Origin: Chryseobacterium paludis | GTDB taxonomy: Bacteria; Bacteroidota; Bacteroidia; Flavobacteriales; Weeksellaceae | Direction: 5' to 3' | NCBI RefSeq assembly: GCF_025403485.1 | Contig: NZ_CP099966.1 | Coordinates: forward strand, 4,067,001 to 4,131,000 | Length of the DNA: 64,000 nucleotides | Shown: piece by piece, positions 1 to 64,000 of the stretch | How the letters are laid out: every line of letters begins with the position of its first letter | Numbering within the stretch: the first letter of the stretch is position 1 | Translations under genes and position numbers: made by a program | The notes under the pieces: generated by a model | What the model was told of the DNA's origin: nothing | Database searches by the model: none | What the model saw: the letters and a program-made list of their open reading frames with translations, nothing else

Positions 1-1251
1 AGATTTCAATTGATTATAATCTGCATATACGGTAATTCCTAATTCAGGATTAAGCTTATAGGTAAGTGCACTTCCAAAATTCCATCGGAAAGCATTTGAA
101 GGCTTATAAGAGGCGACTTCAAGTTCGTTATTTGGATTATCAATGTGTTCACTTTTTACAAATATTTTTCCGCTAGCCGGTGTTGAGTATCCTGCGGTAG
201 CTTTTAATGTTATTTGCCAGTTTTCTGAAAATTCATGTGAGAAATAGGGGCCGATTCCGAAATTCAGGAACCCTAAAGACTGAGTTGTTACATCAAAATT
301 TTCATAATGCTCTTCGTCATCTAATGTTAATCGGATAGGTTTTATGGGAAAACTGCTAAAACTCATATCTCCACCGATGCCCCACTTTTTTGAAAAAAAA
401 TAGGCACCTTCCAATCCCGCCTCGAAACCAATTTGTTTTCGATCATCCAATTCAGATTCTTTAAGGAAATTGGTAGTAGCCAAAGCGGATCCTAATTTTA
501 TGGAAAGAAAGGAAGGATTTCCGTTGCTTTCTATTCGGGAAAGTAAACTTAAGTTATCACCTTTATTTTTATAAATCTTATCAATAAAAAAATATCCTAA
601 TTCTGTTGAGATAATCCCTATTCCGGCACCAGCCAGAATATCCGGCATCCAATGTCTGTTATTGAGGTTTCTGCCCAGACCAGTAAGTGTTGCAGCGCTA
701 TATCCACCAATACTATAGGCAGGATTTACAATTCCATATTCCTTATGTAAAAAGCTCGCATTAGTGAAAGCCATTGCTGCGTGTCCTGATGGAAAGGAAT
801 TTTTTGCCGAGCCATCCGGGCGTTCGACTTTTGAGGTGTATTTTATAGAATTCACGATAATGCCCATAATTGCAATACTGGTTGCATATGATAGGGTGGC
901 TCTTCCAATGTTATTCCGTCCTTTAACCCCTGCTATTTTTAGTCCATATACTGTTGCTGCGGGCGCATACTGAAGGTAATCATCAAAGGTTGCTTTAAAA
1001 GCCGGAATATAACGATTTCGGATTTCCCGGATGTTTTCCCGTTCTCCCCAAGTTGCTGCTGTTGCTGCAAAAAGTAAAGTAGGGGCAATTGATTTTTTTA
1101 CCCATTCTTTTTGTAGGAAAGTCTTTTTCTCTGAAATAGCAATATCTGAAATGATATATTGCTGATCCTTCTTAAGTTGGAGAGTATCCTGAGCTTTATA
1201 AAAGCATAATGTTAGCAACATGCAGGATGCTAATGCTAATTTATTCATCAT
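1..1251 (-). CDS. PAP2-family (type 2 phosphatidic acid phosphatase-like) membrane-associated protein, C-terminus beyond the window
   Basis: This frame is open from an ATG pair at 1251/1248 to the window edge, giving 417 codons without a stop. After a signal-like N-terminus (MNKLALASCMLLTLCF) it carries the three PAP2 phosphatase motifs in order: KYTSKVERP (KX6RP), then PSGH, then GRNLNNRHWMPD (SRX5HX3D-like). Family members remove phosphate from lipid phosphates or pyrophosphates at the periplasmic face. The part after about residue 200 is rich in alternating aromatic and polar residues and looks like an outer-membrane barrel-type extension, as in some Bacteroidota PAP2 proteins; that is inference. 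The substrate cannot be told from the sequence. The gene faces away from the interior of the window. Confidence 0.85.
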   Translation of the reverse strand, partial: MMNKLALASCMLLTLCFYKAQDTLQLKKDQQYIISDIAISEKKTFLQKEWVKKSIAPTLLFAATAATWGERENIREIRNRYIPAFKATFDDYLQYAPAATVYGLKIAGVKGRNNIGRATLSYATSIAIMGIIVNSIKYTSKVERPDGSAKNSFPSGHAAMAFTNASFLHKEYGIVNPAYSIGGYSAATLTGLGRNLNNRHWMPDILAGAGIGIISTELGYFFIDKIYKNKGDNLSLLSRIESNGNPSFLSIKLGSALATTNFLKESELDDRKQIGFEAGLEGAYFFSKKWGIGGDMSFSSFPIKPIRLTLDDEEHYENFDVTTQSLGFLNFGIGPYFSHEFSENWQITLKATAGYSTPASGKIFVKSEHIDNPNNELEVASYKPSNAFRWNFGSALTYKLNPELGITVYADYNQLKS

Positions 1252-1302
1252 TGTGTGTTTTTGTGTAGTTTAATTTTGAATTTAAACCGATATCAAAAGT
1301 AT

Positions 1303-1340
1303 AAAAAAAAGTCCCTTCTCAAAGCTGAGAAGAGACTTTT
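1303..1340 (-). terminator. Rho-independent terminator after the M43 protease gene
   Basis: The stem AAAAGTC.CTTCTCA / TGAGAAG.GACTTTT has one internal mismatch and an AAGC loop. On the minus strand it is followed by eight T. It lies 19 bases beyond the stop codon of the protease and before the start of the PAP2 gene. Confidence 0.8.
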
Positions 1341-1358
1341 AACATATAAAAAGTTTTT

Positions 1359-2363
1359 TTAGTTAACTCTTAAACCTGCTCTTGAGCCAGACGAGGCAAC
1401 TACAGCCTGCATTCTAGTTTTTTGACCTGCTGAAAACATAAACATAGCAGCATCATCTACATAATCCATATAGTTCATGAACATGATAGATCTTGAAACA
1501 CCACTACATGTATTGTATACAGGATAAGTTGGTTTACCTGCATTATCAGAAGTTTGTGTAGGTGTATCAGCTACAAGGTCATTTCCGCAATTTGCATCTC
1601 CCCAAATATGTCTAAGATTTAAGTAATGACCTACTTCGTGAGTCGCTGTTCTACCTAGGTTGAATGGAGATGAGGCTCCAGTTTTTCCAAAATAAGGAGC
1701 TGCAATAACTACACCGTCATTCCATAATCCAGCAGATTCTGGGAAAGTGGCATATCCAAGAATTTCTCCTTGGCTGGTTGGCATACTACTTACCACCCAA
1801 ATGTTAAAATAATTGGTAGGGTTAGTTGCATCTATACCGCCAGTAGACGCTTTCTTCATAGCATCATTATCGCTCCAGCTTGTTTTTGTAGTCGCTTTTC
1901 TTACCGTATTTGCTAATTTGAATCTTACTTTTACATCACCTGATTTTACTGATTGGAACTCTGTAGGAATTTTAGTAACATCACTATTTGTTCCTCCATA
2001 ATCTGCATTTAATACAGCAATTTGTTCTGCGATTCTTGCATCTGAAACATTTTGAGCGGTCGTTTTATATAATACATTCACTACTACGGGAATTTCAACA
2101 GTACCATCCGGTAGAACTTTTCCCAGTTTGATATCGTTCATGAATTTTTCTGTATTAGCTTCCAGTGCAGCATATCTTTGTCTAAGCTCAGGATTGTTTT
2201 GTAGAGCTTGTTTTCTGATTTCCTCTGAAGGACAGAATCTTTTGCCAGCTAAGCCGGAAGGCTCAGATTTGTTTGAAGGGTTTTCACTTTGATTTGTTAC
2301 ATTGTCGCTGTTACAAGCGGACATGAATCCTAGCGCAAGGATTCCGAATAGTAGTTTTTTCAT
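1359..2363 (-). CDS. M43-family (pappalysin/cytophagalysin-like) zinc metalloprotease, predicted lipoprotein
   Basis: 334 residues. The N-terminus is a lipoprotein signal peptide (MKKLLFGILALGFMSAC, acylated Cys at residue 17), so the protein should sit on the outer membrane or surface. The catalytic motif HEVGHYLNLRHIWGD at about residue 240 is the extended HEXXHXXGXXH zinc site of metzincins. The downstream SIMFMNYMDYVDD region supplies the Met-turn, as in M43 proteases, which cleave extracellular proteins. There is no T9SS C-terminal sorting domain, unlike several other secreted proteins in this window. It is a single-gene unit with its own terminator. Confidence in the family is high; the substrate is unknown. 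Confidence 0.9.
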   Translation of the reverse strand: MKKLLFGILALGFMSACNSDNVTNQSENPSNKSEPSGLAGKRFCPSEEIRKQALQNNPELRQRYAALEANTEKFMNDIKLGKVLPDGTVEIPVVVNVLYKTTAQNVSDARIAEQIAVLNADYGGTNSDVTKIPTEFQSVKSGDVKVRFKLANTVRKATTKTSWSDNDAMKKASTGGIDATNPTNYFNIWVVSSMPTSQGEILGYATFPESAGLWNDGVVIAAPYFGKTGASSPFNLGRTATHEVGHYLNLRHIWGDANCGNDLVADTPTQTSDNAGKPTYPVYNTCSGVSRSIMFMNYMDYVDDAAMFMFSAGQKTRMQAVVASSGSRAGLRVN

Positions 2364-2970
2364 TAATTCAATATTTATATATTTTGTGGAAAAACGAAAT
2401 TATATTATTTTGAATTAGTTTGCAAGGTTCTATTTTATCAATTTATAATATTTACTCTGTTTTATAAGTGAATAATATAGTTTTTTACTGCAATTTTTAT
2501 TGATTTACTCTTTGGTGAAGCTGATTTAGTTGATTTTTGCTATTTTCATAATTTCCATGTATTTTTCTTCAATTTAATTGTAATTATATAACAAAATCTA
2601 TTATTCATTGCATAATTCGCAAAATATAATTTGGATTGAATTTATTAATGTTCAATTTAGTTTTAGTTTAAAAAAATAACTTTAGATTATTTTAATATTG
2701 TAAAACATAGATTTATTTGAAATTTAAATGAATATTTTTAACGAGATGATTTTCGTGATTAGATGAGGTTGAGATTGTAGAATTTTTCAATGATTAAAAT
2801 TCTAAATGCATTTTTCTGCAATTTTTTAGATCCAAACAGCATCGTTTAATAAAAAAACTTCCTCAGAACGAGAAAGTTTTTAAAGTATTTTTTATTGGGA
2901 TTAAACAAGATCTTAGCTAAATAGTAAATCATATGTATTCCTATTTTACAATTGGTTTATTGATTAGAAA
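2364..2970. other. 607-base AT-rich intergenic region
   Basis: No supported gene. The right end holds the terminator of the two-component operon. The left end must hold the promoter of the minus-strand protease gene. The middle is very AT-rich with many homopolymer runs; the only reading frames in it are a few tens of codons with no leader or other recognisable feature. Confidence 0.7.
2851..2881 (-). terminator. Rho-independent terminator of the two-component operon
   Basis: The stem AAAAACTT.CTC / GAG.AAGTTTTT has a five-base loop and runs into a T-rich tract on the minus strand, about 90 bases beyond the stop of the response regulator. Confidence 0.7.
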
Positions 2971-3609
2971 TTAATCGAAACCATTTTTAATAGCAAAGAC
3001 AGCCAGTCCTACTCGGGTTTTTAGATCTAATTTTTCACAGAGTTGATCTCTGTAGCTTTCTACAGTTCTGGGGCTGCAGCACATCTTGTCAGCGATTTCT
3101 TTATAGCTAAGTTCGGTTACAGTATATTTCAGGAACTCTTTTTCACGATCTGAAATCCTCACCGTATCCTTAGATTCTTTCTCATTGTTTAAATTGGAAA
3201 AAATAATTCTTGACGCCCACTCGGGATAAAAAAATCCCTCTGTATTAAGTTTAATAAGAGCCGTTTCAAGCTCTTTTGGATGAGTGTTTTTTAGGAGGTA
3301 GCCTTTTGCGCCGTTCTTTATCATTTTAATGACACTTTTGTCATCGCCCTGCATGCTTAAGGCCATTACCTTAACGTCAGGATGATTTTCCTTAAGCCAG
3401 AGAACAGTTTCAAAACCATCCATAATTGGCATGCTGATATCAAGTAGAATTATATCAGGAATCTTACTGTTGTTTTCAAATTTCTGGATCAGATCCTTTC
3501 CATTTTCACAGACATAAATAACTTCAAAGTCTTTAAAATTATCAATAATACCTTCTAGTGCCTTTGCAATAAGGACGTGGTCATCTACGATAACAATTGT
3601 TTTTTTCAT
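2971..3609 (-). CDS. NarL/FixJ-family response regulator (receiver plus LuxR-type HTH)
   Basis: 212 residues. The receiver domain spans about 1-125, with acidic DD at residues 9-10, the phospho-acceptor Asp in IILLDISMP (about residue 57) and the conserved Lys in the GYLLK segment. The LuxR helix-turn-helix lies at about 148-205 (SDREKEFLKYTVTELSYKEIAD...). Its start overlaps the kinase stop by four bases (ATGA), so the two are translationally coupled. It is the cognate DNA-binding partner of that kinase. Many flavobacterial regulators of this class control surface or stress genes; the targets here are unknown. Confidence 0.93.
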   Translation of the reverse strand: MKKTIVIVDDHVLIAKALEGIIDNFKDFEVIYVCENGKDLIQKFENNSKIPDIILLDISMPIMDGFETVLWLKENHPDVKVMALSMQGDDKSVIKMIKNGAKGYLLKNTHPKELETALIKLNTEGFFYPEWASRIIFSNLNNEKESKDTVRISDREKEFLKYTVTELSYKEIADKMCCSPRTVESYRDQLCEKLDLKTRVGLAVFAIKNGFD

Positions 3610-4391
3610 GGCTGTTTTTTTAAAATAATATTGATACTGGTTCCTTTGTTTTTCAAACTTTCCAAACTAAAATGAGCTCCAATGATCTCAGCTCTGTTTT
3701 TCATGTTTGTTAGCCCTATACCATTTGAGGTTATTCTGGATCTGTCAAATCCAATTCCATCATCCTGAATATTAAGTTCCCAAAGTATTTCTTCGGAAGT
3801 ATTGAGGTTAATGAAAATATTTTTGCAATTGGCATGCTTAATACTGTTTTGAATAAATTCCTGCGTGATTCTCAAAAGAACATTTTTATGCACGAATCCT
3901 AAGTCGAGCTGTTTGAAGTTATGATTGAAACTTACATTGCATCTTTTAAAAGCATTGGTATTATCAACCTCTTCCTGAATTAAAGTTACAATTTCCTTTT
4001 GGTTGATGTTGTCATCAGTCAATGTTTTTGAGAGGCTTCTTAGATCCTGTAACGATTGATTGATAATTTGTGAAACCTGTTCAATTCGTTCACTTACTTC
4101 CGGAACCTTATTTTCATACAAAAGCTGTTGAGTATAAAGACTTACAAGCGTTAACTTCTGCCCTATATTGTCATGAAGCTCACGTCCTATTTGTTGCATT
4201 GTAGCTTGTTGAATTTCTAGTTGGGTAGCCAGAAGTTCCTTTTGGTGAATCTCGTTTTTTATTTCAATTTCATTTAAATATTCTTTTTTTCTTTGCTTGT
4301 ATTTTCTGATGTATACCATAACAGCGGCTACAAACAATACAAAGAATATATTGAATAAGATAATGGTTATTAAGAGTTCTGTTTTCCCCAT
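3606..4391 (-). CDS. HisKA_3-family sensor histidine kinase with one N-terminal membrane anchor
   Basis: 261 residues. One transmembrane helix (about 8-28) is followed by a coiled coil, the DHp H-box RELHDNIGQKL (phospho-His at about residue 73) and an HATPase_c domain with N-box and G-box motifs (IQNSIKHA, DDGIGFD, GIGLTNMKNRAEI). This is the LytS/NarL-partner type of kinase. There is no periplasmic sensor domain, so input may come from the membrane protein encoded just upstream, whose reading frame overlaps this one by 22 bases. Autophosphorylation followed by transfer to the downstream regulator is the expected reaction. Confidence 0.92.
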   Translation of the reverse strand: MGKTELLITIILFNIFFVLFVAAVMVYIRKYKQRKKEYLNEIEIKNEIHQKELLATQLEIQQATMQQIGRELHDNIGQKLTLVSLYTQQLLYENKVPEVSERIEQVSQIINQSLQDLRSLSKTLTDDNINQKEIVTLIQEEVDNTNAFKRCNVSFNHNFKQLDLGFVHKNVLLRITQEFIQNSIKHANCKNIFINLNTSEEILWELNIQDDGIGFDRSRITSNGIGLTNMKNRAEIIGAHFSLESLKNKGTSINIILKKQP

Positions 4392-5017
4392 ATGAATGAA
4401 ATTGAGAATAATAAATACATAATAATTCCAGATATCAAAAAATAGTCAAAATATATATTGAAAATTCCTCTATACTCTCTGATTAAAGTCAAAAATGTCC
4501 AGAAAGGTAAAGTTCCAATATAAAATAAAGTTACACCGAGGTTGATATAAAACATTCTGTTTTTTCCAAAACTAAGAATGTTTGAAGAGTTAATCTGTTT
4601 ATAATATTCCATTACCACCAAGATCATTAGAATAAGACAACCTAAAGTGTAATTTAGAGAAAACATTATTTTATCGGTAGAAAACAGGATCTCACTTGGG
4701 ATAAATGATACTAAATATAATAAAGATAAGACAATATATAGTTTTCTGTTTTCAAATGATTTTGCGGCATATAACCAATAAAAAAATATAAATTGAATAG
4801 GAATTACAAAATAATTATAAAACGCAGCTTTATTATATTCCATAACTAAATCACCCCATTTTCCCACTGCTTCACACAAGAAAATAAAGATTAAATAGAA
4901 CATAAAGTATTTCCAATATTGATTTTTGATCTTATTGTAAGACAAAATGGATGTAAAAGCTGCTAGACCTTCTACCCAGAACATAGATTCTTGTATTACT
5001 TTTTGGAAATCAGTCAT
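4370..5017 (-). CDS. Uncharacterised polytopic membrane protein, probable sensory partner of the two-component system
   Basis: 215 residues with about six or seven hydrophobic helices separated by short loops. I do not recognise a named family. It is the first gene of the operon and overlaps the kinase start by 22 bases, a strong sign of coupled translation and joint function. The kinase lacks a sensing domain, so a role as membrane receptor or kinase modulator is a reasonable inference. Charged residues are few and lie mainly in loops (KWGDLVMEY, EYYKQINSS). No signal peptide and no catalytic motif are visible. Confidence 0.75.
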   Translation of the reverse strand: MTDFQKVIQESMFWVEGLAAFTSILSYNKIKNQYWKYFMFYLIFIFLCEAVGKWGDLVMEYNKAAFYNYFVIPIQFIFFYWLYAAKSFENRKLYIVLSLLYLVSFIPSEILFSTDKIMFSLNYTLGCLILMILVVMEYYKQINSSNILSFGKNRMFYINLGVTLFYIGTLPFWTFLTLIREYRGIFNIYFDYFLISGIIMYLLFSISFIWGKQNS

Positions 5018-5056
5018 TATGTGTACTACTATTTAAATAATTGTTTATTGAGGGCT

Positions 5057-5602
5057 TTAAAATAATTCTGACTTGGTTCCGTCAGGTGGAATTAGATTTC
5101 CGTGATTTTGTGCAAGTCCTTCTTCTTCAATAGGAGTTTCTGCATTACGGGATTTCAATGCCATCGCCATTGCGTGGCCATTAGATGCTAAAGGATTAAA
5201 ATCATAATCCAAAAGATCCCCATTTTCATCTTCTTTTTTCAAAGTGGGAACCATTACTAAAGTATGTCTTTCTGCATATTCTTTTGGAACAGTATGGTTT
5301 TCCATAATTGCCCAATTTTCAGATTTAGGATAAGCGGCATAATAAAATCTGATACCAAGATCATTATCAGTAGTTGTCGGGTCAATTTTTTTAGCTTCAG
5401 TTTCCAGGTCAGCAATGAATTTTTTCAGTTTTGGTAGATCAAACCAAATAGAGTGGGCGTCGTTCATTTCAAGATTTGAATTAATAGCTTGTAACTGATT
5501 GTTACGATAATTATTGATCAGTTCTTGAATAAAAGATGTGGTCATGGTGTTTGGAGCGCTAAGCGTTTCAATATCACCTTCGAAGATAGGTTTTGTTTCC
5601 AT
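5057..5602 (-). CDS. Uncharacterised protein of the NHGNLIPPD family (single-domain form)
   Basis: 181 residues from the ATG at 5602; a GTG six codons earlier (5620) is possible but less likely. No signal peptide or membrane segment, so cytoplasmic by sequence. The layout is a helix (LPKLKKFIADLETEAKK), a strand segment (LGIRFYYAAYP), a second strand (HTLVMVPT), and near the C-terminus NHGNLIPPDGT. The same order recurs twice in the divergent neighbour at 5877-6758, which carries the same nine-residue NHGNLIPPD. Function unknown; no catalytic site is recognised. It lies just upstream of the two-component operon on the same strand, with 39 bases between its stop and the membrane protein start. 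Confidence 0.75.
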   Translation of the reverse strand: METKPIFEGDIETLSAPNTMTTSFIQELINNYRNNQLQAINSNLEMNDAHSIWFDLPKLKKFIADLETEAKKIDPTTTDNDLGIRFYYAAYPKSENWAIMENHTVPKEYAERHTLVMVPTLKKEDENGDLLDYDFNPLASNGHAMAMALKSRNAETPIEEEGLAQNHGNLIPPDGTKSELF

Positions 5603-5876
5603 AATGTTAGTTTTTAACACATTGTTAGTTAGTTCTGCAAATCTCGGAAAAATTTTATGTTAAATAACAGGTGTTTTTCCTATTTATTATCCGTGATTTT
5701 ACGGATTTCTTTTTTTTTATTTGCATACTGCTATCCTTATCAAAAATGAAGTGTCCTAAAAATTGCTATATTGCTTTTTAATATTGAGTTAGTCTTATTT
5801 TTTTGCGAAAATAACCAATTTATTATATATTATTTCTACGAAATTGGATATATTTACTATCGAAAAAAAAATCATT

Positions 5877-6758
5877 TTGAAAACAAAAATTTTTAGCATA
5901 GGTTTTATAAGCCTTTTATCGGTTTGGATGCTATTTCAGTCATGTAATGGTGATTCTGAAAATGACTTGTCCAAAGGTACAGTGGTTTCGCAAGATTACA
6001 AGAATCAGTTGATTAATAGTAAAACTGCGCAAACACTTGGAGATAATTATTTAGCTAATAACTATACTTTATTATTAGGAAGAAGGACGGCTAAAGGACT
6101 ATCTGGTGAGGATGCCAGACAGGTGGTTTATCCAATAGAAGTTTTAGAAGCATATGTCGATCATGTGAAGTTAAAAGTAGGAGATGATGCCTTAATTGGA
6201 GTTAATATTGGACAATATCCTGCAAATAATGTGATAGATAACCATCAGAGACAAGGTTACAAAGGATATCAGACCATGTATCTAATGTCTTATAAGACAG
6301 CTAATGATACTATTTCTCCAAGTAATTGTGTTGAAGCAATGAATCATGGTAATCTTATTCCACCAGATGCAACAACAAATAAAAATGATATTGTAGATAA
6401 GAATTTTGAAAATTATTTAATTGCTGACGACGCAGCTGCGCTTTTGTATGATACGTATACTTTTAATAATGAAAAAACATTAGATGCACAGGGTGTAGAG
6501 GTAAAAAGACAATACTTTTATAGTGTTAATGTGCTAAAAGGATATCTTCAATATGTGAAAGAAGAAGCGGTGGCAAAAGGAATTACTGAGGTAAACATTT
6601 CTATCAATATAGGTCAGAATAGCTTCAGTTCAGATATGACAAGTAAAGGAAAACAAAAAGGAGGTAGTCAGTGTATCTATTTTACAGCATTCCCAAAAGG
6701 AAGTGATATGAAAGATATGGTAAGTAATCCTCTTAACAGTCTTTCTGCACTTAAATAA
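5877..6758 (+). CDS. Uncharacterised lipoprotein of the NHGNLIPPD family with a duplicated domain
   Basis: From the TTG at 5877 the protein begins MKTKIFSIGF and has a good lipoprotein signal ending at LFQSC (about 293 residues); an in-frame TTG at 5844 would add eleven residues. Two tandem copies of one domain follow. Copy 1 has VLEAYVDHVKLKVGDD, LIGVNIGQYP, YQTMYLMSYK and NHGNLIPPD; copy 2 has VLKGYLQYVKEEA, EVNISINIGQNSF and SQCIYFTAFPKG, and lacks the NHGN motif. The divergent gene at 5057-5602 has one copy. I do not recognise the family. The pairing of a cytosolic single-domain form with a surface or periplasmic double-domain form is notable. Confidence 0.75.
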   Translation: MKTKIFSIGFISLLSVWMLFQSCNGDSENDLSKGTVVSQDYKNQLINSKTAQTLGDNYLANNYTLLLGRRTAKGLSGEDARQVVYPIEVLEAYVDHVKLKVGDDALIGVNIGQYPANNVIDNHQRQGYKGYQTMYLMSYKTANDTISPSNCVEAMNHGNLIPPDATTNKNDIVDKNFENYLIADDAAALLYDTYTFNNEKTLDAQGVEVKRQYFYSVNVLKGYLQYVKEEAVAKGITEVNISINIGQNSFSSDMTSKGKQKGGSQCIYFTAFPKGSDMKDMVSNPLNSLSALK

Positions 6759-6771
6759 TTTGTATAAAATT

Positions 6772-6808
6772 AAAAGTGGCGAAAATTTTATTTTCGCCGC
6801 TTTTTTTA
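6772..6808. terminator. Bidirectional terminator between convergent genes
   Basis: The stem AAAAG.GGCGAAAAT / ATTTTCGCC.CTTTT has a TTT loop and a run of seven T on the plus strand. It closes the plus-strand lipoprotein gene and lies 13 bases beyond the stop of the minus-strand peptide gene. Confidence 0.8.
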
Positions 6809-6820
6809 TAAGATAATTTT

Positions 6821-6970
6821 TTAAACACATGGATATTTTCTGAAGTCTTTGCATGTATTGTCAGAAGTACAACAAAGATTGGGTGGACAGCCGCCGCCAA
6901 TGTCACAATAGATAGGAGCCGGTCCAGCTCCAGTGATTTTCTTTAAATGATGTCTTTTTAATTTTTTCAT
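6821..6970 (-). CDS. Bacteriocin-like secreted peptide precursor, six cysteines
   Basis: 49 residues from the ATG at 6970; the longer frame from 7036 adds an unlikely 22-residue extension. The leader MKKLKRHHLKKITGAG matches in style the precursor at 45484-45690 (LKEIQGAGPIP here ITGAGPAP) and leaders cut by C39 peptidases after a Gly-Gly or Gly-Ala pair. The remaining part holds six Cys spaced C-x5-C-x4-CC-x5-C-x7-C. This C-C-CC-C-C order is that of inhibitor-cystine-knot peptides, though fold and disulfides are not proven. No transporter is adjacent; the nearest C39 exporter in the window is at 45740-47932. Function (antimicrobial, signalling or other) is unknown. Confidence 0.75.
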   Translation of the reverse strand: MKKLKRHHLKKITGAGPAPIYCDIGGGCPPNLCCTSDNTCKDFRKYPCV

Positions 6971-7050
6971 AATAGTTCTTGTTTTAATTACATTAATTTT
7001 TTGGTCATTGTAAATGTATGAATAAGTATCTATCATGTGAGTTATTTATT

Positions 7051-7089
7051 AATAAAAAATAAGTGCTGTAAATTTTGTTTACAGCACTT
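7051..7089 (-). terminator. Rho-independent terminator of clpB
   Basis: A perfect 12-bp stem, AAGTGCTGTAAA / TTTACAGCACTT, with a five-base loop. On the minus strand it is followed by ATTTTTTATT. It lies 36 bases beyond the clpB stop. Confidence 0.85.
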
Positions 7090-7124
7090 ACTACAAAAAT
7101 AATATATATATGAAAAAAACTACT

Positions 7125-9719
7125 TTATTTTTCTGCTGGTCTGAAAACCAGTCCTGTTTCCTCGAAATAATCTAAAGTGATTCTATCACCGTCATTTACC
7201 GTTCCTGCAAGAATCTCTCTTGATAATTTATTTAAAACTTCCTGTTGGATTACTCTTTTTAAAGGTCTAGCTCCAAATGCAGGGTCATATCCTTTATTCA
7301 TCAGGTAATCCACAGCATCCTGAGTTGCGGTCATAATAATGTTTCGTTTTGCTAACATATCATTGAAGCCCCTTAATTGATACTGAACGATTTTTCCAAT
7401 TTCTTTTTTTCTTAAAGGCTGGAATAGTACCACTTCATCAATTCTGTTTAAGAATTCAGGACGTAATGTTTGTTTTAATAAATCAAAAACTTCGTCTTTC
7501 GTTTTATCTACAATTTCATCCTGGTTTTCTTCAGTGATATTTTCAAAATTCTCCTGAATTAAGTGTGAACCTAAATTCGAGGTCATAATAATAATAGAAT
7601 TTTTGAAATTCACGACACGGCCCTTATTATCTGTCAGACGTCCATCATCTAAAACCTGCAACAGAGTGTTGAAGACATCAGGGTGCGCTTTCTCAATTTC
7701 ATCTAAAAGTACCACAGAATAAGGTCTTCTTCTTACTGCTTCCGTTAACTGTCCGCCTTCATCATATCCAACATATCCAGGAGGCGCTCCTACCAATCTT
7801 GAAACAGAATGACGCTCCTGATATTCACTCATATCGATTCTGGTCATATTGTTTTCATCATCAAATAAGAATTCTGCTAAAGCTTTAGCTAATTCAGTTT
7901 TACCAACTCCTGTTGTTCCTAAGAAAAGGAATGAACCAATTGGTTTTTTTTCATCACTTAAGCCCGCTCTGTTTCTTCTGATCGCATCAGCTACTGCCTG
8001 AATAGCTTCATCTTGTCCTACTACTCTGTGGTGAAGTTCAGTTTCAAGATGTAATAATTTTTCTCTCTCGGACTGTAAAAGTTTTGTTACAGGGATTCCT
8101 GTCCACTTTCCAATTACTTCCGAAATATTTTCAGAGGTTACCTCTTCTTTGATCAGTTCATTCTGATGGTTTTGCATTTCTAATTCCAGTTTCTGCAAAG
8201 CATCTTCTTTCTCCTTGATTTTTCCGTATTGAATTTCTGCTACTTTAGCATAATCTCCTGCTCTGGAAGCTCTTTCAGCTTCTAACTTAAGAGATTCTAT
8301 ATCTTTCTTGATTTGAGTAAGATCCTCACTTTTTTGTTTTTCTTTTAACCATTTAGCATTGATCTCATTCCTCTGCTCAGAAATTTTTGAGATATCTTCT
8401 TTTAAATGCTCTATCTTGGTTTGGTTACCTTCTCTCGAAATGGCTGCCAATTCAATCTCCATCTGCATCAGTTTTCTATCTAAAACATCCAGTTCTTCGG
8501 GTTTTGAATTGATTTCCATTCTTAATTTTGCAGAAGCTTCATCAATAAGGTCAATGGCCTTATCTGGTAAGAATCGATCTGTGATATATCTTTGAGACAT
8601 CTCAACGGCAGCAATAATTGCTTCGTCTTTGATTCTTACTTTATGGTGAGCTTCATATTTATCTTTAATACCCCTAAGAATAGAAATTGCAGACTCTGTA
8701 TCCGGTTCATCAACCATTACTTTTTGGAAACGTCTTTCAAGAGCCTTATCTTTTTCAAAATATTTTTGATACTCATTTAAAGTTGTTGCTCCAATGGCTC
8801 TCAACTCTCCTCTTGCCAAAGCCGGTTTCAAAATATTAGCCGCATCCATAGCACCTTCTCCACCGCCAGCACCTACCAGTGTATGAATCTCATCGATGAA
8901 AAGAATGATCTGTCCGTCTGATTTTATAACTTCATTAACAACAGATTTTAAACGCTCTTCAAACTCTCCTTTATATTTAGCACCCGCAATTAAGGCACCC
9001 ATATCCAATGAATATAATGTTTTATCCATTAGGTTTTCGGGAATATCCCCAGATATGATGCGGTGAGCAATTCCTTCAGCAATAGCTGTTTTACCAACAC
9101 CAGGTTCACCGATTAAGATCGGATTATTTTTAGTTCTTCGGGAAAGAATCTGTAATACGCGACGAATTTCTTCATCACGCCCGATTACTGGATCCAGTTT
9201 TCCTTCGGCTGCTAGTTCATTGAAGTTTTTAGCATATTTATTTAAGGATTGGTAAGTCTCTTCTGAACTTGCTGAGCTCGCCTTACTTCCTTTTCTTAAT
9301 TCTTTAATAGCACCTTCTAATAGATTTTTGGTCACGCCCATATCCTTGAGCATTTTAGAAACTTCAGAGTTTGTTTCCAAAAGTGATAACCATAAATGTT
9401 CAATCGTTACATATTCATCACCCATTTTTTTTGCAATGTTCGGTGCGTCCAGTAAAACTTTATTGGCAGATTGTGAAAGGTAAATGTTTCCGCCCTGAAC
9501 TTTAGGAAGTTTTTCTAAATTTTCTCGGTTACGCTCCCTTACCAGATTTGCATCTGCTTCAGATTTTTTTAATAAGAAAGGTGAAATATTTTCATCTACC
9601 TGAAAAATTCCTTCCAGTAGATGTTGAGGTTCTATGCTTTGATTGCCAAATTCCATAGCAACTTGCTGGGCTGCCTGGATGGCTTCTTGTGATTTTACAG
9701 TATATTGATTTAAGTTCAT
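7125..9719 (-). CDS. clpB: ATP-dependent disaggregase chaperone ClpB (Hsp100)
   Basis: 864 residues, the usual ClpB length. In order: Clp N-domain (1-145), AAA+ domain 1 with Walker [10 protein letters not shown] (about residue 205) and Walker [10 protein letters not shown], the long middle coiled-coil domain that distinguishes ClpB from ClpA/ClpC (about 400-525), then AAA+ domain 2 with Walker [10 protein letters not shown] and Walker [11 protein letters not shown]. The C-terminal D2 subdomain contains [16 protein letters not shown]. It lacks the IGF/L loop needed to bind ClpP, as expected. With DnaK it resolves protein aggregates in the cytoplasm. Single gene with its own terminator. Confidence 0.98.
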
Positions 9720-10078
9720 ATTTTATATTTTTGAGTTGATTTAAGCAATTTAGATTTCAGACCATAAGACCTTGAATTAAAATAAATTTTAAAATCTTTT
9801 ATCTAAAGTCTGATGTCCTAGATCTAATTTTAATCATTTAATTCGAGTACCATATCGCAAAAACTGTTCAATTATTGAATTTTCAAATATTTAGGACAAA
9901 ATTTCCGAATATTGCATTTTGAGCTGCGCTTTCACTAGACAAAATTTCCATTTTTTAAAAATCAGTTGTAAATTTTGACATCTCTTATAGTCTTATTATG
10001 ATTAAAAAGAGTATCTAAAAACTTTATAGACCAAAAATCTACAGTTTAAATCAAAAAAGTTACTTTTGTATTTTACTG
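9720..10078. other. Divergent intergenic region between clpB and the TetR regulator gene
   Basis: 359 bases without a gene. The right end has a perfect flavobacterial -7 box, TACTTTTG at 10061-10068, only ten bases before the regulator's ATG, so its mRNA would be nearly leaderless. The stretch at about 9748-9830 holds imperfect inverted copies of a TAGATTTCAGACC / GTCTGATGTC.TAGATCTAA element that resembles the spacer at 18898-18965. No clear clpB promoter could be picked out. Confidence 0.65.
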
Positions 10079-10657
10079 ATGGAGCTTAAAGAAAAACAAA
10101 GAAAAATATTAGACGAAGCCGTTCAGCTTTTCAAAGAGAAAGGTTATATGGGTAGCTCTGTAAGAGACTTGGCTACCAAGCTGAATATAAAGGCTGCTTC
10201 CTTGTATGCACATATCCGATCTAAAGAAGAGATTCTTGAATGGATCTGTTTTGGAATTGCACAAGATTTCTTTGTAGAGCTGGAGGAAGTACAAAACACG
10301 GATCTCAATCCAAAAGATAAATTGAATTTATTTATTGATAAACATTTATCTATTGTGCTTAAAAACCCTGATGTTACCCATATTTATTCCAATGAATGGA
10401 AACATCTTGAAGAAAGGCTTCCTGAATTTGTAGAATTAAGGAAGAAATATCAGCAAGAAGTTGAACAATTAATTTCTATGATCTATAAAGCTGAGAATTG
10501 GGAATTAAAATCACCTGTTTTTACGACTAGATTTATTCTTCATACTTTAAACAATTCCTATTTCTGGTTTAAAAGAAATACAGAATCGACTACTGAAATT
10601 ACCGATGAGATCAGGAATAAGATACTTTTTGGGCTTCTTGGAAATGAAAAACAATAG
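10079..10657 (+). CDS. TetR/AcrR-family transcriptional regulator, probable regulator of the paa cluster
   Basis: 192 residues. The N-terminal TetR DNA-binding domain covers about 8-55, with the helix-turn-helix in SSVRDLATKLNIKAASLYAHIRSKEE (quoted in part: KAASLYAHI). The C-terminal helical ligand-binding domain is divergent, as is usual. Its position directly upstream of paaK on the same strand, plus a palindrome over the paaK start site at 10913-10926, suggests it represses the pathway and responds to phenylacetyl-CoA, as PaaR-type TetR proteins do; that is inference. A -7 box ten bases before the ATG implies a leaderless or very short leader. Confidence 0.9.
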   Translation: MELKEKQRKILDEAVQLFKEKGYMGSSVRDLATKLNIKAASLYAHIRSKEEILEWICFGIAQDFFVELEEVQNTDLNPKDKLNLFIDKHLSIVLKNPDVTHIYSNEWKHLEERLPEFVELRKKYQQEVEQLISMIYKAENWELKSPVFTTRFILHTLNNSYFWFKRNTESTTEITDEIRNKILFGLLGNEKQ

Positions 10658-10664
10658 GCTTAAG

Positions 10665-10790
10665 GATTGAAATCTTCAATTTAATCTTTTTCATTCTGAC
10701 TGAGAAAATCTAAATACTAAATTGTATAACTAAAGATCCTCCACTGTATTCCATTCTGAATGACAAGTTAAATGAGAGATTTTATAGGAG
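10665..10790. repeat. Degenerate copies of a TCATTCTGA... dispersed-type element
   Basis: The spacer contains TTTTTCATTCTGACTGAG followed by AAAATCT, and later CCATTCTGAATGAC followed by AGAGATTTTA. Both resemble the fragment TGTCATTCAGAGCAAAGCG..AGAATCT at about 14395-14425. Similar elements are, from memory, scattered between genes in many Bacteroidota. Boundaries are approximate. Confidence 0.4.
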
Positions 10791-10877
10791 ATTCAAATAT
10801 CATTTATTGTTGAAATTCCGCACTGTTTTCGGATAAATTATTTAGAACTATTCAAAATATGACGAAAATCATAAAAA

Positions 10878-10909
10878 TTTTGTCAGCTCCCAAAATCTTT
10901 TTAAATTTA
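10878..10909 (+). promoter_or_regulatory. Predicted flavobacterial promoter of the paa operon
   Basis: TTTTG at 10878-10882 and TAAATTTA at 10902-10909 fit the Bacteroidota -33 (TTTG) and -7 (TAnnTTTG) elements, with 19 bases between. The last base of the -7 box deviates. Transcription would start near 10915, about 20 bases before the paaK ATG. Confidence 0.55.
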
Positions 10910-10912
10910 CAC

Positions 10913-10926
10913 CTAACAAATGTTAG
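10913..10926. promoter_or_regulatory. Candidate operator: inverted repeat at the paaK start
   Basis: CTAACA-AA-TGTTAG has perfect six-base arms. It begins four bases after the -7 box and ends nine bases before the paaK ATG, so a bound protein would block initiation. The TetR-family regulator encoded immediately upstream is the obvious candidate. Confidence 0.5.
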
Positions 10927-10935
10927 TTAGTTTTT

Positions 10936-12255
10936 ATGGATTTTTCAGTTGAATATTTAAAACTCGACCAATTGAGACAGCTCCAATCTGAAAGATTGGT
11001 GAATTTGGTCAGTTATCTTGAGGACAGATCGGATTTTTATAGAAAGAAATTTAATGAATTGGGAATATCACCTCAGGAAATAAGGTCAATTGAAGATATT
11101 TCAAAACTACCAATTACCTATAAACAGGATTTAAGAGATAACTATCCTTTCGGATTATTTACGGTTCCAAAAAATGAGTTACAAAGAATTCATTGCTCGA
11201 GTGGAACAACAGGAAAGCCAACAGTAGTAGGATATACCAAAGAAGATGTTGATCTTTTCAGCGAGGTGGTTGCAAGATCATTAAATGCTGCAGGTGCAAA
11301 ACCAGGGATGCAATTGCATAATGCATATGGTTATGGAATTTTTACCGGCGGACTTGGGCTTCATTATGGAGCTGAAAAATTAGGAATGAGTGTTCTTCCT
11401 ATTTCTGGAGGAATGACCACAAGGCAGGTAGATCTAATCATGGACTTTAAACCGGAAGTAATTTGTTGTTCACCATCCTATGCGCTGACAATTGCTGATG
11501 AGTTTGCTAAAAGAGGAATTTCTGCAGCGGAGATTAGTTTAAAATATGCTGTTTTAGGATCAGAACCCTGGACGGAAATTATACGACATCATATTGAAGA
11601 GAAACTAGGTGTTCATGCAACCAATATTTATGGATTGAGTGAAATTATTGGACCTGGAGTCTCCATGGAAGATTTTGAAGAAAAAGGAGGTTCTTATATC
11701 TGGGAAGATCATTTTTATCCGGAAATTTTAGATCCGGTTACAAAGCAGCCGGTTCCTTTTGGAGAAGAAGGGGTTTTAGTGATCACTACCTTAACGAAAA
11801 AAGCAATGCCTCTTTTAAGATATTGGACAAATGATATTACAAGTCTTTATTACGATGAGAACGCTAAAAGAAGTATGGTTAAAATGAGACCTCTTCTGGG
11901 AAGAGCCGATGATATGCTGATTGTAAGAGGAGTGAATGTATATCCAAGTCAGATAGAAGAAGCTTTTTCACATGTACAGGGAGTGGTTCCGAATTATTAT
12001 CTTACACCGATTGAAAAAGAACAGATGTGTGTAGCTCTGGATATCGACCTGGAAATTGATGATGATTTTGTGAAATCTGAGCAACTTGAAATAAATACCG
12101 ATGATTATGTTATTTTTGTCGGAAACTTTGGAAAAAATATAGAAAACGAAATAAAGAAAAGAGTAGGAATTACAACGAAAGTTAGAATTCATGCTCAAGA
12201 CAGCTTGCCAAAATGCGAGGGTGGAAAAATTAATAGAATACTTAAGAAAAAATGA
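10936..12255 (+). CDS. paaK: Phenylacetate--CoA ligase
   Basis: 439 residues, the usual length for PaaK. It activates phenylacetate to phenylacetyl-CoA with ATP, the entry step of the pathway. The AMP-binding P-loop-like motif SSGTTGKPT lies at about residue 94-102. The adenylate-forming motifs YGLSEIIGPG and GRADDMLIVRGVNVYPSQIEE follow, with the C-terminal AMP-binding domain carrying the catalytic Lys near the end (GGKINRI). It is the first gene of the operon after the predicted operator, and its TGA overlaps the paaE ATG by four bases. Cytoplasmic. High confidence from motifs plus context. Confidence 0.97.
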   Translation: MDFSVEYLKLDQLRQLQSERLVNLVSYLEDRSDFYRKKFNELGISPQEIRSIEDISKLPITYKQDLRDNYPFGLFTVPKNELQRIHCSSGTTGKPTVVGYTKEDVDLFSEVVARSLNAAGAKPGMQLHNAYGYGIFTGGLGLHYGAEKLGMSVLPISGGMTTRQVDLIMDFKPEVICCSPSYALTIADEFAKRGISAAEISLKYAVLGSEPWTEIIRHHIEEKLGVHATNIYGLSEIIGPGVSMEDFEEKGGSYIWEDHFYPEILDPVTKQPVPFGEEGVLVITTLTKKAMPLLRYWTNDITSLYYDENAKRSMVKMRPLLGRADDMLIVRGVNVYPSQIEEAFSHVQGVVPNYYLTPIEKEQMCVALDIDLEIDDDFVKSEQLEINTDDYVIFVGNFGKNIENEIKKRVGITTKVRIHAQDSLPKCEGGKINRILKKK

Positions 12256-13337
12256 ATTCATTTTATAAACTAAAAACTGTAAAAGTTCAGAAAGATACCG
12301 ATGAAGCTGTAAACGTTGCGGTAGAAATTCCTGAAGAGTTGAAGGACAAATTCAGATTCAAGCAAGGGCAGTATCTTAACTTCCGGATGATGATTGATGG
12401 AAATGAAGAGAGACGTTCTTATTCTATCTGCAATGCTCCAAGTGAAAAAAGCAACACGTTGGAAGTATTGGTAAAACTTTTAGAAGGTGGAAAAGTTTCA
12501 GGATATTTTAATGAACATCTTCATATGGATGAACTGCTGGAAGTGATGCCACCAATGGGAGGTTTTAACACCAGCTATCATCCGACGAATACAAAGACCT
12601 ATGTTGGTTTAGCGGCGGGAAGTGGAATAAGTCCGGTTCTTTCCAATATCAAAGAAAGTCTTTACCAGGAACCTGACAGTAAGGCTTATCTGTTCTATAG
12701 TAACAGAAGCATGAATCATGTTATGAAAAAGGGTGAAATAGACAAATTGGTTGAACATTTCAAAGGAAGACTAAGTGTAGTTTATCTTGTAAGTCGTGAA
12801 AAACATGAAGATCCAATTTTTGAAGGAAGAATTTCTCCGGAAAAATTAGATCATTTATTTGAAAGATATACGGATATTGATGTTAAAGAGGCTACTTATT
12901 TCATCTGTGGACCTGCGGAAATGATCAAAGGAATTTCTGATTATTTAAAGAAAGATAAAAAAGTACCCGCTATTCAGGTTTTATTTGAATACTTCACAGC
13001 TCCGGACGATGAAAATTCTGAAGAAATGAGTGATGAGTTCAAGGCGATTGCCAATATAGAAAGTATGGTAACGGTCATTATTGATGACGATGAATATTCA
13101 TTCCACCTTAATTCTAAAAAAGAGAGTATCTTAGATAAAGCATTGAAAGACAATCTTCCTGTACCTTTTGCTTGTAAGGGAGGAGTTTGTTGTACGTGTA
13201 AAGCGGAAGTTTTAGAAGGAGAAGTTTTCATGGAGAAAAATTTCGCGCTTACCGAAGATGAAGTAGCAAGAGGATTTGTTCTTACTTGCCAATGTCACCC
13301 TACAACGAATGTGGTGATGCTTAATTATGACGTTTAA
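12252..13337 (+). CDS. paaE: Phenylacetyl-CoA epoxidase reductase subunit PaaE
   Basis: 361 residues. An N-terminal FAD-binding ferredoxin-reductase domain (RRSYSICNAPSE, about 55-66) is followed by an NAD(P)-binding domain (GLAAGSGISPVLSNI) and a C-terminal plant-type 2Fe-2S ferredoxin domain with ligands in CKGGVCCTC plus a distal Cys in LTCQCHP. It passes electrons from NADPH to the PaaA diiron centre. Most bacteria order these genes paaABCDE; here paaE comes before paaA and is coupled to paaK by ATGA overlap. Confidence 0.96.
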   Translation: MNSFYKLKTVKVQKDTDEAVNVAVEIPEELKDKFRFKQGQYLNFRMMIDGNEERRSYSICNAPSEKSNTLEVLVKLLEGGKVSGYFNEHLHMDELLEVMPPMGGFNTSYHPTNTKTYVGLAAGSGISPVLSNIKESLYQEPDSKAYLFYSNRSMNHVMKKGEIDKLVEHFKGRLSVVYLVSREKHEDPIFEGRISPEKLDHLFERYTDIDVKEATYFICGPAEMIKGISDYLKKDKKVPAIQVLFEYFTAPDDENSEEMSDEFKAIANIESMVTVIIDDDEYSFHLNSKKESILDKALKDNLPVPFACKGGVCCTCKAEVLEGEVFMEKNFALTEDEVARGFVLTCQCHPTTNVVMLNYDV

Positions 13338-13356
13338 ATTGTATTAACGATTCATT

Positions 13357-13392
13357 GTAAAAAGTATTCATGAATACCTAGGTACTTTTTAC
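13357..13392. repeat. Nested inverted repeats between paaE and paaA
   Basis: The outer arms GTAAAAAGTA / TACTTTTTAC enclose the perfect palindrome GTATTCATGAATAC and the palindrome CCTAGG. The AAAGTATTCATG core recurs before paaH at 16915-17000. It could be an RNA hairpin that shapes the intercistronic region or a dispersed palindromic element; there is no T-run, so it is not a standard terminator. Confidence 0.65.
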
Positions 13393-13413
13393 ATTTTACA
13401 AAAAACAAAAGAT

Positions 13414-14352
13414 ATGGACTTAGAAAAATTTGTTCAATACGTTCACGAAGAGAATAAAGTAGAACCAAAAGATGTAATGCCTGATGATTACAGAAAATTA
13501 TTGGTTCGTCAGATTTCACAGCATGCACATTCTGAAATTGTTGGGATGCTACCTGAAGCGAACTGGATCTCCAGGGCTCCTTCATTAAGAAGAAAAATGG
13601 CTTTGTTGGCTAAAGTTCAGGATGAAGCAGGACATGGTTTATACCTTTATTCTGCAACTGAAACTTTAGGAAACGGAACTATCAGAGCTGACAGAGATGC
13701 TACTTATGATGATATGCTTGAAGGGAAAGCGAAATATTCGAGTATTTTCAATTATCCTACCTTAAGTTGGGCAGATATTGGTGCGATCGGTTGGTTGGTA
13801 GATGGCGCAGCTATTATGAACCAGGTCATGTTGATGGGAAATTCTTATGGTCCCTATTCAAGAGCAATGGTGAAAATCTGTAAAGAAGAATCTTTCCACC
13901 AAAGACAGGGTTATGAGATTTTAATGGCGCTTTGTCGTGGAACAAAACAACAGAAAGAAATGGCTCAGGCTTCTTTAGATCGTTTTTGGTGGCCGGCGTT
14001 AATGATGTTCGGACCTAATGATGACAGCTCGCCAAACTCTAAAATTTCAATGAACTATAGGGTAAAGCGTGAGAGTAATGACAGTCTTCGTCAAAGGTTT
14101 ATCGATGTTACCGTTTCTCAGGCTGAATTCCTTGGATTAACAGTTCCGGATAAAGATTTGAAATGGAATGAAGAAAGAGGTCATTACGATTTCGGAGAGC
14201 TTCCATGGGATGAGTTCATGACGATCCTAAAAGGGAATGGACCATGTAACAAGAAAAGATTACAGACGAAGGTAAAGGCTCAGCAGGAAAATCTTTGGGT
14301 AAGAGAAGCGGCAGCAGCTTTTGCGGAAAAACAACAAAAAGAAGTAATATAA
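13414..14352 (+). CDS. paaA: 1,2-phenylacetyl-CoA epoxidase catalytic subunit PaaA
   Basis: 312 residues, the family length. A bacterial multicomponent monooxygenase alpha subunit with a ferritin-like four-helix bundle; diiron ligands are expected in the [14 protein letters not shown] motif (about residue 70) and the [13 protein letters not shown] motif (about residue 160), both clear. It epoxidises the ring of phenylacetyl-CoA. It forms a complex with PaaC and receives electrons from PaaE. The spacer after it (118 bases) contains repeat sequence but no terminator. Confidence 0.98.
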
Positions 14353-14470
14353 ATAATATAACAATATACCAATGTAAAAATATAACAATTCTATTGTCAT
14401 TCAGAGCAAAGCGCAGAATCTTCAATTGGTAACAGTTATATGGATGCATTGTTAAATTTATAATTTGACT
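14353..14470. repeat. TAACAAT-type inverted-repeat spacer between paaA and paaB
   Basis: The spacer contains ATAACAATATACCAATGTA, then ATATAACAATTCTATTGTC, then the TCATTCAGAGCAAAGCGCAG element, and ends with GCATTGTTAAATTTA. The TAACAATGTA words and their inverse recur in the spacers at 15988-16101 and 20172-20289. Confidence 0.5.
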
Positions 14471-14752
14471 ATGGCAAATTTAGATATGTGGGAAGTGTTT
14501 ATTCAGACTAAACCGGGTTTATCTCACAAACATGTTGGAATTGTACAGGCACCAACAGCAGAAATGGCTTTGCAAAATGCAAGAGACGTTTATACAAGAA
14601 GAAAAGAAGGAACCTCTGTGTGGGTAGTTCCAAGTAAATATATAGTAACTTCAGAAGGAGTTGATAAGGAATCTTTTTTTGATCCTGCAGATGACAAATT
14701 ATACCGTCACCCAACTTTTTATGATATTCCTAATGACGTAAAAAACATGTAA
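14471..14752 (+). CDS. paaB: 1,2-phenylacetyl-CoA epoxidase subunit PaaB
   Basis: 93 residues from the ATG at 14471; a TTG two codons earlier is less likely. Small PaaB-family protein (WEVFIQTKPGLSHKHVG, then FFDPADDKLYRHPTFYDIP), required for epoxidase activity; it bridges PaaA/PaaC units in the complex. Its stop is followed one base later by the paaC start, so the two are tightly coupled. Confidence 0.96.
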   Translation: MANLDMWEVFIQTKPGLSHKHVGIVQAPTAEMALQNARDVYTRRKEGTSVWVVPSKYIVTSEGVDKESFFDPADDKLYRHPTFYDIPNDVKNM

Positions 14753-14753
14753 G

Positions 14754-15503
14754 ATGAGTGCACTATTCAATTATTTATTAAAATTAGCAGACGACAGCTT
14801 CATTATGGGACAGAGATTGTCTGCATGGTGTGGTGAGGGTCCGTATTTGGAAGAGGATATTGCATTGACAAACATTGCTTTAGATGAATTAGGTCAGGCC
14901 AATAACTTTTACGTTTATGCATCAAGAGTTGCTGATAATGGAAAAAGTGAAGATGATTTGGCGTTTTTAAGATATGAACATGAGTATCTAAATGCACATC
15001 TTACAGAACTTCCCAATGAAGATTATGCACAAACGATTCTTAAAGTATATGTTTTTTCTGTATATCAGAAACTAATGTATGAAGCGTTGTCAAGTTCTGC
15101 AGATGAAGAACTTTCTGCAATTGCTCAGAAATCTTTTAAAGAAGTTAGATATCATTATACACATACTGCATCTTGGATGAAAATTTTCGCTCAGGGTACA
15201 GAAGAAAGTAAAGCCCGTTTAGTGAAAGCGATTGAAAATATCTGGGAATACACAAAAGGGCTATTCGCAAAAGTAGAAGGAGAAGATGATTTAATAGCTT
15301 TAAATATCACTCCGAATGTTGATGAACTATACAACCAGTTTATTGCGATCACGGAAAAAGATTTTCAGGATTTTGGCCTAGAGTATCCAAAGGATCATTT
15401 TATGCAGCCAAAATCAAGAACTGGATATCATACAGAATATTTTGGATTCATTCTTTGTGAATTACAATATATGCAGAGAGCTTATCCAGGATGTACTTGG
15501 TAA
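14754..15503 (+). CDS. paaC: 1,2-phenylacetyl-CoA epoxidase structural subunit PaaC
   Basis: 249 residues with a ferritin-like fold. PaaC is the inactive partner of PaaA and stabilises it. Recognisable family segments include LADDSFIMGQRLSAWCGEGP, IALDELGQANNFYVYASRV and VRYHYTHTASWMKIFAQGTEES (each quoted only in part here by name of region). The gene follows paaB by one base and precedes paaD by 19 bases. The paaD start is a TTG, so spacing alone suggests a continuous transcript. Confidence 0.96.
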   Translation: MSALFNYLLKLADDSFIMGQRLSAWCGEGPYLEEDIALTNIALDELGQANNFYVYASRVADNGKSEDDLAFLRYEHEYLNAHLTELPNEDYAQTILKVYVFSVYQKLMYEALSSSADEELSAIAQKSFKEVRYHYTHTASWMKIFAQGTEESKARLVKAIENIWEYTKGLFAKVEGEDDLIALNITPNVDELYNQFIAITEKDFQDFGLEYPKDHFMQPKSRTGYHTEYFGFILCELQYMQRAYPGCTW

Positions 15504-15522
15504 ACTATATTAAACTCAGAAA

Positions 15523-15987
15523 TTGAACCAGCTTTTAGATTTATTAAAAACAATCCCAGATCCTGAAATTCCGGTTATTAATATCGTGGAATTAGGAATC
15601 GTGCGTGAGGCGAAAGTAACGAGTGAAAATACTTGTGAAGTAATTATTACTCCTACTTATTCGGCTTGCCCCGCTATGTTTACGATCGAAGAAGATATCA
15701 TGAAAATGATGAAAGAGAATGGTTGGGATGCTAAAGTAGTAACCAAAATGTTTCCGATTTGGACAACGGACTGGTTAACAGATGAAGCAAGAGAAAAGCT
15801 TCGTGTTTATGGAATTACACCTCCTGAAAAAGGAGCAGATGAACATCATATTGGGAAACCAAAAAAATGTCCCCGTTGTGGTTCTATGAATTCAAAACAG
15901 ATCAGCAGATTTGGATCCACACTATGTAAGGCTTCCTATCAATGCTTAGACTGTTTAGAACCTTTTGACTATTTTAAATGCCACTGA
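15523..15987 (+). CDS. paaD: PaaD, MIP18/SufT-like assembly factor for the phenylacetyl-CoA epoxidase
   Basis: 154 residues from a TTG start (MNQLLDLLKTIPDPEIPVI matches the family N-terminus, so the TTG is well supported). The MIP18/DUF59 domain has the DPEIPVINIVELGIV motif and the reactive Cys region TYSACPAM. The C-terminus has a zinc-ribbon-like pattern, CPRCGS and CLDCLEPF. PaaD is thought to help mature the metal centres of the epoxidase. Confidence 0.95.
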   Translation: MNQLLDLLKTIPDPEIPVINIVELGIVREAKVTSENTCEVIITPTYSACPAMFTIEEDIMKMMKENGWDAKVVTKMFPIWTTDWLTDEAREKLRVYGITPPEKGADEHHIGKPKKCPRCGSMNSKQISRFGSTLCKASYQCLDCLEPFDYFKCH

Positions 15988-16101
15988 TTAATGTATTTTT
16001 AGTATTATCAATTTAAGTAATGATATACATATAAATCATAGCTTGCTACATTATTTTATATTGTTAAATTAGTGCATTGTTAAATAATAACTTAAAAAAC
16101 T
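15988..16101. repeat. TAACAAT-type spacer between paaD and paaG
   Basis: Contains TATATTGTTAAATTAG and GCATTGTTAAATAATAAC, sharing GCATTGTTAAAT with the end of the spacer at 14353-14470. No terminator or promoter is convincing. Confidence 0.4.
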
Positions 16102-16902
16102 ATGTATACACAACTTGATATTGAAACGCATTTTGACGGAAAGCTAAAAATTGCTTACCTGAATCAACCTGATACTATGAACGCGCTTACAAAGCCATCT
16201 TTATCAGATTTAAAAGATTTTATTAAATCTTGTAATGAAGATGATACCGTAAGATGTGTGGCGATTTCCGGAAGAGGAAGAGCATTTTGTTCAGGCCAAA
16301 ATTTAGATGATGCTTTCGTACAGGGTAATGAACACCATGATAACGATATCATTAGAAAAATAGTGGTGGATTATTACAATCCTCTGGTTACAGAAGTAAC
16401 GCATTGCAAAAAACCTGTTATTGCATTGGTAAATGGACCTGCTGTGGGAGCTGGTGCAATGTTGGCATTAATCTGTGACTTTGTTTTAGCAGTTGATAAA
16501 TCTTATTTTGCTCAGGCATTTTCAAATATCGGACTGATTCCTGATACAGGTGGAACTTACTTTTTACCTAAGCTACTGGGAAGACAGTTAGCAAATTATT
16601 TAGCTTTCACAGGTAAAAAATTATCTGCAGAAGAAGCAAAATCTTACGGACTGGTTGCTGAAGTTTTTAATGAAGAGGAATTTGCTTCGAAATCAATGGA
16701 AATTTTAGAAAAAATGGCGAATATGCCAACGGCAGCTATTAAATTAACTAAAAAGGCTTTTGCTCAATCATACAATAACACATTGAAAGAACAGCTTGAA
16801 TTAGAAGGGGATTTACAGCAGGAAGCAGCAGAAACTGAAGATTTCATAGAAGGTGTAAATGCCTTTTTACAAAAAAGAAAACCTAATTATAAAGGAAGGT
16901 AA
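16102..16902 (+). CDS. paaG: 1,2-epoxyphenylacetyl-CoA isomerase (crotonase family)
   Basis: 266 residues. Crotonase fold with the oxyanion-hole regions RGRAFCSGQNLDD and NGPAVGAGAMLAL, and the catalytic Asp in IGLIPDTGGT, a hallmark of PaaG rather than PaaF. The YNPLV segment also matches PaaG. It turns the ring epoxide into the oxepin-CoA and also shifts double bonds later in the pathway. No clear paaF hydratase is present in the cluster; the crotonase at 29054-29818 is a possible but unproven stand-in. Confidence 0.92.
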   Translation: MYTQLDIETHFDGKLKIAYLNQPDTMNALTKPSLSDLKDFIKSCNEDDTVRCVAISGRGRAFCSGQNLDDAFVQGNEHHDNDIIRKIVVDYYNPLVTEVTHCKKPVIALVNGPAVGAGAMLALICDFVLAVDKSYFAQAFSNIGLIPDTGGTYFLPKLLGRQLANYLAFTGKKLSAEEAKSYGLVAEVFNEEEFASKSMEILEKMANMPTAAIKLTKKAFAQSYNNTLKEQLELEGDLQQEAAETEDFIEGVNAFLQKRKPNYKGR

Positions 16903-16914
16903 AAATTTCGTATT

Positions 16915-17000
16915 AAAGTATTCATGTGAAATGTATTTATGATTCTAGCTTGAATTTTAAATATCAAGATTTAAAGTCTGAATTTTTACATGAATACTTT
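16915..17000. repeat. 13-base inverted repeat before paaH
   Basis: AAAGTATTCATGT at 16915-16927 is matched by its exact reverse complement ACATGAATACTTT at 16988-17000. Adjacent AATGTATTTATG words are also inverted around the same spacer. The core is shared with the paaE-paaA spacer. Confidence 0.6.
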
Positions 17001-17028
17001 TTACATAAATACATTGTACAAAAAAGAA

Positions 17029-18162
17029 ATGAATGTAGGAATTATCGGTGCCGGAACTATGGGGATAGGCATCGCACAAGTAGCCGCAACGAACGGGTGC
17101 AAAGTTTGGGTATATGACGCCAATCCAAAACAGGTAGAAACGGCAACTGTAGGTTTGGAAAAAACATTAACCAAACTGGTAGATAAGCAGAAAATTTCAG
17201 CAGAAAAGATGACTGAAATTTTAACAAATATTTGTATCGCTACAGAATTAAAAGATTTCAAAGACTGTGAATTAGTCATTGAGGCCATTATAGAAAATAA
17301 AGAAATCAAAACCAAGGTTTTCACAGAATTAGAAAGTCATGTTTCTGAAAATTGTGTCATTGGTTCCAATACATCATCCATTTCTATCACCTCTCTTGGT
17401 GCAGAATTAAAGAAACCTGAGCGTTTCATAGGAATTCATTTTTTCAATCCAGCACCATTAATGCCTTTGATTGAAATTATTCCCTCTTTATTAACAGAAA
17501 AATCTTTAGCAGAGAAAATCTATAACCTCATGAAAGAATGGGGAAAAACACCAGTGATTGCAAAAGATATTCCCGGGTTTATTGTTAACAGAATTGCCAG
17601 ACCTTATTATGGAGAAGGTTTAAGAATTGTTGAAGAAAATATGGCAACACCGGAACAGGTGGATGATGCCATGAGAACTTTAGGGAACTTTAAAATGGGA
17701 CCGTTTGAACTAATGGATCTGATTGGTGTTGATATTAATTTTTCGGTAACAACTACTGTTTACAAAGATTATTTTAATGATCCTAAATACAAGCCTTCTT
17801 TATTGCAACAGCGTATGTCTGAAGCTAAGCTTCATGGCAGAAAAACAGGAAAGGGCTTCTATGATTATGCTGAAGGAGCAGAGAAACCTGTTGCTCAAAA
17901 GGACGATGCATTATATCAACAAATATTTTTACGAATTATTTCTATGTTGATCAATGAAGCAGTTGAGGCAAAAAGATTAGGTGTTGCTAATGATGAAGAT
18001 ATCGAATTGGCAATGCAGAAAGGGGTAAACTATCCGAAAGGATTACTAGCCTGGGGAAAAGAAATAGGATATTCAAAAATTTCCGAAACCTTACAAAGTC
18101 TTTATGAAGAATATCAGGAAGAAAGATACAGACAAAGCCCATTGTTAAAAAAACTTTTTTAG
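17029..18162 (+). CDS. paaH: 3-hydroxyacyl-CoA dehydrogenase (3-hydroxyadipyl-CoA dehydrogenase)
   Basis: 377 residues from the ATG at 17029 (MNVGIIGAGTMG); upstream in-frame starts would put repeat-derived sequence in front of the Rossmann motif GAGTMG. The NAD-binding domain (1-190) has the catalytic His in GIHFFNPAPLMPLIEI (GIHFFNPAP signature), and the C-terminal helical HADH domain follows (about 190-290) plus a second, partial HADH-C-like segment. It oxidises 3-hydroxyadipyl-CoA to 3-oxoadipyl-CoA. The stop is one base from the next start. Confidence 0.94.
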   Translation: MNVGIIGAGTMGIGIAQVAATNGCKVWVYDANPKQVETATVGLEKTLTKLVDKQKISAEKMTEILTNICIATELKDFKDCELVIEAIIENKEIKTKVFTELESHVSENCVIGSNTSSISITSLGAELKKPERFIGIHFFNPAPLMPLIEIIPSLLTEKSLAEKIYNLMKEWGKTPVIAKDIPGFIVNRIARPYYGEGLRIVEENMATPEQVDDAMRTLGNFKMGPFELMDLIGVDINFSVTTTVYKDYFNDPKYKPSLLQQRMSEAKLHGRKTGKGFYDYAEGAEKPVAQKDDALYQQIFLRIISMLINEAVEAKRLGVANDEDIELAMQKGVNYPKGLLAWGKEIGYSKISETLQSLYEEYQEERYRQSPLLKKLF

Positions 18163-18163
18163 T

Positions 18164-18481
18164 TTGGATAATAAGAATCAGATAATAGATTTAGAGGTAT
18201 TCAGAGTTGAATTGGAACTAAGGCTCCTAAATGAAAAACAATATTTGATTCAGGAACTTTCTTTGATCGAAGATTTTCAGGAAAGACTTGAATTATTAGG
18301 AAAATTTAATGATAAATATAAAGAGCTTATAAAAAGAATGGCCAATGAAAATGGGATTGATTTAAAATCTCTTTATCAATCTGGAACTCTTTCGTATGAG
18401 CAGATAATTCTTGGTAAAACGATGGGCATTTATGACAAATTGGTGGAAGAATTATATGAAGAAATAACAAGCGTAAATTAA
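18164..18481 (+). CDS. Uncharacterised small helical protein inside the paa operon
   Basis: 105 residues from a TTG at 18164, with no in-frame ATG nearby. It is highly charged and predicted almost wholly helical (heptad-like Leu and Ile around residues 12-60). No signal peptide, membrane segment or metal motif. It lies one base after paaH and two bases before paaI, so it is co-transcribed and very probably translated by coupling. I do not recognise the family. A role as accessory or adaptor protein for the pathway is only a guess from position. Confidence 0.7.
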   Translation: MDNKNQIIDLEVFRVELELRLLNEKQYLIQELSLIEDFQERLELLGKFNDKYKELIKRMANENGIDLKSLYQSGTLSYEQIILGKTMGIYDKLVEELYEEITSVN

Positions 18482-18483
18482 AA

Positions 18484-18897
18484 ATGAATCCGAGACAGGT
18501 TGCAGATTATATGCTCGATCAGGATTATTTCTCCCAATGGATGAATATCAAAATGATTGAGGTAAAAGAAAATTATTGTTTAATAGAGATGCCCATCAAA
18601 AAAGATATGATTAATGGGCTTAAAACGGTTCATGGAGGGGTTACATTTGCTTTTGCAGATTCCGCATTGGCCTTTTCGTCCAACAATACCGGAGATGCAG
18701 CTGTTGCGCTGAACTGTACGATCAATTTTACTAAAGCTGGAAAAGAAGGTGATATATTCAGAGCAGAAAGTAAATTGGTTAACAATACGAGAAGAACAGC
18801 GATCTACGATATTTTGATCACCAATCAAAACGAGGAGTTGATTGCAAAATTTGTAGGGACCGTTTATAAAATTGGAAAAAAAGTAACAGAATTATAA
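18484..18897 (+). CDS. paaI: Hotdog-fold acyl-CoA thioesterase PaaI
   Basis: 137 residues, the family size. The hotdog thioesterase motif TVHGGVTFAFADSALAFSSN (HGG at about residues 50-53, with the following Asp acting as catalytic acid/base) is intact. PaaI hydrolyses aromatic and hydroxylated acyl-CoA by-products, freeing CoA when the pathway stalls. Two bases separate it from the unknown gene upstream. Confidence 0.93.
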   Translation: MNPRQVADYMLDQDYFSQWMNIKMIEVKENYCLIEMPIKKDMINGLKTVHGGVTFAFADSALAFSSNNTGDAAVALNCTINFTKAGKEGDIFRAESKLVNNTRRTAIYDILITNQNEELIAKFVGTVYKIGKKVTEL

Positions 18898-18965
18898 AAA
18901 GATATGAGACATCAGATGAGCGTTTGTCTAAAATCTGAAGTTAGTATCTAAAAATCTAAATAAAA

Positions 18966-20171
18966 ATGAATAACGTTTACATCATAGATTATATCAGAAC
19001 TCCTATTTCAAAACTACAGGGAGGTTTATCAGAAGTTAGAGCCGATGATTTGGCAGCAGTGGTTATCAAAGAAATTATTGCCAGAAACCCTGAAGTTCCG
19101 GTAGAAGAAATTGAAGATGTTATTTTTGGATGTGCCAATCAGGCAGGAGAAGATAATCGTAACGTAGCAAGAATGGCTCTTTTATTAGCCGGGCTACCTT
19201 ATAAAATAGGTGGTGAAACCGTAAATAGACTTTGTGCTTCAGGTATGTCGGCTGTTGCCAATGCGTTCAGATCTATTGCTTCTGGTGAGGGAGAAATTTA
19301 TATCGCTGGCGGAGTAGAACATATGACCCGTTCACCGTATGTAATGTCAAAACCTAGTGCAGCTTTTGGAAGAGATAGCCAGATGTTTGATACCACTTTC
19401 GGATGGCGTTTTATCAACCCTAAAATGAAAGAACTATATGGTGTTGATGGAATGGGAGATACTGCTGAGAATCTTGCAGATATGCATAATATCAGTAGAG
19501 AGGATCAGGATAAATTTGCGCTTTGGTCTCAACAAAAAGCTACAAAAGCCCAGGAAAGTGGAAGATTGGCAGAAGAAATTGTAAAAGTGGAGATTCCACA
19601 AAGAAAAGGAGAGGCTAAGATTTTTGATAAGGATGAATTTATTAAACCAACTTCATCTATGGAAGGTTTGGGGAAACTTCGTCCCGCTTTTAGAAAGGAA
19701 GGAACTGTAACAGCTGGAAATGCTTCCGGAATGAATGATGGTGCTGCAGCACTTATTTTAGCAAGTGAAGAAGCGGTTCAGAAATATGGTTTAAAACCAA
19801 AAGCAAAGATCTTAGGATCAGCTGTAGCCGGTGTTGAGCCAAGAATCATGGGAATTGGTCCTGTAGAAGCTACACAAAAACTATTGAAGAGATTAAATCT
19901 TTCATTAGAAGACATAGACATCATTGAATTGAACGAAGCTTTTGCTGCACAAGCTTTAGCAGTAACAAGAAGCTTAGGATTAAAAGATGATGATATAAGA
20001 GTGAATCCAAATGGAGGCGCAATTGCCATTGGACATCCACTTGGTGTTTCAGGAGCAAGAATTATTGGTTCTGCAGCAATGGAACTTCAAAAGCAAGATA
20101 AAAAATATGCATTATGTACCCTTTGTATCGGTGTCGGTCAGGGATATGCAATGGTTATTGAAAAAATTTAG
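18966..20171 (+). CDS. paaJ: Thiolase: 3-oxoadipyl-CoA / 3-oxo-5,6-dehydrosuberyl-CoA thiolase
   Basis: 401 residues. The nucleophile Cys is in NRLCASGMSA (about residue 90), the catalytic His is in GGAIAIGHPLGVSGAR, and the second Cys is in LCTLCIGVGQG. It cleaves 3-oxo-acyl-CoA with CoA, releasing acetyl-CoA and either succinyl-CoA or 2,3-dehydroadipyl-CoA in this pathway. Context in the paa cluster decides the substrate over general beta-oxidation thiolases. The 68-base spacer before it carries GACATCAGATGAG and AAAATCTGAAG words similar to the clpB-tetR spacer. Confidence 0.93.
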   Translation: MNNVYIIDYIRTPISKLQGGLSEVRADDLAAVVIKEIIARNPEVPVEEIEDVIFGCANQAGEDNRNVARMALLLAGLPYKIGGETVNRLCASGMSAVANAFRSIASGEGEIYIAGGVEHMTRSPYVMSKPSAAFGRDSQMFDTTFGWRFINPKMKELYGVDGMGDTAENLADMHNISREDQDKFALWSQQKATKAQESGRLAEEIVKVEIPQRKGEAKIFDKDEFIKPTSSMEGLGKLRPAFRKEGTVTAGNASGMNDGAAALILASEEAVQKYGLKPKAKILGSAVAGVEPRIMGIGPVEATQKLLKRLNLSLEDIDIIELNEAFAAQALAVTRSLGLKDDDIRVNPNGGAIAIGHPLGVSGARIIGSAAMELQKQDKKYALCTLCIGVGQGYAMVIEKI

Positions 20172-20289
20172 CTTACTAATGTAACGATCTAACAATGTAT
20201 CAGTGTAACAATATTGATGTAATGTTGAAATGTTAATATTGTTCACTGGTAAACTGATACATTGTTAAAATAAATTAATTAAAAATACG
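20172..20289. repeat. Long TAACAATGTATCAGT inverted-repeat spacer between paaJ and paaY
   Basis: TAACAATGTATCAGT at about 20189-20203 is matched by its inverse ACTGATACATTGTTA further right, with nested GTAACAATATTGATG and TTAATATTGTTCAC. It is the best copy of the element also seen between paaA/paaB and paaD/paaG. There is no T-run. Confidence 0.6.
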
Positions 20290-20883
20290 ATGAACATCTA
20301 TTCATATCATGGGATTCGTCCGGTAATCAAACCATCGGCGTATATTCATCCACAAGCTGTGATTATTGGTAATGTGGAAATTGGCGAAGAAGTTTATATA
20401 GGACCCAATGCTGTCATTCGTGGAGATTGGGGTAAGATTATTATAAAAGATGGAGCTAATGTTCAGGAAAACTGTACGTTACATGTATTCCCGAATATTG
20501 AAACTATTTTAGAGGAATCTGCTCATATTGGGCATGGCGCGATTATTCATTCCGGGCATATTGGTAAAAATTGCCTTGTTGGAATGAATGCCGTTGTAAT
20601 GGATAAAGCAGTGATTGGTGATGAGTGCATTATTGGTGCTTTAGCCTTTGTTCCTGCGAACTTTATATGTGGACCAAGAAAGTTGATTGTAGGAAGCCCT
20701 GCAAAGATAATACGTGATGTCTCTGATGATATGATCCGTTGGAAAACTGAGGGGACAAAATTATATCAGGAACTAGCCAGAGAAGGCAGGGAAGCTATTC
20801 TCCCTTGTGAACCTTTCTCTGAATTTGTAGAACAGACCCCAACCAAAATTGTTGATTACAGCATCTGGGCAGATATTAAATAA
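20290..20883 (+). CDS. paaY: Gamma-carbonic anhydrase-like hexapeptide-repeat protein (PaaY-like)
   Basis: 197 residues. A left-handed beta-helix built from hexapeptide repeats covers about 15-170 (AVIIGNVEIGEEVYIGPNA and onward), with the metal-binding His residues expected in the HGAIIHSGHIG region. In phenylacetate clusters this family member, PaaY, is a thioesterase that relieves dead-end CoA esters. The neighbour two bases downstream starts in the same transcript. The symbol is assigned from family plus cluster context. Confidence 0.85.
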   Translation: MNIYSYHGIRPVIKPSAYIHPQAVIIGNVEIGEEVYIGPNAVIRGDWGKIIIKDGANVQENCTLHVFPNIETILEESAHIGHGAIIHSGHIGKNCLVGMNAVVMDKAVIGDECIIGALAFVPANFICGPRKLIVGSPAKIIRDVSDDMIRWKTEGTKLYQELAREGREAILPCEPFSEFVEQTPTKIVDYSIWADIK

Positions 20884-20885
20884 TT

Positions 20886-21713
20886 ATGATTAAAAAAATT
20901 TTTACCCTGTGTAGTATTTTGTTTGCATTTCATTTTGTGGTTTTAGCACAGAATGAAACTGTAAAACCACTTACTATCGGAGAAATTAGGACGGTAAAAT
21001 CTAAAATATTAAACGAAGAAAGGATTTTAAATATTTACCTTCCTCAGGGTTTTGATAAAACAAAATCGTATCCGGTTATTTATTTGCTGGATGGTAGTAT
21101 GAATGAAGATTTTATTCACGTTTCAGGATTAGTACAGTTTTTTAATCAGATGTATGCTATGCCCGAAACTGTTGTTGTGGGAATTGCAAATGTGGACCGA
21201 AAGAGAGATTTTACATTTCATACCGATTTAAAAGATTTACAAAAAGATTATCCTACAACTGGACATTCTGATAAGTTCATTAGTTTTCTTGAAAAAGAAT
21301 TAAAACCCTATATAGAAACGCAGTTTAAAACAACTGATACATATTTGTTTGGGCAATCTCTTGGAGGACTTTTGGCAACTGAAATTCTTTTGAAAAAACC
21401 TGAAATGTTCAATAATTACTTTATCATCAGTCCAAGTTTATGGTGGGATGACGAAAGTCTTTTAAAACAGGCAAAAGAATTACTTGGCAAATCGTCAGAT
21501 ACAAGGAAGTTCGTTTATATTTCTGTGGGAAAAGGTGAACATCCGGTTATGGTAAAAGATGCGGAGTCTATTTATGATATTCTTAAAAGCTCTGGTAAGA
21601 AAAACTGGACCGTAGAATATAAAATGATGGAAGGAGATAATCATGCGACGATTTTGCATCGAAGCTTGTATGAGGGATTAGTAAAATTATTTCCATATAA
21701 AGAAACTAAATAA
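20886..21713 (+). CDS. Secreted alpha/beta-hydrolase, putative esterase (esterase D / Fes-type)
   Basis: 275 residues with a signal peptide (MIKKIFTLCSILFAFHFVVLAQ) and the nucleophile elbow GQSLGG at about residue 158. A late acid and the His in GDNHATILHRS complete a plausible triad. This domain is shared by esterases and siderophore hydrolases; the substrate is not evident. It begins two bases after paaY but its product is exported, so it is probably a passenger of the paa transcript, not a pathway enzyme. Confidence 0.85.
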   Translation: MIKKIFTLCSILFAFHFVVLAQNETVKPLTIGEIRTVKSKILNEERILNIYLPQGFDKTKSYPVIYLLDGSMNEDFIHVSGLVQFFNQMYAMPETVVVGIANVDRKRDFTFHTDLKDLQKDYPTTGHSDKFISFLEKELKPYIETQFKTTDTYLFGQSLGGLLATEILLKKPEMFNNYFIISPSLWWDDESLLKQAKELLGKSSDTRKFVYISVGKGEHPVMVKDAESIYDILKSSGKKNWTVEYKMMEGDNHATILHRSLYEGLVKLFPYKETK

Positions 21714-21777
21714 ATATTTTCAGCTCAATAAGAAATATTGAGGTAAATGACCACTAACATTAACTCTTGTTTTTATC

Positions 21778-22623
21778 ATGAAAAAACTCCTATTAATCCT
21801 AAGCTTGTTTTTGAGTTTTATTTTAAATGCTCAAAATTCTATACCGTTTACACTGAATGAGTATGGACATATTATGATTAAAGTGAAGGTGGATAATGTA
21901 GAAGGTAATTTTATTTTTGATACGGGAGCTGGCCTCAATGTTTATTTTGAGAAATTTGCGAAGAAGCTTTCAAAAAAAGAATCTTACAATTTTTTTGTAG
22001 GACACAGAGCGACCGGAGAAGCTATAGATTGTCCGCTTTATCGGTCTGAAAATCTTGTAATAGGGAAAAATAATTTCAAAGATCAGACTTATAGTACTTT
22101 TGATGTAGATTTTCCCAATATAGATGGCTTGATCTCTCTTCATACATTTCAGAATTTACCAGTGACCATTGATTATGAAAAAAGCGAATTGGTCTTTGGA
22201 GATATAAAAAATTCAGACAAGAAAAAATTTATTGATATACAGATAGCCGATGAGGCAGGTAAAGCAATTGATATTTTTACGAATGTAAAAGTAAATAATA
22301 AAATCACTATTCAGGTCTCTCTGGATTCTGGATCAGGAAAGGGAGCTTATGGTTTTAGTTCACGCTTTTTAGATGTCTTGGGATTAAATAAAGCTGATTT
22401 TAAAACCATAGAGGCAAAGAGTGATTTTAATAATGAAAAATCTAATAAAGTATATAATGGAAGTGTTGCAGAAATTGCGACCGTAAATGGGCTGGCTAAA
22501 GTTGAGAATCCTAAAGCTCGTTTTGTGGATGGGCTCATATACGAAGGTATAACAGGTATTGACTGGATTGGAAAAAAGATTACAATCAGTATTCCGGATA
22601 AGAAAATATACATTATAAAATAA
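21778..22623 (+). CDS. Secreted retropepsin-like aspartyl protease
   Basis: 281 residues with a signal peptide ending near residue 19 (FILNAQ). Two pepsin-type half sites are seen: FIFDTGAGLNVYF (Asp-Thr-Gly, about residue 45) and VSLDSGSGKGAYGFSS (Asp-Ser-Gly, about residue 182). This is the layout of the bacterial two-domain aspartyl protease family common in Bacteroidota. It lies between the esterase and paaZ on the same strand; spacers of 64 and 42 bases lack terminators. Cell location periplasmic or surface. Confidence 0.83.
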   Translation: MKKLLLILSLFLSFILNAQNSIPFTLNEYGHIMIKVKVDNVEGNFIFDTGAGLNVYFEKFAKKLSKKESYNFFVGHRATGEAIDCPLYRSENLVIGKNNFKDQTYSTFDVDFPNIDGLISLHTFQNLPVTIDYEKSELVFGDIKNSDKKKFIDIQIADEAGKAIDIFTNVKVNNKITIQVSLDSGSGKGAYGFSSRFLDVLGLNKADFKTIEAKSDFNNEKSNKVYNGSVAEIATVNGLAKVENPKARFVDGLIYEGITGIDWIGKKITISIPDKKIYIIK

Positions 22624-22665
22624 ATAAGACAAAATCTATATTTACAGTAAACTCTGTTTTAAATT

Positions 22666-25161
22666 ATGGAAAAATTAAAGAATTATATCTACGGAGAATG
22701 GGTAGAAGGTACCGGAGGCGGTATTCCTTTGTATAATGCTGTTACTGGTGAACAAGTTGCTGTTTCAGATACAGAAGGACTTAATTTTGAACAAGCTCTT
22801 GATTTCGGAAGAACGATAGGCTACAAAAACTTATCCTCCATGACTTTCTATGATAGAGGGGAAATGCTAAAAAAAGTAGCATTATACCTATTAGAAAGGA
22901 AGAAGAAATATTACGAATTATCTTACAAAACAGGAGCAACACATATCGATTCATGGGTAGATATAGAGGGAGGTTTTGGTACTTTCTTTACCTATTCAGG
23001 ATTAGCGAAAAGAATGCTTCCTAATACCCCATTTTGGGTAGATGGAGATACACAGAAAATCTCTACTAACGGAACTCATTTAGGAACCCATATTTTAACA
23101 CCTAGTGAAGGAGTCTCTGTGCAGATCAATGCTTACAACTTTCCGGTTTGGGGAATGCTGGAGAAATTATCAACTTCTTTATTGGCGGGAGTTCCATCTA
23201 TTGTGAAGCCTTCACCTTTTGGTTCTTATTTGACGAATGCTGTATTTCAGGATATGATCGAAAGTGGTGTACTTCCTGAAGGTGCTGTACAATTGGTTTG
23301 TGGGGAACCTGGAAATATTCTGGATTATGTTCAGGATGGGGATTCCGTATTATTTACAGGATCTGCCAATACGGGGAGAAAATTAAAATCCTTATCATCT
23401 GTTGCTGGAAATGCAGTACGTTTCAATATGGAGGCCGATTCTCTAAATTGCTCGATTCTTGGATTGGATGCAAAACCTGGAACTCCGGAATTTGATTTAT
23501 TTATCAAAGAAGTTCGAAATGAGATGACAACCAAAGCCGGACAGAAATGTACCGCAATCAGAAGAATTATTGTTCCTGAGAATTTAATAGGTGATGTTCA
23601 GAATGCATTGTCTAAAGCTTTGGATCAGACAAAAATAGGAAACCCTTTAAGCAGGGAAACAAAAATGGGATCTTTAGTTGGAAAACAACAATATGATGAG
23701 GTTTTAAGAAAAATAAATATTTTAAAAACTGAAACCGAACTGGTATACGATGGGAAGCATGAGCTTGTAGATGCTGATTATGAAAAAGGTTCATTTATGA
23801 GTCCTAAGTTATTCTTAAATGATAAACCTTTCGAAAAGAATATCTCTCATGATGTAGAAGCCTTTGGACCTGTTTCTACATTAATGCCTTACAAAGATGC
23901 AGAAGAAGCTGCGGCATTGGCAAAAAGAGGAAAAGGAAGTTTGGTGGGGTCTATTATTTCTAATGATGATCAGTTTGTTGCTGAAACTTCTTGGAAAATG
24001 GCTTCTCAGCATGGAAGAATTTATGTGCTGAACAGAGATAATGCTAAAGAAAGTACAGGTCACGGTTCACCACTTCCAACTTTGATGCACGGAGGTCCTG
24101 GTAGAGCTGGAGGTGGAGAGGAAATGGGTGGCTTAAGTGGTCTTCATTTCTTCCTTCAAAAAACAGCTATTCAGGGATCACCTGATATCCTGACAGCTAT
24201 TACTAAAGTATATCAGCAGGGAGCAGAGAAGAAAATGGCGGATAAGCATCCGTTTCAGAAATATTTTGAAGATGTTGAGGTTGGAGATTCACTGGAAACA
24301 GCAGGTCGGACAGTTACCGATGCAGATATCGTTAATTTCTCTAATGTTTCATGGGATCACTTCTATGCACATACCGATGCAACAAGTCTTACAGGAACGA
24401 TCTTTGATAAAACCGTAGCCCATGGATATTTCATTCTTTCTGCAGCAGCAGGATTATTTGTTTCAGGTAAGAAAGGACCGGTAATCGCAAATTATGGATT
24501 GGAAAACTGTTCTTTCTTTAAGCCTGTTTATGCTGGAGATACTATTACGGTTTATTTAACAGCGAAAGAAAAAATCAATAGAGGGGTAAAAGGAAGAAAC
24601 ATCCCTTCAGGGGTTGTAAAATGGTTGGTCGAGGTAATCAATCAAAGGGATGAGGTGGTTTGTGTGGCTACAATTTTAACATTGGTTGCAAAAAAATCTC
24701 CTTTTATCGATTTAAACCTGAAGAATATTCAAAAAATCTTAAATGGTTTAACTGAAAATACCCAATCAAATTGGGGGAAAATGTCTCCACAACAGATGAT
24801 TGAACATCTTGAACATGCAGTTTTGGTAAGTTTAGGCGAACCAGAAGCTGAAAAATGTTTCACACCAGAGGAGCAATTGGAAAAATGGCAGGATTCTTTA
24901 TACAATCACAGAAAAATGCCGAAAGATTTTCCAGCACCTTTCCTGGCTGAAGATGAGACTTTGTTAGATTTACGTCATAAAAATCTTGAAATTGCTAAGC
25001 AGTCTTTCATGGATAACTTGAAAAGATTCTCAATTTACTACAAAGAAAATCCACAGGCAGAACATGCTAATTTTGTGTTTGGGAAGCTTAATAAAGAAAT
25101 GTGGGAACTGATGCATAAAAAACATTTTACACATCACTTTGAACAGTTTGGATTAATTTAA
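22666..25161 (+). CDS. paaZ: PaaZ, bifunctional oxepin-CoA hydrolase / 3-oxo-5,6-dehydrosuberyl-CoA semialdehyde dehydrogenase, with an extra C-terminal domain
   Basis: 831 residues against about 680 for the E. coli enzyme. The aldehyde dehydrogenase domain (1 to about 520) keeps the general base Glu256 (FNMEAD) and nucleophile Cys295 (GQKCTA), the same numbers as in E. coli. The MaoC-type hydratase (about 530-680) keeps Asp564 and His569 (WDHFYAH). Residues about 690-831 form an added helical domain with HLEHAVL and HKKHFTHHFEQFG His-rich segments, which resembles DinB/DUF1569 proteins. It opens the oxepin ring and oxidises the aldehyde. It is the last gene before a strong terminator. Confidence 0.95.
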   Translation: MEKLKNYIYGEWVEGTGGGIPLYNAVTGEQVAVSDTEGLNFEQALDFGRTIGYKNLSSMTFYDRGEMLKKVALYLLERKKKYYELSYKTGATHIDSWVDIEGGFGTFFTYSGLAKRMLPNTPFWVDGDTQKISTNGTHLGTHILTPSEGVSVQINAYNFPVWGMLEKLSTSLLAGVPSIVKPSPFGSYLTNAVFQDMIESGVLPEGAVQLVCGEPGNILDYVQDGDSVLFTGSANTGRKLKSLSSVAGNAVRFNMEADSLNCSILGLDAKPGTPEFDLFIKEVRNEMTTKAGQKCTAIRRIIVPENLIGDVQNALSKALDQTKIGNPLSRETKMGSLVGKQQYDEVLRKINILKTETELVYDGKHELVDADYEKGSFMSPKLFLNDKPFEKNISHDVEAFGPVSTLMPYKDAEEAAALAKRGKGSLVGSIISNDDQFVAETSWKMASQHGRIYVLNRDNAKESTGHGSPLPTLMHGGPGRAGGGEEMGGLSGLHFFLQKTAIQGSPDILTAITKVYQQGAEKKMADKHPFQKYFEDVEVGDSLETAGRTVTDADIVNFSNVSWDHFYAHTDATSLTGTIFDKTVAHGYFILSAAAGLFVSGKKGPVIANYGLENCSFFKPVYAGDTITVYLTAKEKINRGVKGRNIPSGVVKWLVEVINQRDEVVCVATILTLVAKKSPFIDLNLKNIQKILNGLTENTQSNWGKMSPQQMIEHLEHAVLVSLGEPEAEKCFTPEEQLEKWQDSLYNHRKMPKDFPAPFLAEDETLLDLRHKNLEIAKQSFMDNLKRFSIYYKENPQAEHANFVFGKLNKEMWELMHKKHFTHHFEQFGLI

Positions 25162-25185
25162 TTCAAAATAAATAATGATATTTGA

Positions 25186-25210
25186 GGGAGCTTTATTGGC
25201 TCCCTTTTTT
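25186..25210 (+). terminator. Terminator at the end of the paa cluster
   Basis: GGGAGC-TTTATTG-GCTCCC followed by six T, 25 bases beyond the paaZ stop. It also shows that the ATG at 25175 is not the start of the next gene. Confidence 0.88.
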
Positions 25211-25225
25211 AATCAACAAAATACT

Positions 25226-25762
25226 ATGGAATTAAAATTTTTTAAGGATTTCGATTTTACCGATTTTTGGGATAATGATGACTATTCCATAAAAGAATAT
25301 ATAGAAATTTTTCCTAATGATGAATTAATTACATCTATTGAGCAAGACTTAGGATATAGATTACCAGACTCTTACATCGAGCTCATGAAATTTCAAAATG
25401 GAGGAATGCCAAAAAAGAACTGCTTTCCGACTTCCGAAAGCACTTCCTGGGCTGAGGATCACGTTGCAATTACTGGAATTATGGGAATAGGAAGAAATAA
25501 ACAGTATTCTATTTGTGGAGCGTTGGGAAGCCAATTTATGATTGCCGAATGGGAGTATCCTGATGATGGGGTTTATATTTGTGATTGTCCTTCCGCTGGA
25601 CATGATATGATTCTACTGGATTATTCAAAATGTGGTAAAAAGGGCGAGCCGGAAGTGGTGCATGTAGATCAGGAAAATGATTACAAAAAAACATTTCTTG
25701 CAAAAGATTTTGAAACTTTCATTAAAGGCCTAAAAGATGAAGAAGAATTTGATTACAATTAA
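25226..25762 (+). CDS. SMI1/KNR4 (SUKH)-like protein
   Basis: 178 residues from the ATG at 25226; the earlier in-frame ATG at 25175 would read through the paa terminator. The central region has the SMI1/KNR4 pattern: an initial IEQDLGYRLPDSYIELMKFQNGG segment (quoted by its start, LGYRLPDSYIELM), then a GIGRN turn and WEYPDDGVYICDCPSAGHD. In many bacteria this fold serves as an immunity protein for secreted toxins, but no toxin gene is adjacent, so the role here is open. No signal peptide. Confidence 0.8.
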   Translation: MELKFFKDFDFTDFWDNDDYSIKEYIEIFPNDELITSIEQDLGYRLPDSYIELMKFQNGGMPKKNCFPTSESTSWAEDHVAITGIMGIGRNKQYSICGALGSQFMIAEWEYPDDGVYICDCPSAGHDMILLDYSKCGKKGEPEVVHVDQENDYKKTFLAKDFETFIKGLKDEEEFDYN

Positions 25763-25804
25763 ATAAGGCTGTAATTTTAAGACTTAATTCAAAATATAAA
25801 AATA

Positions 25805-26542
25805 ATGAATGAAAGCTGGATGCAAAAGTGGGATGAGGTAAAAGACAGTCTTGTTTGTCCCACAGATTTGGAAACCTATTTTACTTCTGGTGAGATTTTA
25901 GGCCAGGAAATGGAAGTGATGAATATTGGGGATGTTTCTCTTCCTTCTGGAAAAGTTATTGTAAGAGATCCTTTAGTTTATCTTAACGCTGGGGAAAAAC
26001 CTTATTTTATTGAAGTTCCGAAAGGAAATTTTCCAGTGCAGATAGCGGTAGTGAAATCTGAAGAATGGGGCGATCGATATGCAGTTGCGAAAGTAGGTTT
26101 TACAGATAATAATCCGGTAATTTACCGGGAAGCTTTAATTGGACATGAAGAATTAGAAGGAGTAGGGGAAGGAGAGTATTTCGGGTTTTCTGTAGATGCG
26201 GGACTTGCCTGTATTACGGATGCAGAAGTGATTCCATACTTTGATAAGTTCCTTACAGAAATTAATGTGGAGAATATCTACGACGATTACTTTGCAGGAA
26301 TTTTTGCACAAAGTTTCAAGGATAATCCCAAAAATCAAAGAGATCTGGGAGATTGGATAAACTGGACGATTCCTAATACCAGCTATCAAATACCAATGTT
26401 TGCAAGTGGATTTGGTGATGGAGCTTATCCTGTTTATTTTGCCTATGATGCTAATGATCAGATCTGTGGATTGTATATTCAGTTTATTGATATTGAATTA
26501 GCTCTTTCTGATGATGGTGAGGAAGAAGATGAAGAATTATAA
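25805..26542 (+). CDS. DUF4241 domain protein
   Basis: 245 residues, cytoplasmic. The arrangement matches DUF4241: LPSGKVIVRDPLVYL, then a VQIAVVKSEEWGDRYAVAKV-like segment, then GFSVDAGLACITD and a C-terminal GFGDGAYPVYFAYD. The function is unknown in the literature I recall; DUF4241 genes often lie with SMI1-type immunity genes, as here. Its TAA overlaps the next ATG by one base, so translation is coupled. Confidence 0.82.
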   Translation: MNESWMQKWDEVKDSLVCPTDLETYFTSGEILGQEMEVMNIGDVSLPSGKVIVRDPLVYLNAGEKPYFIEVPKGNFPVQIAVVKSEEWGDRYAVAKVGFTDNNPVIYREALIGHEELEGVGEGEYFGFSVDAGLACITDAEVIPYFDKFLTEINVENIYDDYFAGIFAQSFKDNPKNQRDLGDWINWTIPNTSYQIPMFASGFGDGAYPVYFAYDANDQICGLYIQFIDIELALSDDGEEEDEEL

Positions 26543-27243
26543 TGGAAGATCATACTTTTGCAGATAAAGTAGTTGAGTTCAACAAGAATCTTCATTATAA
26601 TGGAGCGCTACCTGATCGTTTTCAGGTATTGAACCCATATTTTGATAATCCTGAAACAATGGATGTTATGCAGCAGTTTTATCATAAATATTATGATGAT
26701 TCCATTCAAAGGAAATTTATGATAGGAATTAATCCTAGCCGTCATGGAGCGGGAGTAACCGGAGTTCCATTTACAGATACAAAACGATTGGAAAGTATTT
26801 GTGGAATATCAATGAAATCAGCTCATACTCATGAAGTATCTTCAGTATTTATGTATGATATGATTGAGCAGTATGGTGGTGCCGGGAAGTTTTATAAAGA
26901 TTATTATATCAATTCTCCTTTTCCTTTGGCAATCGTAAGAAGATCAAAAAGTGGATGGCTAAATGCCAATTACTATGATGATAAAGAACTTTTTGAAGAT
27001 GTAAAAGACTTTATGATCAATACTTTGAAAAAACATATCAGTTTAAATATTGATACTTCAGAAGTTTTTATCCTTGGGAAAAAGAATGCAGATTTTATTT
27101 CAAAACTTAATAAAGAAGCTCAACTCTTTGATAAAATGACGGTTCTGGAACATCCCAGATATATACAGCAGTATAGACTGAAAGAAAAACAAATATATAT
27201 TGATAAATATATCTTAGCATTAAAAAATAAATCCCTTGAATAG
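26542..27243 (+). CDS. SMUG2-like uracil-DNA glycosylase family protein
   Basis: 233 residues. The motif MIGINPSRHGAGVTGVPFTD (region around residues 58-78) contains the active-site GINPSRHGAGVTG loop of the SMUG2 branch of the uracil-DNA glycosylase superfamily. The C-terminal LEHPRYIQQYR segment supplies the His-Pro DNA-contact motif. Family members excise uracil or oxidised pyrimidines from DNA. The start overlaps the DUF4241 stop by one base. The stop codon lies inside a terminator hairpin. Confidence 0.82.
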   Translation: MEDHTFADKVVEFNKNLHYNGALPDRFQVLNPYFDNPETMDVMQQFYHKYYDDSIQRKFMIGINPSRHGAGVTGVPFTDTKRLESICGISMKSAHTHEVSSVFMYDMIEQYGGAGKFYKDYYINSPFPLAIVRRSKSGWLNANYYDDKELFEDVKDFMINTLKKHISLNIDTSEVFILGKKNADFISKLNKEAQLFDKMTVLEHPRYIQQYRLKEKQIYIDKYILALKNKSLE

Positions 27244-27255
27244 TTCAAGGGATTT
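27229..27255 (+). terminator. Terminator hairpin spanning the SMUG2-like stop codon
   Basis: AAATCCCTTGAA-TAG-TTCAAGGGATTT: a perfect 12-bp stem whose loop is the stop codon itself. A run of T is weak (ATTTATC), so efficiency is uncertain. Confidence 0.7.
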
Positions 27256-27339
27256 ATCATTTGTGAATTAGAATCTTCTTTACGGTACAATGATAGCTTA
27301 TGAAAAGTTTTCATGGTTATTAGTTTCTATTTCTGTAAG

Positions 27340-28161
27340 CTATTTTTTTATGATCTTATATGATCCAAAAGAAGTTTTGATTAGATATGCTCCTGATGGG
27401 AGCTCAGAAATATCTGCATCGGTTACTCCTTTTTTAATATCTATGTTTTTTACCAACTTACCTTCCTGACTGTATATTTCAGCTGTGGAATTTTCGTCAG
27501 TTTTTATAGAAAAAGCTCCAGTTGTTGGGTTCGGATAAATACTTACTTTCTCCGCTGTGGTTTTTACTTCATTAGTAGCTAATACAATTCCTGTGTCTTT
27601 TACCCAGGTAAAGGCGTCAAGATCGGCATAGGTATATAAACCACCCAAGGTGATCTGAAGTTCATCAATAATAATGTTTGAATAATTCTGTCCGTTCAGA
27701 TTTGTTAAATCTATTAAAGTATGTCCATTAGTAGCCCCTAGAGACGTTGCAAAACCGGAAGTTTTGGTTTGAGTAAACTTTGTTACTCCACTCAATTTAC
27801 CAGTTACAGTAAGATCTCCAATAACGGTTTGATTTAAAGCGTTGTTTGAAAGGAAAACCCAGAATCTGTTTACCTTAAACAAATTTGAAGTTGTTTTGAT
27901 GCTGAAAGAAGCTCCTGGAGCTACAGAACCGGAATTGTCAATGTATCTGTTATCAACAGTTGTTCCGTTCCAACCGGTTCCCGGATAATTGGCTTGTATA
28001 TCAAATGTTGAGACATGGGATATGATATTAAATATAACTCCGTTGTCAGTAAAGCTACTGCTGCCGTTAGATTCGGTTTCGAATGCTTCTGTACTTGTCT
28101 GCCCAAAAGAAAAAATAGAAATGAGCAGGCTACAGATCAATAAAAAAGTAGTGCTTTTCAT
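27340..28161 (-). CDS. Secreted T9SS cargo protein with C-terminal type A sorting domain
   Basis: 273 residues. Signal peptide (MKSTTFLLICSLLISIFSFG) followed by an unrecognised beta-rich region of about 170 residues. The last 75 residues are a type A sorting domain: VSIYPNPTTGAFSIK, EIYSQEGKLVKN, then LPSGAYLIKTS and a basic IIKK end. It should be exported across the outer membrane by the SprA-containing T9SS. The gene starts 35 bases after the tail-collar gene and is probably co-transcribed with it. Confidence 0.85.
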   Translation of the reverse strand: MKSTTFLLICSLLISIFSFGQTSTEAFETESNGSSSFTDNGVIFNIISHVSTFDIQANYPGTGWNGTTVDNRYIDNSGSVAPGASFSIKTTSNLFKVNRFWVFLSNNALNQTVIGDLTVTGKLSGVTKFTQTKTSGFATSLGATNGHTLIDLTNLNGQNYSNIIIDELQITLGGLYTYADLDAFTWVKDTGIVLATNEVKTTAEKVSIYPNPTTGAFSIKTDENSTAEIYSQEGKLVKNIDIKKGVTDADISELPSGAYLIKTSFGSYKIIKK

Positions 28162-28196
28162 AATTTTAGTATTTAGATTAGTGTAATTGTTGAATT

Positions 28197-28739
28197 TTAA
28201 TCTCTTGGAGGGTATATTCCTGCAACACAGATAATATAATTCAGCCCAAGAAAAGGCGGCATATTATTAACAGGAAGGTTTTGTCCCATATAAGAGATTG
28301 ATTGAGGATTGATTACAGTGTCTGGACTGTCATTTACATAACTAGGTACTGCGTTGAAATCTCTTCCGACCTGTGTTCCTGTTATTGCAATAGCCGATGA
28401 TGATGTTGGAGTTGATGAATTGGCGTTTTTGTTGGCCACTTTCAACTGGAACCCTATCATGCTTGGCATGTTTTGTTGTTGCAGGGTTGTGGTATCACTC
28501 CCCGCTATAATACCTATTGGATAAGATTTACCACTTGCGCTACCTGCTCCTAATGCCATACGTCCAATTAAGTTTGGTAAAGCAAAGGTAGTTACTCCAT
28601 CTCCGCCATATGTTGTTCCTAACAAAGAAAATAAAGCGCTGTTATTTGAGATGCTTAGCAGTCTTCCATCGCAGAGCATCCAATTTCTTGGTGCAAAATT
28701 TCCTGCAAATAGTTTTACTATGCCCATGTATTCTTCCAT
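28197..28739 (-). CDS. Phage tail-collar domain protein (microcystin-dependent-protein family)
   Basis: 180 residues. Tail-collar motif at the N-terminus: GIVKLFAGNFAPRNWMLCDGRLL, then NSALFSLLGTTYGGDG.TTFALPNLIGRM (quoted in segments), and an ending NYIICVAGIYP. No neighbouring phage genes, so it is the chromosomal MDP type, found in many Bacteroidota, of unknown role. Possibly a surface fibre or carbohydrate-binding protein; no signal peptide is seen. It is the first gene of a two-gene unit with the T9SS cargo. Confidence 0.85.
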   Translation of the reverse strand: MEEYMGIVKLFAGNFAPRNWMLCDGRLLSISNNSALFSLLGTTYGGDGVTTFALPNLIGRMALGAGSASGKSYPIGIIAGSDTTTLQQQNMPSMIGFQLKVANKNANSSTPTSSSAIAITGTQVGRDFNAVPSYVNDSPDTVINPQSISYMGQNLPVNNMPPFLGLNYIICVAGIYPPRD

Positions 28740-29053
28740 AATAATAAGTTTTTTAGGTTTTTAATTTTTTCTATTCTTTTTGGCTTTTAAAAGCAGTTCT
28801 GAATAGTTTGTATTTTAATATCCCAAAGGAACAATATATATGAGTTTGCGGGTAGAGTAGAAAGTACCAAATTAAGGACTCCGTATTTTTACGTATTACT
28901 ATTTCTATAAAAAATAAATGATAAAAACTGACATTGTATTTATAGTAAATTTATAACAAATAAAAAAAGACGAAATACTTAATTTGTATAGGTTTAATTT
29001 TCGTTAAAAGCCTGTAATTACTATTTTTGTATTTATCCAATATAAATTTAAAA
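28740..29053. other. Divergent intergenic region with a promoter for the crotonase gene
   Basis: 314 bases without a gene. A perfect -7 box TATTTTTG lies just before 29030, about 25 bases upstream of the crotonase ATG. The promoter of the minus-strand collar gene must also lie here but no clear box was found. Confidence 0.6.
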
Positions 29054-29818
29054 ATGAACGAATTCGTAATATCAGAGCTTAAAAATAATATCGCCGAAAT
29101 CACTTTCGGAACACCTAAAAGTAATGCACTTCCCGGAGCTATTTTGGAAAAGTTGGCCCAGACCATTTTAGATGAAGGAGCAAAGGGTGAGGTGAAAGCT
29201 ATTCTTGTAAAAAGTGAAGGTGAAAAAGCTTTCTGTGCAGGGGCAAGCTTTGATGAACTTTTGGCAATTGAAGAACTTGACGCTTCTACAAAATTCTTTG
29301 GAGGTTTTGCTAAAGTTTTAAATGCGATGAGAAATTGTGGTAAAATAGTTGTGGTAAGGGTACAGGGGAAAACAACAGGTGGTGGAGTAGGTATCGCTTG
29401 TGGAGCTGATTATTGTTTCGCAACGAAAGATTCCGCACTGGCTTTAACTGAGATTAATTTAGGAATTGGTCCCTTTGTGATTGGTCCATATGTAGAAAGG
29501 AAAATCGGAAAATCCCAATTCTCTGCAATGGCTATTGATGCTGATTTCAGAACTGCAGAATGGGCAGAACAGCATAATGTATACCATTCAGTTTCAGACA
29601 ATATTGAAGAGATGGATTTAAAACTGAATAAATTTCTACAAACTCTCGCATCAAGAAGTAGTGATGCTTTAGCTTTAATTAAAAAAGTATCTTGGGAGGG
29701 GACAGATCATTTTAATGAACTTATGCCTGCGAGAATTCATATGAGTGCAAGTTTGATTTTAGAAGATTCTGCAAAGAAAAATATTGAATCTATCAAAGAA
29801 AGATTAAGAGCAAAATAA
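29054..29818 (+). CDS. Enoyl-CoA hydratase/isomerase family protein
   Basis: 254 residues from the ATG at 29054; a TTG nine codons upstream is unlikely. Crotonase fold with EKAFCAGASFDEL and GKTTGGGVGIACGADY. The first catalytic Glu position of classic hydratases is Gly here (GGGVGI), while a Glu is kept in LTEINLGIGPFV, so it may act as an isomerase or a methylglutaconyl-CoA-type hydratase. It stands alone with its own terminator and could supply the missing PaaF step, but this is speculative. Confidence 0.85.
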   Translation: MNEFVISELKNNIAEITFGTPKSNALPGAILEKLAQTILDEGAKGEVKAILVKSEGEKAFCAGASFDELLAIEELDASTKFFGGFAKVLNAMRNCGKIVVVRVQGKTTGGGVGIACGADYCFATKDSALALTEINLGIGPFVIGPYVERKIGKSQFSAMAIDADFRTAEWAEQHNVYHSVSDNIEEMDLKLNKFLQTLASRSSDALALIKKVSWEGTDHFNELMPARIHMSASLILEDSAKKNIESIKERLRAK

Positions 29819-29836
29819 GTATTTGTTATCATAAAT

Positions 29837-29868
29837 AAAAAACCGTTGATTGTGGTCGACGGTTTTTT
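29837..29868 (+). terminator. Terminator of the crotonase gene
   Basis: AAAAAACCGTTGA / TCGACGGTTTTTT with a TTGTGG loop and one G.T pair, followed by a T-run. It lies 18 bases after the stop. Confidence 0.82.
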
Positions 29869-29916
29869 ATTTGAAATTTATTAAATAATATTTTGGAGAT
29901 TAAAAATAAATTATAA

Positions 29917-29931
29917 CTTTGTATTTCAAAG
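29917..29931 (+). promoter_or_regulatory. Operator-like site 1: CTTTGTATTTCAAAG with overlapping promoter
   Basis: An inverted repeat CTTTG-TATTT-CAAAG. The left half is also the end of a perfect -7 box (TAACTTTG, 29914-29921). The identical 15 bases, inside a 22-base exact match, recur at 30930-30944. A protein bound here would cover the start site of the operon at 29940. Confidence 0.6.
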
Positions 29932-29939
29932 TTCTTTAT

Positions 29940-30557
29940 ATGGATTCAAAAAACTATCACGAAGATCTATCTCATATCCGTTCCATGATGGAGAGATCTT
30001 CAAGATTTATTTCATTGAGTGGATTGTCTGGAGTTGTTGCTGGTTTAGTGGCACTAATTGGTGCAGGCTATGTTTATTTTGTTCTTAAAAGAAATGGAAT
30101 TGACTATTTCGAAGGAGATCGAAACATATACAGTATGGCTTTGGTTAAAGAATTGGTGATTATCGGAACTTTGATTTTATTTGCTGCCATATTAAGCGGA
30201 TATATTTTTACTGCTAATAAAAGTAAAAAGAAGGGTCTTAAAATATGGGATGGCACTACCAAACGTCTATTAATAACTTTTTGCGTCCCTTTAATAACGG
30301 GTGGTGTCTTCTGTCTTGCTCTTCTCTTTCATCATCTTTTTGTATGGATTGCACCAGCTACTTTGATTTTTTATGGGCTGGCTTTGGTGAGCGCTGAAAG
30401 ATATACTTTGACTGATGTAAAATACTTGGGATATTGTCAAATCATTTTAGGATTGATCTCATTATTTTTTCTGGGATGGGGACTGCTTTTCTGGACCGTG
30501 GGTTTTGGTATTCTGCATATAGTATATGGATTAATTATGCATAAGAAATATAAATAA
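29940..30557 (+). CDS. Uncharacterised polytopic membrane protein
   Basis: 205 residues from the ATG at 29940. Starts with a soluble segment YHEDLSHIRSMMERSSRF followed by about five or six transmembrane helices. I do not recognise a firmly named family. It is the first gene of an operon with a winged-helix regulator and sits directly behind an operator-like site, so it is probably controlled by that regulator. Spacing to the next gene is 56 bases without a terminator. No catalytic motif. Confidence 0.7.
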   Translation: MDSKNYHEDLSHIRSMMERSSRFISLSGLSGVVAGLVALIGAGYVYFVLKRNGIDYFEGDRNIYSMALVKELVIIGTLILFAAILSGYIFTANKSKKKGLKIWDGTTKRLLITFCVPLITGGVFCLALLFHHLFVWIAPATLIFYGLALVSAERYTLTDVKYLGYCQIILGLISLFFLGWGLLFWTVGFGILHIVYGLIMHKKYK

Positions 30558-30613
30558 AAATATAAATTTGCGGTTCGAAAAAAACTAAACCCTGCAACCT
30601 GATAACTGAAATT

Positions 30614-30904
30614 ATGATTAAAATAAATCAGCTCAATAAAGAATTCGAAAGTCGCGTAAGACTAGGCATTATGTCTGTCCTTATGGTCAACGACTGGGTT
30701 GATTTCTCAGAAATGAAAAGTTTATTGGAAATTACAGATGGTAATTTAGCGAGTCATAGTAATGCGTTAGAAAAAGCTGGATATATAGAGGTGAAGAAAG
30801 AATTTGTAGGAAAAAAACCAAAAACATCATACAGAGTGACCCAAAATGGAAGACTGGCTTTCACAGAACATTTGGATGCACTGGAAAAATTAATAGGACG
30901 TTAG
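30614..30904 (+). CDS. Small winged-helix transcriptional regulator
   Basis: 96 residues, a single MarR/ArsR-like winged helix of the HTH_34 type: NKEFESRVRLGIMSVLMVN, then FSEMKSLLEITDGNLASHSNALEKAGYI (recognition helix around LASHSNAL), then the wing GKKPKTSYRVT. No effector domain. Two identical CTTTGTATTTCAAAG sites flank its region, before the gene upstream and before the gene downstream, which makes it the natural candidate for binding them and for autoregulation. Confidence 0.88.
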   Translation: MIKINQLNKEFESRVRLGIMSVLMVNDWVDFSEMKSLLEITDGNLASHSNALEKAGYIEVKKEFVGKKPKTSYRVTQNGRLAFTEHLDALEKLIGR

Positions 30905-30929
30905 ACACATATATTTTTTTACAAATTTA

Positions 30930-30944
30930 CTTTGTATTTCAAAG
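30930..30944 (+). promoter_or_regulatory. Operator-like site 2: CTTTGTATTTCAAAG
   Basis: Exact second copy of the site at 29917-29931, 32 bases before the ATG of the metallophosphoesterase. The -7 box is less perfect here (TTACTTTG). Confidence 0.6.
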
Positions 30945-30975
30945 TTCTTTGTTAAAATGAATTTAAAAAATATCA

Positions 30976-31815
30976 ATGACAAGAAAAACATTTTTAAAAA
31001 GACTTATGCAGGCTTCAGTAATCGGGGCATTCCCAGCATTGTATTCGTGGCAGGTAGAACCTTTTTGGGTAGAATTTGTTGAAAGAAAACTTCCGATTAA
31101 AAACTTACCCGAAGCACTGGAAGGCAAAATATTAATGCAGATTTCAGATTTACATGTGGGAAATCGCTTTGACTGGAAATTTCTTATTGAATCTTTTGAA
31201 AAAGCACGACCGTTCAAGCCTGACTTTGTAGTCTATACCGGGGATTTTGTGAACCACGGAACTTTACAGGAACAAAATGATTTAAGAGTGGTAATGGAGA
31301 ACGCTGTTTATGGCAGTTTAGGAACTTTTGGGATTTTAGGAAACCATGATTATGGACCGACCTGGAATGATATAGGGCTTTCACGAAGTATCTGTGGGGT
31401 TTTAAATGATTTTGGAATTGAGATGCTTAATAATGAACAACGAGAAAAGAACGGTCTTAATTTTATCGGATTTGAAGATCTTACTTCTCCCAATTTCGAC
31501 CCAATGCAGGTAATGAAAGATTATGACCCTTTAAAAGCTAACCTTGTTCTCTGCCATAATCCTGATGTATGCGACAAAGATATCTGGAATAATTACAAAG
31601 GCTGGATTTTAAGTGGACATACCCATGGAGGTCAATGTCGGATTCCCGGGGTGATTACTCCTATACTTCCCGTGAAAAATAAAAAATATGTCTCTGGAGA
31701 AATCAATTTAAAAGATGGAAGGATGCTTTATATCAATCGGGCTATTGGACATTCTTACCAGGTTCGTTTTATGGTTCGCCCGGAAATTACAGTTTTTACT
31801 TTAACAAATTCTTAG
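30976..31815 (+). CDS. Metallophosphoesterase (YaeI-like)
   Basis: 279 residues. Calcineurin-like phosphoesterase signatures in order: ISDLHVGNRFDW, YTGDFVNHG, GNHDYGPTW, and GHTHGGQCRIP. The N-terminus is hydrophobic with a twin-arginine-like start absent, so it is anchored rather than Tat-exported. Family members act on phosphodiesters, often lipid A or other UDP-lipids in YaeI-type enzymes; substrate not determined. It begins behind the second operator copy and is followed six bases later by the next gene. Confidence 0.88.
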   Translation: MTRKTFLKRLMQASVIGAFPALYSWQVEPFWVEFVERKLPIKNLPEALEGKILMQISDLHVGNRFDWKFLIESFEKARPFKPDFVVYTGDFVNHGTLQEQNDLRVVMENAVYGSLGTFGILGNHDYGPTWNDIGLSRSICGVLNDFGIEMLNNEQREKNGLNFIGFEDLTSPNFDPMQVMKDYDPLKANLVLCHNPDVCDKDIWNNYKGWILSGHTHGGQCRIPGVITPILPVKNKKYVSGEINLKDGRMLYINRAIGHSYQVRFMVRPEITVFTLTNS

Positions 31816-31821
31816 TGTAAT

Positions 31822-32118
31822 ATGAATAATAAACAAATTTTAAACATTGGAAAATATGTGTTCGGATCTTCATTTTTATTCGGAAATATATGTCTTTTCG
31901 GATATCTCATAACCAGAGTTGATCTATTCGCAGTGAGTGGTTTTATGTTGCTTATTTTTGGATCCGTTCTTAATCTTTTAGTGATATTGGGATTGTTGAT
32001 TTATGGCTTTGCCTATAAATCTAAACTTAACACTTGTTTACAGGCAACGAGTATACTCCTGGCCAATATTCCTATAGCTATCCTTTACACAGTCACTGGA
32101 CTCAGTCTATTAAAATAA
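31822..32118 (+). CDS. Small uncharacterised membrane protein
   Basis: 98 residues with about three hydrophobic helices and short loops. No family recognised. Tight spacing on both sides (6 and 7 bases) makes it part of the operon behind the winged-helix regulator. Confidence 0.7.
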   Translation: MNNKQILNIGKYVFGSSFLFGNICLFGYLITRVDLFAVSGFMLLIFGSVLNLLVILGLLIYGFAYKSKLNTCLQATSILLANIPIAILYTVTGLSLLK

Positions 32119-32125
32119 TCAAAGT

Positions 32126-32611
32126 ATGAAAAAATTACGTGTTCGCTTTTTACTTTTTGTGTATGATAAAACTCAAAAATTGTACAGAAAGTATTTTAAG
32201 AAAAAGAAAAGGCAATGGTAGTTTAATGAGCAACAACTGCTTAGCTTCAGTGAGGATTCTTTAGGAAGAAAGCTGGGTGAGTTTTATAAACGTCATGGAT
32301 TTACAATGATCCCAAAAATGGAAAATCATGATGTACATCATCTTATTACTGGATGTGGAACCAACTTTGAAGATGAAATTGCGATGCAATTCCTACTTCT
32401 AGGAAACGGAAAGATCAATGCTCACCTTTTGGCAGCAATTGTATTAGGAACATTGATATTACCGGAATATTCTAAAATGTACCTGCAGGCATATAAAAAA
32501 GGCAAGAATATGAGGCCTTTTCACCATTGGGATTTTGAAGCTTTATTGTGGCAAAACTTCGAAAATCTGAAAGATTTCATTCAACAAAAAAATATAATAA
32601 CCCATTATTAA
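32126..32611 (+). pseudogene. Coq4-family-like gene interrupted by one in-frame TAG
   Basis: From the ATG at 32126 (MKKLRVRFLLFVYDKT) the frame runs 31 codons to TAG at 32219-32221, then continues open in the same frame for 129 codons to the stop at 32611. The downstream part has the Coq4 zinc site HDxxH-x11-E (HDVHHLITGCGTNFEDE) and the Coq4-like C-terminus. Read through, the product is about 160 residues and starts and ends like a normal member, so one base change seems to have broken the gene. Translation could restart at the ATG at 32306, giving a 101-residue fragment that keeps the metal motif. Chryseobacterium uses menaquinone, so the role of this Coq4 relative is unknown. Confidence 0.8.
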
Positions 32612-32618
32612 TTACATC

Positions 32619-33992
32619 ATGAAAACACATCATTATATATTACTTACAACTGCCTTCTTCATCATTCTGTTTTATGATGAAAATGTAGGACTAAACCTAG
32701 GTATTTTAGGAATTATTTATTCTGTACTTACCTGGCATAAAACACCTGAAAGAAACAAGACAAAAGTTTTTTATATCTTGGTTCTTACAAGTGTCCTTTC
32801 TTCTGTAGCATTTGCCTGGTATGGAGATTTTCCTTCATTTTTGGCAGTTGTAAGTTCCCTTTTACTTTTATCCTATAGATCTAAAAATAAAAGGATGAAA
32901 ACTCTTTTACTAATTCCTGTTTTTGTAGTGAATTGCTTTACATTTTTCTGTCGGTTTTTTAGTTTTGATCAGTGGCTCCCAAAAAGGAATATTTCCAGGT
33001 TATGGCAGAAGCTGTTTGCATTTATTCTTATTCCTACAATATTAATAGCTATTTTCTTTGGAATTTATTCTGTGGGGAGTGATCATTTTGCCAATCTCTT
33101 TACCAACATTGAATTAGATGTCAACTTTTGGCAGTTATTCTGTATTACAATTTTAGGGACATTTATTGCCTTTAATTATTGGACCTATACGGTTGAAAAA
33201 CTTATCTACAAACAAAACCATGTTTTAGATAATACTTTTCATGAGAAAGATAAAACAGTAAAATCAAGCTACTCTTTTCTGGACCTAGATGCCGAAAGAA
33301 TGAGTGGAGTGATCTCCTTTTTCTCATTAAATGTTCTGCTGATTTTTTTTATAATTACCTATAATTACGAACAGTTTTATGAGGTGGCAAAGACCCCTAG
33401 CCAACTTTCAGAAGAAACACATGAAAGGGTAAATGCTGTGATCATGTCGATCATTATGGCAATACTGGTGATCATGTTTTACTTTAAATCCAGTTTCAAC
33501 TTTGATCCAAAAGCAGGATTATTGAAAACTCTGGCTAAGATTTGGATATTGCTGAATGCTGTATTGATCATCTCTGCAATGATAAAAAATTCAGAATATA
33601 TTATTAATTACGGTTTTACTTATAAAAGGCTTGGAGTTTATGGATTCTTGATCTTGGCATTGATTGGCCTGATAATGACCTTTATTAAAATTCAAGGGAA
33701 AAAAAGAAATGCATTCTTATTTAATACAATGACCTGGTATTTTTATGGAACAATTTTGGCTTGTAGTTATATCAATTGGGGTGGTTTTATAACTTCCCAA
33801 AACATGAAACGAAATGATTTTGTGGTTAATTATCATGTAAAATCCATTAATTTCAGTGATAAAAAGTTACTGGAATATGCCGAAGAAAAAAATGATAAAA
33901 ATTTAAAAAAACAAATTATTAGTAAAGTAGAAAAAGAGAAGTCACCAACCTTTCTTTCAAAAATTCTTTACTATGAAACATTAAAAGAATAG
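32619..33992 (+). CDS. DUF4153/DUF4173-type polytopic membrane protein
   Basis: 457 residues with about ten to twelve transmembrane helices and a cytosolic C-terminal tail (KLLEYAEEKNDKNLKKQII). The central conserved stretch with YSVGSDHF and SFLDLDAERMSG resembles DUF4173/DUF4153 proteins, whose function is unknown. It follows the broken Coq4-like gene by seven bases and precedes a lipoprotein gene by five, so it belongs to the same operon. Confidence 0.75.
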   Translation: MKTHHYILLTTAFFIILFYDENVGLNLGILGIIYSVLTWHKTPERNKTKVFYILVLTSVLSSVAFAWYGDFPSFLAVVSSLLLLSYRSKNKRMKTLLLIPVFVVNCFTFFCRFFSFDQWLPKRNISRLWQKLFAFILIPTILIAIFFGIYSVGSDHFANLFTNIELDVNFWQLFCITILGTFIAFNYWTYTVEKLIYKQNHVLDNTFHEKDKTVKSSYSFLDLDAERMSGVISFFSLNVLLIFFIITYNYEQFYEVAKTPSQLSEETHERVNAVIMSIIMAILVIMFYFKSSFNFDPKAGLLKTLAKIWILLNAVLIISAMIKNSEYIINYGFTYKRLGVYGFLILALIGLIMTFIKIQGKKRNAFLFNTMTWYFYGTILACSYINWGGFITSQNMKRNDFVVNYHVKSINFSDKKLLEYAEEKNDKNLKKQIISKVEKEKSPTFLSKILYYETLKE

Positions 33993-33997
33993 TTATT

Positions 33998-34534
33998 ATG
34001 AAAAAGTCCTTATTGCTGATCCCACTGATTATTATTTCTTGTAAAAAAGAAGCAAATACTGAAACAGCGAACAAAGATTCGATCATGGTTAGCGAGCAGC
34101 CTCATCCCGAATCATCAGTAGATTCTGTTGCGCTAAGACAAAAAGATTCGCTTATTAATAATTCTCCCGTCACTAAACATGTTTTAAAAAAAGGCGTGAT
34201 GAGAAGTGAAAAAGAAGGTCAGATTATAAGAACTGCTGATGCGTCCCAACTTCCCTTTACTGTAGGAGAACAATTTACAAAAGATGGGCAGGAGTTGATA
34301 TTAAAGATTACTAATTATAATAAAGCTGACCTTAAAGCCTTTATTTCTACTAAAGAGAAAGATTTTAACATTAGGTTTAATCAAATAAAACTGCCAAACG
34401 GAGATTATGATGGACCCTTTGGAAGAGATATTTTTTATCAGGTTGCAGGAAGAGGAGAGATTTGGTTAATTATTGGAAAAAGTAATATGGCATCAGGAAA
34501 CACAAAAGGAAGTTTCTCTGTAAGTGTAGAATGA
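33998..34534 (+). CDS. Uncharacterised lipoprotein
   Basis: 178 residues. Short signal MKKSLLLIPLIIISC with the acylated Cys at residue 15, then a Lys/Glu/Ser-rich linker and a compact C-terminal domain (GEQFTKDGQELILKITNY, then GRGEIWLIIGK) that I do not recognise. Probably faces the periplasm or surface. Likely the last gene of the operon driven from the winged-helix promoter region. Confidence 0.75.
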   Translation: MKKSLLLIPLIIISCKKEANTETANKDSIMVSEQPHPESSVDSVALRQKDSLINNSPVTKHVLKKGVMRSEKEGQIIRTADASQLPFTVGEQFTKDGQELILKITNYNKADLKAFISTKEKDFNIRFNQIKLPNGDYDGPFGRDIFYQVAGRGEIWLIIGKSNMASGNTKGSFSVSVE

Positions 34535-34582
34535 TCTTTGGTATAGTTTCTGTAATGTATCCATTATTAAGATTTACTAATT

Positions 34583-35095
34583 ATGAAAAATATATTTTTA
34601 ACGGCAATAGTAGCTTCAGCTGCTCTTGTTAGTTGTGGAACAGTACAGTCATTGGTTCAGAATACATTCCCTTATACAGCAAATGTTTTAGTATCCACAG
34701 GAGTACCTGCAGACAAAGAAGTATCTTCTACTGCTACAGCTTCCAATGTGCAGACCTGGTTTGGTGGAAATAACAATGCGAAAATAAAAGACGTGAGATT
34801 AGCAGATGCGAAAATTTCTGTAGTTTCTCCGGCAGGTGGAAATTTAAGCGCTTTAAAAAGCGTTAAAGTATACATTTCTTCAACAGGTACAGGAGAAAGA
34901 TTAGTGGCTTCCCGTACCAATATTTCTTCAAACAACTCAAGTCTGAATCTGGATCTGGATAATAACGGATTTCTAGATGAAGTAGTAAAGAGTAACGGAG
35001 TAACCGTAAGAACAGTTTATGAGCTGAAAAATCAGACCAGTTCAGATATGAACTTAAAGGTAGCACTTAATTTCAGCAGTATACCTGCGAAATAG
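34583..35095 (+). CDS. Uncharacterised lipoprotein
   Basis: 170 residues. Lipoprotein signal MKNIFLTAIVASAALVSC with Cys at residue 18, then a beta-rich domain with many Ser, Thr and Asn (VKVYISSTGTGERLVASRTN). No enzyme motif. It lies 48 bases after the previous lipoprotein gene and is followed by a strong terminator. Confidence 0.75.
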   Translation: MKNIFLTAIVASAALVSCGTVQSLVQNTFPYTANVLVSTGVPADKEVSSTATASNVQTWFGGNNNAKIKDVRLADAKISVVSPAGGNLSALKSVKVYISSTGTGERLVASRTNISSNNSSLNLDLDNNGFLDEVVKSNGVTVRTVYELKNQTSSDMNLKVALNFSSIPAK

Positions 35096-35116
35096 TTTTT
35101 ATAAAAGTTTATTAAA

Positions 35117-35147
35117 AAAACGTCTCTCAAAAAATGGGAGACGTTTT
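35117..35147. terminator. Bidirectional terminator between convergent genes
   Basis: AAAACGTCTCTC / GGGAGACGTTTT with an AAAAAAT loop; A-run on the left and T-run on the right allow it to serve both the lipoprotein gene and the broken subtilase. Confidence 0.85.
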
Positions 35148-35157
35148 TAATGATAGT

Positions 35158-36848
35158 TTATTGTTTAATGAATTTTTCTACAACTCTCCTTTGTCCATCA
35201 GTAGAGTGAATGAGATAGTTGCCTTTTGGAAGATTTGATATATCAATTTTTTTATCCGTTAAAATAGTTCCTTTTGATACCAACTGTCCCATCATATTAA
35301 AGATTTCAAAATTGACCTCTTTATCCTCAGAATTTCTAATCGAAATAAAATTTGATGCAGGATTAGGATATATTTCAACTTTTAAAGGACTTAATGTCAT
35401 GGTCTTTGATGAAAGCGTAGTACGGCTGCTTTCTAAATATTCTATAGCAGCCTTGATATTTGGAAGAGGGCCGATTTTTGTCGTCAGATTACCACCTTGA
35501 GGTATTCCTGTACTGATAAGGATATTTCTCATTTCGGAAGGACTAAGGTACTGTCCGGTTTGTTGGAAATTAAAAGATTGTATCAGTATTGCAGCAGAAG
35601 CAACGATGGGTGTTGCTGAACTTGTTCCGTTAAAGAGAGTGTATGTTCTGTTATTGTCATTGTCATATTTAGCCCAAGAACCATAACCCGCGGCTAGAAC
35701 ATTTTGACCCCAACCCTGTACATTTACTCTTGAACCATACGTGCTGAAGCTTAATCTGGAATGTTGAGATGTATCCGAGCCGGCTCCGACAACGATCGCA
35801 CCACTATTTCCCCTTGCATTGTAAGCCGAATAAAAGGAATTATCCAGATTTTCATTTCCATTTCCTGCAGCGGCTATGATAATAATTCCTGAATCAGTTG
35901 CTGCTTTTGTCAGATCCCAGACAACATTATTATATTCAGCAAGAACATAATTGGAATTCTGTCCTCCAGTTTGCATTTCATATAAAATAATGTCTCCAGC
36001 CTGAGACGCATTTATTGAACGTGTAACAGCAGCCACTCTATTGTATGAACTTGTAGTCCATTCCAGAAAACCCTTCATTTCTGTTGCGTTATATGCTGTC
36101 CCCGAAAGTCCGATATTATCTTTTGCTGAACCAAGGATACTCATCACAGCAGTTCCGTGGTCAAGATAACTATAATAAGAACTGTTAGGATCCGTTAATG
36201 ATGAATTGGGTAAACTCCGGATTCATATTGAATCGCATTTCGGGTAACAAGCATTTCATGAGGTTTGTGGAAGCCATATTCCACATCACGGATTCTTACA
36301 TTTTGACCTGTAATTCCTCTTGACCATGCATAATTTACATTGATCCCTGGATTACCAAGTAAATAATTCTGAGAGGTTTCCAGATTTGGAGTGGCAACAA
36401 AGGTTTTGGTAAATGGAGGAGTTATAGGTTCATTGCTTAGTATAGAAGCATATTCCACTTCCGGGAACCTTTCGAAATCTCGTGCCAGCCTTACCATATT
36501 ATCATTATCTTTTATCGGGCTCTCAACCTTATAAATTCGTTTCAGCTTTTCAATGGACTCGCCTGATTTTTTATACTTTTTACTGGCTTCAATCATTTCA
36601 TTCAGTTTCTTATCACTGAAACCAAGCTCATCAACAAATGACAGTTCATTTTTTTGGACAAATTCCTTCAGGGAAGGATTCTTATTTAACACCGCATTAA
36701 TAAGGTCATTTGGATGACTGGTTTTAGAAAAACAAACATAGAGTGAATGTGATTTCGAATTTTTTTCAAGTTGAAACTGCCCTTTTCTGTTCTGTCCGAA
36801 AGATAGCATAAAGCAGAAAATCAATAAAAGAAAGATTTTTGTTTTCAT
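35158..36848 (-). pseudogene. S8 subtilisin-like serine protease with T9SS sorting domain, split by a -1 frameshift
   Basis: Two frames cover one gene. The first (36848 to about 36195) has the signal peptide, a prodomain-like region and the catalytic Asp segment VRIRDVEYGF, and then stops after ESGVYPIHH. The second frame continues with SSLTDPNSSYYSYLDHGTAVMSI, bearing the catalytic His (DHGTA). It then has the oxyanion Asn (AAAGNGN), the nucleophile Ser (FNGTSSATP) and a type A sorting domain (VEIYPNPASNFISIR... LPKGNYLIHS). The frames join if one T is restored in the ATT run near 36207, so a one-base deletion is the simplest explanation. About 563 residues when joined. As it stands no full enzyme can form, unless programmed slippage or a sequencing error is involved. 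Confidence 0.85.
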
Positions 36849-36934
36849 AGTATTTTGTATTAAAATTCAATATTTGGTGAAATAAATTTATTAAATTCTA
36901 TTGATATTTTAATATTTTTTATGAAATTTATAAT

Positions 36935-37384
36935 CTATGATTTCGTTTGACTGTCCATTACAATTGTTACAGGTCCGTCATTGATGAGAGAAACCTTCAT
37001 ATCAGCGGCAAAAATCCCACTTTCTGTTTTTAATCCGGACTTTGCAATCTCCTCTTTAAAATAGTCAAAAAGAGGAATTGCTTTATCTGGCTTTGCAGCC
37101 TTTATAAATGATGGGCGGTTTCCTTTCTTATAATCTGCGATTAACGTAAACTGGCTTATACAAAGAATTTCTCCTGAAATATCTTTTATTGAAAGGTTAA
37201 GCTTTTCGTCTGCATCGGCAAAAACTCTGAGATTGAGTATTTTCTGAACCAGCCAGTCTGCATCTGTCTGTTCATCATTTTCATCTATACCAATGAGAAG
37301 CATAAAGCCACTTCCAATTTCACCTACGATCTTTCCATCTACTTTTACATGAGCTTCAGAAACCCTCTGTATAACGACTTTCAT
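36935..37384 (-). CDS. dtd: D-aminoacyl-tRNA deacylase
   Basis: 149 residues, the normal size. The family signatures are intact: MKVVIQRVSEAHVKVDG at the start, the catalytic SQFTL motif (ILCISQFTLIADY) and the C-terminal NDGPVTIVMDS, which carries the cross-subunit GP motif. It removes D-amino acids wrongly attached to tRNA, in the cytoplasm. Nine bases separate it from the lipoprotein gene upstream. Confidence 0.97.
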   Translation of the reverse strand: MKVVIQRVSEAHVKVDGKIVGEIGSGFMLLIGIDENDEQTDADWLVQKILNLRVFADADEKLNLSIKDISGEILCISQFTLIADYKKGNRPSFIKAAKPDKAIPLFDYFKEEIAKSGLKTESGIFAADMKVSLINDGPVTIVMDSQTKS

Positions 37385-37393
37385 AATTTAATT

Positions 37394-37846
37394 TTAATAA
37401 TAAATACTTAAAACTCTTGTTGCAGGATCGTAATTATAAGGATAGGTTTTAGGAGGTAGGGAGGTAACAGATGTTGGATTTCCAGTAAGTAAGATCCAGG
37501 TAGCATTATCTTTAGGGCAAACAATGCTTATGTTATTTTTAACCTCAAGAGTGGTGTCATTATCAGGACAAAGATGAGGTGCATTTCTATCAAATACTTT
37601 AAATGTATTATTACTTCCACGCACTACAATCAGACCTCTGGTTCCGGATTGTTGTTCGTCTACATAGAGCCAGCCCTGTGGTTGCGTCAAATTAAAATAA
37701 GCAGGAAGATTAAGGTTTAAAGTTACGTTAATAGGACTCGTTGGAAAACAACTTACAGTATCTTCTCTACTTCCGCAAGAATTTATAGTTAATGCACTGA
37801 TTGTCAATAAGGTAAAAAAGGATAAGATTGAAAAAGTTTTTTTCAT
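37394..37846 (-). CDS. Lipoprotein with a degenerate Rieske-like domain
   Basis: 150 residues. Lipoprotein signal ending TINSC (Cys at about residue 24). The C-terminal half has the spacing of a Rieske 2Fe-2S domain (PHLCPDNDTTLEV, then IVCPKDNATWILLTGNP) but the Cys-x-His and Cys-x2-His ligand pairs are not both present, so no cluster is expected. This type of protein is common in Bacteroidota. Probably co-transcribed with dtd. Confidence 0.65.
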   Translation of the reverse strand: MKKTFSILSFFTLLTISALTINSCGSREDTVSCFPTSPINVTLNLNLPAYFNLTQPQGWLYVDEQQSGTRGLIVVRGSNNTFKVFDRNAPHLCPDNDTTLEVKNNISIVCPKDNATWILLTGNPTSVTSLPPKTYPYNYDPATRVLSIYY

Positions 37847-37863
37847 TTCAATTTAAATTTTTA

Positions 37864-37930
37864 TATATTTGTAAAAATTAAACGATTACAACACGAAAAC
37901 ATTGTCCGACAAATGTCGGATTATTTTTTT
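37864..37930 (+). promoter_or_regulatory. greA promoter and leader hairpin with a T-run (candidate attenuator)
   Basis: A perfect -7 box TATATTTG at 37864-37871 puts the start near 37878. The leader then contains TCCGACA-AA-TGTCGGA (37905-37920) followed by TTATTTTTTT, ending 25 bases before the greA ATG. That is the form of an intrinsic terminator upstream of the coding region. Confidence 0.55.
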
Positions 37931-37955
37931 ATACTAAAACTAAATTTTGAAAATT

Positions 37956-38426
37956 ATGGCAAGCTATGTTACAAAGGAGGGGTTAGATAAAATGAAAGCT
38001 GAGCTGGAACAGTTAGAAACTGTAGAAAGACCTAAAATTACTCAGCAGATAGCAGAAGCAAGAGACAAGGGTGACTTGTCTGAAAATGCAGAATATGATG
38101 CAGCGAAGGAAGCGCAGGGAATGCTTGAAATGAGAATTTCTAAACTTAAAGATGTTATTTCTGTTTCTAAAATTATAGATGAAAGCCAATTAGATACTTC
38201 AAAAGTTTCCATTTTAACGACTGTGAGACTAAAAAATAATGCAACTCAGCAAGAACAGGTATTTACTTTGGTTCCTGATAATGAAAGTGACTTGAAAAGT
38301 GGTAGAATTTCTGTGAATACACCTATTGCAAAAGGGTTACTAGGAAAAGTTATAGGTGAAACTGCTGAAATCACTCTTCCAAATGGGAATAAGTTATCTT
38401 TTGAAGTATTAGAAATCACTCTGTAA
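37956..38426 (+). CDS. greA: Transcription elongation factor GreA
   Basis: 156 residues from the ATG at 37956 (MASYVTKEGLDKM). N-terminal coiled-coil domain with the tip acidic pair in EARDKGDLSENAEYDAAKE, and the C-terminal FKBP-like RNA polymerase-binding domain ending FEVLEITL. It enters the secondary channel of RNA polymerase and restarts backtracked complexes by transcript cleavage. The 22-base spacing to the HIT gene suggests a two-gene operon. Confidence 0.96.
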   Translation: MASYVTKEGLDKMKAELEQLETVERPKITQQIAEARDKGDLSENAEYDAAKEAQGMLEMRISKLKDVISVSKIIDESQLDTSKVSILTTVRLKNNATQQEQVFTLVPDNESDLKSGRISVNTPIAKGLLGKVIGETAEITLPNGNKLSFEVLEITL

Positions 38427-38447
38427 TACATCTAATTTCTGATCAAT

Positions 38448-38837
38448 ATGAGTACTATATTTACAAAAATCATTAACGGTGACATTCCTTCGTATAAAAT
38501 TGCAGAGGATGAGGATTTTATAGCATTTTTAGATGCTATGCCATTAGTGAAAGGACATACATTGGTTGTTCCTAAAAAAGAAGTCGATCTTATTTTTGAT
38601 TTAGAAAGCGAAGAGTATAAAAATCTGTGGGCATTTTCTCAGAAAGTGGCAAAACAGATTAAAATTGCAATTCCATGTATTAGAGTAGGTGTTGCGGTAG
38701 TAGGATTAGAAGTTCCTCATGCGCATATTCATCTGATCCCATTAAATAAAGTGGAGGATATGAATTTCAGAAATGAAAGATTAAAATTAACGGACGAAGA
38801 GTACATCGAAATTCGAAACTCAATTATTAATTCTTAA
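38448..38837 (+). CDS. HIT-family nucleotide hydrolase/transferase (Hint-like)
   Basis: 129 residues. The histidine triad PHAHIHLIP lies at about residues 99-107, and the N-terminal IFTKIINGDIPSYKI segment matches Hint-type HIT proteins, which hydrolyse purine nucleoside phosphoramidates. Cytoplasmic. Terminator follows within 40 bases. Confidence 0.93.
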   Translation: MSTIFTKIINGDIPSYKIAEDEDFIAFLDAMPLVKGHTLVVPKKEVDLIFDLESEEYKNLWAFSQKVAKQIKIAIPCIRVGVAVVGLEVPHAHIHLIPLNKVEDMNFRNERLKLTDEEYIEIRNSIINS

Positions 38838-38847
38838 AAATTAAGAG

Positions 38848-38880
38848 ATCGTAAAAAAGAAATTTTTTGCGATTTTCTTT
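38848..38880 (+). terminator. Terminator of the greA-HIT unit
   Basis: ATCGTAAAAAA / TTTTTTGCGAT with a short loop and one G.T pair, then TTTCTTT. Confidence 0.7.
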
Positions 38881-38902
38881 AACATATATATTATATAATA
38901 GT

Positions 38903-40087
38903 ATGAATTCAAACCAATGTTCTTTCTGTGGCAGAAAAAGAAATGAAGTGCAGATGCTTATTTCTGGTCAGAACGGCTTTATTTGTGAAAATTGTATAGA
39001 GCAGGCTCACTCCATTGTTAAAGACAGTGCTACTAAAACTGAATTTTCACCGGCAGAAAACATAGATACCCTGAAAAAGCCAAAAGAAATTAAAGAATTT
39101 CTTAATCAATATGTGATCGGACAGGATCAGGCAAAAAAACAGCTTTCGATTGCAGTTTACAATCACTATAAAAGATTACTTCATGCTCAGGAAGAAAATA
39201 GAGAAGTTGAGCTTGAAAAATCAAACATAATAATGATTGGTGAAACAGGAACGGGAAAAACATTATTAGCAAAGACAATAGCTCGAGAGCTTAATGTCCC
39301 GTTTTGTATAGTAGATGCGACAATTTTGACCGAAGCAGGTTATGTCGGAGAAGATGTGGAAAGTATCTTATCAAGGCTGCTTATGGTGGCAGATTATGAT
39401 GTTGAAAAAGCGGAAAAAGGAATTGTATTTATCGATGAGATCGATAAAATAGCCAGAAAATCTGATAATCCAAGTATTACAAGAGATGTTTCCGGGGAAG
39501 GGGTTCAACAGGGTTTGTTGAAGCTATTAGAAGGAAGTATTGTAAATGTTCCACCTCAGGGAGGTAGAAAACATCCGGATCAGAAATACATCCAGGTAAA
39601 CACACAAAATATATTATTTATTGCTGGTGGAGCCTTTGATGGTATTAAAGAAATTATTGAAAGGAGAATGAACAAACAGGCGATAGGTTTCAGCTCCGAA
39701 AAAATAAACAACGTGGATGAAGATGAATATGTATTAACAAATATTAATGCAATTGATCTACGTTCTTTCGGATTAATTCCCGAACTTTTGGGAAGATTTC
39801 CAATCATAACGTATCTTGATAAACTTACCAAAGAAACAATGGTACGCATTATGAAGGAACCGAAAAACTCAATTGTAAACCAGTTTGTAGAGCTCTTTAA
39901 AATGGATGGCACGGAATTGGTATTCACTGATGGTGCTATTGAAAAAATTGTAGATGAAACTTTGGACAAAGGATTGGGAGCCAGAGGACTTAGGGGAACA
40001 ACCGAAAAAGTATTGGAAGACCATATGTTTGCAATAGGTGAAGAGAAAAAAATAATATTAACGGAAGATAATATTATTATTAAATAA
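38903..40087 (+). CDS. clpX: ATP-dependent Clp protease ATPase subunit ClpX
   Basis: 394 residues from the ATG at 38903 (MNSNQCSFCGRKR); an earlier start would lie in the terminator. N-terminal zinc-binding domain with four Cys (CSFCG ... CENC), then a single AAA+ domain with Walker A GETGTGKT and Walker B IVFIDEIDKI, the ClpP-contacting IGF-type loop IGFSSEKI and the sensor-2 region LGARGLRGTTEKVLEDHMF. It unfolds tagged proteins and feeds ClpP. clpP is not in the window. Confidence 0.97.
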   Translation: MNSNQCSFCGRKRNEVQMLISGQNGFICENCIEQAHSIVKDSATKTEFSPAENIDTLKKPKEIKEFLNQYVIGQDQAKKQLSIAVYNHYKRLLHAQEENREVELEKSNIIMIGETGTGKTLLAKTIARELNVPFCIVDATILTEAGYVGEDVESILSRLLMVADYDVEKAEKGIVFIDEIDKIARKSDNPSITRDVSGEGVQQGLLKLLEGSIVNVPPQGGRKHPDQKYIQVNTQNILFIAGGAFDGIKEIIERRMNKQAIGFSSEKINNVDEDEYVLTNINAIDLRSFGLIPELLGRFPIITYLDKLTKETMVRIMKEPKNSIVNQFVELFKMDGTELVFTDGAIEKIVDETLDKGLGARGLRGTTEKVLEDHMFAIGEEKKIILTEDNIIIK

Positions 40088-40119
40088 TCAAAATAATTTT
40101 TTTGTTATGAAAAAAATCA

Positions 40120-40127
40120 TACCTTTG
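40120..40127 (+). promoter_or_regulatory. -7 box of the T9SS cargo gene
   Basis: TACCTTTG is a perfect TAnnTTTG match, 42 bases before the ATG at 40169. An upstream TTTG at 40101-40104 leaves only 15 bases of spacer, shorter than usual. Confidence 0.55.
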
Positions 40128-40168
40128 CGGGTGAGATTGTATTATAACACACACAAATAATTTATACA

Positions 40169-42157
40169 ATGAGAAAAAGTTTATTTGCTATAGGTCTTTT
40201 AGCAATTAGTTATTCTGTTCAGGCGCAGATATTATGTCACGTAGACGCTAATGCTAATATGTATGTAAGTAAGGGCACACTAGTTTATAGTGGTGGAGGT
40301 TTACAAATGAAAGGTAATGGTACTATTGAGAACCATGGAAATTTTATGGTTGCTGGTACAGCAACAGACCTTATCAAAACTATTGATGCTTCAAATGCAG
40401 ACAAAACAGAAACCAATGGTGGTGGTAATTTTATTAACAAGCTTAATGAACCTACTGCTTATGCATCTGTAAATACAAACAGTTCTGCATCTACTCCCGT
40501 TTATACTTACGGACAGTTATTCGTTACAGGTATTCCCCAAGCGAATATTACAGGAATTGTCGATCAAGAATTCAGACAGATCCGTCATGGTGATTACCAA
40601 CAAGTTGGTATGCCTTTCTTTATGAAAACCCCTGCTACTCTTAGTGCTGAATTAGGAAAAACGTTTAATGGAGTGAGAAATTCCAAAAACGGAATACTTC
40701 ACTGGGATAATACCAGAGCAGAGTGGCATCATTTACCTAACATAAATGGAATCTATAAATTTGCAGATGCTGCTTATGCATATGCTTATTGGATTCTTGG
40801 AGGGAATGGACTTGATGTAAGCAGTGTAACACGTACTGTAAAAGGACGTCCACTAAGTGATGTAGATGCTTCACAAGTGAGTGTAACTTTACAAAACGCA
40901 GGTACAGTCAATTTTGGAGCAAATGGTTCTAGTTTGAATGATTACAAAGAAAAATACAACACCTACATTCAGGATGGTTTCGAAATAGCTGCAGGTGGAA
41001 CAGCTTGGACTGGTAATTATGGTAAAAACTGGTATCAGTATGCTAATCCATTCCTTACCAATCTTGACTTATCTAAAATTGCATATAATGAACCGGCAGC
41101 AAATGGTGACGGTGTCAATCTTAGCAATATCTATGGGGTAAGACTTGATGTTTCAGGAGTTATAACAAACGCAAATGGTAGTAGCTCCACATCATATAAA
41201 GCAATCACATTCAGTGCTGGTGTTCCAACTGGAGATGTTGATTATATGTTGGTAAGACCTTTAGGGGCATTTGCTATTAAGCTTAACAACAATAGTAATA
41301 CAGATGTTTTAAATTTTTCTAATTTGAGAAGATTTAATTACTATAGTAGAGATGCAAATACAAATTATAATGTTAATGCAAGCAGAAATGCAGCAAGTAG
41401 TTCACAAGGAACTGTAAAGCAATTGGGAATTATAGCTCTTGATGCTAATGGTGCTGAAATTGGAAAAACTTATTATGTAGTTTATCCTAATGCAACTACA
41501 GGAAATTCTGCAACTGCTAGAACTCAATATACAGCTTCAACAGCTGACGTTGTAGGTACTTTCGAAGAAAGCACCAACGGAGGTTATGACAATAACTACA
41601 CTGCAAAGTATTGGTTATATATCAATGAGGCTAATGAAAACAATTTTAAAGGGAAAAATGTTATGTTAGCTACTTATAGCAACAAAATAAAATCTTTTAA
41701 ATTTGAAATTAGAGAAAATGCTGAACTAGTAAGCAATGGTACACACCAATTGTCTTCAGGTGTTGGTTTCTATTATAAAGCTCCAAACGGAGCAGTAACA
41801 GAAGCAAAACAAGGAGATGTTATTCCTGCTACTGGAACAGAATATAGTCTATATTATGGGGCACCAAATGAATCTTCTGCTAGAATTGTTGCAGGTGAAG
41901 CATCTGTGGTTAAGCCTTCAAGAACTAAAGTAGTTTATAATCCGGATATTACAAACTATATTGTAAGATTTGATCCGGATTGGAAAAAAGCAGATATTGA
42001 AGTTTATGATATGAGTGGTAAGCTGGTTATCTCTAAAAAGGCAGTAAATACTTCTACAGATTTTGTAATTGAATTAAATAATTCTATTAAAAATTCTTAT
42101 GTTGTAAAAATTGTTTCAGATAAGGGAGAAACTGTTAACACTAAAATCTTAAAATAA
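40169..42157 (+). CDS. Large secreted T9SS cargo protein with type A sorting domain
   Basis: 662 residues. Signal peptide MRKSLFAIGLLAISYSVQAQ, then a long beta-strand-rich region with many Asn, Gly, Ser and Thr and no enzymatic motif. The last 75 residues form the sorting domain (VYDMSGKLVISKKAV and a C-terminal Lys). The N-terminal stretch resembles the haemagglutinin-like or adhesin-like secreted proteins common in Flavobacteriia. Followed six bases later by a small signal-peptide protein gene. Confidence 0.85.
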   Translation: MRKSLFAIGLLAISYSVQAQILCHVDANANMYVSKGTLVYSGGGLQMKGNGTIENHGNFMVAGTATDLIKTIDASNADKTETNGGGNFINKLNEPTAYASVNTNSSASTPVYTYGQLFVTGIPQANITGIVDQEFRQIRHGDYQQVGMPFFMKTPATLSAELGKTFNGVRNSKNGILHWDNTRAEWHHLPNINGIYKFADAAYAYAYWILGGNGLDVSSVTRTVKGRPLSDVDASQVSVTLQNAGTVNFGANGSSLNDYKEKYNTYIQDGFEIAAGGTAWTGNYGKNWYQYANPFLTNLDLSKIAYNEPAANGDGVNLSNIYGVRLDVSGVITNANGSSSTSYKAITFSAGVPTGDVDYMLVRPLGAFAIKLNNNSNTDVLNFSNLRRFNYYSRDANTNYNVNASRNAASSSQGTVKQLGIIALDANGAEIGKTYYVVYPNATTGNSATARTQYTASTADVVGTFEESTNGGYDNNYTAKYWLYINEANENNFKGKNVMLATYSNKIKSFKFEIRENAELVSNGTHQLSSGVGFYYKAPNGAVTEAKQGDVIPATGTEYSLYYGAPNESSARIVAGEASVVKPSRTKVVYNPDITNYIVRFDPDWKKADIEVYDMSGKLVISKKAVNTSTDFVIELNNSIKNSYVVKIVSDKGETVNTKILK

Positions 42158-42162
42158 AATAT

Positions 42163-42393
42163 ATGAAAGCTTTGAATAAATTAATATATGGTCTTTTCCT
42201 TTTTGCTGTTTTCTTGGTCAATGCACAAGGAAGTTCAGGTCCAGGAGGAGGGCAGCCTCCACAACCAGGTGATGGTGGTGGGAGTGTAGGTCCGGGAGCT
42301 GCTCCAATTGATATGTATGTATATGCGTTGTCAATAATAGCAGTCTTACTTATTGTATTTTTCACCAAAAAGTACAAAAACCAGAAAATATAA
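42163..42393 (+). CDS. Small secreted Gly/Pro-rich protein with a C-terminal membrane helix
   Basis: 76 residues. Signal peptide (MKALNKLIYGLFLFAVFLVNAQ), a Gly/Pro-rich linker (SGPGGGQPPQPGDGGGS in part) and one transmembrane helix (YALSIIAVLLIVFF) with a basic tail. Such small proteins commonly follow T9SS cargo genes in Flavobacteriia; function unknown. Co-transcribed with the cargo gene above. Confidence 0.8.
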   Translation: MKALNKLIYGLFLFAVFLVNAQGSSGPGGGQPPQPGDGGGSVGPGAAPIDMYVYALSIIAVLLIVFFTKKYKNQKI

Positions 42394-42412
42394 AAATTTT
42401 ATTAAAATACTT

Positions 42413-42443
42413 AAAACTCACTGATTAATCGGTGAGTTTTTTT
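42413..42443 (+). terminator. Terminator after the T9SS cargo unit
   Basis: AAACTCACTGATTAATCGGTGAGTTT hairpin (arms AAACTCAC / GTGAGTTT, inner GATTAATC palindrome), followed by a T-run. Confidence 0.82.
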
Positions 42444-42454
42444 ATTTTTACATT

Positions 42455-43741
42455 ATGAAAAAGATTTTTGTATTATCAGCAGTTTTATCTGCTTTTTCTT
42501 TACAGGCTCAATTTACGGTAACTGTTCAGGCACCAGCTGATTTTAAAGATCAAGATGCAATTCTATATACATTAAATGGTTCTAAAGATATTGTTTTTAC
42601 AAAAGAACAAAGTAAAAATAATGTATGGACTTTTAAATATCCCCAGAACTATGTGGGAATGATGAAAATGTATTTTCCTAATAGTAACAATACATTTAAT
42701 TTCATTTCTGAGAATAAGAATGTAAGTATCAAACTGGATACTCAAAGCAATAAAATTAAGGATGTCATTTATCAGGATGAATCCAATAGTTTAATGAGCA
42801 AACAACAGGAAGGTTCTCAAAAAAAGGAATTAATATTGCCTGCATTAGCTCAGATTAAAGAGTATTATAAAGATAGTACTGATTTTGGTAAAGCTTTGAA
42901 AACTGAAATCAATCGTTTATCTGGTGAGGGTATTGAAGTGAATCAAACAGACCACCCATTTATTTATTACTATAATACCAATTACGCTAAGTTTTTAGGC
43001 AATGATCCTTCTAAAAAAGTTTCTCAGGATGATATAATAAACTTTATTGATAAGTCTAATGATATGCTTGAAACTTCATCATTATTGAGACCCGTATTAG
43101 TGGCTTATCTTAATTCTGGGGGGAATACTAACGTCGGAGGCTCTGTTGATAAATTGTTAAACCAGTTAAAAGTAGAAACGCCACGGGGCCAAACTGTACT
43201 ATCTGAATTAATAGACATTTTTGATGTTTATGAGATGGCAGACCTAAAGAAAAAGTATCTTGATCAAGCCCAGAATCTAAAATGTACAATTACAGACAGA
43301 TTAGCATCAACGCTTAAATCGAATGCTAATGTACAGATAGGTGCTTCTTTTCCTAACTATAAGTTCCAGTCTCCTGTTAATACAACAGCGAAGTCGATCT
43401 ATGATGTGAAAGCTGATAAGAAGATTGTTGTGTTCTGGTCATCTACTTGCTCTCACTGTGAGACCGAGTTGCCTAAACTTTTAGAAAAGTATAATGATCT
43501 TAAAGCGAAAAATATACAAATAATAGGACTTTCATTGGATATTGATAAAGATTCTTATTCTAAGAGAATTGCAGCTTTTCCTTGGATCAATGACTCTGAG
43601 TTGAGAGGATGGAATAGTAGTTATAGTGAAACCTATAATATTCATGCAACACCGACTTATTTTATTTTAGATGCTAACAATAAGATAATCAATAAACCAG
43701 ATCATGTTGCCGATGTTTTGGAGCTTTTTAAGCTAAAATAA
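42455..43741 (+). CDS. TlpA-like thiol:disulfide oxidoreductase with an N-terminal lipoprotein-type domain
   Basis: 428 residues. Signal peptide ending near QAQ. A DUF4369-like N-terminal beta domain (about 20-120) is followed by a helical middle and a thioredoxin domain (about 300-428) with active site CSHC in FWSSTCSHCETELPKL and the cis-Pro in ATPTYFIL. It should reduce or isomerise disulfides in the periplasm. It lies near the peptide island with VKOR-thioredoxin activity, but the tRNA and terminators separate them. Confidence 0.83.
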   Translation: MKKIFVLSAVLSAFSLQAQFTVTVQAPADFKDQDAILYTLNGSKDIVFTKEQSKNNVWTFKYPQNYVGMMKMYFPNSNNTFNFISENKNVSIKLDTQSNKIKDVIYQDESNSLMSKQQEGSQKKELILPALAQIKEYYKDSTDFGKALKTEINRLSGEGIEVNQTDHPFIYYYNTNYAKFLGNDPSKKVSQDDIINFIDKSNDMLETSSLLRPVLVAYLNSGGNTNVGGSVDKLLNQLKVETPRGQTVLSELIDIFDVYEMADLKKKYLDQAQNLKCTITDRLASTLKSNANVQIGASFPNYKFQSPVNTTAKSIYDVKADKKIVVFWSSTCSHCETELPKLLEKYNDLKAKNIQIIGLSLDIDKDSYSKRIAAFPWINDSELRGWNSSYSETYNIHATPTYFILDANNKIINKPDHVADVLELFKLK

Positions 43742-43773
43742 TTTTGGAGGTATAGAAATATTTTATATATTTG
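43742..43773 (+). promoter_or_regulatory. Promoter of the tRNA-Met gene
   Basis: TTTTG at 43742-43746, 19 bases, then the perfect -7 box TATATTTG at 43766-43773. The tRNA begins 13 bases later. The -33 element starts directly after the stop codon of the TlpA-like gene. Confidence 0.7.
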
Positions 43774-43785
43774 CACCACCAAAAA

Positions 43786-43859
43786 GGCGAGGTAGCTCAG
43801 TTGGTTAGAGCGCAGGATTCATAACCCTGAGGTCACGGGTTCAATTCCCGTCTTCGCTA
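43786..43859 (+). tRNA. tRNA-Met (anticodon CAT)
   Basis: 74 bases. The acceptor stem is GGCGAGG with CTTCGCT, with two G.U pairs and discriminator A. The D-arm is GCTCAGTTGGTTAGAGC. The anticodon loop is TTCATAA; the last base pair of its stem is an A-C mismatch. The T-arm is ACGGG-TTCAATT-CCCGT. CCA is not encoded. CAT could also mean tRNA-Ile2 after lysidine modification, or the initiator, but stem details favour elongator methionine. Confidence 0.9.
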
Positions 43860-43861
43860 CT

Positions 43862-43898
43862 AAAAAGGAAAGGTAATCTGATTACTTTTCCTTTTTTT
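43862..43898 (+). terminator. Terminator after the tRNA
   Basis: AAAGGAAAGGTAA / TTACTTTTCCTTT with a TCTGA loop followed by a seven-base T-run, just three bases after the tRNA. Confidence 0.85.
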
Positions 43899-44069
43899 AT
43901 TCTCTGTATCCAAGGTTTTTCTGAGTATAAAAAACGAGCCAATTTCAAAAGTTAGAAAATGGAGTATGGATTCCTGTTAATTTATATTTGAAGTCATATT
44001 CCTTGAGCTTTCATAACGAGAAAGGTAATTATAATTATAAATTGAAGTCTATTTATTTTTGCATAAGAA

Positions 44070-44096
44070 AGGCCCACAATAATTTATTGTGGGCCT
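44070..44096 (-). terminator. Terminator of the peptide-export operon
   Basis: A perfect 12-bp stem AGGCCCACAATA / TATTGTGGGCCT with an ATT loop, 17 bases past the HlyD stop on the minus strand. Confidence 0.85.
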
Positions 44097-44113
44097 GTAT
44101 ATTTTAAAGATTA

Positions 44114-45412
44114 TTAACTTTGATATCCAAGTAGCTTTCTGATCTGGTAGAAGAACCTCTCTATAAGTCTTAGATCCTGAGTTACAATATCTGCGTTACC
44201 TTTAAGTTCTTTATCGAAAGTAAGTGTTCTGTTATAAGAAGTTTTCAAGCCTTTAGGTAGCACTACATCTACATAGTAATTGCCTTTGTCATCAGTAGAA
44301 AGAGAGATATTTTGAACTTTACCTTCTACAATACCATACTCCTGGAAACGGTAATTATCTAATTTGATCAATACTTTTTCCCCTGGAGTAATTTTACCTG
44401 AGTTAATAGGAGGAACGTACATTCTTCCTACCAGTTTATCTTTATTTTTAGGAAGTATAGATAGAATAGCATCACCTGTTTTTACGAACTGATTCTCTCC
44501 GAAAAACTGCTGAAAGCTAGCAATACCATCTGTTGAGGAAATAACCAGGAAATTCTGCTCCCACTGTTTCAGGGACTTTCTTAATTGTTCAAATAACTGT
44601 AAACTCTGTGAAGAATAATTGATTTTATCTTTTTCAGTATTAATGGCAGTTCCGCTTTTTGTTTTATTTAGATTGGAAATGGCTTCTTCCATCTGTGATA
44701 ATGAGATGGTTATATTTTCCAGATTTTGCTGAGCCTGAAGATATTTTATTTTTTCACCTTCAAGTTCTACGGATGCAATTACTCCTTGAGTGAAAAGATC
44801 CTGAGATCTTTGATAACTTTTCTTTGTAAGCTCATATTTTGCCTGCTCCAGGCTTTTTTGTTGTTTTGTAGTAGCAATTCTTACTCTATACTCAGAAATA
44901 CTCTGATTGGTTGCCAGGTTCTCGGGTGCGTAAGGTTGAAGCCTTGTAAAAAGATCCTGATCCTGGAATGCTTTAGCAAAATTATTGTAATCACCTTGCA
45001 GCTCTCCAAGTTTGAAATGTGAAGTCTCATTGATAGGGAAAGAAGAAAGCTGATTAGGGGCTAAGGAATCTATAATTTTTTTTAATTCCAGGACATCCTT
45101 ATAATTGGCTGCAGACTGCATAACCATAAGAACATCATTTTTTTTAACCTCCTGGTGATCTTTAATAAAGATTTTTTCGATTTTGGAATTCGTCCTTGCT
45201 TCAAGCTTTTCAGGCGGATTTTGTGATGTAACAACAATTGGTGCTGATACAAATTCGGGATACTTTATTATATAGCTCATAATTAAAATGAGGATCAGTA
45301 TAATAAATATAATGGTATTTCCCCAGCGAATCATCCAATGGGGCGGCCGTGTAAGAATATCCTGAACACTTTCTGAACGAAGTTCTATATTATCTAAAAT
45401 TTCTTTTTCCAT
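44114..45412 (-). CDS. HlyD-family membrane fusion protein for peptide export
   Basis: 432 residues. One N-terminal transmembrane helix (about 30-50), a biotinyl-lipoyl-like half (SKIEKIFIKDHQEVKKNDVLM), a long alpha-helical hairpin with coiled coil (about 120-280), then the beta-barrel (GKITPGEKVLIKL). This is the adaptor that links an ABC exporter to an outer-membrane channel. It is the last gene of the operon containing the C39 ABC transporter and two precursors. Confidence 0.92.
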   Translation of the reverse strand: MEKEILDNIELRSESVQDILTRPPHWMIRWGNTIIFIILILILIMSYIIKYPEFVSAPIVVTSQNPPEKLEARTNSKIEKIFIKDHQEVKKNDVLMVMQSAANYKDVLELKKIIDSLAPNQLSSFPINETSHFKLGELQGDYNNFAKAFQDQDLFTRLQPYAPENLATNQSISEYRVRIATTKQQKSLEQAKYELTKKSYQRSQDLFTQGVIASVELEGEKIKYLQAQQNLENITISLSQMEEAISNLNKTKSGTAINTEKDKINYSSQSLQLFEQLRKSLKQWEQNFLVISSTDGIASFQQFFGENQFVKTGDAILSILPKNKDKLVGRMYVPPINSGKITPGEKVLIKLDNYRFQEYGIVEGKVQNISLSTDDKGNYYVDVVLPKGLKTSYNRTLTFDKELKGNADIVTQDLRLIERFFYQIRKLLGYQS

Positions 45413-45435
45413 ACAAGAATAAACAATTGAAAATA

Positions 45436-45458
45436 AAAATCCTCAATTTGAGGATTTT
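45436..45458 (-). terminator. Hairpin with T-run after the 45484-45690 precursor gene
   Basis: AAAATCCTCA / TGAGGATTTT with an ATT loop; on the minus strand it runs into TTTTTATTTTC. It lies between the precursor and HlyD and may end part of the transcripts. Confidence 0.6.
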
Positions 45459-45483
45459 GGCTAATCTCTAAATAATTAAATTA

Positions 45484-45690
45484 TTATAAAGGTAGTTTGT
45501 AATCACATTTTGGGTCATTACCCATCTCAACACCTGGAATTACTTCTCCTCCCGGACAGTATTGATTGCAAGCATTCCATACCTTGTTGACTCCGATGAT
45601 ACAAAAACAGTTACAAGGATAAGCTGGAATTGGTCCTGCACCTTGAATTTCTTTTAAGTTTTGTCTTTTGATTTTCTTTAAATCTTTCAT
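45484..45690 (-). CDS. Bacteriocin-like peptide precursor with GAGP leader
   Basis: 68 residues. Leader MKDLKKIKRQNLKEIQGAGPIP, with a Gly-Ala site and helical basic N-terminus typical of C39-peptidase substrates; the core (about 46 residues) has six Cys, seen as PCNCFC, NACNQYC and PKCDY. It sits between the C39 ABC transporter and HlyD. Even Cys number and the disulfide-forming enzyme in the operon suggest an oxidised, secreted product. The activity is unknown. Confidence 0.8.
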   Translation of the reverse strand: MKDLKKIKRQNLKEIQGAGPIPAYPCNCFCIIGVNKVWNACNQYCPGGEVIPGVEMGNDPKCDYKLPL

Positions 45691-45739
45691 AATGAATATT
45701 TTTTATGATTAGTATAGTGAAGTTAATGAAAAAAATAAA

Positions 45740-47932
45740 TTAACTTCCAAGCTCCAGTTGATTTTTTACAAGTCTGTAATACTCACCTCTTAGCGCCACT
45801 AATTCCGCATGATTTCCTTCTTCCACTACTTTTCCTTTATCAAGGACAATGATTTTATCGGCATGTTTCACTGTGGAAAGTCTGTGTGCAATAACAATTG
45901 CTGTTTTTCCTTTGAAAAACTGTTCCAGATTTTCCATAATAACTTTTTCATTGTTTGCATCCAAAGCAGAAGTGGCTTCGTCAAAGAAGATGTACTCCGG
46001 TGATTTATAGACCGCTCTTGCTATAAAGAGTCTTTGTTTTTGTCCACCACTTACACCAACACCTTCGTTTCCTATTTTAGTATTGTAGCTTAACGGAAGC
46101 TCTTCAATAAAATCTTTTATATTCGCAATTTCTACTGCCTTTCGTAGTTTTTGTTTGTCTACATAATCTTCTCCTATGGCGATATTGTTCGCAATAGTAT
46201 CATTGAATACATATCCTTCCTGCATTACCACACCACAATGATCTCTCCAGAACCTTGGTGAAACATTTTTCAGTTTGGTACTTCCGATTTTAATATCACC
46301 TTTATTGGGTTCATAAAACTTCATTAAAAGCTTTAGTAAAGTTGTTTTACCACTTCCACTGGCTCCAACAATAGCAGTGGTTTTTTGATAGGGAATACTT
46401 AGACTTAAACTTTCAAAAACATTAACATCAGAACCTATATATCTGAAAGAAAGATCCTCAATTTCTATGTCTTTTTCTGGAAGCTCAGAAACATACTGTT
46501 CATCTTTGTTTTCTTCATCATCTTTATCGTGTATTTCCCCTAATCTTTCAAGTGAGATTTTAGCATCCTGAGTTTGTTTAATAAAATCAATAAGCTGTAA
46601 CAAAGGGCTGTTCAGTTGTCCTATAATGTATTGTACTGAAAGCATCATACCCAGAGTTAGATTTCCATCTAAAACTAATTTAGCGGAAAGGAAACTTACG
46701 AGAATGTCCTTCATCTGATTAATGAAATTACCCCCAACAGATTGCCATTGTTCTAATGATAATGATTTAATCCTGATTTTAAACAATTTAACCTGCAAAA
46801 ATTCCCAGTCCCAACGTTTTTGCTTTTCAGCATTATGCATTTTTATTTCCTGCATTCCGTTGATTAATTCAATTACTTTGCTCTGCTCCTGGGAAACTTG
46901 GGAAAATCTTTTATAGTCAAGCTCTTTTCTTTTTGCTAAAAAGAAAGTGATCCATCCGATATATAAAATAGCACCTACTAAATAAACAATAAATAATCTG
47001 TAATCATACATTAACAGTACGATACTGAAAATAATTAAATTAACAAGTGAGAATAATGTATTCAGAGAGGAATTGGTAAGAAGTTGTTCAATTCTATGAT
47101 GATCATTAATTCTCTGCATGATATCACCCGTCATTCTTGTATCAAAGAAACTGATAGGAAGTTTCATAAGCTTGATGAAAAAATCGGAGATAATAGAAAT
47201 GTTAATCCTTGCCGAAAGATGAAGTAAAATCCAGCTTCGAATGACTTCAATACCCATCCTTCCAAGGAAAAGCATTATCTGAGCCAGTAAGACAAGATAA
47301 ATGAAATGTAAATCCTGGTTTTGGATTCCGACATCTACAATACTTTGAGTAAGGAAAGGAAATATGAGGGATAGTAAACTTCCTGCTAAAAGTCCTACTG
47401 CCAGTTGAATGACCAGTGATTTATATTTTAATAGATATTTAGAGAGAAAAGAAAAGCTTGCCTTACTTTCTTTATCATCAAATTCCGTCTGAAAGAAAGC
47501 AGGAGTAGTTTCTAGGATAAGAACAATTCCCTCTTCTGTCTTTTCAGTGGCATTTTCACCTATCCATAATTTTATAAATTCATCTCTGCTGTAGGTTATT
47601 AATCCATAACTGGGATCCGAGATGAAAACCTTATTATTCTTGTCGATCTTGTAAACAACCACAAAGTGATTTTTGTTCCAATGCACGATGCATGGAAAAG
47701 GAACTTCTTCAGCAAGTGTATTGAAATCGACCTGGACTCCTAATGAACGGAATCCTAAGTCTTCAGCAGCATCGCTTAGCCCAAGCAAACTACTCCCTTC
47801 ACGAGTTGTTTCTGAAAGACTGCGTATTTGCTGTAATGATATACTCTTACCATAATGTTTACTAACTATTCTAAGACATGTAGGGCCACAATCTTTGGCA
47901 TCCGGCTGCCTGTAAAAAGGAAATTTCTTCAA
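45740..47932 (-). CDS. Peptidase-containing ABC transporter (C39, PCAT)
   Basis: 730 residues. The C39 peptidase domain (1 to about 130) has the catalytic Cys in KDCGPTCLRIV, the His in HWNKNHFVVVYK and the Asp in SDPSYG. Six transmembrane helices (about 160-450) follow, then an ABC ATPase domain with Walker A GASGSGKTT, signature VSGGQKQR and Walker B IFFDEATSALD. It cuts leader peptides after Gly-Gly-like sites and exports the core. Placed between the two precursor genes on the minus strand. Confidence 0.96.
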   Translation of the reverse strand: MKKFPFYRQPDAKDCGPTCLRIVSKHYGKSISLQQIRSLSETTREGSSLLGLSDAAEDLGFRSLGVQVDFNTLAEEVPFPCIVHWNKNHFVVVYKIDKNNKVFISDPSYGLITYSRDEFIKLWIGENATEKTEEGIVLILETTPAFFQTEFDDKESKASFSFLSKYLLKYKSLVIQLAVGLLAGSLLSLIFPFLTQSIVDVGIQNQDLHFIYLVLLAQIMLFLGRMGIEVIRSWILLHLSARINISIISDFFIKLMKLPISFFDTRMTGDIMQRINDHHRIEQLLTNSSLNTLFSLVNLIIFSIVLLMYDYRLFIVYLVGAILYIGWITFFLAKRKELDYKRFSQVSQEQSKVIELINGMQEIKMHNAEKQKRWDWEFLQVKLFKIRIKSLSLEQWQSVGGNFINQMKDILVSFLSAKLVLDGNLTLGMMLSVQYIIGQLNSPLLQLIDFIKQTQDAKISLERLGEIHDKDDEENKDEQYVSELPEKDIEIEDLSFRYIGSDVNVFESLSLSIPYQKTTAIVGASGSGKTTLLKLLMKFYEPNKGDIKIGSTKLKNVSPRFWRDHCGVVMQEGYVFNDTIANNIAIGEDYVDKQKLRKAVEIANIKDFIEELPLSYNTKIGNEGVGVSGGQKQRLFIARAVYKSPEYIFFDEATSALDANNEKVIMENLEQFFKGKTAIVIAHRLSTVKHADKIIVLDKGKVVEEGNHAELVALRGEYYRLVKNQLELGS

Positions 47933-47950
47933 AATTTATAATCATTTAAA

Positions 47951-47973
47951 AATGTCGTCAAATAGACGACATT
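47951..47973 (-). terminator. Hairpin between the 48005-48175 precursor and the ABC transporter
   Basis: AATGTCGTC / GACGACATT with an AAATA loop and a short T-rich tail on the minus strand. Likely a partial terminator that keeps precursor mRNA more abundant than transporter mRNA. Confidence 0.55.
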
Positions 47974-48004
47974 CTTTATTAATATTTTTTAATATCGACT
48001 TTCA

Positions 48005-48175
48005 TTAAAGCCCACAACTATCATCAATGATTAAGTATCTTGCTGGTAAAATATTATAAATCTCTACAGGACAATAGGTATGACATAGAGCTGCTGTCTT
48101 AAGAAGCGGACCTGTTATCAGACCGCTACTTACACTTCTAAAGTTCTGATGTGAAAGTTTTTTTAAATTTTCCAT
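48005..48175 (-). CDS. Short peptide precursor missed by length cut-off
   Basis: 56 residues from the ATG at 48175. The basic N-terminus MENLKKLSHQNFRSVSSGLI resembles the leaders of the other two precursors (LKKL..Q/H..LK style); the following core LLKTAALCHTYCPVEIYN has three Cys in total with a final one in DDSCGL. It has a glycine-containing site ITG near residue 22 instead of GAG. It sits in the operon between the VKOR-thioredoxin gene and the C39 transporter. Confidence 0.65.
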   Translation of the reverse strand: MENLKKLSHQNFRSVSSGLITGPLLKTAALCHTYCPVEIYNILPARYLIIDDSCGL

Positions 48176-48271
48176 GGCAATAGTTTTGATACCTTTAGCT
48201 TTCTGTGGTTTTCAGGGGTACTTTAATTTTTTTCCTAAATTAGTGAATTCTGTTAAATTATTGTAACTATT

Positions 48272-49777
48272 TTAAATTTCTTCATCTTCAATTAATTCAT
48301 CAATAAAATAATGAATGTCTTCGCGGTCATATTTATCAGGAAATTGGAATCCGTTAATGATAAAGATTGGAGTAAAGTTTAATCCAGCATCTGCATTTTC
48401 TAGTGACATTAAATTAAGGGGGTTAAGATCTTCTAACTGACCGTTTGATCCCGCTATTTCTCTGATTTGCTTTTCATCTTTATTTTCAAACCAGGTTTCA
48501 ATTGCTTTTAAAAACTCACTTTCATGTTTATTTTTATAAATATTTGTGAAATCTGATAGAAGACCTGTAGATTTTTCATTTGATTTTTCTGAAAAATAAT
48601 TAAATCGTAGTTGTGCAGAAAGTTCATTAGGGTATTTTTTTAACAAATCTTCCAGGATCTCATGAGCACCCTTACAAAAGCCACAATATGGATTTGAAAC
48701 AACGGAAATACGAAGTTTAGCATCTTTATTTCCCAATGAAAAAGTTTGGCTGTCAGTAAAAGTAATTCTTTCATTTTGAACAAGCTCCCTTTTGAATAGG
48801 TCATAATTTCTTTTAAATCTCAAGTTTTTAGCATTTGATTTTTGAAGACTTTCCTTATCTGTAAGAATAGTATTGAAATAAGAAACTGCGAAGAAGATGA
48901 TTCCCCATAATAATAAGCTTAATATAGCAATGTTTGTATTGAAATAGAAGTTTTCAAAAAAGGCTAATGTTATAATGAGCTGTGCTATTAAGATTGAAAT
49001 GATCAGAAGGCATACACGACAAAATGTTTTTTCGACGAAAGCTTGTATATAGACAGAATAACCTATGGCAATCAATGAAACGATTGTGAAACCTTTTATT
49101 ACATAACCTGTAGCGGGTAAGAACAGTCCTAATACAGCAATTCCTATGAAATAGATTAGTGAGAAATCAGAAAATTTCAGCCCTAGAATACTTGTTTTAT
49201 CTTCATTAATAATTTTATTACATGAATTGATGGTTTGATTTGCAGCGGTATCACCACATATACTTCCTATAACAGCTGAAGTGTTTCCAAATTTCTGATT
49301 AAAAATTTCTAAAGAAATATAAACTCCAACTACAGACAATAAATTGAATAGGATCGTGTACCATGAATAATTTATAATAGAGTAAAGAAGAATTGTTCCT
49401 AAAATTGCATATATGAAAGGTTTGTAATTAGATATCTTCTGTTCCGCATTCACGGTTTTTTCAAATAGTAAAACGAAATCAGTTGCATTTTTATAAAGCT
49501 CTTCTTTATTTAAAGTTTTAGACTTATCAGAATAAATAGAATATTGAGCTCCCGTTTTCTTAACTAAAGAGAAAGAATTGTCGACTATTGCAATGAATTC
49601 TTCGGGAAGTTCATCCCAATATTCCTTATCCAATTCGTAAGCATCATTTTTTACGCCCAAAAAGTTAAGAGTATCGCTAAAAGCTAATGCAGATGGGTAG
49701 TTAGGGTGTGAATTGAATTGGAAAAGAAACTCCTGTTTGTCTAGTTTCAAGTAGCTAATTAGTTTATCTAAGGTCAT
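48272..49777 (-). CDS. VKOR-thioredoxin fusion with a degenerate C39-like N-terminal domain
   Basis: 501 residues. Residues 1 to about 110 resemble a C39 peptidase fold (SHPNYPSALAFSDTLNFLG) without the catalytic Cys. A VKOR domain with several membrane helices follows (about 115-290), including a Cys pair in SICGDTAANQTINSC and the CxxC in KTFCRVC. The C-terminal thioredoxin domain (about 340-500) has the active site CGFC. Such fusions make and shuffle disulfides across the inner membrane, coupled to quinone. It is the first gene of the peptide operon, so the likely clients are the precursors. Confidence 0.88.
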   Translation of the reverse strand: MTLDKLISYLKLDKQEFLFQFNSHPNYPSALAFSDTLNFLGVKNDAYELDKEYWDELPEEFIAIVDNSFSLVKKTGAQYSIYSDKSKTLNKEELYKNATDFVLLFEKTVNAEQKISNYKPFIYAILGTILLYSIINYSWYTILFNLLSVVGVYISLEIFNQKFGNTSAVIGSICGDTAANQTINSCNKIINEDKTSILGLKFSDFSLIYFIGIAVLGLFLPATGYVIKGFTIVSLIAIGYSVYIQAFVEKTFCRVCLLIISILIAQLIITLAFFENFYFNTNIAILSLLLWGIIFFAVSYFNTILTDKESLQKSNAKNLRFKRNYDLFKRELVQNERITFTDSQTFSLGNKDAKLRISVVSNPYCGFCKGAHEILEDLLKKYPNELSAQLRFNYFSEKSNEKSTGLLSDFTNIYKNKHESEFLKAIETWFENKDEKQIREIAGSNGQLEDLNPLNLMSLENADAGLNFTPIFIINGFQFPDKYDREDIHYFIDELIEDEEI

Positions 49778-50069
49778 GTTAATATTTTTATCTAAAATAC
49801 AAAGATGTTTTAAAAAAGCAAATGGTTTTTCATTTTTATGGGACTTATTAGGTTTTTTTCACAGTTGATATACAGGGTTGTTTTATAAGTTTCTGATAAT
49901 TATATACTTATTGCTAATTTACATAAGATTAATCAAGTTTGTATGAAATAATATTACTTTTGTTAATGTCAATCATCTAGGGCTATATTTTCTTTTTTCT
50001 TTGTTAATTTTGGGATAGTATAGAACGTTATTGAGCTTCTAATAAATAATTTTTATAATCTGATTTAAA

Positions 50070-52301
50070 ATGAAAATTAAACTTATAATCACTGTATTAT
50101 TTTTTATAAATATACTGTCGGCACAAAAAATATACTTTCCTAAAACTGCTGCATCTGATTCGGCAATTTTAGAAAAAAGTATTTCAAATATTGCATCTGG
50201 AATTGTGGGGAAATATGAGAGAGCCAAGAAATTGGATTCCATAGAGAAACTATTTAAACTGGAAATTTTAGCCGGGCGTTTTAAAAAATCCATTACTACG
50301 ATTGAGAAATATAGAATAGCTTTTGCAAACCCTAAAAGCGCGTGTACTAAATTTATTAATTATGAAATATATGCTTCAGCTAAGGATATAGAGAAAAATG
50401 AAAAAATGACTTTTCCAAAAGCCGTAGAGAAGGCTTTTAATATTAAATATGCCACACTTCCTGAAAAATATTCATTTCGAATAGCAGAGGTTTTTAACGA
50501 AGATATGCCATTTCAGAAAAATAAATTAAAGAAATCACTGGCTTCATTGAAAACAGACAGTCTAACAAATGCTTTAGGAATAGGGTTGGCTGTAAGCTAT
50601 TTGGATTATAAGGTTTCTTCCGGGATTCAATCAAAAGTGACTGAATTACTGCTTTTGAAAGATAAAGAAAGGTATAATGTAGAATCATTTGATCTTAAAA
50701 CACGAACTGGAGGAAATGTAACCTTGATAATTACGCGCAGAAAAGGGAGCGAACAATCTTTGCCTGTTATTCTGACAAATAATATTTATGCTGGAAAATA
50801 TGATTATGCTTTAGGAAAAAGAGCTGTAGCATATAACTATATTGGCGTTGTAGTAAACACAAGAGGTAAGAGGGATAGTAAGGACGATATAGAGCCATTT
50901 GAACATGAATCACAGGATCTTTATGACGTGATCGATTGGATCAGTAAGCAGCCTTGGTGTAATGGCAAGGTTGGAATGATAGGTGGAAGCTACTTAGGGT
51001 TTAGCCAGTGGGGAGCTGTGAAGAAACTTCATCCCGCTTTGAAAACAATCGTTCCCCAGGTTTCTGTAGGTATTGGCATAGATTATCCTATGACGAACAA
51101 TGTATTTATGAGCTATATGCTGCAATGGATATCTTACGTAACAAATAATAACTTAACAGATGAATCTGATTTTAAGAATTTCACTAAATGGGATTCGATA
51201 AATAAGTCATGGTATAAAAGCGGAAAATCGTTTAGAACCCTTAACTCTGTAAAAGGGCAAAAAGATAAAATCTTTCAAAGATGGTTAGATCATCCAAGCT
51301 ATGATGAATTTTGGAAGAATATGGTTCCTTATAAAAACGATTTTTCGAAAATAAATATTCCTGTTCTTACGACTACAGGTTTTTATGATGATGACCAGCT
51401 TGGTGCTATGTATTACTTTAAGGAGTATTATAAATATAATAAGGATTCAAATCATTATTTAGTGATGGGTCCATATGATCATGGAGGTGCTCAAAGTTAT
51501 GGGATCAATGAGCTAAGAGGCTATAACCTGGATGCTGTAGCACGAATAAACATAAGTGATTTAGCCTTTTCTTGGTTTGATTATATTTTAAAGGATGGTG
51601 TGAAACCAGAATTGTTAAAAGATAAAATAAATGTTCAGATTATGGACACAAATGAGTGGCTCCATGTTCCGGTATTGGAAAAAACACATAACAGTAAACT
51701 GAAATTTTATCTCGCAAAAAAGAAAGATGAAAAATTAAGTTTAACGAAAGAAAAGCCAACAAAAGGAGATTTTGTAAAGCAAACTATTGATTTTAAAATG
51801 AGAGATGATAAAGATGTGTATTTTAAGGTCAGTAAACAGGATAGTCTGAACATTAATAATTCTCTTGTATACGAAACAGAAATATTAGATAGAGATATTA
51901 TAATTAGTGGAGCCTTTAATGCACAGTTAAAAGCAGCTATAAATAAAAAAGATATGGATATCACGATCTCTTTATTTCAGGTAAAACCAGACAATAAAAT
52001 TTTCTTTCTATCGGATTTTCTGGGAAGAGCAAGCTATGCTGAAGATAGAGAAAAGAGAAAGCTCCTGAATCCGGGTAAAGTAGAAACTATTCCTGTTATT
52101 AATTCGATGTTTGTCAGTAAAAAGATACCAAAAGGAAGCCGTCTTATAATATTGCTGGGAATTAATAAAACATCTGCATATCAGATTAATTATGGATCGG
52201 GAAAAGATGTAAGTGACGAAACCATAGATGATGCTAAAGAGCCGTTGGAAGTAAAGTGGTATACGGATAGCTATGTAGAAATTCCTACCATCGAAAAGTA
52301 G
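50070..52301 (+). CDS. Secreted CocE/NonD-family (S15-like) serine hydrolase
   Basis: 743 residues. Signal peptide MKIKLIITVLFFINILSAQ, an N-terminal region of about 190 residues, then the alpha/beta-hydrolase domain with nucleophile Ser in GGSYLGFSQWG (about residue 310), acid in GFYDDDQLGAM, and His in GPYDHGGAQSYG. The C-terminal X-Pro dipeptidyl-peptidase-type beta domain follows. Family members hydrolyse peptides or esters such as glutaryl-7-ACA or cocaine; the substrate here is not known. Its promoter must lie in the 292-base divergent gap with the peptide operon. Confidence 0.87.
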   Translation: MKIKLIITVLFFINILSAQKIYFPKTAASDSAILEKSISNIASGIVGKYERAKKLDSIEKLFKLEILAGRFKKSITTIEKYRIAFANPKSACTKFINYEIYASAKDIEKNEKMTFPKAVEKAFNIKYATLPEKYSFRIAEVFNEDMPFQKNKLKKSLASLKTDSLTNALGIGLAVSYLDYKVSSGIQSKVTELLLLKDKERYNVESFDLKTRTGGNVTLIITRRKGSEQSLPVILTNNIYAGKYDYALGKRAVAYNYIGVVVNTRGKRDSKDDIEPFEHESQDLYDVIDWISKQPWCNGKVGMIGGSYLGFSQWGAVKKLHPALKTIVPQVSVGIGIDYPMTNNVFMSYMLQWISYVTNNNLTDESDFKNFTKWDSINKSWYKSGKSFRTLNSVKGQKDKIFQRWLDHPSYDEFWKNMVPYKNDFSKINIPVLTTTGFYDDDQLGAMYYFKEYYKYNKDSNHYLVMGPYDHGGAQSYGINELRGYNLDAVARINISDLAFSWFDYILKDGVKPELLKDKINVQIMDTNEWLHVPVLEKTHNSKLKFYLAKKKDEKLSLTKEKPTKGDFVKQTIDFKMRDDKDVYFKVSKQDSLNINNSLVYETEILDRDIIISGAFNAQLKAAINKKDMDITISLFQVKPDNKIFFLSDFLGRASYAEDREKRKLLNPGKVETIPVINSMFVSKKIPKGSRLIILLGINKTSAYQINYGSGKDVSDETIDDAKEPLEVKWYTDSYVEIPTIEK

Positions 52302-52620
52302 AGTTATTTGAAATTGCTAAAAAATAGAAATTAAAAAATATCTTGATTTTATGTGATTTTTTAATTCAAATAAGCTTGTTGATAAATTTTTTATATTTAA
52401 TTAAAAAAAATACTACAAATACTATAATTTCATAGTAAACTCAAGTAAACTTAAAAAATCATAAAGTTTTCATAAAGTTTTACAAAAGGGCAAAAATGTT
52501 TTTGTTTTTATAAATATTATTGTACTTTTACATCGCCTTGAATGAGGGAACAAGTCAAGGTAATAAATTTTTTTTCATCATTTGTGTTTTTAGAATCGTA
52601 TCGCCTGATACGATTCTTTT
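52302..52620. other. AT-rich gap with a candidate promoter for a small RNA
   Basis: 319 bases after the S15 hydrolase. The left 200 bases have no gene; the repeated words AAGTTTTCATAAAGTTTTA and GTAAACTCAAGTAAACTT are noted. The right end has TTTG at 52501-52504, 18 bases, and a -7-like TACTTTTA at 52523-52530, followed by a short hairpin-bearing transcript. Confidence 0.6.
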
Positions 52621-52622
52621 TT
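52536..52622 (+). ncRNA. Candidate small RNA with 5' hairpin and intrinsic terminator
   Basis: A good promoter (TTTG, 18 bases, TACTTTTA) is followed from about 52536 by a 5' hairpin CCTTGA / TCAAGG with loop ATGAGGGAACAAG. An 11-bp terminator stem AGAATCGTATC / GATACGATTCT with loop GCCT and a T-run follows, about 87 bases in all. The minus strand beyond this stem has no T-run, so the terminator serves the plus strand. No open frame of note. It ends against the stop of the DUF3810 gene on the other strand. Confidence 0.5.
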
Positions 52623-53679
52623 ATTGTTCATAATTCAGCAGTAGATCAATGAAATAGGAGTATGTGACAGAACCTTCCTGTTGATTACTTTGTAGAAAAA
52701 GATTGTTGGTAATACCAAAGAAATCATCCAGCCATCCCTGATGTTTTAAAATGAAACTCCTTTCATATAACTGGTCTCTTTTCATTCCTTTAGAATAATG
52801 GTTTAATATCGATTTTACGAAGTTTGGGTCTTCTTCAATAATGAATCTTAAAAGGCTTTTTAACGTAAAATATTCAGTGCTATATCTTAGTTCCAGGTTT
52901 TTGGAATTTACACCTACTAAATAAGCTATAAAGTTAGCTTCCTGCTCCCTTGCGAATCCCAATTGATGCGAGCTTTCGTGAGCCAATGTAAAAGGGATAA
53001 ATGAAGACGGTAACATTGAATTGTATTGAGCTTCTGCCGTAAAAGGGTTGTAATATCCTAAAATCCCACTATAGTTCATTACATTTCTAAATAAGCTGGA
53101 TTTAAATGAATTAATTTGGGTTCCTTTTTTATCAGAAATATATTTTGGAAGTTTTAGTTGTTGTAAAATAATTTCTTCTTGAATTTTTTTTAAGTCACGG
53201 GCTAAAAAGATTCCATTTTTATCTTCAGAAACCTGTGTTCGGGTGGTTTTACATTTTTCAAGATATCTAAGAGCTAATTTTTTAGCTTTTATTACATTTG
53301 GTTTTTCCTGACTCTTTAATTTCTTTATGATCGGAGTTTGAAAATAGAGCATTCCCCAAGAAACCTGATATGAAAAATAAAAGAGATTAATGATCAATAG
53401 GAGTTTTAAGATAGCATTATTCCTTTTTTTCTTTCTAAAGCATTGATAGATCAAGTAAGCGGCGATAATGCCTGATAAGACATAAAAAAGATCACCAAAC
53501 GAAAAAGGAATCCATGAGAAGATAATCTGATGAAATGCCTTTTGAAATTCAAAAAACTTTTCGAAAATGGAAATAATTATTTTCGATTTTGAAAAAAGAA
53601 AAAACAAAAGAGATTGGGCAAGTAATATACCCGCCCAAAATCTTTTTTTCTTATATATTTTTAAATTATTAGTGCGCAC
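52621..53679 (-). CDS. DUF3810 protein, membrane-anchored putative zinc protease
   Basis: 352 residues. Three N-terminal transmembrane helices (about 15-110) and a soluble domain with a zinc-binding-like HESSH motif ([19 protein letters not shown], HExxH at about residue 232-236). DUF3810 family, function unproven. It overlaps the sugar permease gene upstream by 11 bases, so translation is coupled. Confidence 0.85.
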
Positions 53680-55438
53680 CTTCTGATTCTAAAATGTCCA
53701 CGTTAATTCCTTGCTTAGATAATGTTTTTTTAGCTAAATAAGCAAATAATGTAATATATGCAAAGCACAGTACAGGAATGAAATAAGAACTGTGAATACC
53801 GATAATATCAGAAAGCTTTCCTTGTAAAGGAGGAATAATACCACCTCCTAAAATCATCATTACCAAGAACGCTGATCCTTGAGCAGTATATTTGCCTAAG
53901 CCTGTAATTGCTAAAGTGAAAATAGATGGCCACATGATACTACATGCTAAACCTCCTGAAAGGAATGCGTAAATGGCAACATTTCCTGTGGTTAATAATC
54001 CTATGATCATCGCTGTAACTCCAAATATTCCAAAAATGATCAACGTTAAGGCTGGTTTATTTTTGCTAATTAAGAATAAGATGATCTGAATCACGATACA
54101 AATGGCATAGAAATAAAGATGTGACATGTCTTTTTGAGCAATTGTGTTGATGCCTATAATTACAAGGAATGCAATAAAAGGAACAATCACAGTAGCAATT
54201 GTTTGTTGTCTCTTGCTCAAATTAAATACAGTAATTGCACCTGTCCATCTTCCAATCATTAAACTTCCCCAATACATAGAGATGTAGGGTGCCAGATCTG
54301 AAGATTGATGTCCGCCGAATTCCGGAAGGCTTAATAGTTCACCTAAATTACTTCCTATGGCTACTTCAACACCAACATAGGAAAGGATAGCGATCATTCC
54401 TAAAACCAATTGTGGGTACTTCATAGCTCCCCATCCTTCTGGATTTTTTTTCGAATTTGTATTCGCGAATAAAAGAGAAATAACGACTACCAGTAAAGCT
54501 CCTCCCAGATACATCATTCTTTTTTTCTCTAAAGGATGTTTTACTGTTTCAAGTTCAACTTTTTTATCTACAATTTGTTGTTTTAAATCTGTGATTTTTA
54601 CAGCATCTGTTTCTTTTTTTAGACTATTATCTAATGCCGTTATCTGGTTGTTGAATTTTTCAACAATTTTTGCTTCATCTGAATTGTAACTTCCAAATAC
54701 TGGAATAAAGAGCAGAACTACAAGAATTGTCATTACAATTAAAGTTTTTCTGGCTTTTCCAGCTTTTTCCATAGGTTCAGTAGAGATACCGTCTGGTAAT
54801 TTCTTTGAAAAATAAAAAATACCTGCAGCAATCAGGAATAGAGCACCAACAGCGGTATATAGTAAAATTACTTTATCAAGAGCAAGATGCTTTATTTGAT
54901 CATCATCTACGGTGGCTGTTGTTCCAAAAAGAGCGAGCCCGACGATAATTGGTCCGATGGATGTTCCAAAGGAATTAATTCCCCCTGCCAGATTTTGTCT
55001 GCTGGCACCTGTTTTAGGGTCTCCCAACAATACAGCAAAAGGATTGGCCGCAGTTTGTTGTATCGAAAAACCTAATGCTACTACAAAAAGACCAACGAGC
55101 ATTCCATAGTATACGTTACTTTTTACGGCAACAATCATAATGGCTGCACCAATAGCGGAGAGGAGCAGTCCGTAAACGATACTTTTTTTATAACCCCATT
55201 TACCAATAATATCAGTTCCTTTTATTGTACTAAATATAAAAAGTAGTAACGCTCCTAGAAAATAGGCCGTATAAAAAGCAAAATCTATTAATTGAGATTG
55301 AAATTGATCAAGTGAGAAGTAATTTTTACAAAATGGGATAAAAATACTATTGCCGGCAGCAATAAAACCCCAGAAAAAGAATACAAGTACAAGCGTATAA
55401 AGTGCCGGGTAGTTAGTTGGTTGATTTGTTTTAGACAT
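53669..55438 (-). CDS. FucP-type sugar MFS transporter with a central coiled-coil insert
   Basis: 589 residues against about 440 for FucP. The 12-helix MFS frame is clear: [13 protein letters not shown] in helix 1 and [15 protein letters not shown] (the FHS family motif) in helix 5. The loop between the two halves is extended by about 60 charged residues ([20 protein letters not shown]) predicted as coiled coil. FucP-family proteins import fucose, glucose or galactose with protons. The sugar here is not known. It sits in one minus-strand unit with DUF3810. Confidence 0.88.
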
Positions 55439-55478
55439 AATTTGTTAAAAATTTCGCAAACAAATATAATTATTTCTT

Positions 55479-56207
55479 TTAAATAGAACGTTCTAACAAG
55501 GTTTTTTTTATTTCGTTAAAAGCCTCACTTTTCATCTCTTTTTGTGAAACCGATGGCTCCATAACATCATTGAAATATACTTTTACTTTTCCAGGATGAC
55601 CTTTGGAATTATCAAATGGAAATATTTCTTTTAAACCTACAAAAGTGTAAACTGCTATTGGAGACTGATGTTTAGTAGATAAAGTAAATGCTCCATCTTT
55701 GAATTCATCCAATATGATGGAAGTGTCGTCAGGTACTCCACCTTCCGGAAAAATAACAATACTGTTTCCTTCCTCCATTTTTTCAGCACACCTTCTGTAA
55801 ACATCAGCACGGCTTCTTGCACTCCCCCGGTCTACCATGACACATACTCTTTTATAAATGGTACCGAAAATAGGAATCTTTACCAATTCTTTTTTTCCTA
55901 CGTAGCAAAGTGGATGATTGGGAAATAAAATACATGGAAGCATGATGTCCATGATGGATGTATGGTTTGAGATAACAACGTATTGTCTGTTACGGTCAAT
56001 TTTTTTGTCAGTAAGGTTGATGAGTTCGTAGCGCAGTCCCATTCCATAAAACATTCCATAGCACCAGAAACGGATAAATTTATAGGCGTATTTGTAATGT
56101 TTTTTATTAAAGGATAAAATATAAACAGGGATTCCAAAAACAATCGTTAAAACAAAGGCTAATATCAGGAGCCAGAATCTCCATGTATAATTTAAAATCT
56201 TTACCAC
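55479..56207 (-). CDS. plsC: 1-acyl-sn-glycerol-3-phosphate acyltransferase
   Basis: 242 residues. Acyltransferase motifs: HX4D in SNHTSIMDIMLP (about residues 82-87), the glycerol-phosphate site motif FPEGGVPDD (about 160), and an N-terminal membrane segment. Transfers an acyl chain to lysophosphatidate, giving phosphatidate for phospholipid synthesis. The GtrA-like gene starts only a few bases away. Confidence 0.93.
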   Translation of the reverse strand: MVKILNYTWRFWLLILAFVLTIVFGIPVYILSFNKKHYKYAYKFIRFWCYGMFYGMGLRYELINLTDKKIDRNRQYVVISNHTSIMDIMLPCILFPNHPLCYVGKKELVKIPIFGTIYKRVCVMVDRGSARSRADVYRRCAEKMEEGNSIVIFPEGGVPDDTSIILDEFKDGAFTLSTKHQSPIAVYTFVGLKEIFPFDNSKGHPGKVKVYFNDVMEPSVSQKEMKSEAFNEIKKTLLERSI

Positions 56208-56210
56208 AGG

Positions 56211-56669
56211 TTAACCATTAAAAATTATTTTCTTTTTGACAGAATAGTTAAGAATGGAAACTAATAAAATCGCTGCAATCTTACTGAGTATTTCCGGGCT
56301 CAAGGTATAAAAAATTAAATTGATATTGTCTTTAAATATAAACCTATAGAATATCTGAAAGAAGCTAAGGCTTAGTAATGTTGAGATGAAAGAGACCACC
56401 ATAAAATAAGCAAATTCTTTTCTTTTAGAGTGTTTACCTCTTTCAAAGACAAACCAGATACTTAAAAAATAATTACTTATGATCCCGCAGCTTGTAGAGA
56501 AAATATTACTTAAAGGATAATGTATCCCATGGAAATTTGTCTCTGACTGCAAAAAATGAGGAAGGTGGGTACTGAAGATTTTAAAACTTCCTATTTCCAC
56601 AATAGCACTAAGTCCTCCTGCTAATATGAAGAGCAATATTTGTTTCTGGCGTAGTATTAATTCTCTCAT
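56211..56669 (-). CDS. GtrA-family membrane protein
   Basis: 152 residues with four transmembrane helices in the GtrA pattern. Family members help move prenyl-linked sugars across the inner membrane for surface polysaccharide. Three bases separate it from plsC. Confidence 0.85.
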   Translation of the reverse strand: MRELILRQKQILLFILAGGLSAIVEIGSFKIFSTHLPHFLQSETNFHGIHYPLSNIFSTSCGIISNYFLSIWFVFERGKHSKRKEFAYFMVVSFISTLLSLSFFQIFYRFIFKDNINLIFYTLSPEILSKIAAILLVSILNYSVKKKIIFNG

Positions 56670-56897
56670 CGAATTTATCTGATGTGCAAATTTATAACTA
56701 TATGTTAAACAGTAAAAAAAGATGTTAAATATTTTTTTTTAATCAAAAATAGTTCTAATTTTAGTTTTAGAAATATATAAAAACCACCTGATAATAAATT
56801 CATTTTCAACTAGTTGTGTTGATGGTATTTTCTATCTTGTAATGCACGTTTGAAAGCATTTTCCAGAACTTTATAACCAATTTATAATAATATTTGT

Positions 56898-57161
56898 ATG
56901 AAAAGTCAAAACAAATACAGAAAATTCCAGCTCCAACAGAAAAATATTGAAGCTCTTGAAAGAGAAAATTCCCGATTCAAAAGAGTCTATTCTGAATATG
57001 AAAATATGTCTGATGAACTTTGGAATCTTGAAAACTCCAACGATAAACAAATACCAGATGATTTTATAAATGCAATGATATTACAAACTTCATATCTCGA
57101 AGATGAAATTCAGGATTGGCTGATACAGTTCAATGAAAAAAAAGATGATATAAAACATTAG
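56898..57161 (+). CDS. Uncharacterised small coiled-coil protein
   Basis: 87 residues, almost wholly helical with heptad-like repeats (LQQKNIEALERENSRFKRVYSEYENM); no signal or membrane segment. No family recognised. Plus-strand, 85 bases before the kinase-like gene. The charge pattern is Glu/Lys-rich and the 5' end follows a typical flavobacterial start region. Confidence 0.65.
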   Translation: MKSQNKYRKFQLQQKNIEALERENSRFKRVYSEYENMSDELWNLENSNDKQIPDDFINAMILQTSYLEDEIQDWLIQFNEKKDDIKH

Positions 57162-57246
57162 TAATACATACTAGCTTCTGACTTGTTTGTAAAGCTATTT
57201 AGAGATAAAATTCATAATTTAGCATCCTTAAACTAAAATGTAATAT

Positions 57247-58098
57247 ATGGTTGCTATTGTTGATGGTGGTTCTACCAAATGTGATTGGGTGATTTTAGAC
57301 GATTTCAAAAAGATCTTCATGAAAACGGAGACTATTGGCTTTAATCCTAACAATATTGCCGCAGAACTTATCGTACCTGAAATTGAAAAGAACATCAACC
57401 TTAGTGCTGTCAGAAATTCTATAACAAAAGTATTTTTCTATGGTTCAGGTTGTGGAATACCAGAAAATTGTGCCACTATAGAAAGAGAACTTGCCAAATT
57501 TTTTACTAAAGCAGATGTTTTAGCAAAAGAAGACCTTATGGCTGCAGCATATGCTGCTTATACCGGGAAACCTGCTATTGTCTGTATTCTGGGAACGGGT
57601 TCTAATTCCTGTTATTTTGATGGTGAGAATTTAAAAATAAAACTTCCGTCCCTTGGATTCCTTATTGGAGATGAAGGTAGTGGAAGTGCAATCGGTAAGC
57701 AATTGGTGCGTAGGTTCTTTATGCAAAAGCTTCCCGAAGATCTGCATTTCCAGTTTGAGGAAACTTATCATTTAACAATTGAGGATGCATTAAAAAATAT
57801 GTACCATACCTCAAGACCAAATGCATATTTAGCGAATTTCAATAAATTTGTTGTGGAAAGAAAGGATCATCCTTACTTCCAGAAAATGGTGTTCGAAGAA
57901 ATGAAAAACTTCTTTGAATATCAGGTTCTTCCTTACGAAGAATCAAAAGAAGCCGAAATTAATTTTATTGGCTCTATCGCATATTATTATGAAGAGACTC
58001 TTCGTTCTGCAGCTGCAGAACTTAATTTAAATGTTGGTAAAATTGTACAGAAACCTATTGAAAGTTTAGTCGATTATCACATTAAATATATACTTTAA
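57247..58098 (+). CDS. BadF/BadG-type ATPase, N-acetylglucosamine kinase-like
   Basis: 283 residues. ASKHA fold: VDGGSTKCDWVILD at the N-terminus (phosphate 1), GTGSNSCYFDG (phosphate 2), and GDEGSGSAIGKQLV. The arrangement matches the N-acetylglucosamine kinase branch of the BadF family. Phosphorylates amino sugar with ATP in the cytoplasm. Its stop is 11 bases before the malic enzyme start. Confidence 0.87.
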   Translation: MVAIVDGGSTKCDWVILDDFKKIFMKTETIGFNPNNIAAELIVPEIEKNINLSAVRNSITKVFFYGSGCGIPENCATIERELAKFFTKADVLAKEDLMAAAYAAYTGKPAIVCILGTGSNSCYFDGENLKIKLPSLGFLIGDEGSGSAIGKQLVRRFFMQKLPEDLHFQFEETYHLTIEDALKNMYHTSRPNAYLANFNKFVVERKDHPYFQKMVFEEMKNFFEYQVLPYEESKEAEINFIGSIAYYYEETLRSAAAELNLNVGKIVQKPIESLVDYHIKYIL

Positions 58099-58109
58099 AA
58101 ATAAATTCT

Positions 58110-60398
58110 ATGTCAAATAAAACGCATCGCGACGAAAAGAACTTTAATCAAGCAGCATTAGATTATCATAAAGCTGAGCCTAAAGGAAAAATCGAAGTTA
58201 TCCCTTCAAAACCGCATTCCTCTCAACGAGATTTGTCTTTAGCATATTCTCCGGGAGTTGCCGTTCCTTGTATGGAGATTCATGAAAAGCCTGAGACAGT
58301 TTATGATTATACAGGAAAAGGAAATCTTGTAGCAGTAATTTCAAATGGTACAGCTGTTTTAGGACTAGGTGACATTGGACCGGAGGCTTCAAAACCTGTA
58401 ATGGAAGGAAAAGGTCTTTTATTTAAAATTTTTGCGGATATCAATGTTTTTGATATTGAAATCAATGAGAAAGATCCTGATAAATTTATTCAGATTGTAA
58501 AAGGGATTGCACCAACCTTTGGTGGGATTAACCTTGAAGATATAAAAGCTCCTGAAGCATTCTATATTGAACAGAAGTTAAAAGAGGAGCTGGATATTCC
58601 TTTAATGCATGATGACCAGCATGGAACTGCGATTATTTCTGCAGCTGCATTGATCAACTCTTTGCAGATCGCAAATAAGAAGATCGAAGAAGTGAAAATG
58701 GTGGTTAATGGTGCGGGAGCAGCAGCTATTGCTTGTACCAAGCTCTATATTTCTTTAGGATTAAAACAGGAAAATGTCTTAATGTGTGATAGTAAAGGGG
58801 TTATTAATCACAAAAGAGAAAATCTTACTCCTGAAAAATTAGATTTTATTGCGCAGACAGATATCGAAACGCTGGAAGATGCTGTGAAAGGATCTGATGT
58901 TTTTGTTGGACTATCCAAAGGAAATGTAATGACTCCAGGAATGTTGAGTAGTATGAACGAAAATCCTATTGTTTTTGCATTGGCAAACCCAGATCCGGAG
59001 ATTGATTATGACCTTGCTTTTGAAACACGTAAAGATGTGATCATGGCTACAGGTAGAAGTGATTATCCTAATCAGGTTAATAATGTATTGGGATTTCCTT
59101 ATATTTTCCGTGGAGCTTTAGATGTTCAGGCAAGAGGTATTAATGAAGAAATGAAGTTGGCAGCTGTTCATGCTATTGCCAATTTAGCCAAAGAACCAGT
59201 TCCAGAGGCTGTAATTTTAGCATATAATCTTCAGAATCTTCAATTTGGTAGAGAATATTTTATCCCAAAACCATTTGATAACAGATTAATTACTAAAGTT
59301 TCTAGTGCGGTGGCAAAAGCCGCAATAGAAAGTGGCATTGCAGGTAAAACAATTGCTGATTTTGATGAGTATGAAAATCAACTTCTTGATAGAATGGGAA
59401 GAGATGAAAAGCTTGTAAGAATGATGCAGAGCCGTGCTAAATCAAATCCTAAAAGGGTTACTTTAGGAAACGCAGAAGAATATAATGTTCTTAAAGCTGC
59501 GCAGATTCTTTATGAGGAAGGAATTGCGTATCCGAGTCTTTTAGGGGAGAAGAAATATATCAAGGAGCAAATGGAACGCTACGGAATCAGTCTTGATGTT
59601 CCAATTATTGATCCAAGTGATGATGATCAGGAGGAAAACAGAAAAAAATACAGAGATACCCTTTGGAAGCTTCGTCAGAGAAAAGGGATGAACGAATACA
59701 AAGCAAAAAGATATGTTCGTCAAAGAGATTATTTTGGCCCTCTTATGTTGAAGCATGGTGATACAGATGCTCTTATTATTGGTTTTTCTAAAAACTATGC
59801 ATCGGTATTACGCCCGGTTTTAGAAATTATTGAAAAAGAAAAGGGAGTAGATAAGGTAGCGGCTATGATGATGATTCTTTCAGAGAAGAAGCCTATCTTT
59901 TTTGCAGATACTTCTATTAATAATAATCCTACAGCAGAAGATCTTGTGAATATTGCTAAAATGGCTGAAATTACTGTAAAATCTTTTGCAATTGAACCTA
60001 GGATTGCGATGCTTGGATTTGAAAACTTTGCTGCGATTTCTGATACTTCAAAGAAAGTGGCAAAGGCTGTAAGTATTTTACATGAAAAGTATCCTAAAAT
60101 GATCGTTGATGGAGAAATTCAACCTGATTTTGCAATGAATGCTGATCACCTTAGTGATTATCCATTCTCAAAGTTAGGAGAAACACCTGCGAATACATTT
60201 ATTTTCCCTAATCTGGAAAGTGCCAATCTATCCTATAAAATTATCAGAGGAATGAAAGTTGCTCAGGTAATTGGTCCAATTCTTATGGGTTTAAAGCAAC
60301 CAGTACATGTTTTACAAATGCGCTCAAGTGTGGATGAAATTGTAAATCTTGCTACAGTAGCTGTTCTGGATGCTCAGAAAAGAGAAGCAAAAAAATAA
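58110..60398 (+). CDS. maeB: NADP-dependent malic enzyme, MaeB type
   Basis: 762 residues. N-terminal malic domain (about 20-150, YSPGVAVPC), NAD(P)-binding domain (about 160-400, with [11 protein letters not shown] and the HDDQHGTA motif) and C-terminal phosphotransacetylase-like domain (about 430-760) typical of MaeB. Decarboxylates malate to pyruvate, giving NADPH. It appears to be co-transcribed with the kinase gene. Confidence 0.96.
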
Positions 60399-60470
60399 CA
60401 GTATCCTTTTTGAAAGTGATTTTCTGAAAATTTGAATCGAACTTTTAGCTGGAAAATTTTAAATGATATA

Positions 60471-60502
60471 AAAGAGGTTAGGAATTCTAACCTCTTTTTT
60501 TT
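60471..60502 (+). terminator. Terminator of malic enzyme unit
   Basis: AAAGAGGTTAG / CTAACCTCTTT with a GAATT loop and a long T-run. Confidence 0.88.
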
Positions 60503-60620
60503 GGAATTAAGAGAATGAAGTTTATCTATCATGATGTGAAAGTCTCACTAATTGATTTTCTTTTAATGAGATTTTTTTTGTGATTGTTGATGTACAGATA
60601 ATTAAATTGTTATATTGCAT

Positions 60621-60732
60621 ATGAAAAACACAAATAAAATAAAAAACACAAAAACAAAGAATGAAAAAATTATTAAAAGGATGATCTGAGTTTCGTAATC
60701 TATTACTTTAAAATAGATTACTTTTTCTTTTT
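60621..60732 (+). ncRNA. Candidate short transcript with terminator
   Basis: An imperfect -7 box (TATATTGC) precedes an A-rich stretch with two tiny frames (MKKLLKG at 60661-60684 and a Lys-rich 22-codon frame from 60621). A 10-bp hairpin GTAATCTATT / AATAGATTAC and a T-run end it at 60732. It may be a small RNA or a leader remnant. Confidence 0.35.
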
Positions 60733-60950
60733 AACTTTCTGACTAAGCCACTGCATTTTTAAAGAATGAATTTTAAGTAAAAATTCGGACTTTTAATTGT
60801 GGGCTGGTATTATTTCTCAATGATTCTCAACAATAATTTTATCTTTTTGCCTGAAAGAATATAGCTGTTTTTTTTGAGTAATTAGGGATATATTTATTCT
60901 GATATTTAATGAATAGTTGATTCTTTTCGGATGTGTATTAATCAGGTAGA

Positions 60951-62258
60951 ATGATGAAAAAAAACACAAAGAATATCAAATCATTGATAAGTTTATTTTT
61001 TATATGCTCTTTAAGCTACAACAAGGTACATTCACAAGCGATAAATCCTCATGAATTTAGTATAAATGGATACATAAGAACAGGAATAGGAGGAACGGAT
61101 GGCGGACAGATGGTTAATTTTGTAACGCCTGAAAACCTGCATAAATTTCGATTGGGGAATGAGGCTAATCATTATGGAGAGCTGCAGTTTAATTATCGAT
61201 ACAGGAATAAAGATTCTGTAAATCTGTATGAAGTTACTTACATGATGGCTAAGTACATCCCATTCGGAAGTGATGGATATAAACAGTTTCCTGAAACTGC
61301 ACAGTTGTATGGCAAAATAAATAAAGTAGTTAAAAATGCAAATATCTGGTTAGGCAAAAGATATTATGATCGTAGAAACGTAGAGCTTTTAGACTATTTC
61401 TGGATCAATTCTGCACAAAATTCGCAAATAGGATTGGGACTAGAAAATTATCAGATAAAGAATGCGGGGAATTTAAATTTAGCCTTAATAAGATTTAAAT
61501 ATGGCAATAATAATAGCCATTCTTATGCAGCTGATCTAAGATATCTGGATGTTCCTGTATCTCAGTTCTCAAAGCTAAACTTTCTTGGTCAATACAGTAT
61601 TGAAACCGAAAATAAGCTAATGAACACTCAAAAACATAATGGATATGCTTTAGGAACCTGGTACACTTATTCCAAAAAAAATATAACCCATACTTCTACT
61701 ATATTATTTCGGAAAGGAAGCTCTATAACGGAAAATGGATACACAGGAAAAACAATACGCGAGTATAGGGATAGTAAAAGAATATATGATCTTGACAAAG
61801 CTTCATCTCTAGATATTATAAACAATTTTGTATATGATGATAAGCGCAGACATGCAATTCAGGCTTCATTAACCTACCAGTACAGAAATTTCGGTACAGG
61901 AGATCTAGATCAGAATGAAATAATGATGACTGATAAAGCTTCAAAAAATTGGATGAGTGTAGGATTCAGATATATGTACTACATCAATAAATATTTTAAT
62001 CTGGCATTAGAAGCCGGTAACGATTATATGAAAAGTGATCGGTCAGGATTGGAAGGAAGTTTACAGAAAGTAACTTTCTCACCACAGATTACCTTGAATT
62101 ATGGATATTATTCAAGACCTGTTTTTAGACCATTTATAACTTATGCCCATTGGTCGGAGAGTTTTAAAGGAATAACCGGCGAGTCTTTATTAAATAATAG
62201 ATTAATAAGGAAAACCCAAGGGGTATCTATTGGACTCCAGCTGGAAATGTGGTGGTGA
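60951..62258 (+). CDS. LamB/maltoporin-like carbohydrate porin
   Basis: 435 residues. Signal peptide (about 1-29), then a barrel that matches the maltoporin order: INGYIRTGIGGTDGG, RLGNEANHYGELQ, IWLGKRYYDRRNVELLDYF, and a C-terminal end GLQLEMWW, close to the LamB ending. In LamB the N-terminal GxxRxGxG, the KRxxxR patch and the aromatic final residues are hallmarks. Likely a passive sugar channel in the outer membrane. SusCD systems are more usual in Bacteroidota, so a LamB-like porin is notable. Confidence 0.78.
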   Translation: MMKKNTKNIKSLISLFFICSLSYNKVHSQAINPHEFSINGYIRTGIGGTDGGQMVNFVTPENLHKFRLGNEANHYGELQFNYRYRNKDSVNLYEVTYMMAKYIPFGSDGYKQFPETAQLYGKINKVVKNANIWLGKRYYDRRNVELLDYFWINSAQNSQIGLGLENYQIKNAGNLNLALIRFKYGNNNSHSYAADLRYLDVPVSQFSKLNFLGQYSIETENKLMNTQKHNGYALGTWYTYSKKNITHTSTILFRKGSSITENGYTGKTIREYRDSKRIYDLDKASSLDIINNFVYDDKRRHAIQASLTYQYRNFGTGDLDQNEIMMTDKASKNWMSVGFRYMYYINKYFNLALEAGNDYMKSDRSGLEGSLQKVTFSPQITLNYGYYSRPVFRPFITYAHWSESFKGITGESLLNNRLIRKTQGVSIGLQLEMWW

Positions 62259-62465
62259 AAATATAGTAAGACATACCAAAATAACCAGTTTCTAAATTGA
62301 TGTGCAAATTAAAAAATAGTGATTGTATTCTCAATTTTGAAGTTTTTTACTTTTAGACCAAATGCTTGAATATCACCTCAAAAATTAAGTTAAAAATCAT
62401 TCGTGCGTGAAATGAAAACATTAATTAGTTTAAATTACTATATTTGGGAGTTTTAAAAATTAATA

Positions 62466-63050
62466 ATGATATTTTCTTTACAAGGCATTGTTCAAGAACT
62501 TACGCCAACTTATGCAGTAATCAACGTAAATGGAGTTGGTTACTATACAGGTATTAGTCTAATGACGTCACAAACTTTGTCGCTCAATCAGGAAACTTTT
62601 CTTTTTATTCAACAGATTATCCGTGAAGATGCACATTTGCTATTCGGGTTTAACACTCGTTTAGAAAAAGAAATGTTCAATTTGTTAATAAGTGTTAATG
62701 GAGTAGGTGCTGTTTCAGCGCTTATTTTACTGTCAACTTTAAGCCTTGATGAGATTGCTTCGGCTATACTTTCAAGCAACAGTGCTTTGATTCAAAAAGC
62801 GAAGGGAATTGGGACTAAAACAGCAGAAAGAATCATTGTAGATTTGAAAGATAAGGTCCAAAAATTCAACAACCTCGAAGAAAATATTTCTACGTTTGCG
62901 AATAATAAAATCAAGGAAGAATCGTTATCTGCATTAGAAGTTTTAGGAATTCCTAAACGCATGAGCGAGAAGATTGCAGATCGTATGATAAAACAAAATC
63001 CAAGTATTTCAATAGAAGAGTTGGTAAAACAAATTTTAAAAAACCTTTAA
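62466..63050 (+). CDS. ruvA: Holliday junction helicase subunit RuvA
   Basis: 194 residues, the normal size. N-terminal OB-fold domain (MIFSLQGIVQELTPTYAVI), helix-hairpin-helix domain with VNGVGAVSALILLS and KAKGIGTKTAERIIVDLKDK, and the C-terminal RuvB-contact domain (EALSVLG-type: LSALEVLGIP). RuvA holds the four-way junction while RuvB migrates it. It directly precedes sprA, the gene order common in Flavobacteriia. Confidence 0.97.
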   Translation: MIFSLQGIVQELTPTYAVINVNGVGYYTGISLMTSQTLSLNQETFLFIQQIIREDAHLLFGFNTRLEKEMFNLLISVNGVGAVSALILLSTLSLDEIASAILSSNSALIQKAKGIGTKTAERIIVDLKDKVQKFNNLEENISTFANNKIKEESLSALEVLGIPKRMSEKIADRMIKQNPSISIEELVKQILKNL

Positions 63051-63056
63051 CATTTG

Positions 63057-64000
63057 GTGGCAAATAATAAGTATCTCAATATATTTCTGTTCCTGTCGTT
63101 CTTATGTATGTCAGTAAATACTTTTGCACAGCAGGTACGTGACACGGCAATTATTAAGAAAGATTATGAACTGGCTGACCCTACTCAGTTTGAAGCCTTT
63201 TATGATGTAAAAACTGGTATGTACTATGTATATCCTAAAATTGGAAATACAGTGACCGGGCCTCCGACAGCGATGTCTCCGGAGGAATATAAGGAATTCA
63301 TGATGGCCAGTCAGACAAGAGCCTATTATAAAGATAAATCCGATAAATACAACCTACTTTTCCGAAAAGATAAAAGTGATGCACAAAGAAAAGGATTAAT
63401 TCCTGCATTGACCATTCGTAATAAGCTTTTCGAGACTATTTTTGGAAGTAATAAAATAGAAATAATCCCTACGGGATTCGCTTCTTTCGATTTTGCAGGG
63501 CTTTACCAGAAGATTGACAATCCATTAATTTTACCTCAAAACAGAACCAGCTTTACCTTTGATATCAATCAGAGAATTCAATTAGGATTATTGGGTAAAG
63601 TAGGAGAGAATCTCCAGTTGAAAGCCAACTATGATACCCAAAGTGGCTTTGCATTCGAAAATAGAATGAACCTGGTCTGGCAGGCCAAAGGAAGTTGGAA
63701 AGATTTGCAGACGAAAGGATTAGGAGATGTTAATTCACCGGCTTCCGGTTCAGAAGATAAAATCATCAAGAGAGTGGAATTCGGTAACGTAAACATGCCA
63801 CTTTCTACTAGCTTAATACGAGGTTCTCAATCACTATTTGGGGTGAAAACCGAATTCCAGTTAGGAAAAACCTTTGGAACAGTCGTGCTTTCCCAACAGC
63901 AGGGAGAGGCAAGAAATATTGTTGTTCAGGGCGGTGGAGCCGTAAACACCTTTAAGATAGATGCGATAGATTATGAAGACAATCAGCATTACTTTTTAGG
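63057..64000 (+). CDS. sprA: SprA, T9SS outer-membrane translocon (N-terminal part, runs off the window)
   Basis: Open from a GTG at 63057 (a TTG one codon earlier is possible) to the window edge, about 314 codons. After a signal peptide (NIFLFLSFLCMSVNTFAQ) comes the SprA N-terminus: TAIIKKDYELADPTQFEAFYD, LTIRNKLFETIFGSNKIEIIP, FDINQRIQLGLLGKVGE and LSQQQGEARNI (each in part). SprA forms the large barrel through which T9SS cargo leaves. Three T9SS cargo genes in this window would depend on it. Starts six bases after ruvA. Confidence 0.93.
   Translation, partial: MANNKYLNIFLFLSFLCMSVNTFAQQVRDTAIIKKDYELADPTQFEAFYDVKTGMYYVYPKIGNTVTGPPTAMSPEEYKEFMMASQTRAYYKDKSDKYNLLFRKDKSDAQRKGLIPALTIRNKLFETIFGSNKIEIIPTGFASFDFAGLYQKIDNPLILPQNRTSFTFDINQRIQLGLLGKVGENLQLKANYDTQSGFAFENRMNLVWQAKGSWKDLQTKGLGDVNSPASGSEDKIIKRVEFGNVNMPLSTSLIRGSQSLFGVKTEFQLGKTFGTVVLSQQQGEARNIVVQGGGAVNTFKIDAIDYEDNQHYFL

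What the first reader, a model, noticed from the sequence alone, without database searches (positions are those of the whole stretch)
44070..49777. Compact peptide-maturation and export island with disulfide machinery
Seen: one minus-strand run holds a VKOR-thioredoxin protein with two CxxC sites, a C39 peptidase ABC transporter with full triad, an HlyD adaptor and two short precursors (one with six Cys). Known: C39 transporters cut leaders and export bacteriocins, and VKOR-thioredoxin fusions make disulfides. Inference: this is a self-contained system for a disulfide-stabilised secreted peptide. No lanthipeptide, graspetide or radical SAM enzyme is present, so the peptide may be modified only by cleavage and oxidation.
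Basis: partly seen in the sequence, partly recalled or inferred. Interest (0 to 1): 0.75.

Follow-up and report, generated by a model that had tools for sequence, protein, structure and literature searches.

The report
Hub exporter for many disulfide peptides
This gene cluster in a Chryseobacterium genome looks like the cutting, export and disulfide-making station for dozens of small cysteine-rich peptides whose genes are scattered over the chromosome, so it is probably a shared hub for a large and mostly unstudied set of secreted mini-proteins and not one small peptide factory.

Summary
The five genes are real and correctly placed: a peptidase-ABC exporter with an intact C39 triad, an HlyD adaptor, a VKOR-DsbA fusion with six invariant cysteines, and two small precursors. 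"Disulfide-stabilised secreted peptide" is well supported; "self-contained island" is not. The genome holds 57 leader-plus-core precursors (35 leader hits over the curated cut-off), nearly all far from the locus; 54 of 57 cores have an even, non-zero cysteine count. Over all loci held, 86 of 93 precursor clusters are even, with no even excess in background ORFs. In 60 same-genus genomes such leaders occur in 56 (median 25 over all 60), each time with this exporter and a VKOR orthologue (split in one). In 20 of them it is the only exporter of its kind detected. P2 is conserved under strong purifying selection; P1 is a degenerate copy. Exporters 79-94% identical sit elsewhere beside graspetide or lanthipeptide enzymes instead of VKOR, so the exporter looks like a chassis with exchangeable maturation modules. 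Closest known: bacteroidetocin loci; NCBI already models the leader. Cleavage, oxidation, hub use by the dispersed precursors and activity are untested. New variant of a known kind.

The parts
48272..49777 (-). VKOR-DsbA fusion, 501 aa: N-terminal C39-like region without catalytic Cys/His (about 25-100), VKOR core (about 138-279), DsbA/ScsC-like domain (335-499)
48005..48175 (-). P1, 56-aa degenerate precursor (no GG, 3 Cys)
   Evidence: 13.5 bits to NF047798, cut-off 23.5; a homologue with GG and six Cys exists in genome G221, 54% identical; dN 0.405
47951..47973 (.). hairpin between P1 and the exporter gene
   Evidence: terminator scan, scored on the + strand only
45740..47932 (-). C39 peptidase-ABC exporter (hub), 730 aa, TTG start
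   Evidence: Pfam; Q9, C15, H89, D106 invariant in 15 aligned sequences; near full-length match to PCAT1 4ry2 and ComA 8hf4
45484..45690 (-). P2, 68-aa precursor; leader ends IQGAG; six Cys
   Evidence: 18 aligned sequences with all six Cys invariant; dN/dS 0.03-0.06 with dS near saturation; NF047798 22.4 bits, 23.6 bits
45436..45458 (-). terminator-like hairpin between P2 and the HlyD gene
44114..45412 (-). HlyD-type periplasmic adaptor, 432 aa
   Evidence: HlyD_3 1.7e-10; TIGR01843 3e-28, below its cut-off
44070..44096 (.). strong bidirectional terminator-like hairpin closing the block
6821..6970 (-). third precursor of the same type in the window, 49 aa, six Cys, about 37 kb from the locus
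   Evidence: leader hit 17.5 bits, below the cut-off, sequence, coordinates

Best explanation
The locus is the shared processing, export and oxidation hub for a large dispersed peptidome. Small precursors carry a 15-25 residue leader of the type MKNLKKLSRxxLKxIxGG and a Cys-rich core. The C39 domain binds the leader and cuts after GG/GA; the ABC part exports the core with HlyD and an outer-membrane channel encoded elsewhere; the VKOR-DsbA fusion takes electrons from the core cysteines through C365/C368, C174/C186 and C253/C256 to a quinone and so makes the disulfides. Shown here: gene content, triad, conservation of the cysteine relay, leader and core conservation, even cysteine counts, co-occurrence. 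Inferred: cleavage, export route, oxidation and its electron path (by analogy to known VKOR, recalled), and that the dispersed precursors use this hub. The products are most likely bacteriocin-like or signalling mini-proteins; which of these is open.
For: Own genome: 65 leader hits at E<=10, 35 over cut-off, two C39-ABC proteins; of 61 hits inspected 57 read as leader plus core, 54 of 57 with 2, 4, 6 or 8 core Cys and no Cys in a leader. All loci then held: 238 distinct precursors in 93 clusters, 86 even and 7 odd (binomial p 2e-18); 12,670 background ORFs, with 3 or more Cys: 671 even, 1397 odd; Cys 12.7% of core residues versus 2.9%. Genus, 60 genomes: leaders in 56, all 56 with exporter (>=88% identity) and VKOR orthologue (split in G038); neither of the two genomes lacking the exporter and none of the three lacking the VKOR orthologue has leaders (Fisher 0.003 and 1e-4). 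In 20 of 60 genomes this exporter is the only match to it at E<=1e-100, with 6-42 leaders. Family, 197 genomes: VKOR and leader together in 58, VKOR alone 3, leader alone 6, neither 130; among 71 exporter genomes leaders occur in 58 of 61 with VKOR and 1 of 10 without. Phylum: match to the fusion in 33 of 296 genomes; of 32 examined, 25 have a C39-ABC in the held flank, 2 partial, 4 only Cys-rich GG peptides, 1 none. Control: at E<=1e-3 the leader model rings in 0 of 14 well-known genomes.
Against: At E<=10 the leader model also rings in 8 of 14 control genomes, never over its cut-off, so the 30 hits below cut-off rest on my reading of the sequences. 17 of 74 non-redundant VKOR+exporter loci have no precursor nearby by my pattern. 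G029 has exporter and VKOR but no leader hit. Six family genomes have leader hits without a VKOR match, three VKOR genomes have no leader hit. A few counted VKOR copies are split or short (G038, G205, G236). Fisher tests ignore relatedness; the tree-based paired test is underpowered: on average 4.3 of 5 pairs agree, none disagree, median p 0.125. Seven odd clusters exist, and some cores of other genera have 5 or 7 Cys. A continuous HlyD/outer-membrane duct would bypass the periplasm where VKOR should act; how core and oxidase meet is unsolved. No expression or product data; no clear regulon motif upstream of the precursors.
Confidence: 0.72

Rival explanations
1. The locus serves only its own precursors (P2, formerly P1); the dispersed precursors are handled by the second C39 exporter or by other proteases.
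For: A second C39-ABC exists at 4660536-4662734. P2 is specifically conserved between exporter and HlyD in a number of loci.
Against: The second exporter is 48% identical and such second copies are not general: in 20 of 60 genus genomes the hub is the only match at E<=1e-100 (18 candidates scored per genome), and they still carry 6-42 leaders. Local and dispersed leaders share the same motif. Leaders are absent in G011, whose only match is not the hub, and in G057, which has none.
Confidence: 0.15
2. The VKOR-DsbA fusion is general periplasmic disulfide machinery and is beside the exporter by coincidence.
For: VKOR-thioredoxin fusions are general oxidases in other bacteria (recalled, no call).
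Against: It is patchy (61 of 197 family genomes at E<=1e-60, 33 of 296 phylum genomes at E<=1e-10) and tracks leader peptides; 25 of 32 phylum loci examined lie near a C39-ABC. 21 of 26 exporter loci without it have matches to other maturases.
Confidence: 0.1
3. The cores are cross-linked by another enzyme acting in trans (for example thioether, lactone or other RiPP chemistry), not by plain disulfides.
For: The genome has one LanB and two ATP-grasp proteins; L011 has a leader-type 8-Cys precursor beside ATP-grasp and SPASM matches.
Against: Even Cys counts fit Cys-Cys pairing and are not expected for Cys-Ser/Thr links; no maturase other than VKOR is seen in the window locus, and 67 of 104 exporter loci have VKOR alone among the four types looked for.
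Confidence: 0.1

Closest known systems
Bacteroidetocin loci of Bacteroidales (PMC6671954, passages read)
   Same: GG-leader peptide with four Cys, neighbouring thiol oxidoreductase and C39-type ABC peptidase/transporter; that paper supports leader cleavage and disulfides with blots and mass spectrometry
   Different: Four-gene regions with a 5-TM protein there; here HlyD, a VKOR-DsbA fusion, many unrelated core families, and dozens of precursors dispersed over the chromosome. Core similarity and the family of their oxidoreductase were not tested
NCBIfam NF047798 leader_Chryseo, 'bacteriocin-like protein'
   Same: The same leader; one of six P2 relatives carries this product name
   Different: It is an 18-position leader model; I saw only its name and length, not its documentation
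Peptidase-containing ABC transporters (PCAT1 4ry2, ComA 8hf4)
   Same: Near full-length homology and C39 triad
   Different: Those are Gram-positive and have no VKOR partner (recalled)
Grasp-with-spasm graspetide loci (TIGR04192/TIGR04193; PMC8939145, passages read)
   Same: Close homologues of exporter and HlyD; that paper lists C39-ABC and HlyD as common ATP-grasp neighbours and traces chryseoviridin loci in Chryseobacterium
   Different: ATP-grasp and SPASM enzymes instead of VKOR; none in the window locus
Synechococcus VKOR-thioredoxin fusion
   Different: Here an extra N-terminal C39-like region and a DsbA/ScsC-type domain

Membership tests
Peptidase-containing ABC transporter (C39) | C39 domain with Cys-His-Asp triad and oxyanion Gln | tested here: met
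   Q9, C15, H89, D106 invariant in 15 aligned sequences; residue roles recalled
Peptidase-containing ABC transporter (C39) | ABC membrane and ATPase domains in the same chain | tested here: met
   match to 4ry2 over residues 2-724
Peptidase-containing ABC transporter (C39) | Cleaves a double-glycine leader | not testable with these tools
   needs purified protein and peptide
NF047798 leader_Chryseo precursor | P2 reaches the curated cut-off of 23.5 bits | tested here: inconclusive
   22.4 bits as protein, 23.6 bits in the genome search
NF047798 leader_Chryseo precursor | P1 reaches the cut-off | tested here: not met
   13.5 and 13.7 bits
VKOR-thioredoxin oxidase | VKOR fold with loop Cys pair and CxxC, linked thioredoxin-fold domain with CxxC and cis-Pro loop | tested here: met
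   invariant Cys and T469-P470; folds
C39 peptidase (N-terminal region of the VKOR fusion) | Catalytic Cys and His | tested here: not met
   Pfam match starts after the Cys region (profile 46-131); profile alignment covers 75 columns without the Cys and with no His at the H89 column; homology itself inconclusive (E 0.0017, probability 16%)
Bacteroidetocin system | GG-type-leader Cys peptide, C39-ABC and thiol oxidoreductase together | tested here: met
Bacteroidetocin system | 5-TM protein gene in the locus | tested here: not met
   besides the named genes no minus-strand ORF of 60 aa or more lies in 44114-49777
Bacteroidetocin system | Core sequence similarity and anti-Bacteroidales activity | not tested
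   bacteroidetocin sequences were not fetched
Graspetide or lanthipeptide cluster | ATP-grasp, SPASM or LanB/LanC enzyme in the locus | tested here: not met
   none among the locus proteins; enzymes exist elsewhere in the genome

The most novel reading that the evidence does not exclude
Bacteroidota encode a widespread modular secretion chassis: one conserved C39-ABC/HlyD exporter to which either an oxidative-folding module (VKOR-DsbA with a catalytically dead C39-like domain that docks substrate or exporter), a graspetide module or a lanthipeptide module is plugged in. In the oxidative form a single hub services tens of unrelated disulfide-rich mini-proteins per genome, dispersed as orphan genes: a bacterial counterpart of venom- or defensin-like arsenals.
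Probability: 0.45. Interest if true: 0.78.

Novelty: new variant of a known kind. Interest (0 to 1): 0.6.

Why it matters
If right, it gives a producer, a cleavage rule and a folding enzyme for a very large set of small ORFs without known function (1,408 leader hits in 60 same-genus genomes), and one gene deletion would test many of them at once. It also suggests that one exporter can be re-used with different peptide chemistries, which matters for genome mining: methods that need precursor and exporter in one cluster would miss most of these precursors.

Tried and rejected
Self-contained island: rejected. P1 as a normal second precursor: rejected as degenerate; its near-identical strain L001 shows the same state. 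Fold of P2: AlphaFold model unusable (mean pLDDT 45.5). Common promoter or regulon motif upstream of the precursors: in 61 upstream regions (two of them not real precursors) 13 TAnnTTTG against 6.6 in base-shuffled copies, the two-part promoter in 2 against 0.7; A-rich words such as AACTAAA are enriched (16 against 3.1) but look like ordinary A-rich start regions. Sigma-70-like promoters in the locus: 30 found against 27.9 in shuffles, no signal. N-terminal region of the VKOR fusion as a working peptidase: rejected, no Cys or His; no fold match was listed for this part, which was barely tested, and the whole model has pTM 0.44, so domain placement is unsure. Papers: ten searches; in the rows listed (1 to 20 per search) I saw no paper on this system or on VKOR with C39 export. 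The held library lacks most subscription journals. PMC10214503 (Chryseobacterium named in the text, a DUF692-modified RiPP) was seen only as a listing. Neighbours of exporter loci: ten proteins scanned with Pfam and ten with NCBIfam, overlapping sets from six loci; the wider count of maturases rests on tblastn with seven representatives.
Full report
OBSERVATION. The window lies in a 5.05-Mb single-contig genome; its closest named matches for the exporter are Chryseobacterium, one of them near identical (L001). The minus-strand run 49777-44114 encodes a VKOR-DsbA fusion, a 56-aa ORF (P1), a C39-ABC exporter with a TTG start, a 68-aa ORF (P2) and an HlyD adaptor, and is followed by a strong hairpin at 44070-44096. 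A terminator-like hairpin follows P2 (45458-45436), and a hairpin lies between P1 and the exporter gene. The scan found 6 terminator-like sites against 2.9 (sd 1.8) in shuffles. A tRNA-Met lies beyond, on the + strand, at 43786-43860.

EXPORTER. Pfam finds Peptidase_C39, ABC_membrane and ABC_tran in order. The best-scoring solved chains are P-glycoprotein types that match only the ABC part, while PCAT1 (4ry2, residues 2-724) and ComA (8hf4, 6-723) match almost the whole chain. Q9, C15, H89 and D106 are invariant in 15 aligned sequences, which include the window, a 41%-identical paralogue of the same genome and four more distant relatives. So the protease is expected to be active. Outer-membrane channel domains (PF02321) are plentiful in the genome (35 domain hits); none of the places lies in the window.

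PRECURSORS. P2 has 18 aligned sequences (window included, a few identical to each other) with every cysteine invariant; dN is 0.09-0.10 and dN/dS 0.03-0.06 with dS near saturation. P1 has no GG and three cysteines. In G221 (VKOR 86% identical) a homologue at the same place has a GG end and six cysteines; P1 dN is 0.405, about four times that of P2. P1 is therefore read as a decaying copy. An intact relative exists; nothing more is claimed.

DISPERSED PEPTIDOME. NF047798 finds 65 leader hits in the genome at E<=10, 35 over its cut-off, on both strands and over the whole chromosome. At that loose threshold 8 of 14 control genomes also ring, none over the cut-off; at E<=1e-3 none of 14 rings. Of 61 inspected, 57 read as leader plus core: 4 Cys 20, 6 Cys 31, 8 Cys 2, 2 Cys 1, 5 Cys 2, none 1, and no Cys in a leader. 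There are only two C39-ABC proteins over the Pfam cut-off. The second, 48% identical, sits beside a 443-aa protein, and I saw no HlyD-like ORF beside it by eye. Pooling all loci held at that point, own genome included: 238 distinct precursors, 93 clusters, 86 even and 7 odd; leaders held a Cys in 2 of 238; ORFs without the leader show no even excess (671 even, 1397 odd with three or more Cys). This parity is what paired cysteines predict.

CO-OCCURRENCE. In 60 genus genomes leaders (E<=1e-3) occur in 56 (median 25 over all 60, maximum 45, total 1,408), the exporter at 88% identity or more in 58 and a VKOR orthologue (58% or more) in 57, counting G038 whose copy is split; all 56 have both. G011 and G057 lack exporter, VKOR and leaders; G053 has the exporter, only a 27% VKOR match, and no leaders; G029 has both and no leaders. 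In 20 genomes the hub is the only match to the exporter at E<=1e-100, with 6-42 leaders; more distant C39 exporters could be missed. In 197 family genomes (50 of them of the genus) VKOR and leaders coincide: 58 both, 3 VKOR only, 6 leaders only, 130 neither. Outside the genus the figures are 10, 3, 6 and 128 (Fisher 2e-9), and among the 23 exporter genomes outside the genus leaders occur in 10 of 13 with VKOR and 1 of 10 without (Fisher 0.003). Thresholds were E<=1e-300 for the exporter and E<=1e-60 for VKOR; G205's VKOR is in two pieces and G236's is short. Fisher tests ignore relatedness; the tree-based paired test agrees in direction (on average 4.3 of 5 pairs, none opposite) but is underpowered (median p 0.125).

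MODULARITY. Of 104 exporter loci (60% identity or more over 600 residues, no stop; L166-L193 hand-picked), 67 have VKOR alone, 11 VKOR with other maturases, 15 ATP-grasp and SPASM matches without VKOR, 6 LanB, and 5 none, four of these with little flank on one side or both. Checks with curated models: TIGR04192 over cut-off in a Pedobacter locus (L072), TIGR04193 over cut-off in an Epilithonimonas locus (L066), LanB and LanC in L166, LanB in L071; TIGR04192 in L011 and TIGR04193 in L072 are below cut-off. On the exporter tree the VKOR state changes at least 11 times, though many inner branches are weak. Exporter loci without VKOR had a leader-type precursor in 1 of 20 cases, those with VKOR in 57 of 74.

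BREADTH. A match to the fusion is found in 33 of 296 phylum genomes; of 32 examined, 25 have a C39-ABC within the held flank (1.5-8 kb), 2 only partial matches (G462, G439), 4 only Cys-rich GG peptides (G294, G521, G335, G426), 1 nothing (G508). Other genera use other leader sequences with Cys-rich cores; parity was not counted there and several have 5 or 7 Cys.

KNOWN SYSTEMS. Bacteroidetocin loci have a GG-leader peptide with four Cys, a thiol oxidoreductase and a C39-ABC (PMC6671954, passages). PMC8939145 (passages) describes the ATP-grasp side and lists C39-ABC and HlyD as frequent neighbours. PMC10352776 (term search and passages) notes the peptidase transporters in Bacteroidales; the words VKOR, vitamin K epoxide and disulfide do not occur in its main text. 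NCBI has a leader model and the name 'bacteriocin-like protein'. The dispersed hub and the chassis with exchangeable modules were not seen in the listings of ten paper searches, named under Tried and rejected.

OPEN POINTS. Activity of the cores, the order of cleavage, export and oxidation, how a core exported through a possible continuous duct meets a periplasmic oxidase, and whether the C39-like region binds anything.

Noticed in passing
window 6821-6970, minus: A third small six-Cys precursor with the same kind of leader (ending ITGA), about 37 kb from the exporter and next to a gene that looks like clpB by eye.
   Followed up: partly
L124 (G000:C1:4252209-4253743): Tandem array of seven precursors in the same genome, six of them with a shared CP...YG core pattern.
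   Followed up: partly
L130 4534-8066: Second C39-ABC of the genome next to a 443-aa protein that looks cupin/JmjC-like by eye (no family search made); perhaps another peptide-modifying system.
   Followed up: no
G000:C1:2600916-2602886 and 2164442-2166350: One LanB and a pair of ATP-grasp proteins (below the TIGR04192 cut-off) elsewhere in the genome.
   Followed up: no
L193 (G038:C1:4128000-4141000) 3917-5421: The VKOR fusion is split into two pieces although the genome keeps 42 leader hits; could be a sequencing error or real decay.
   Followed up: no
L011 5797-11841: Mixed locus: ATP-grasp and SPASM matches, the exporter, and an 8-Cys leader-type precursor between exporter and HlyD, without a VKOR match in the DNA held.
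   Followed up: partly
window 35158-36848, minus: Two adjacent ORFs look by eye like the halves of one subtilase-like secreted protease, apparently interrupted.
   Followed up: no
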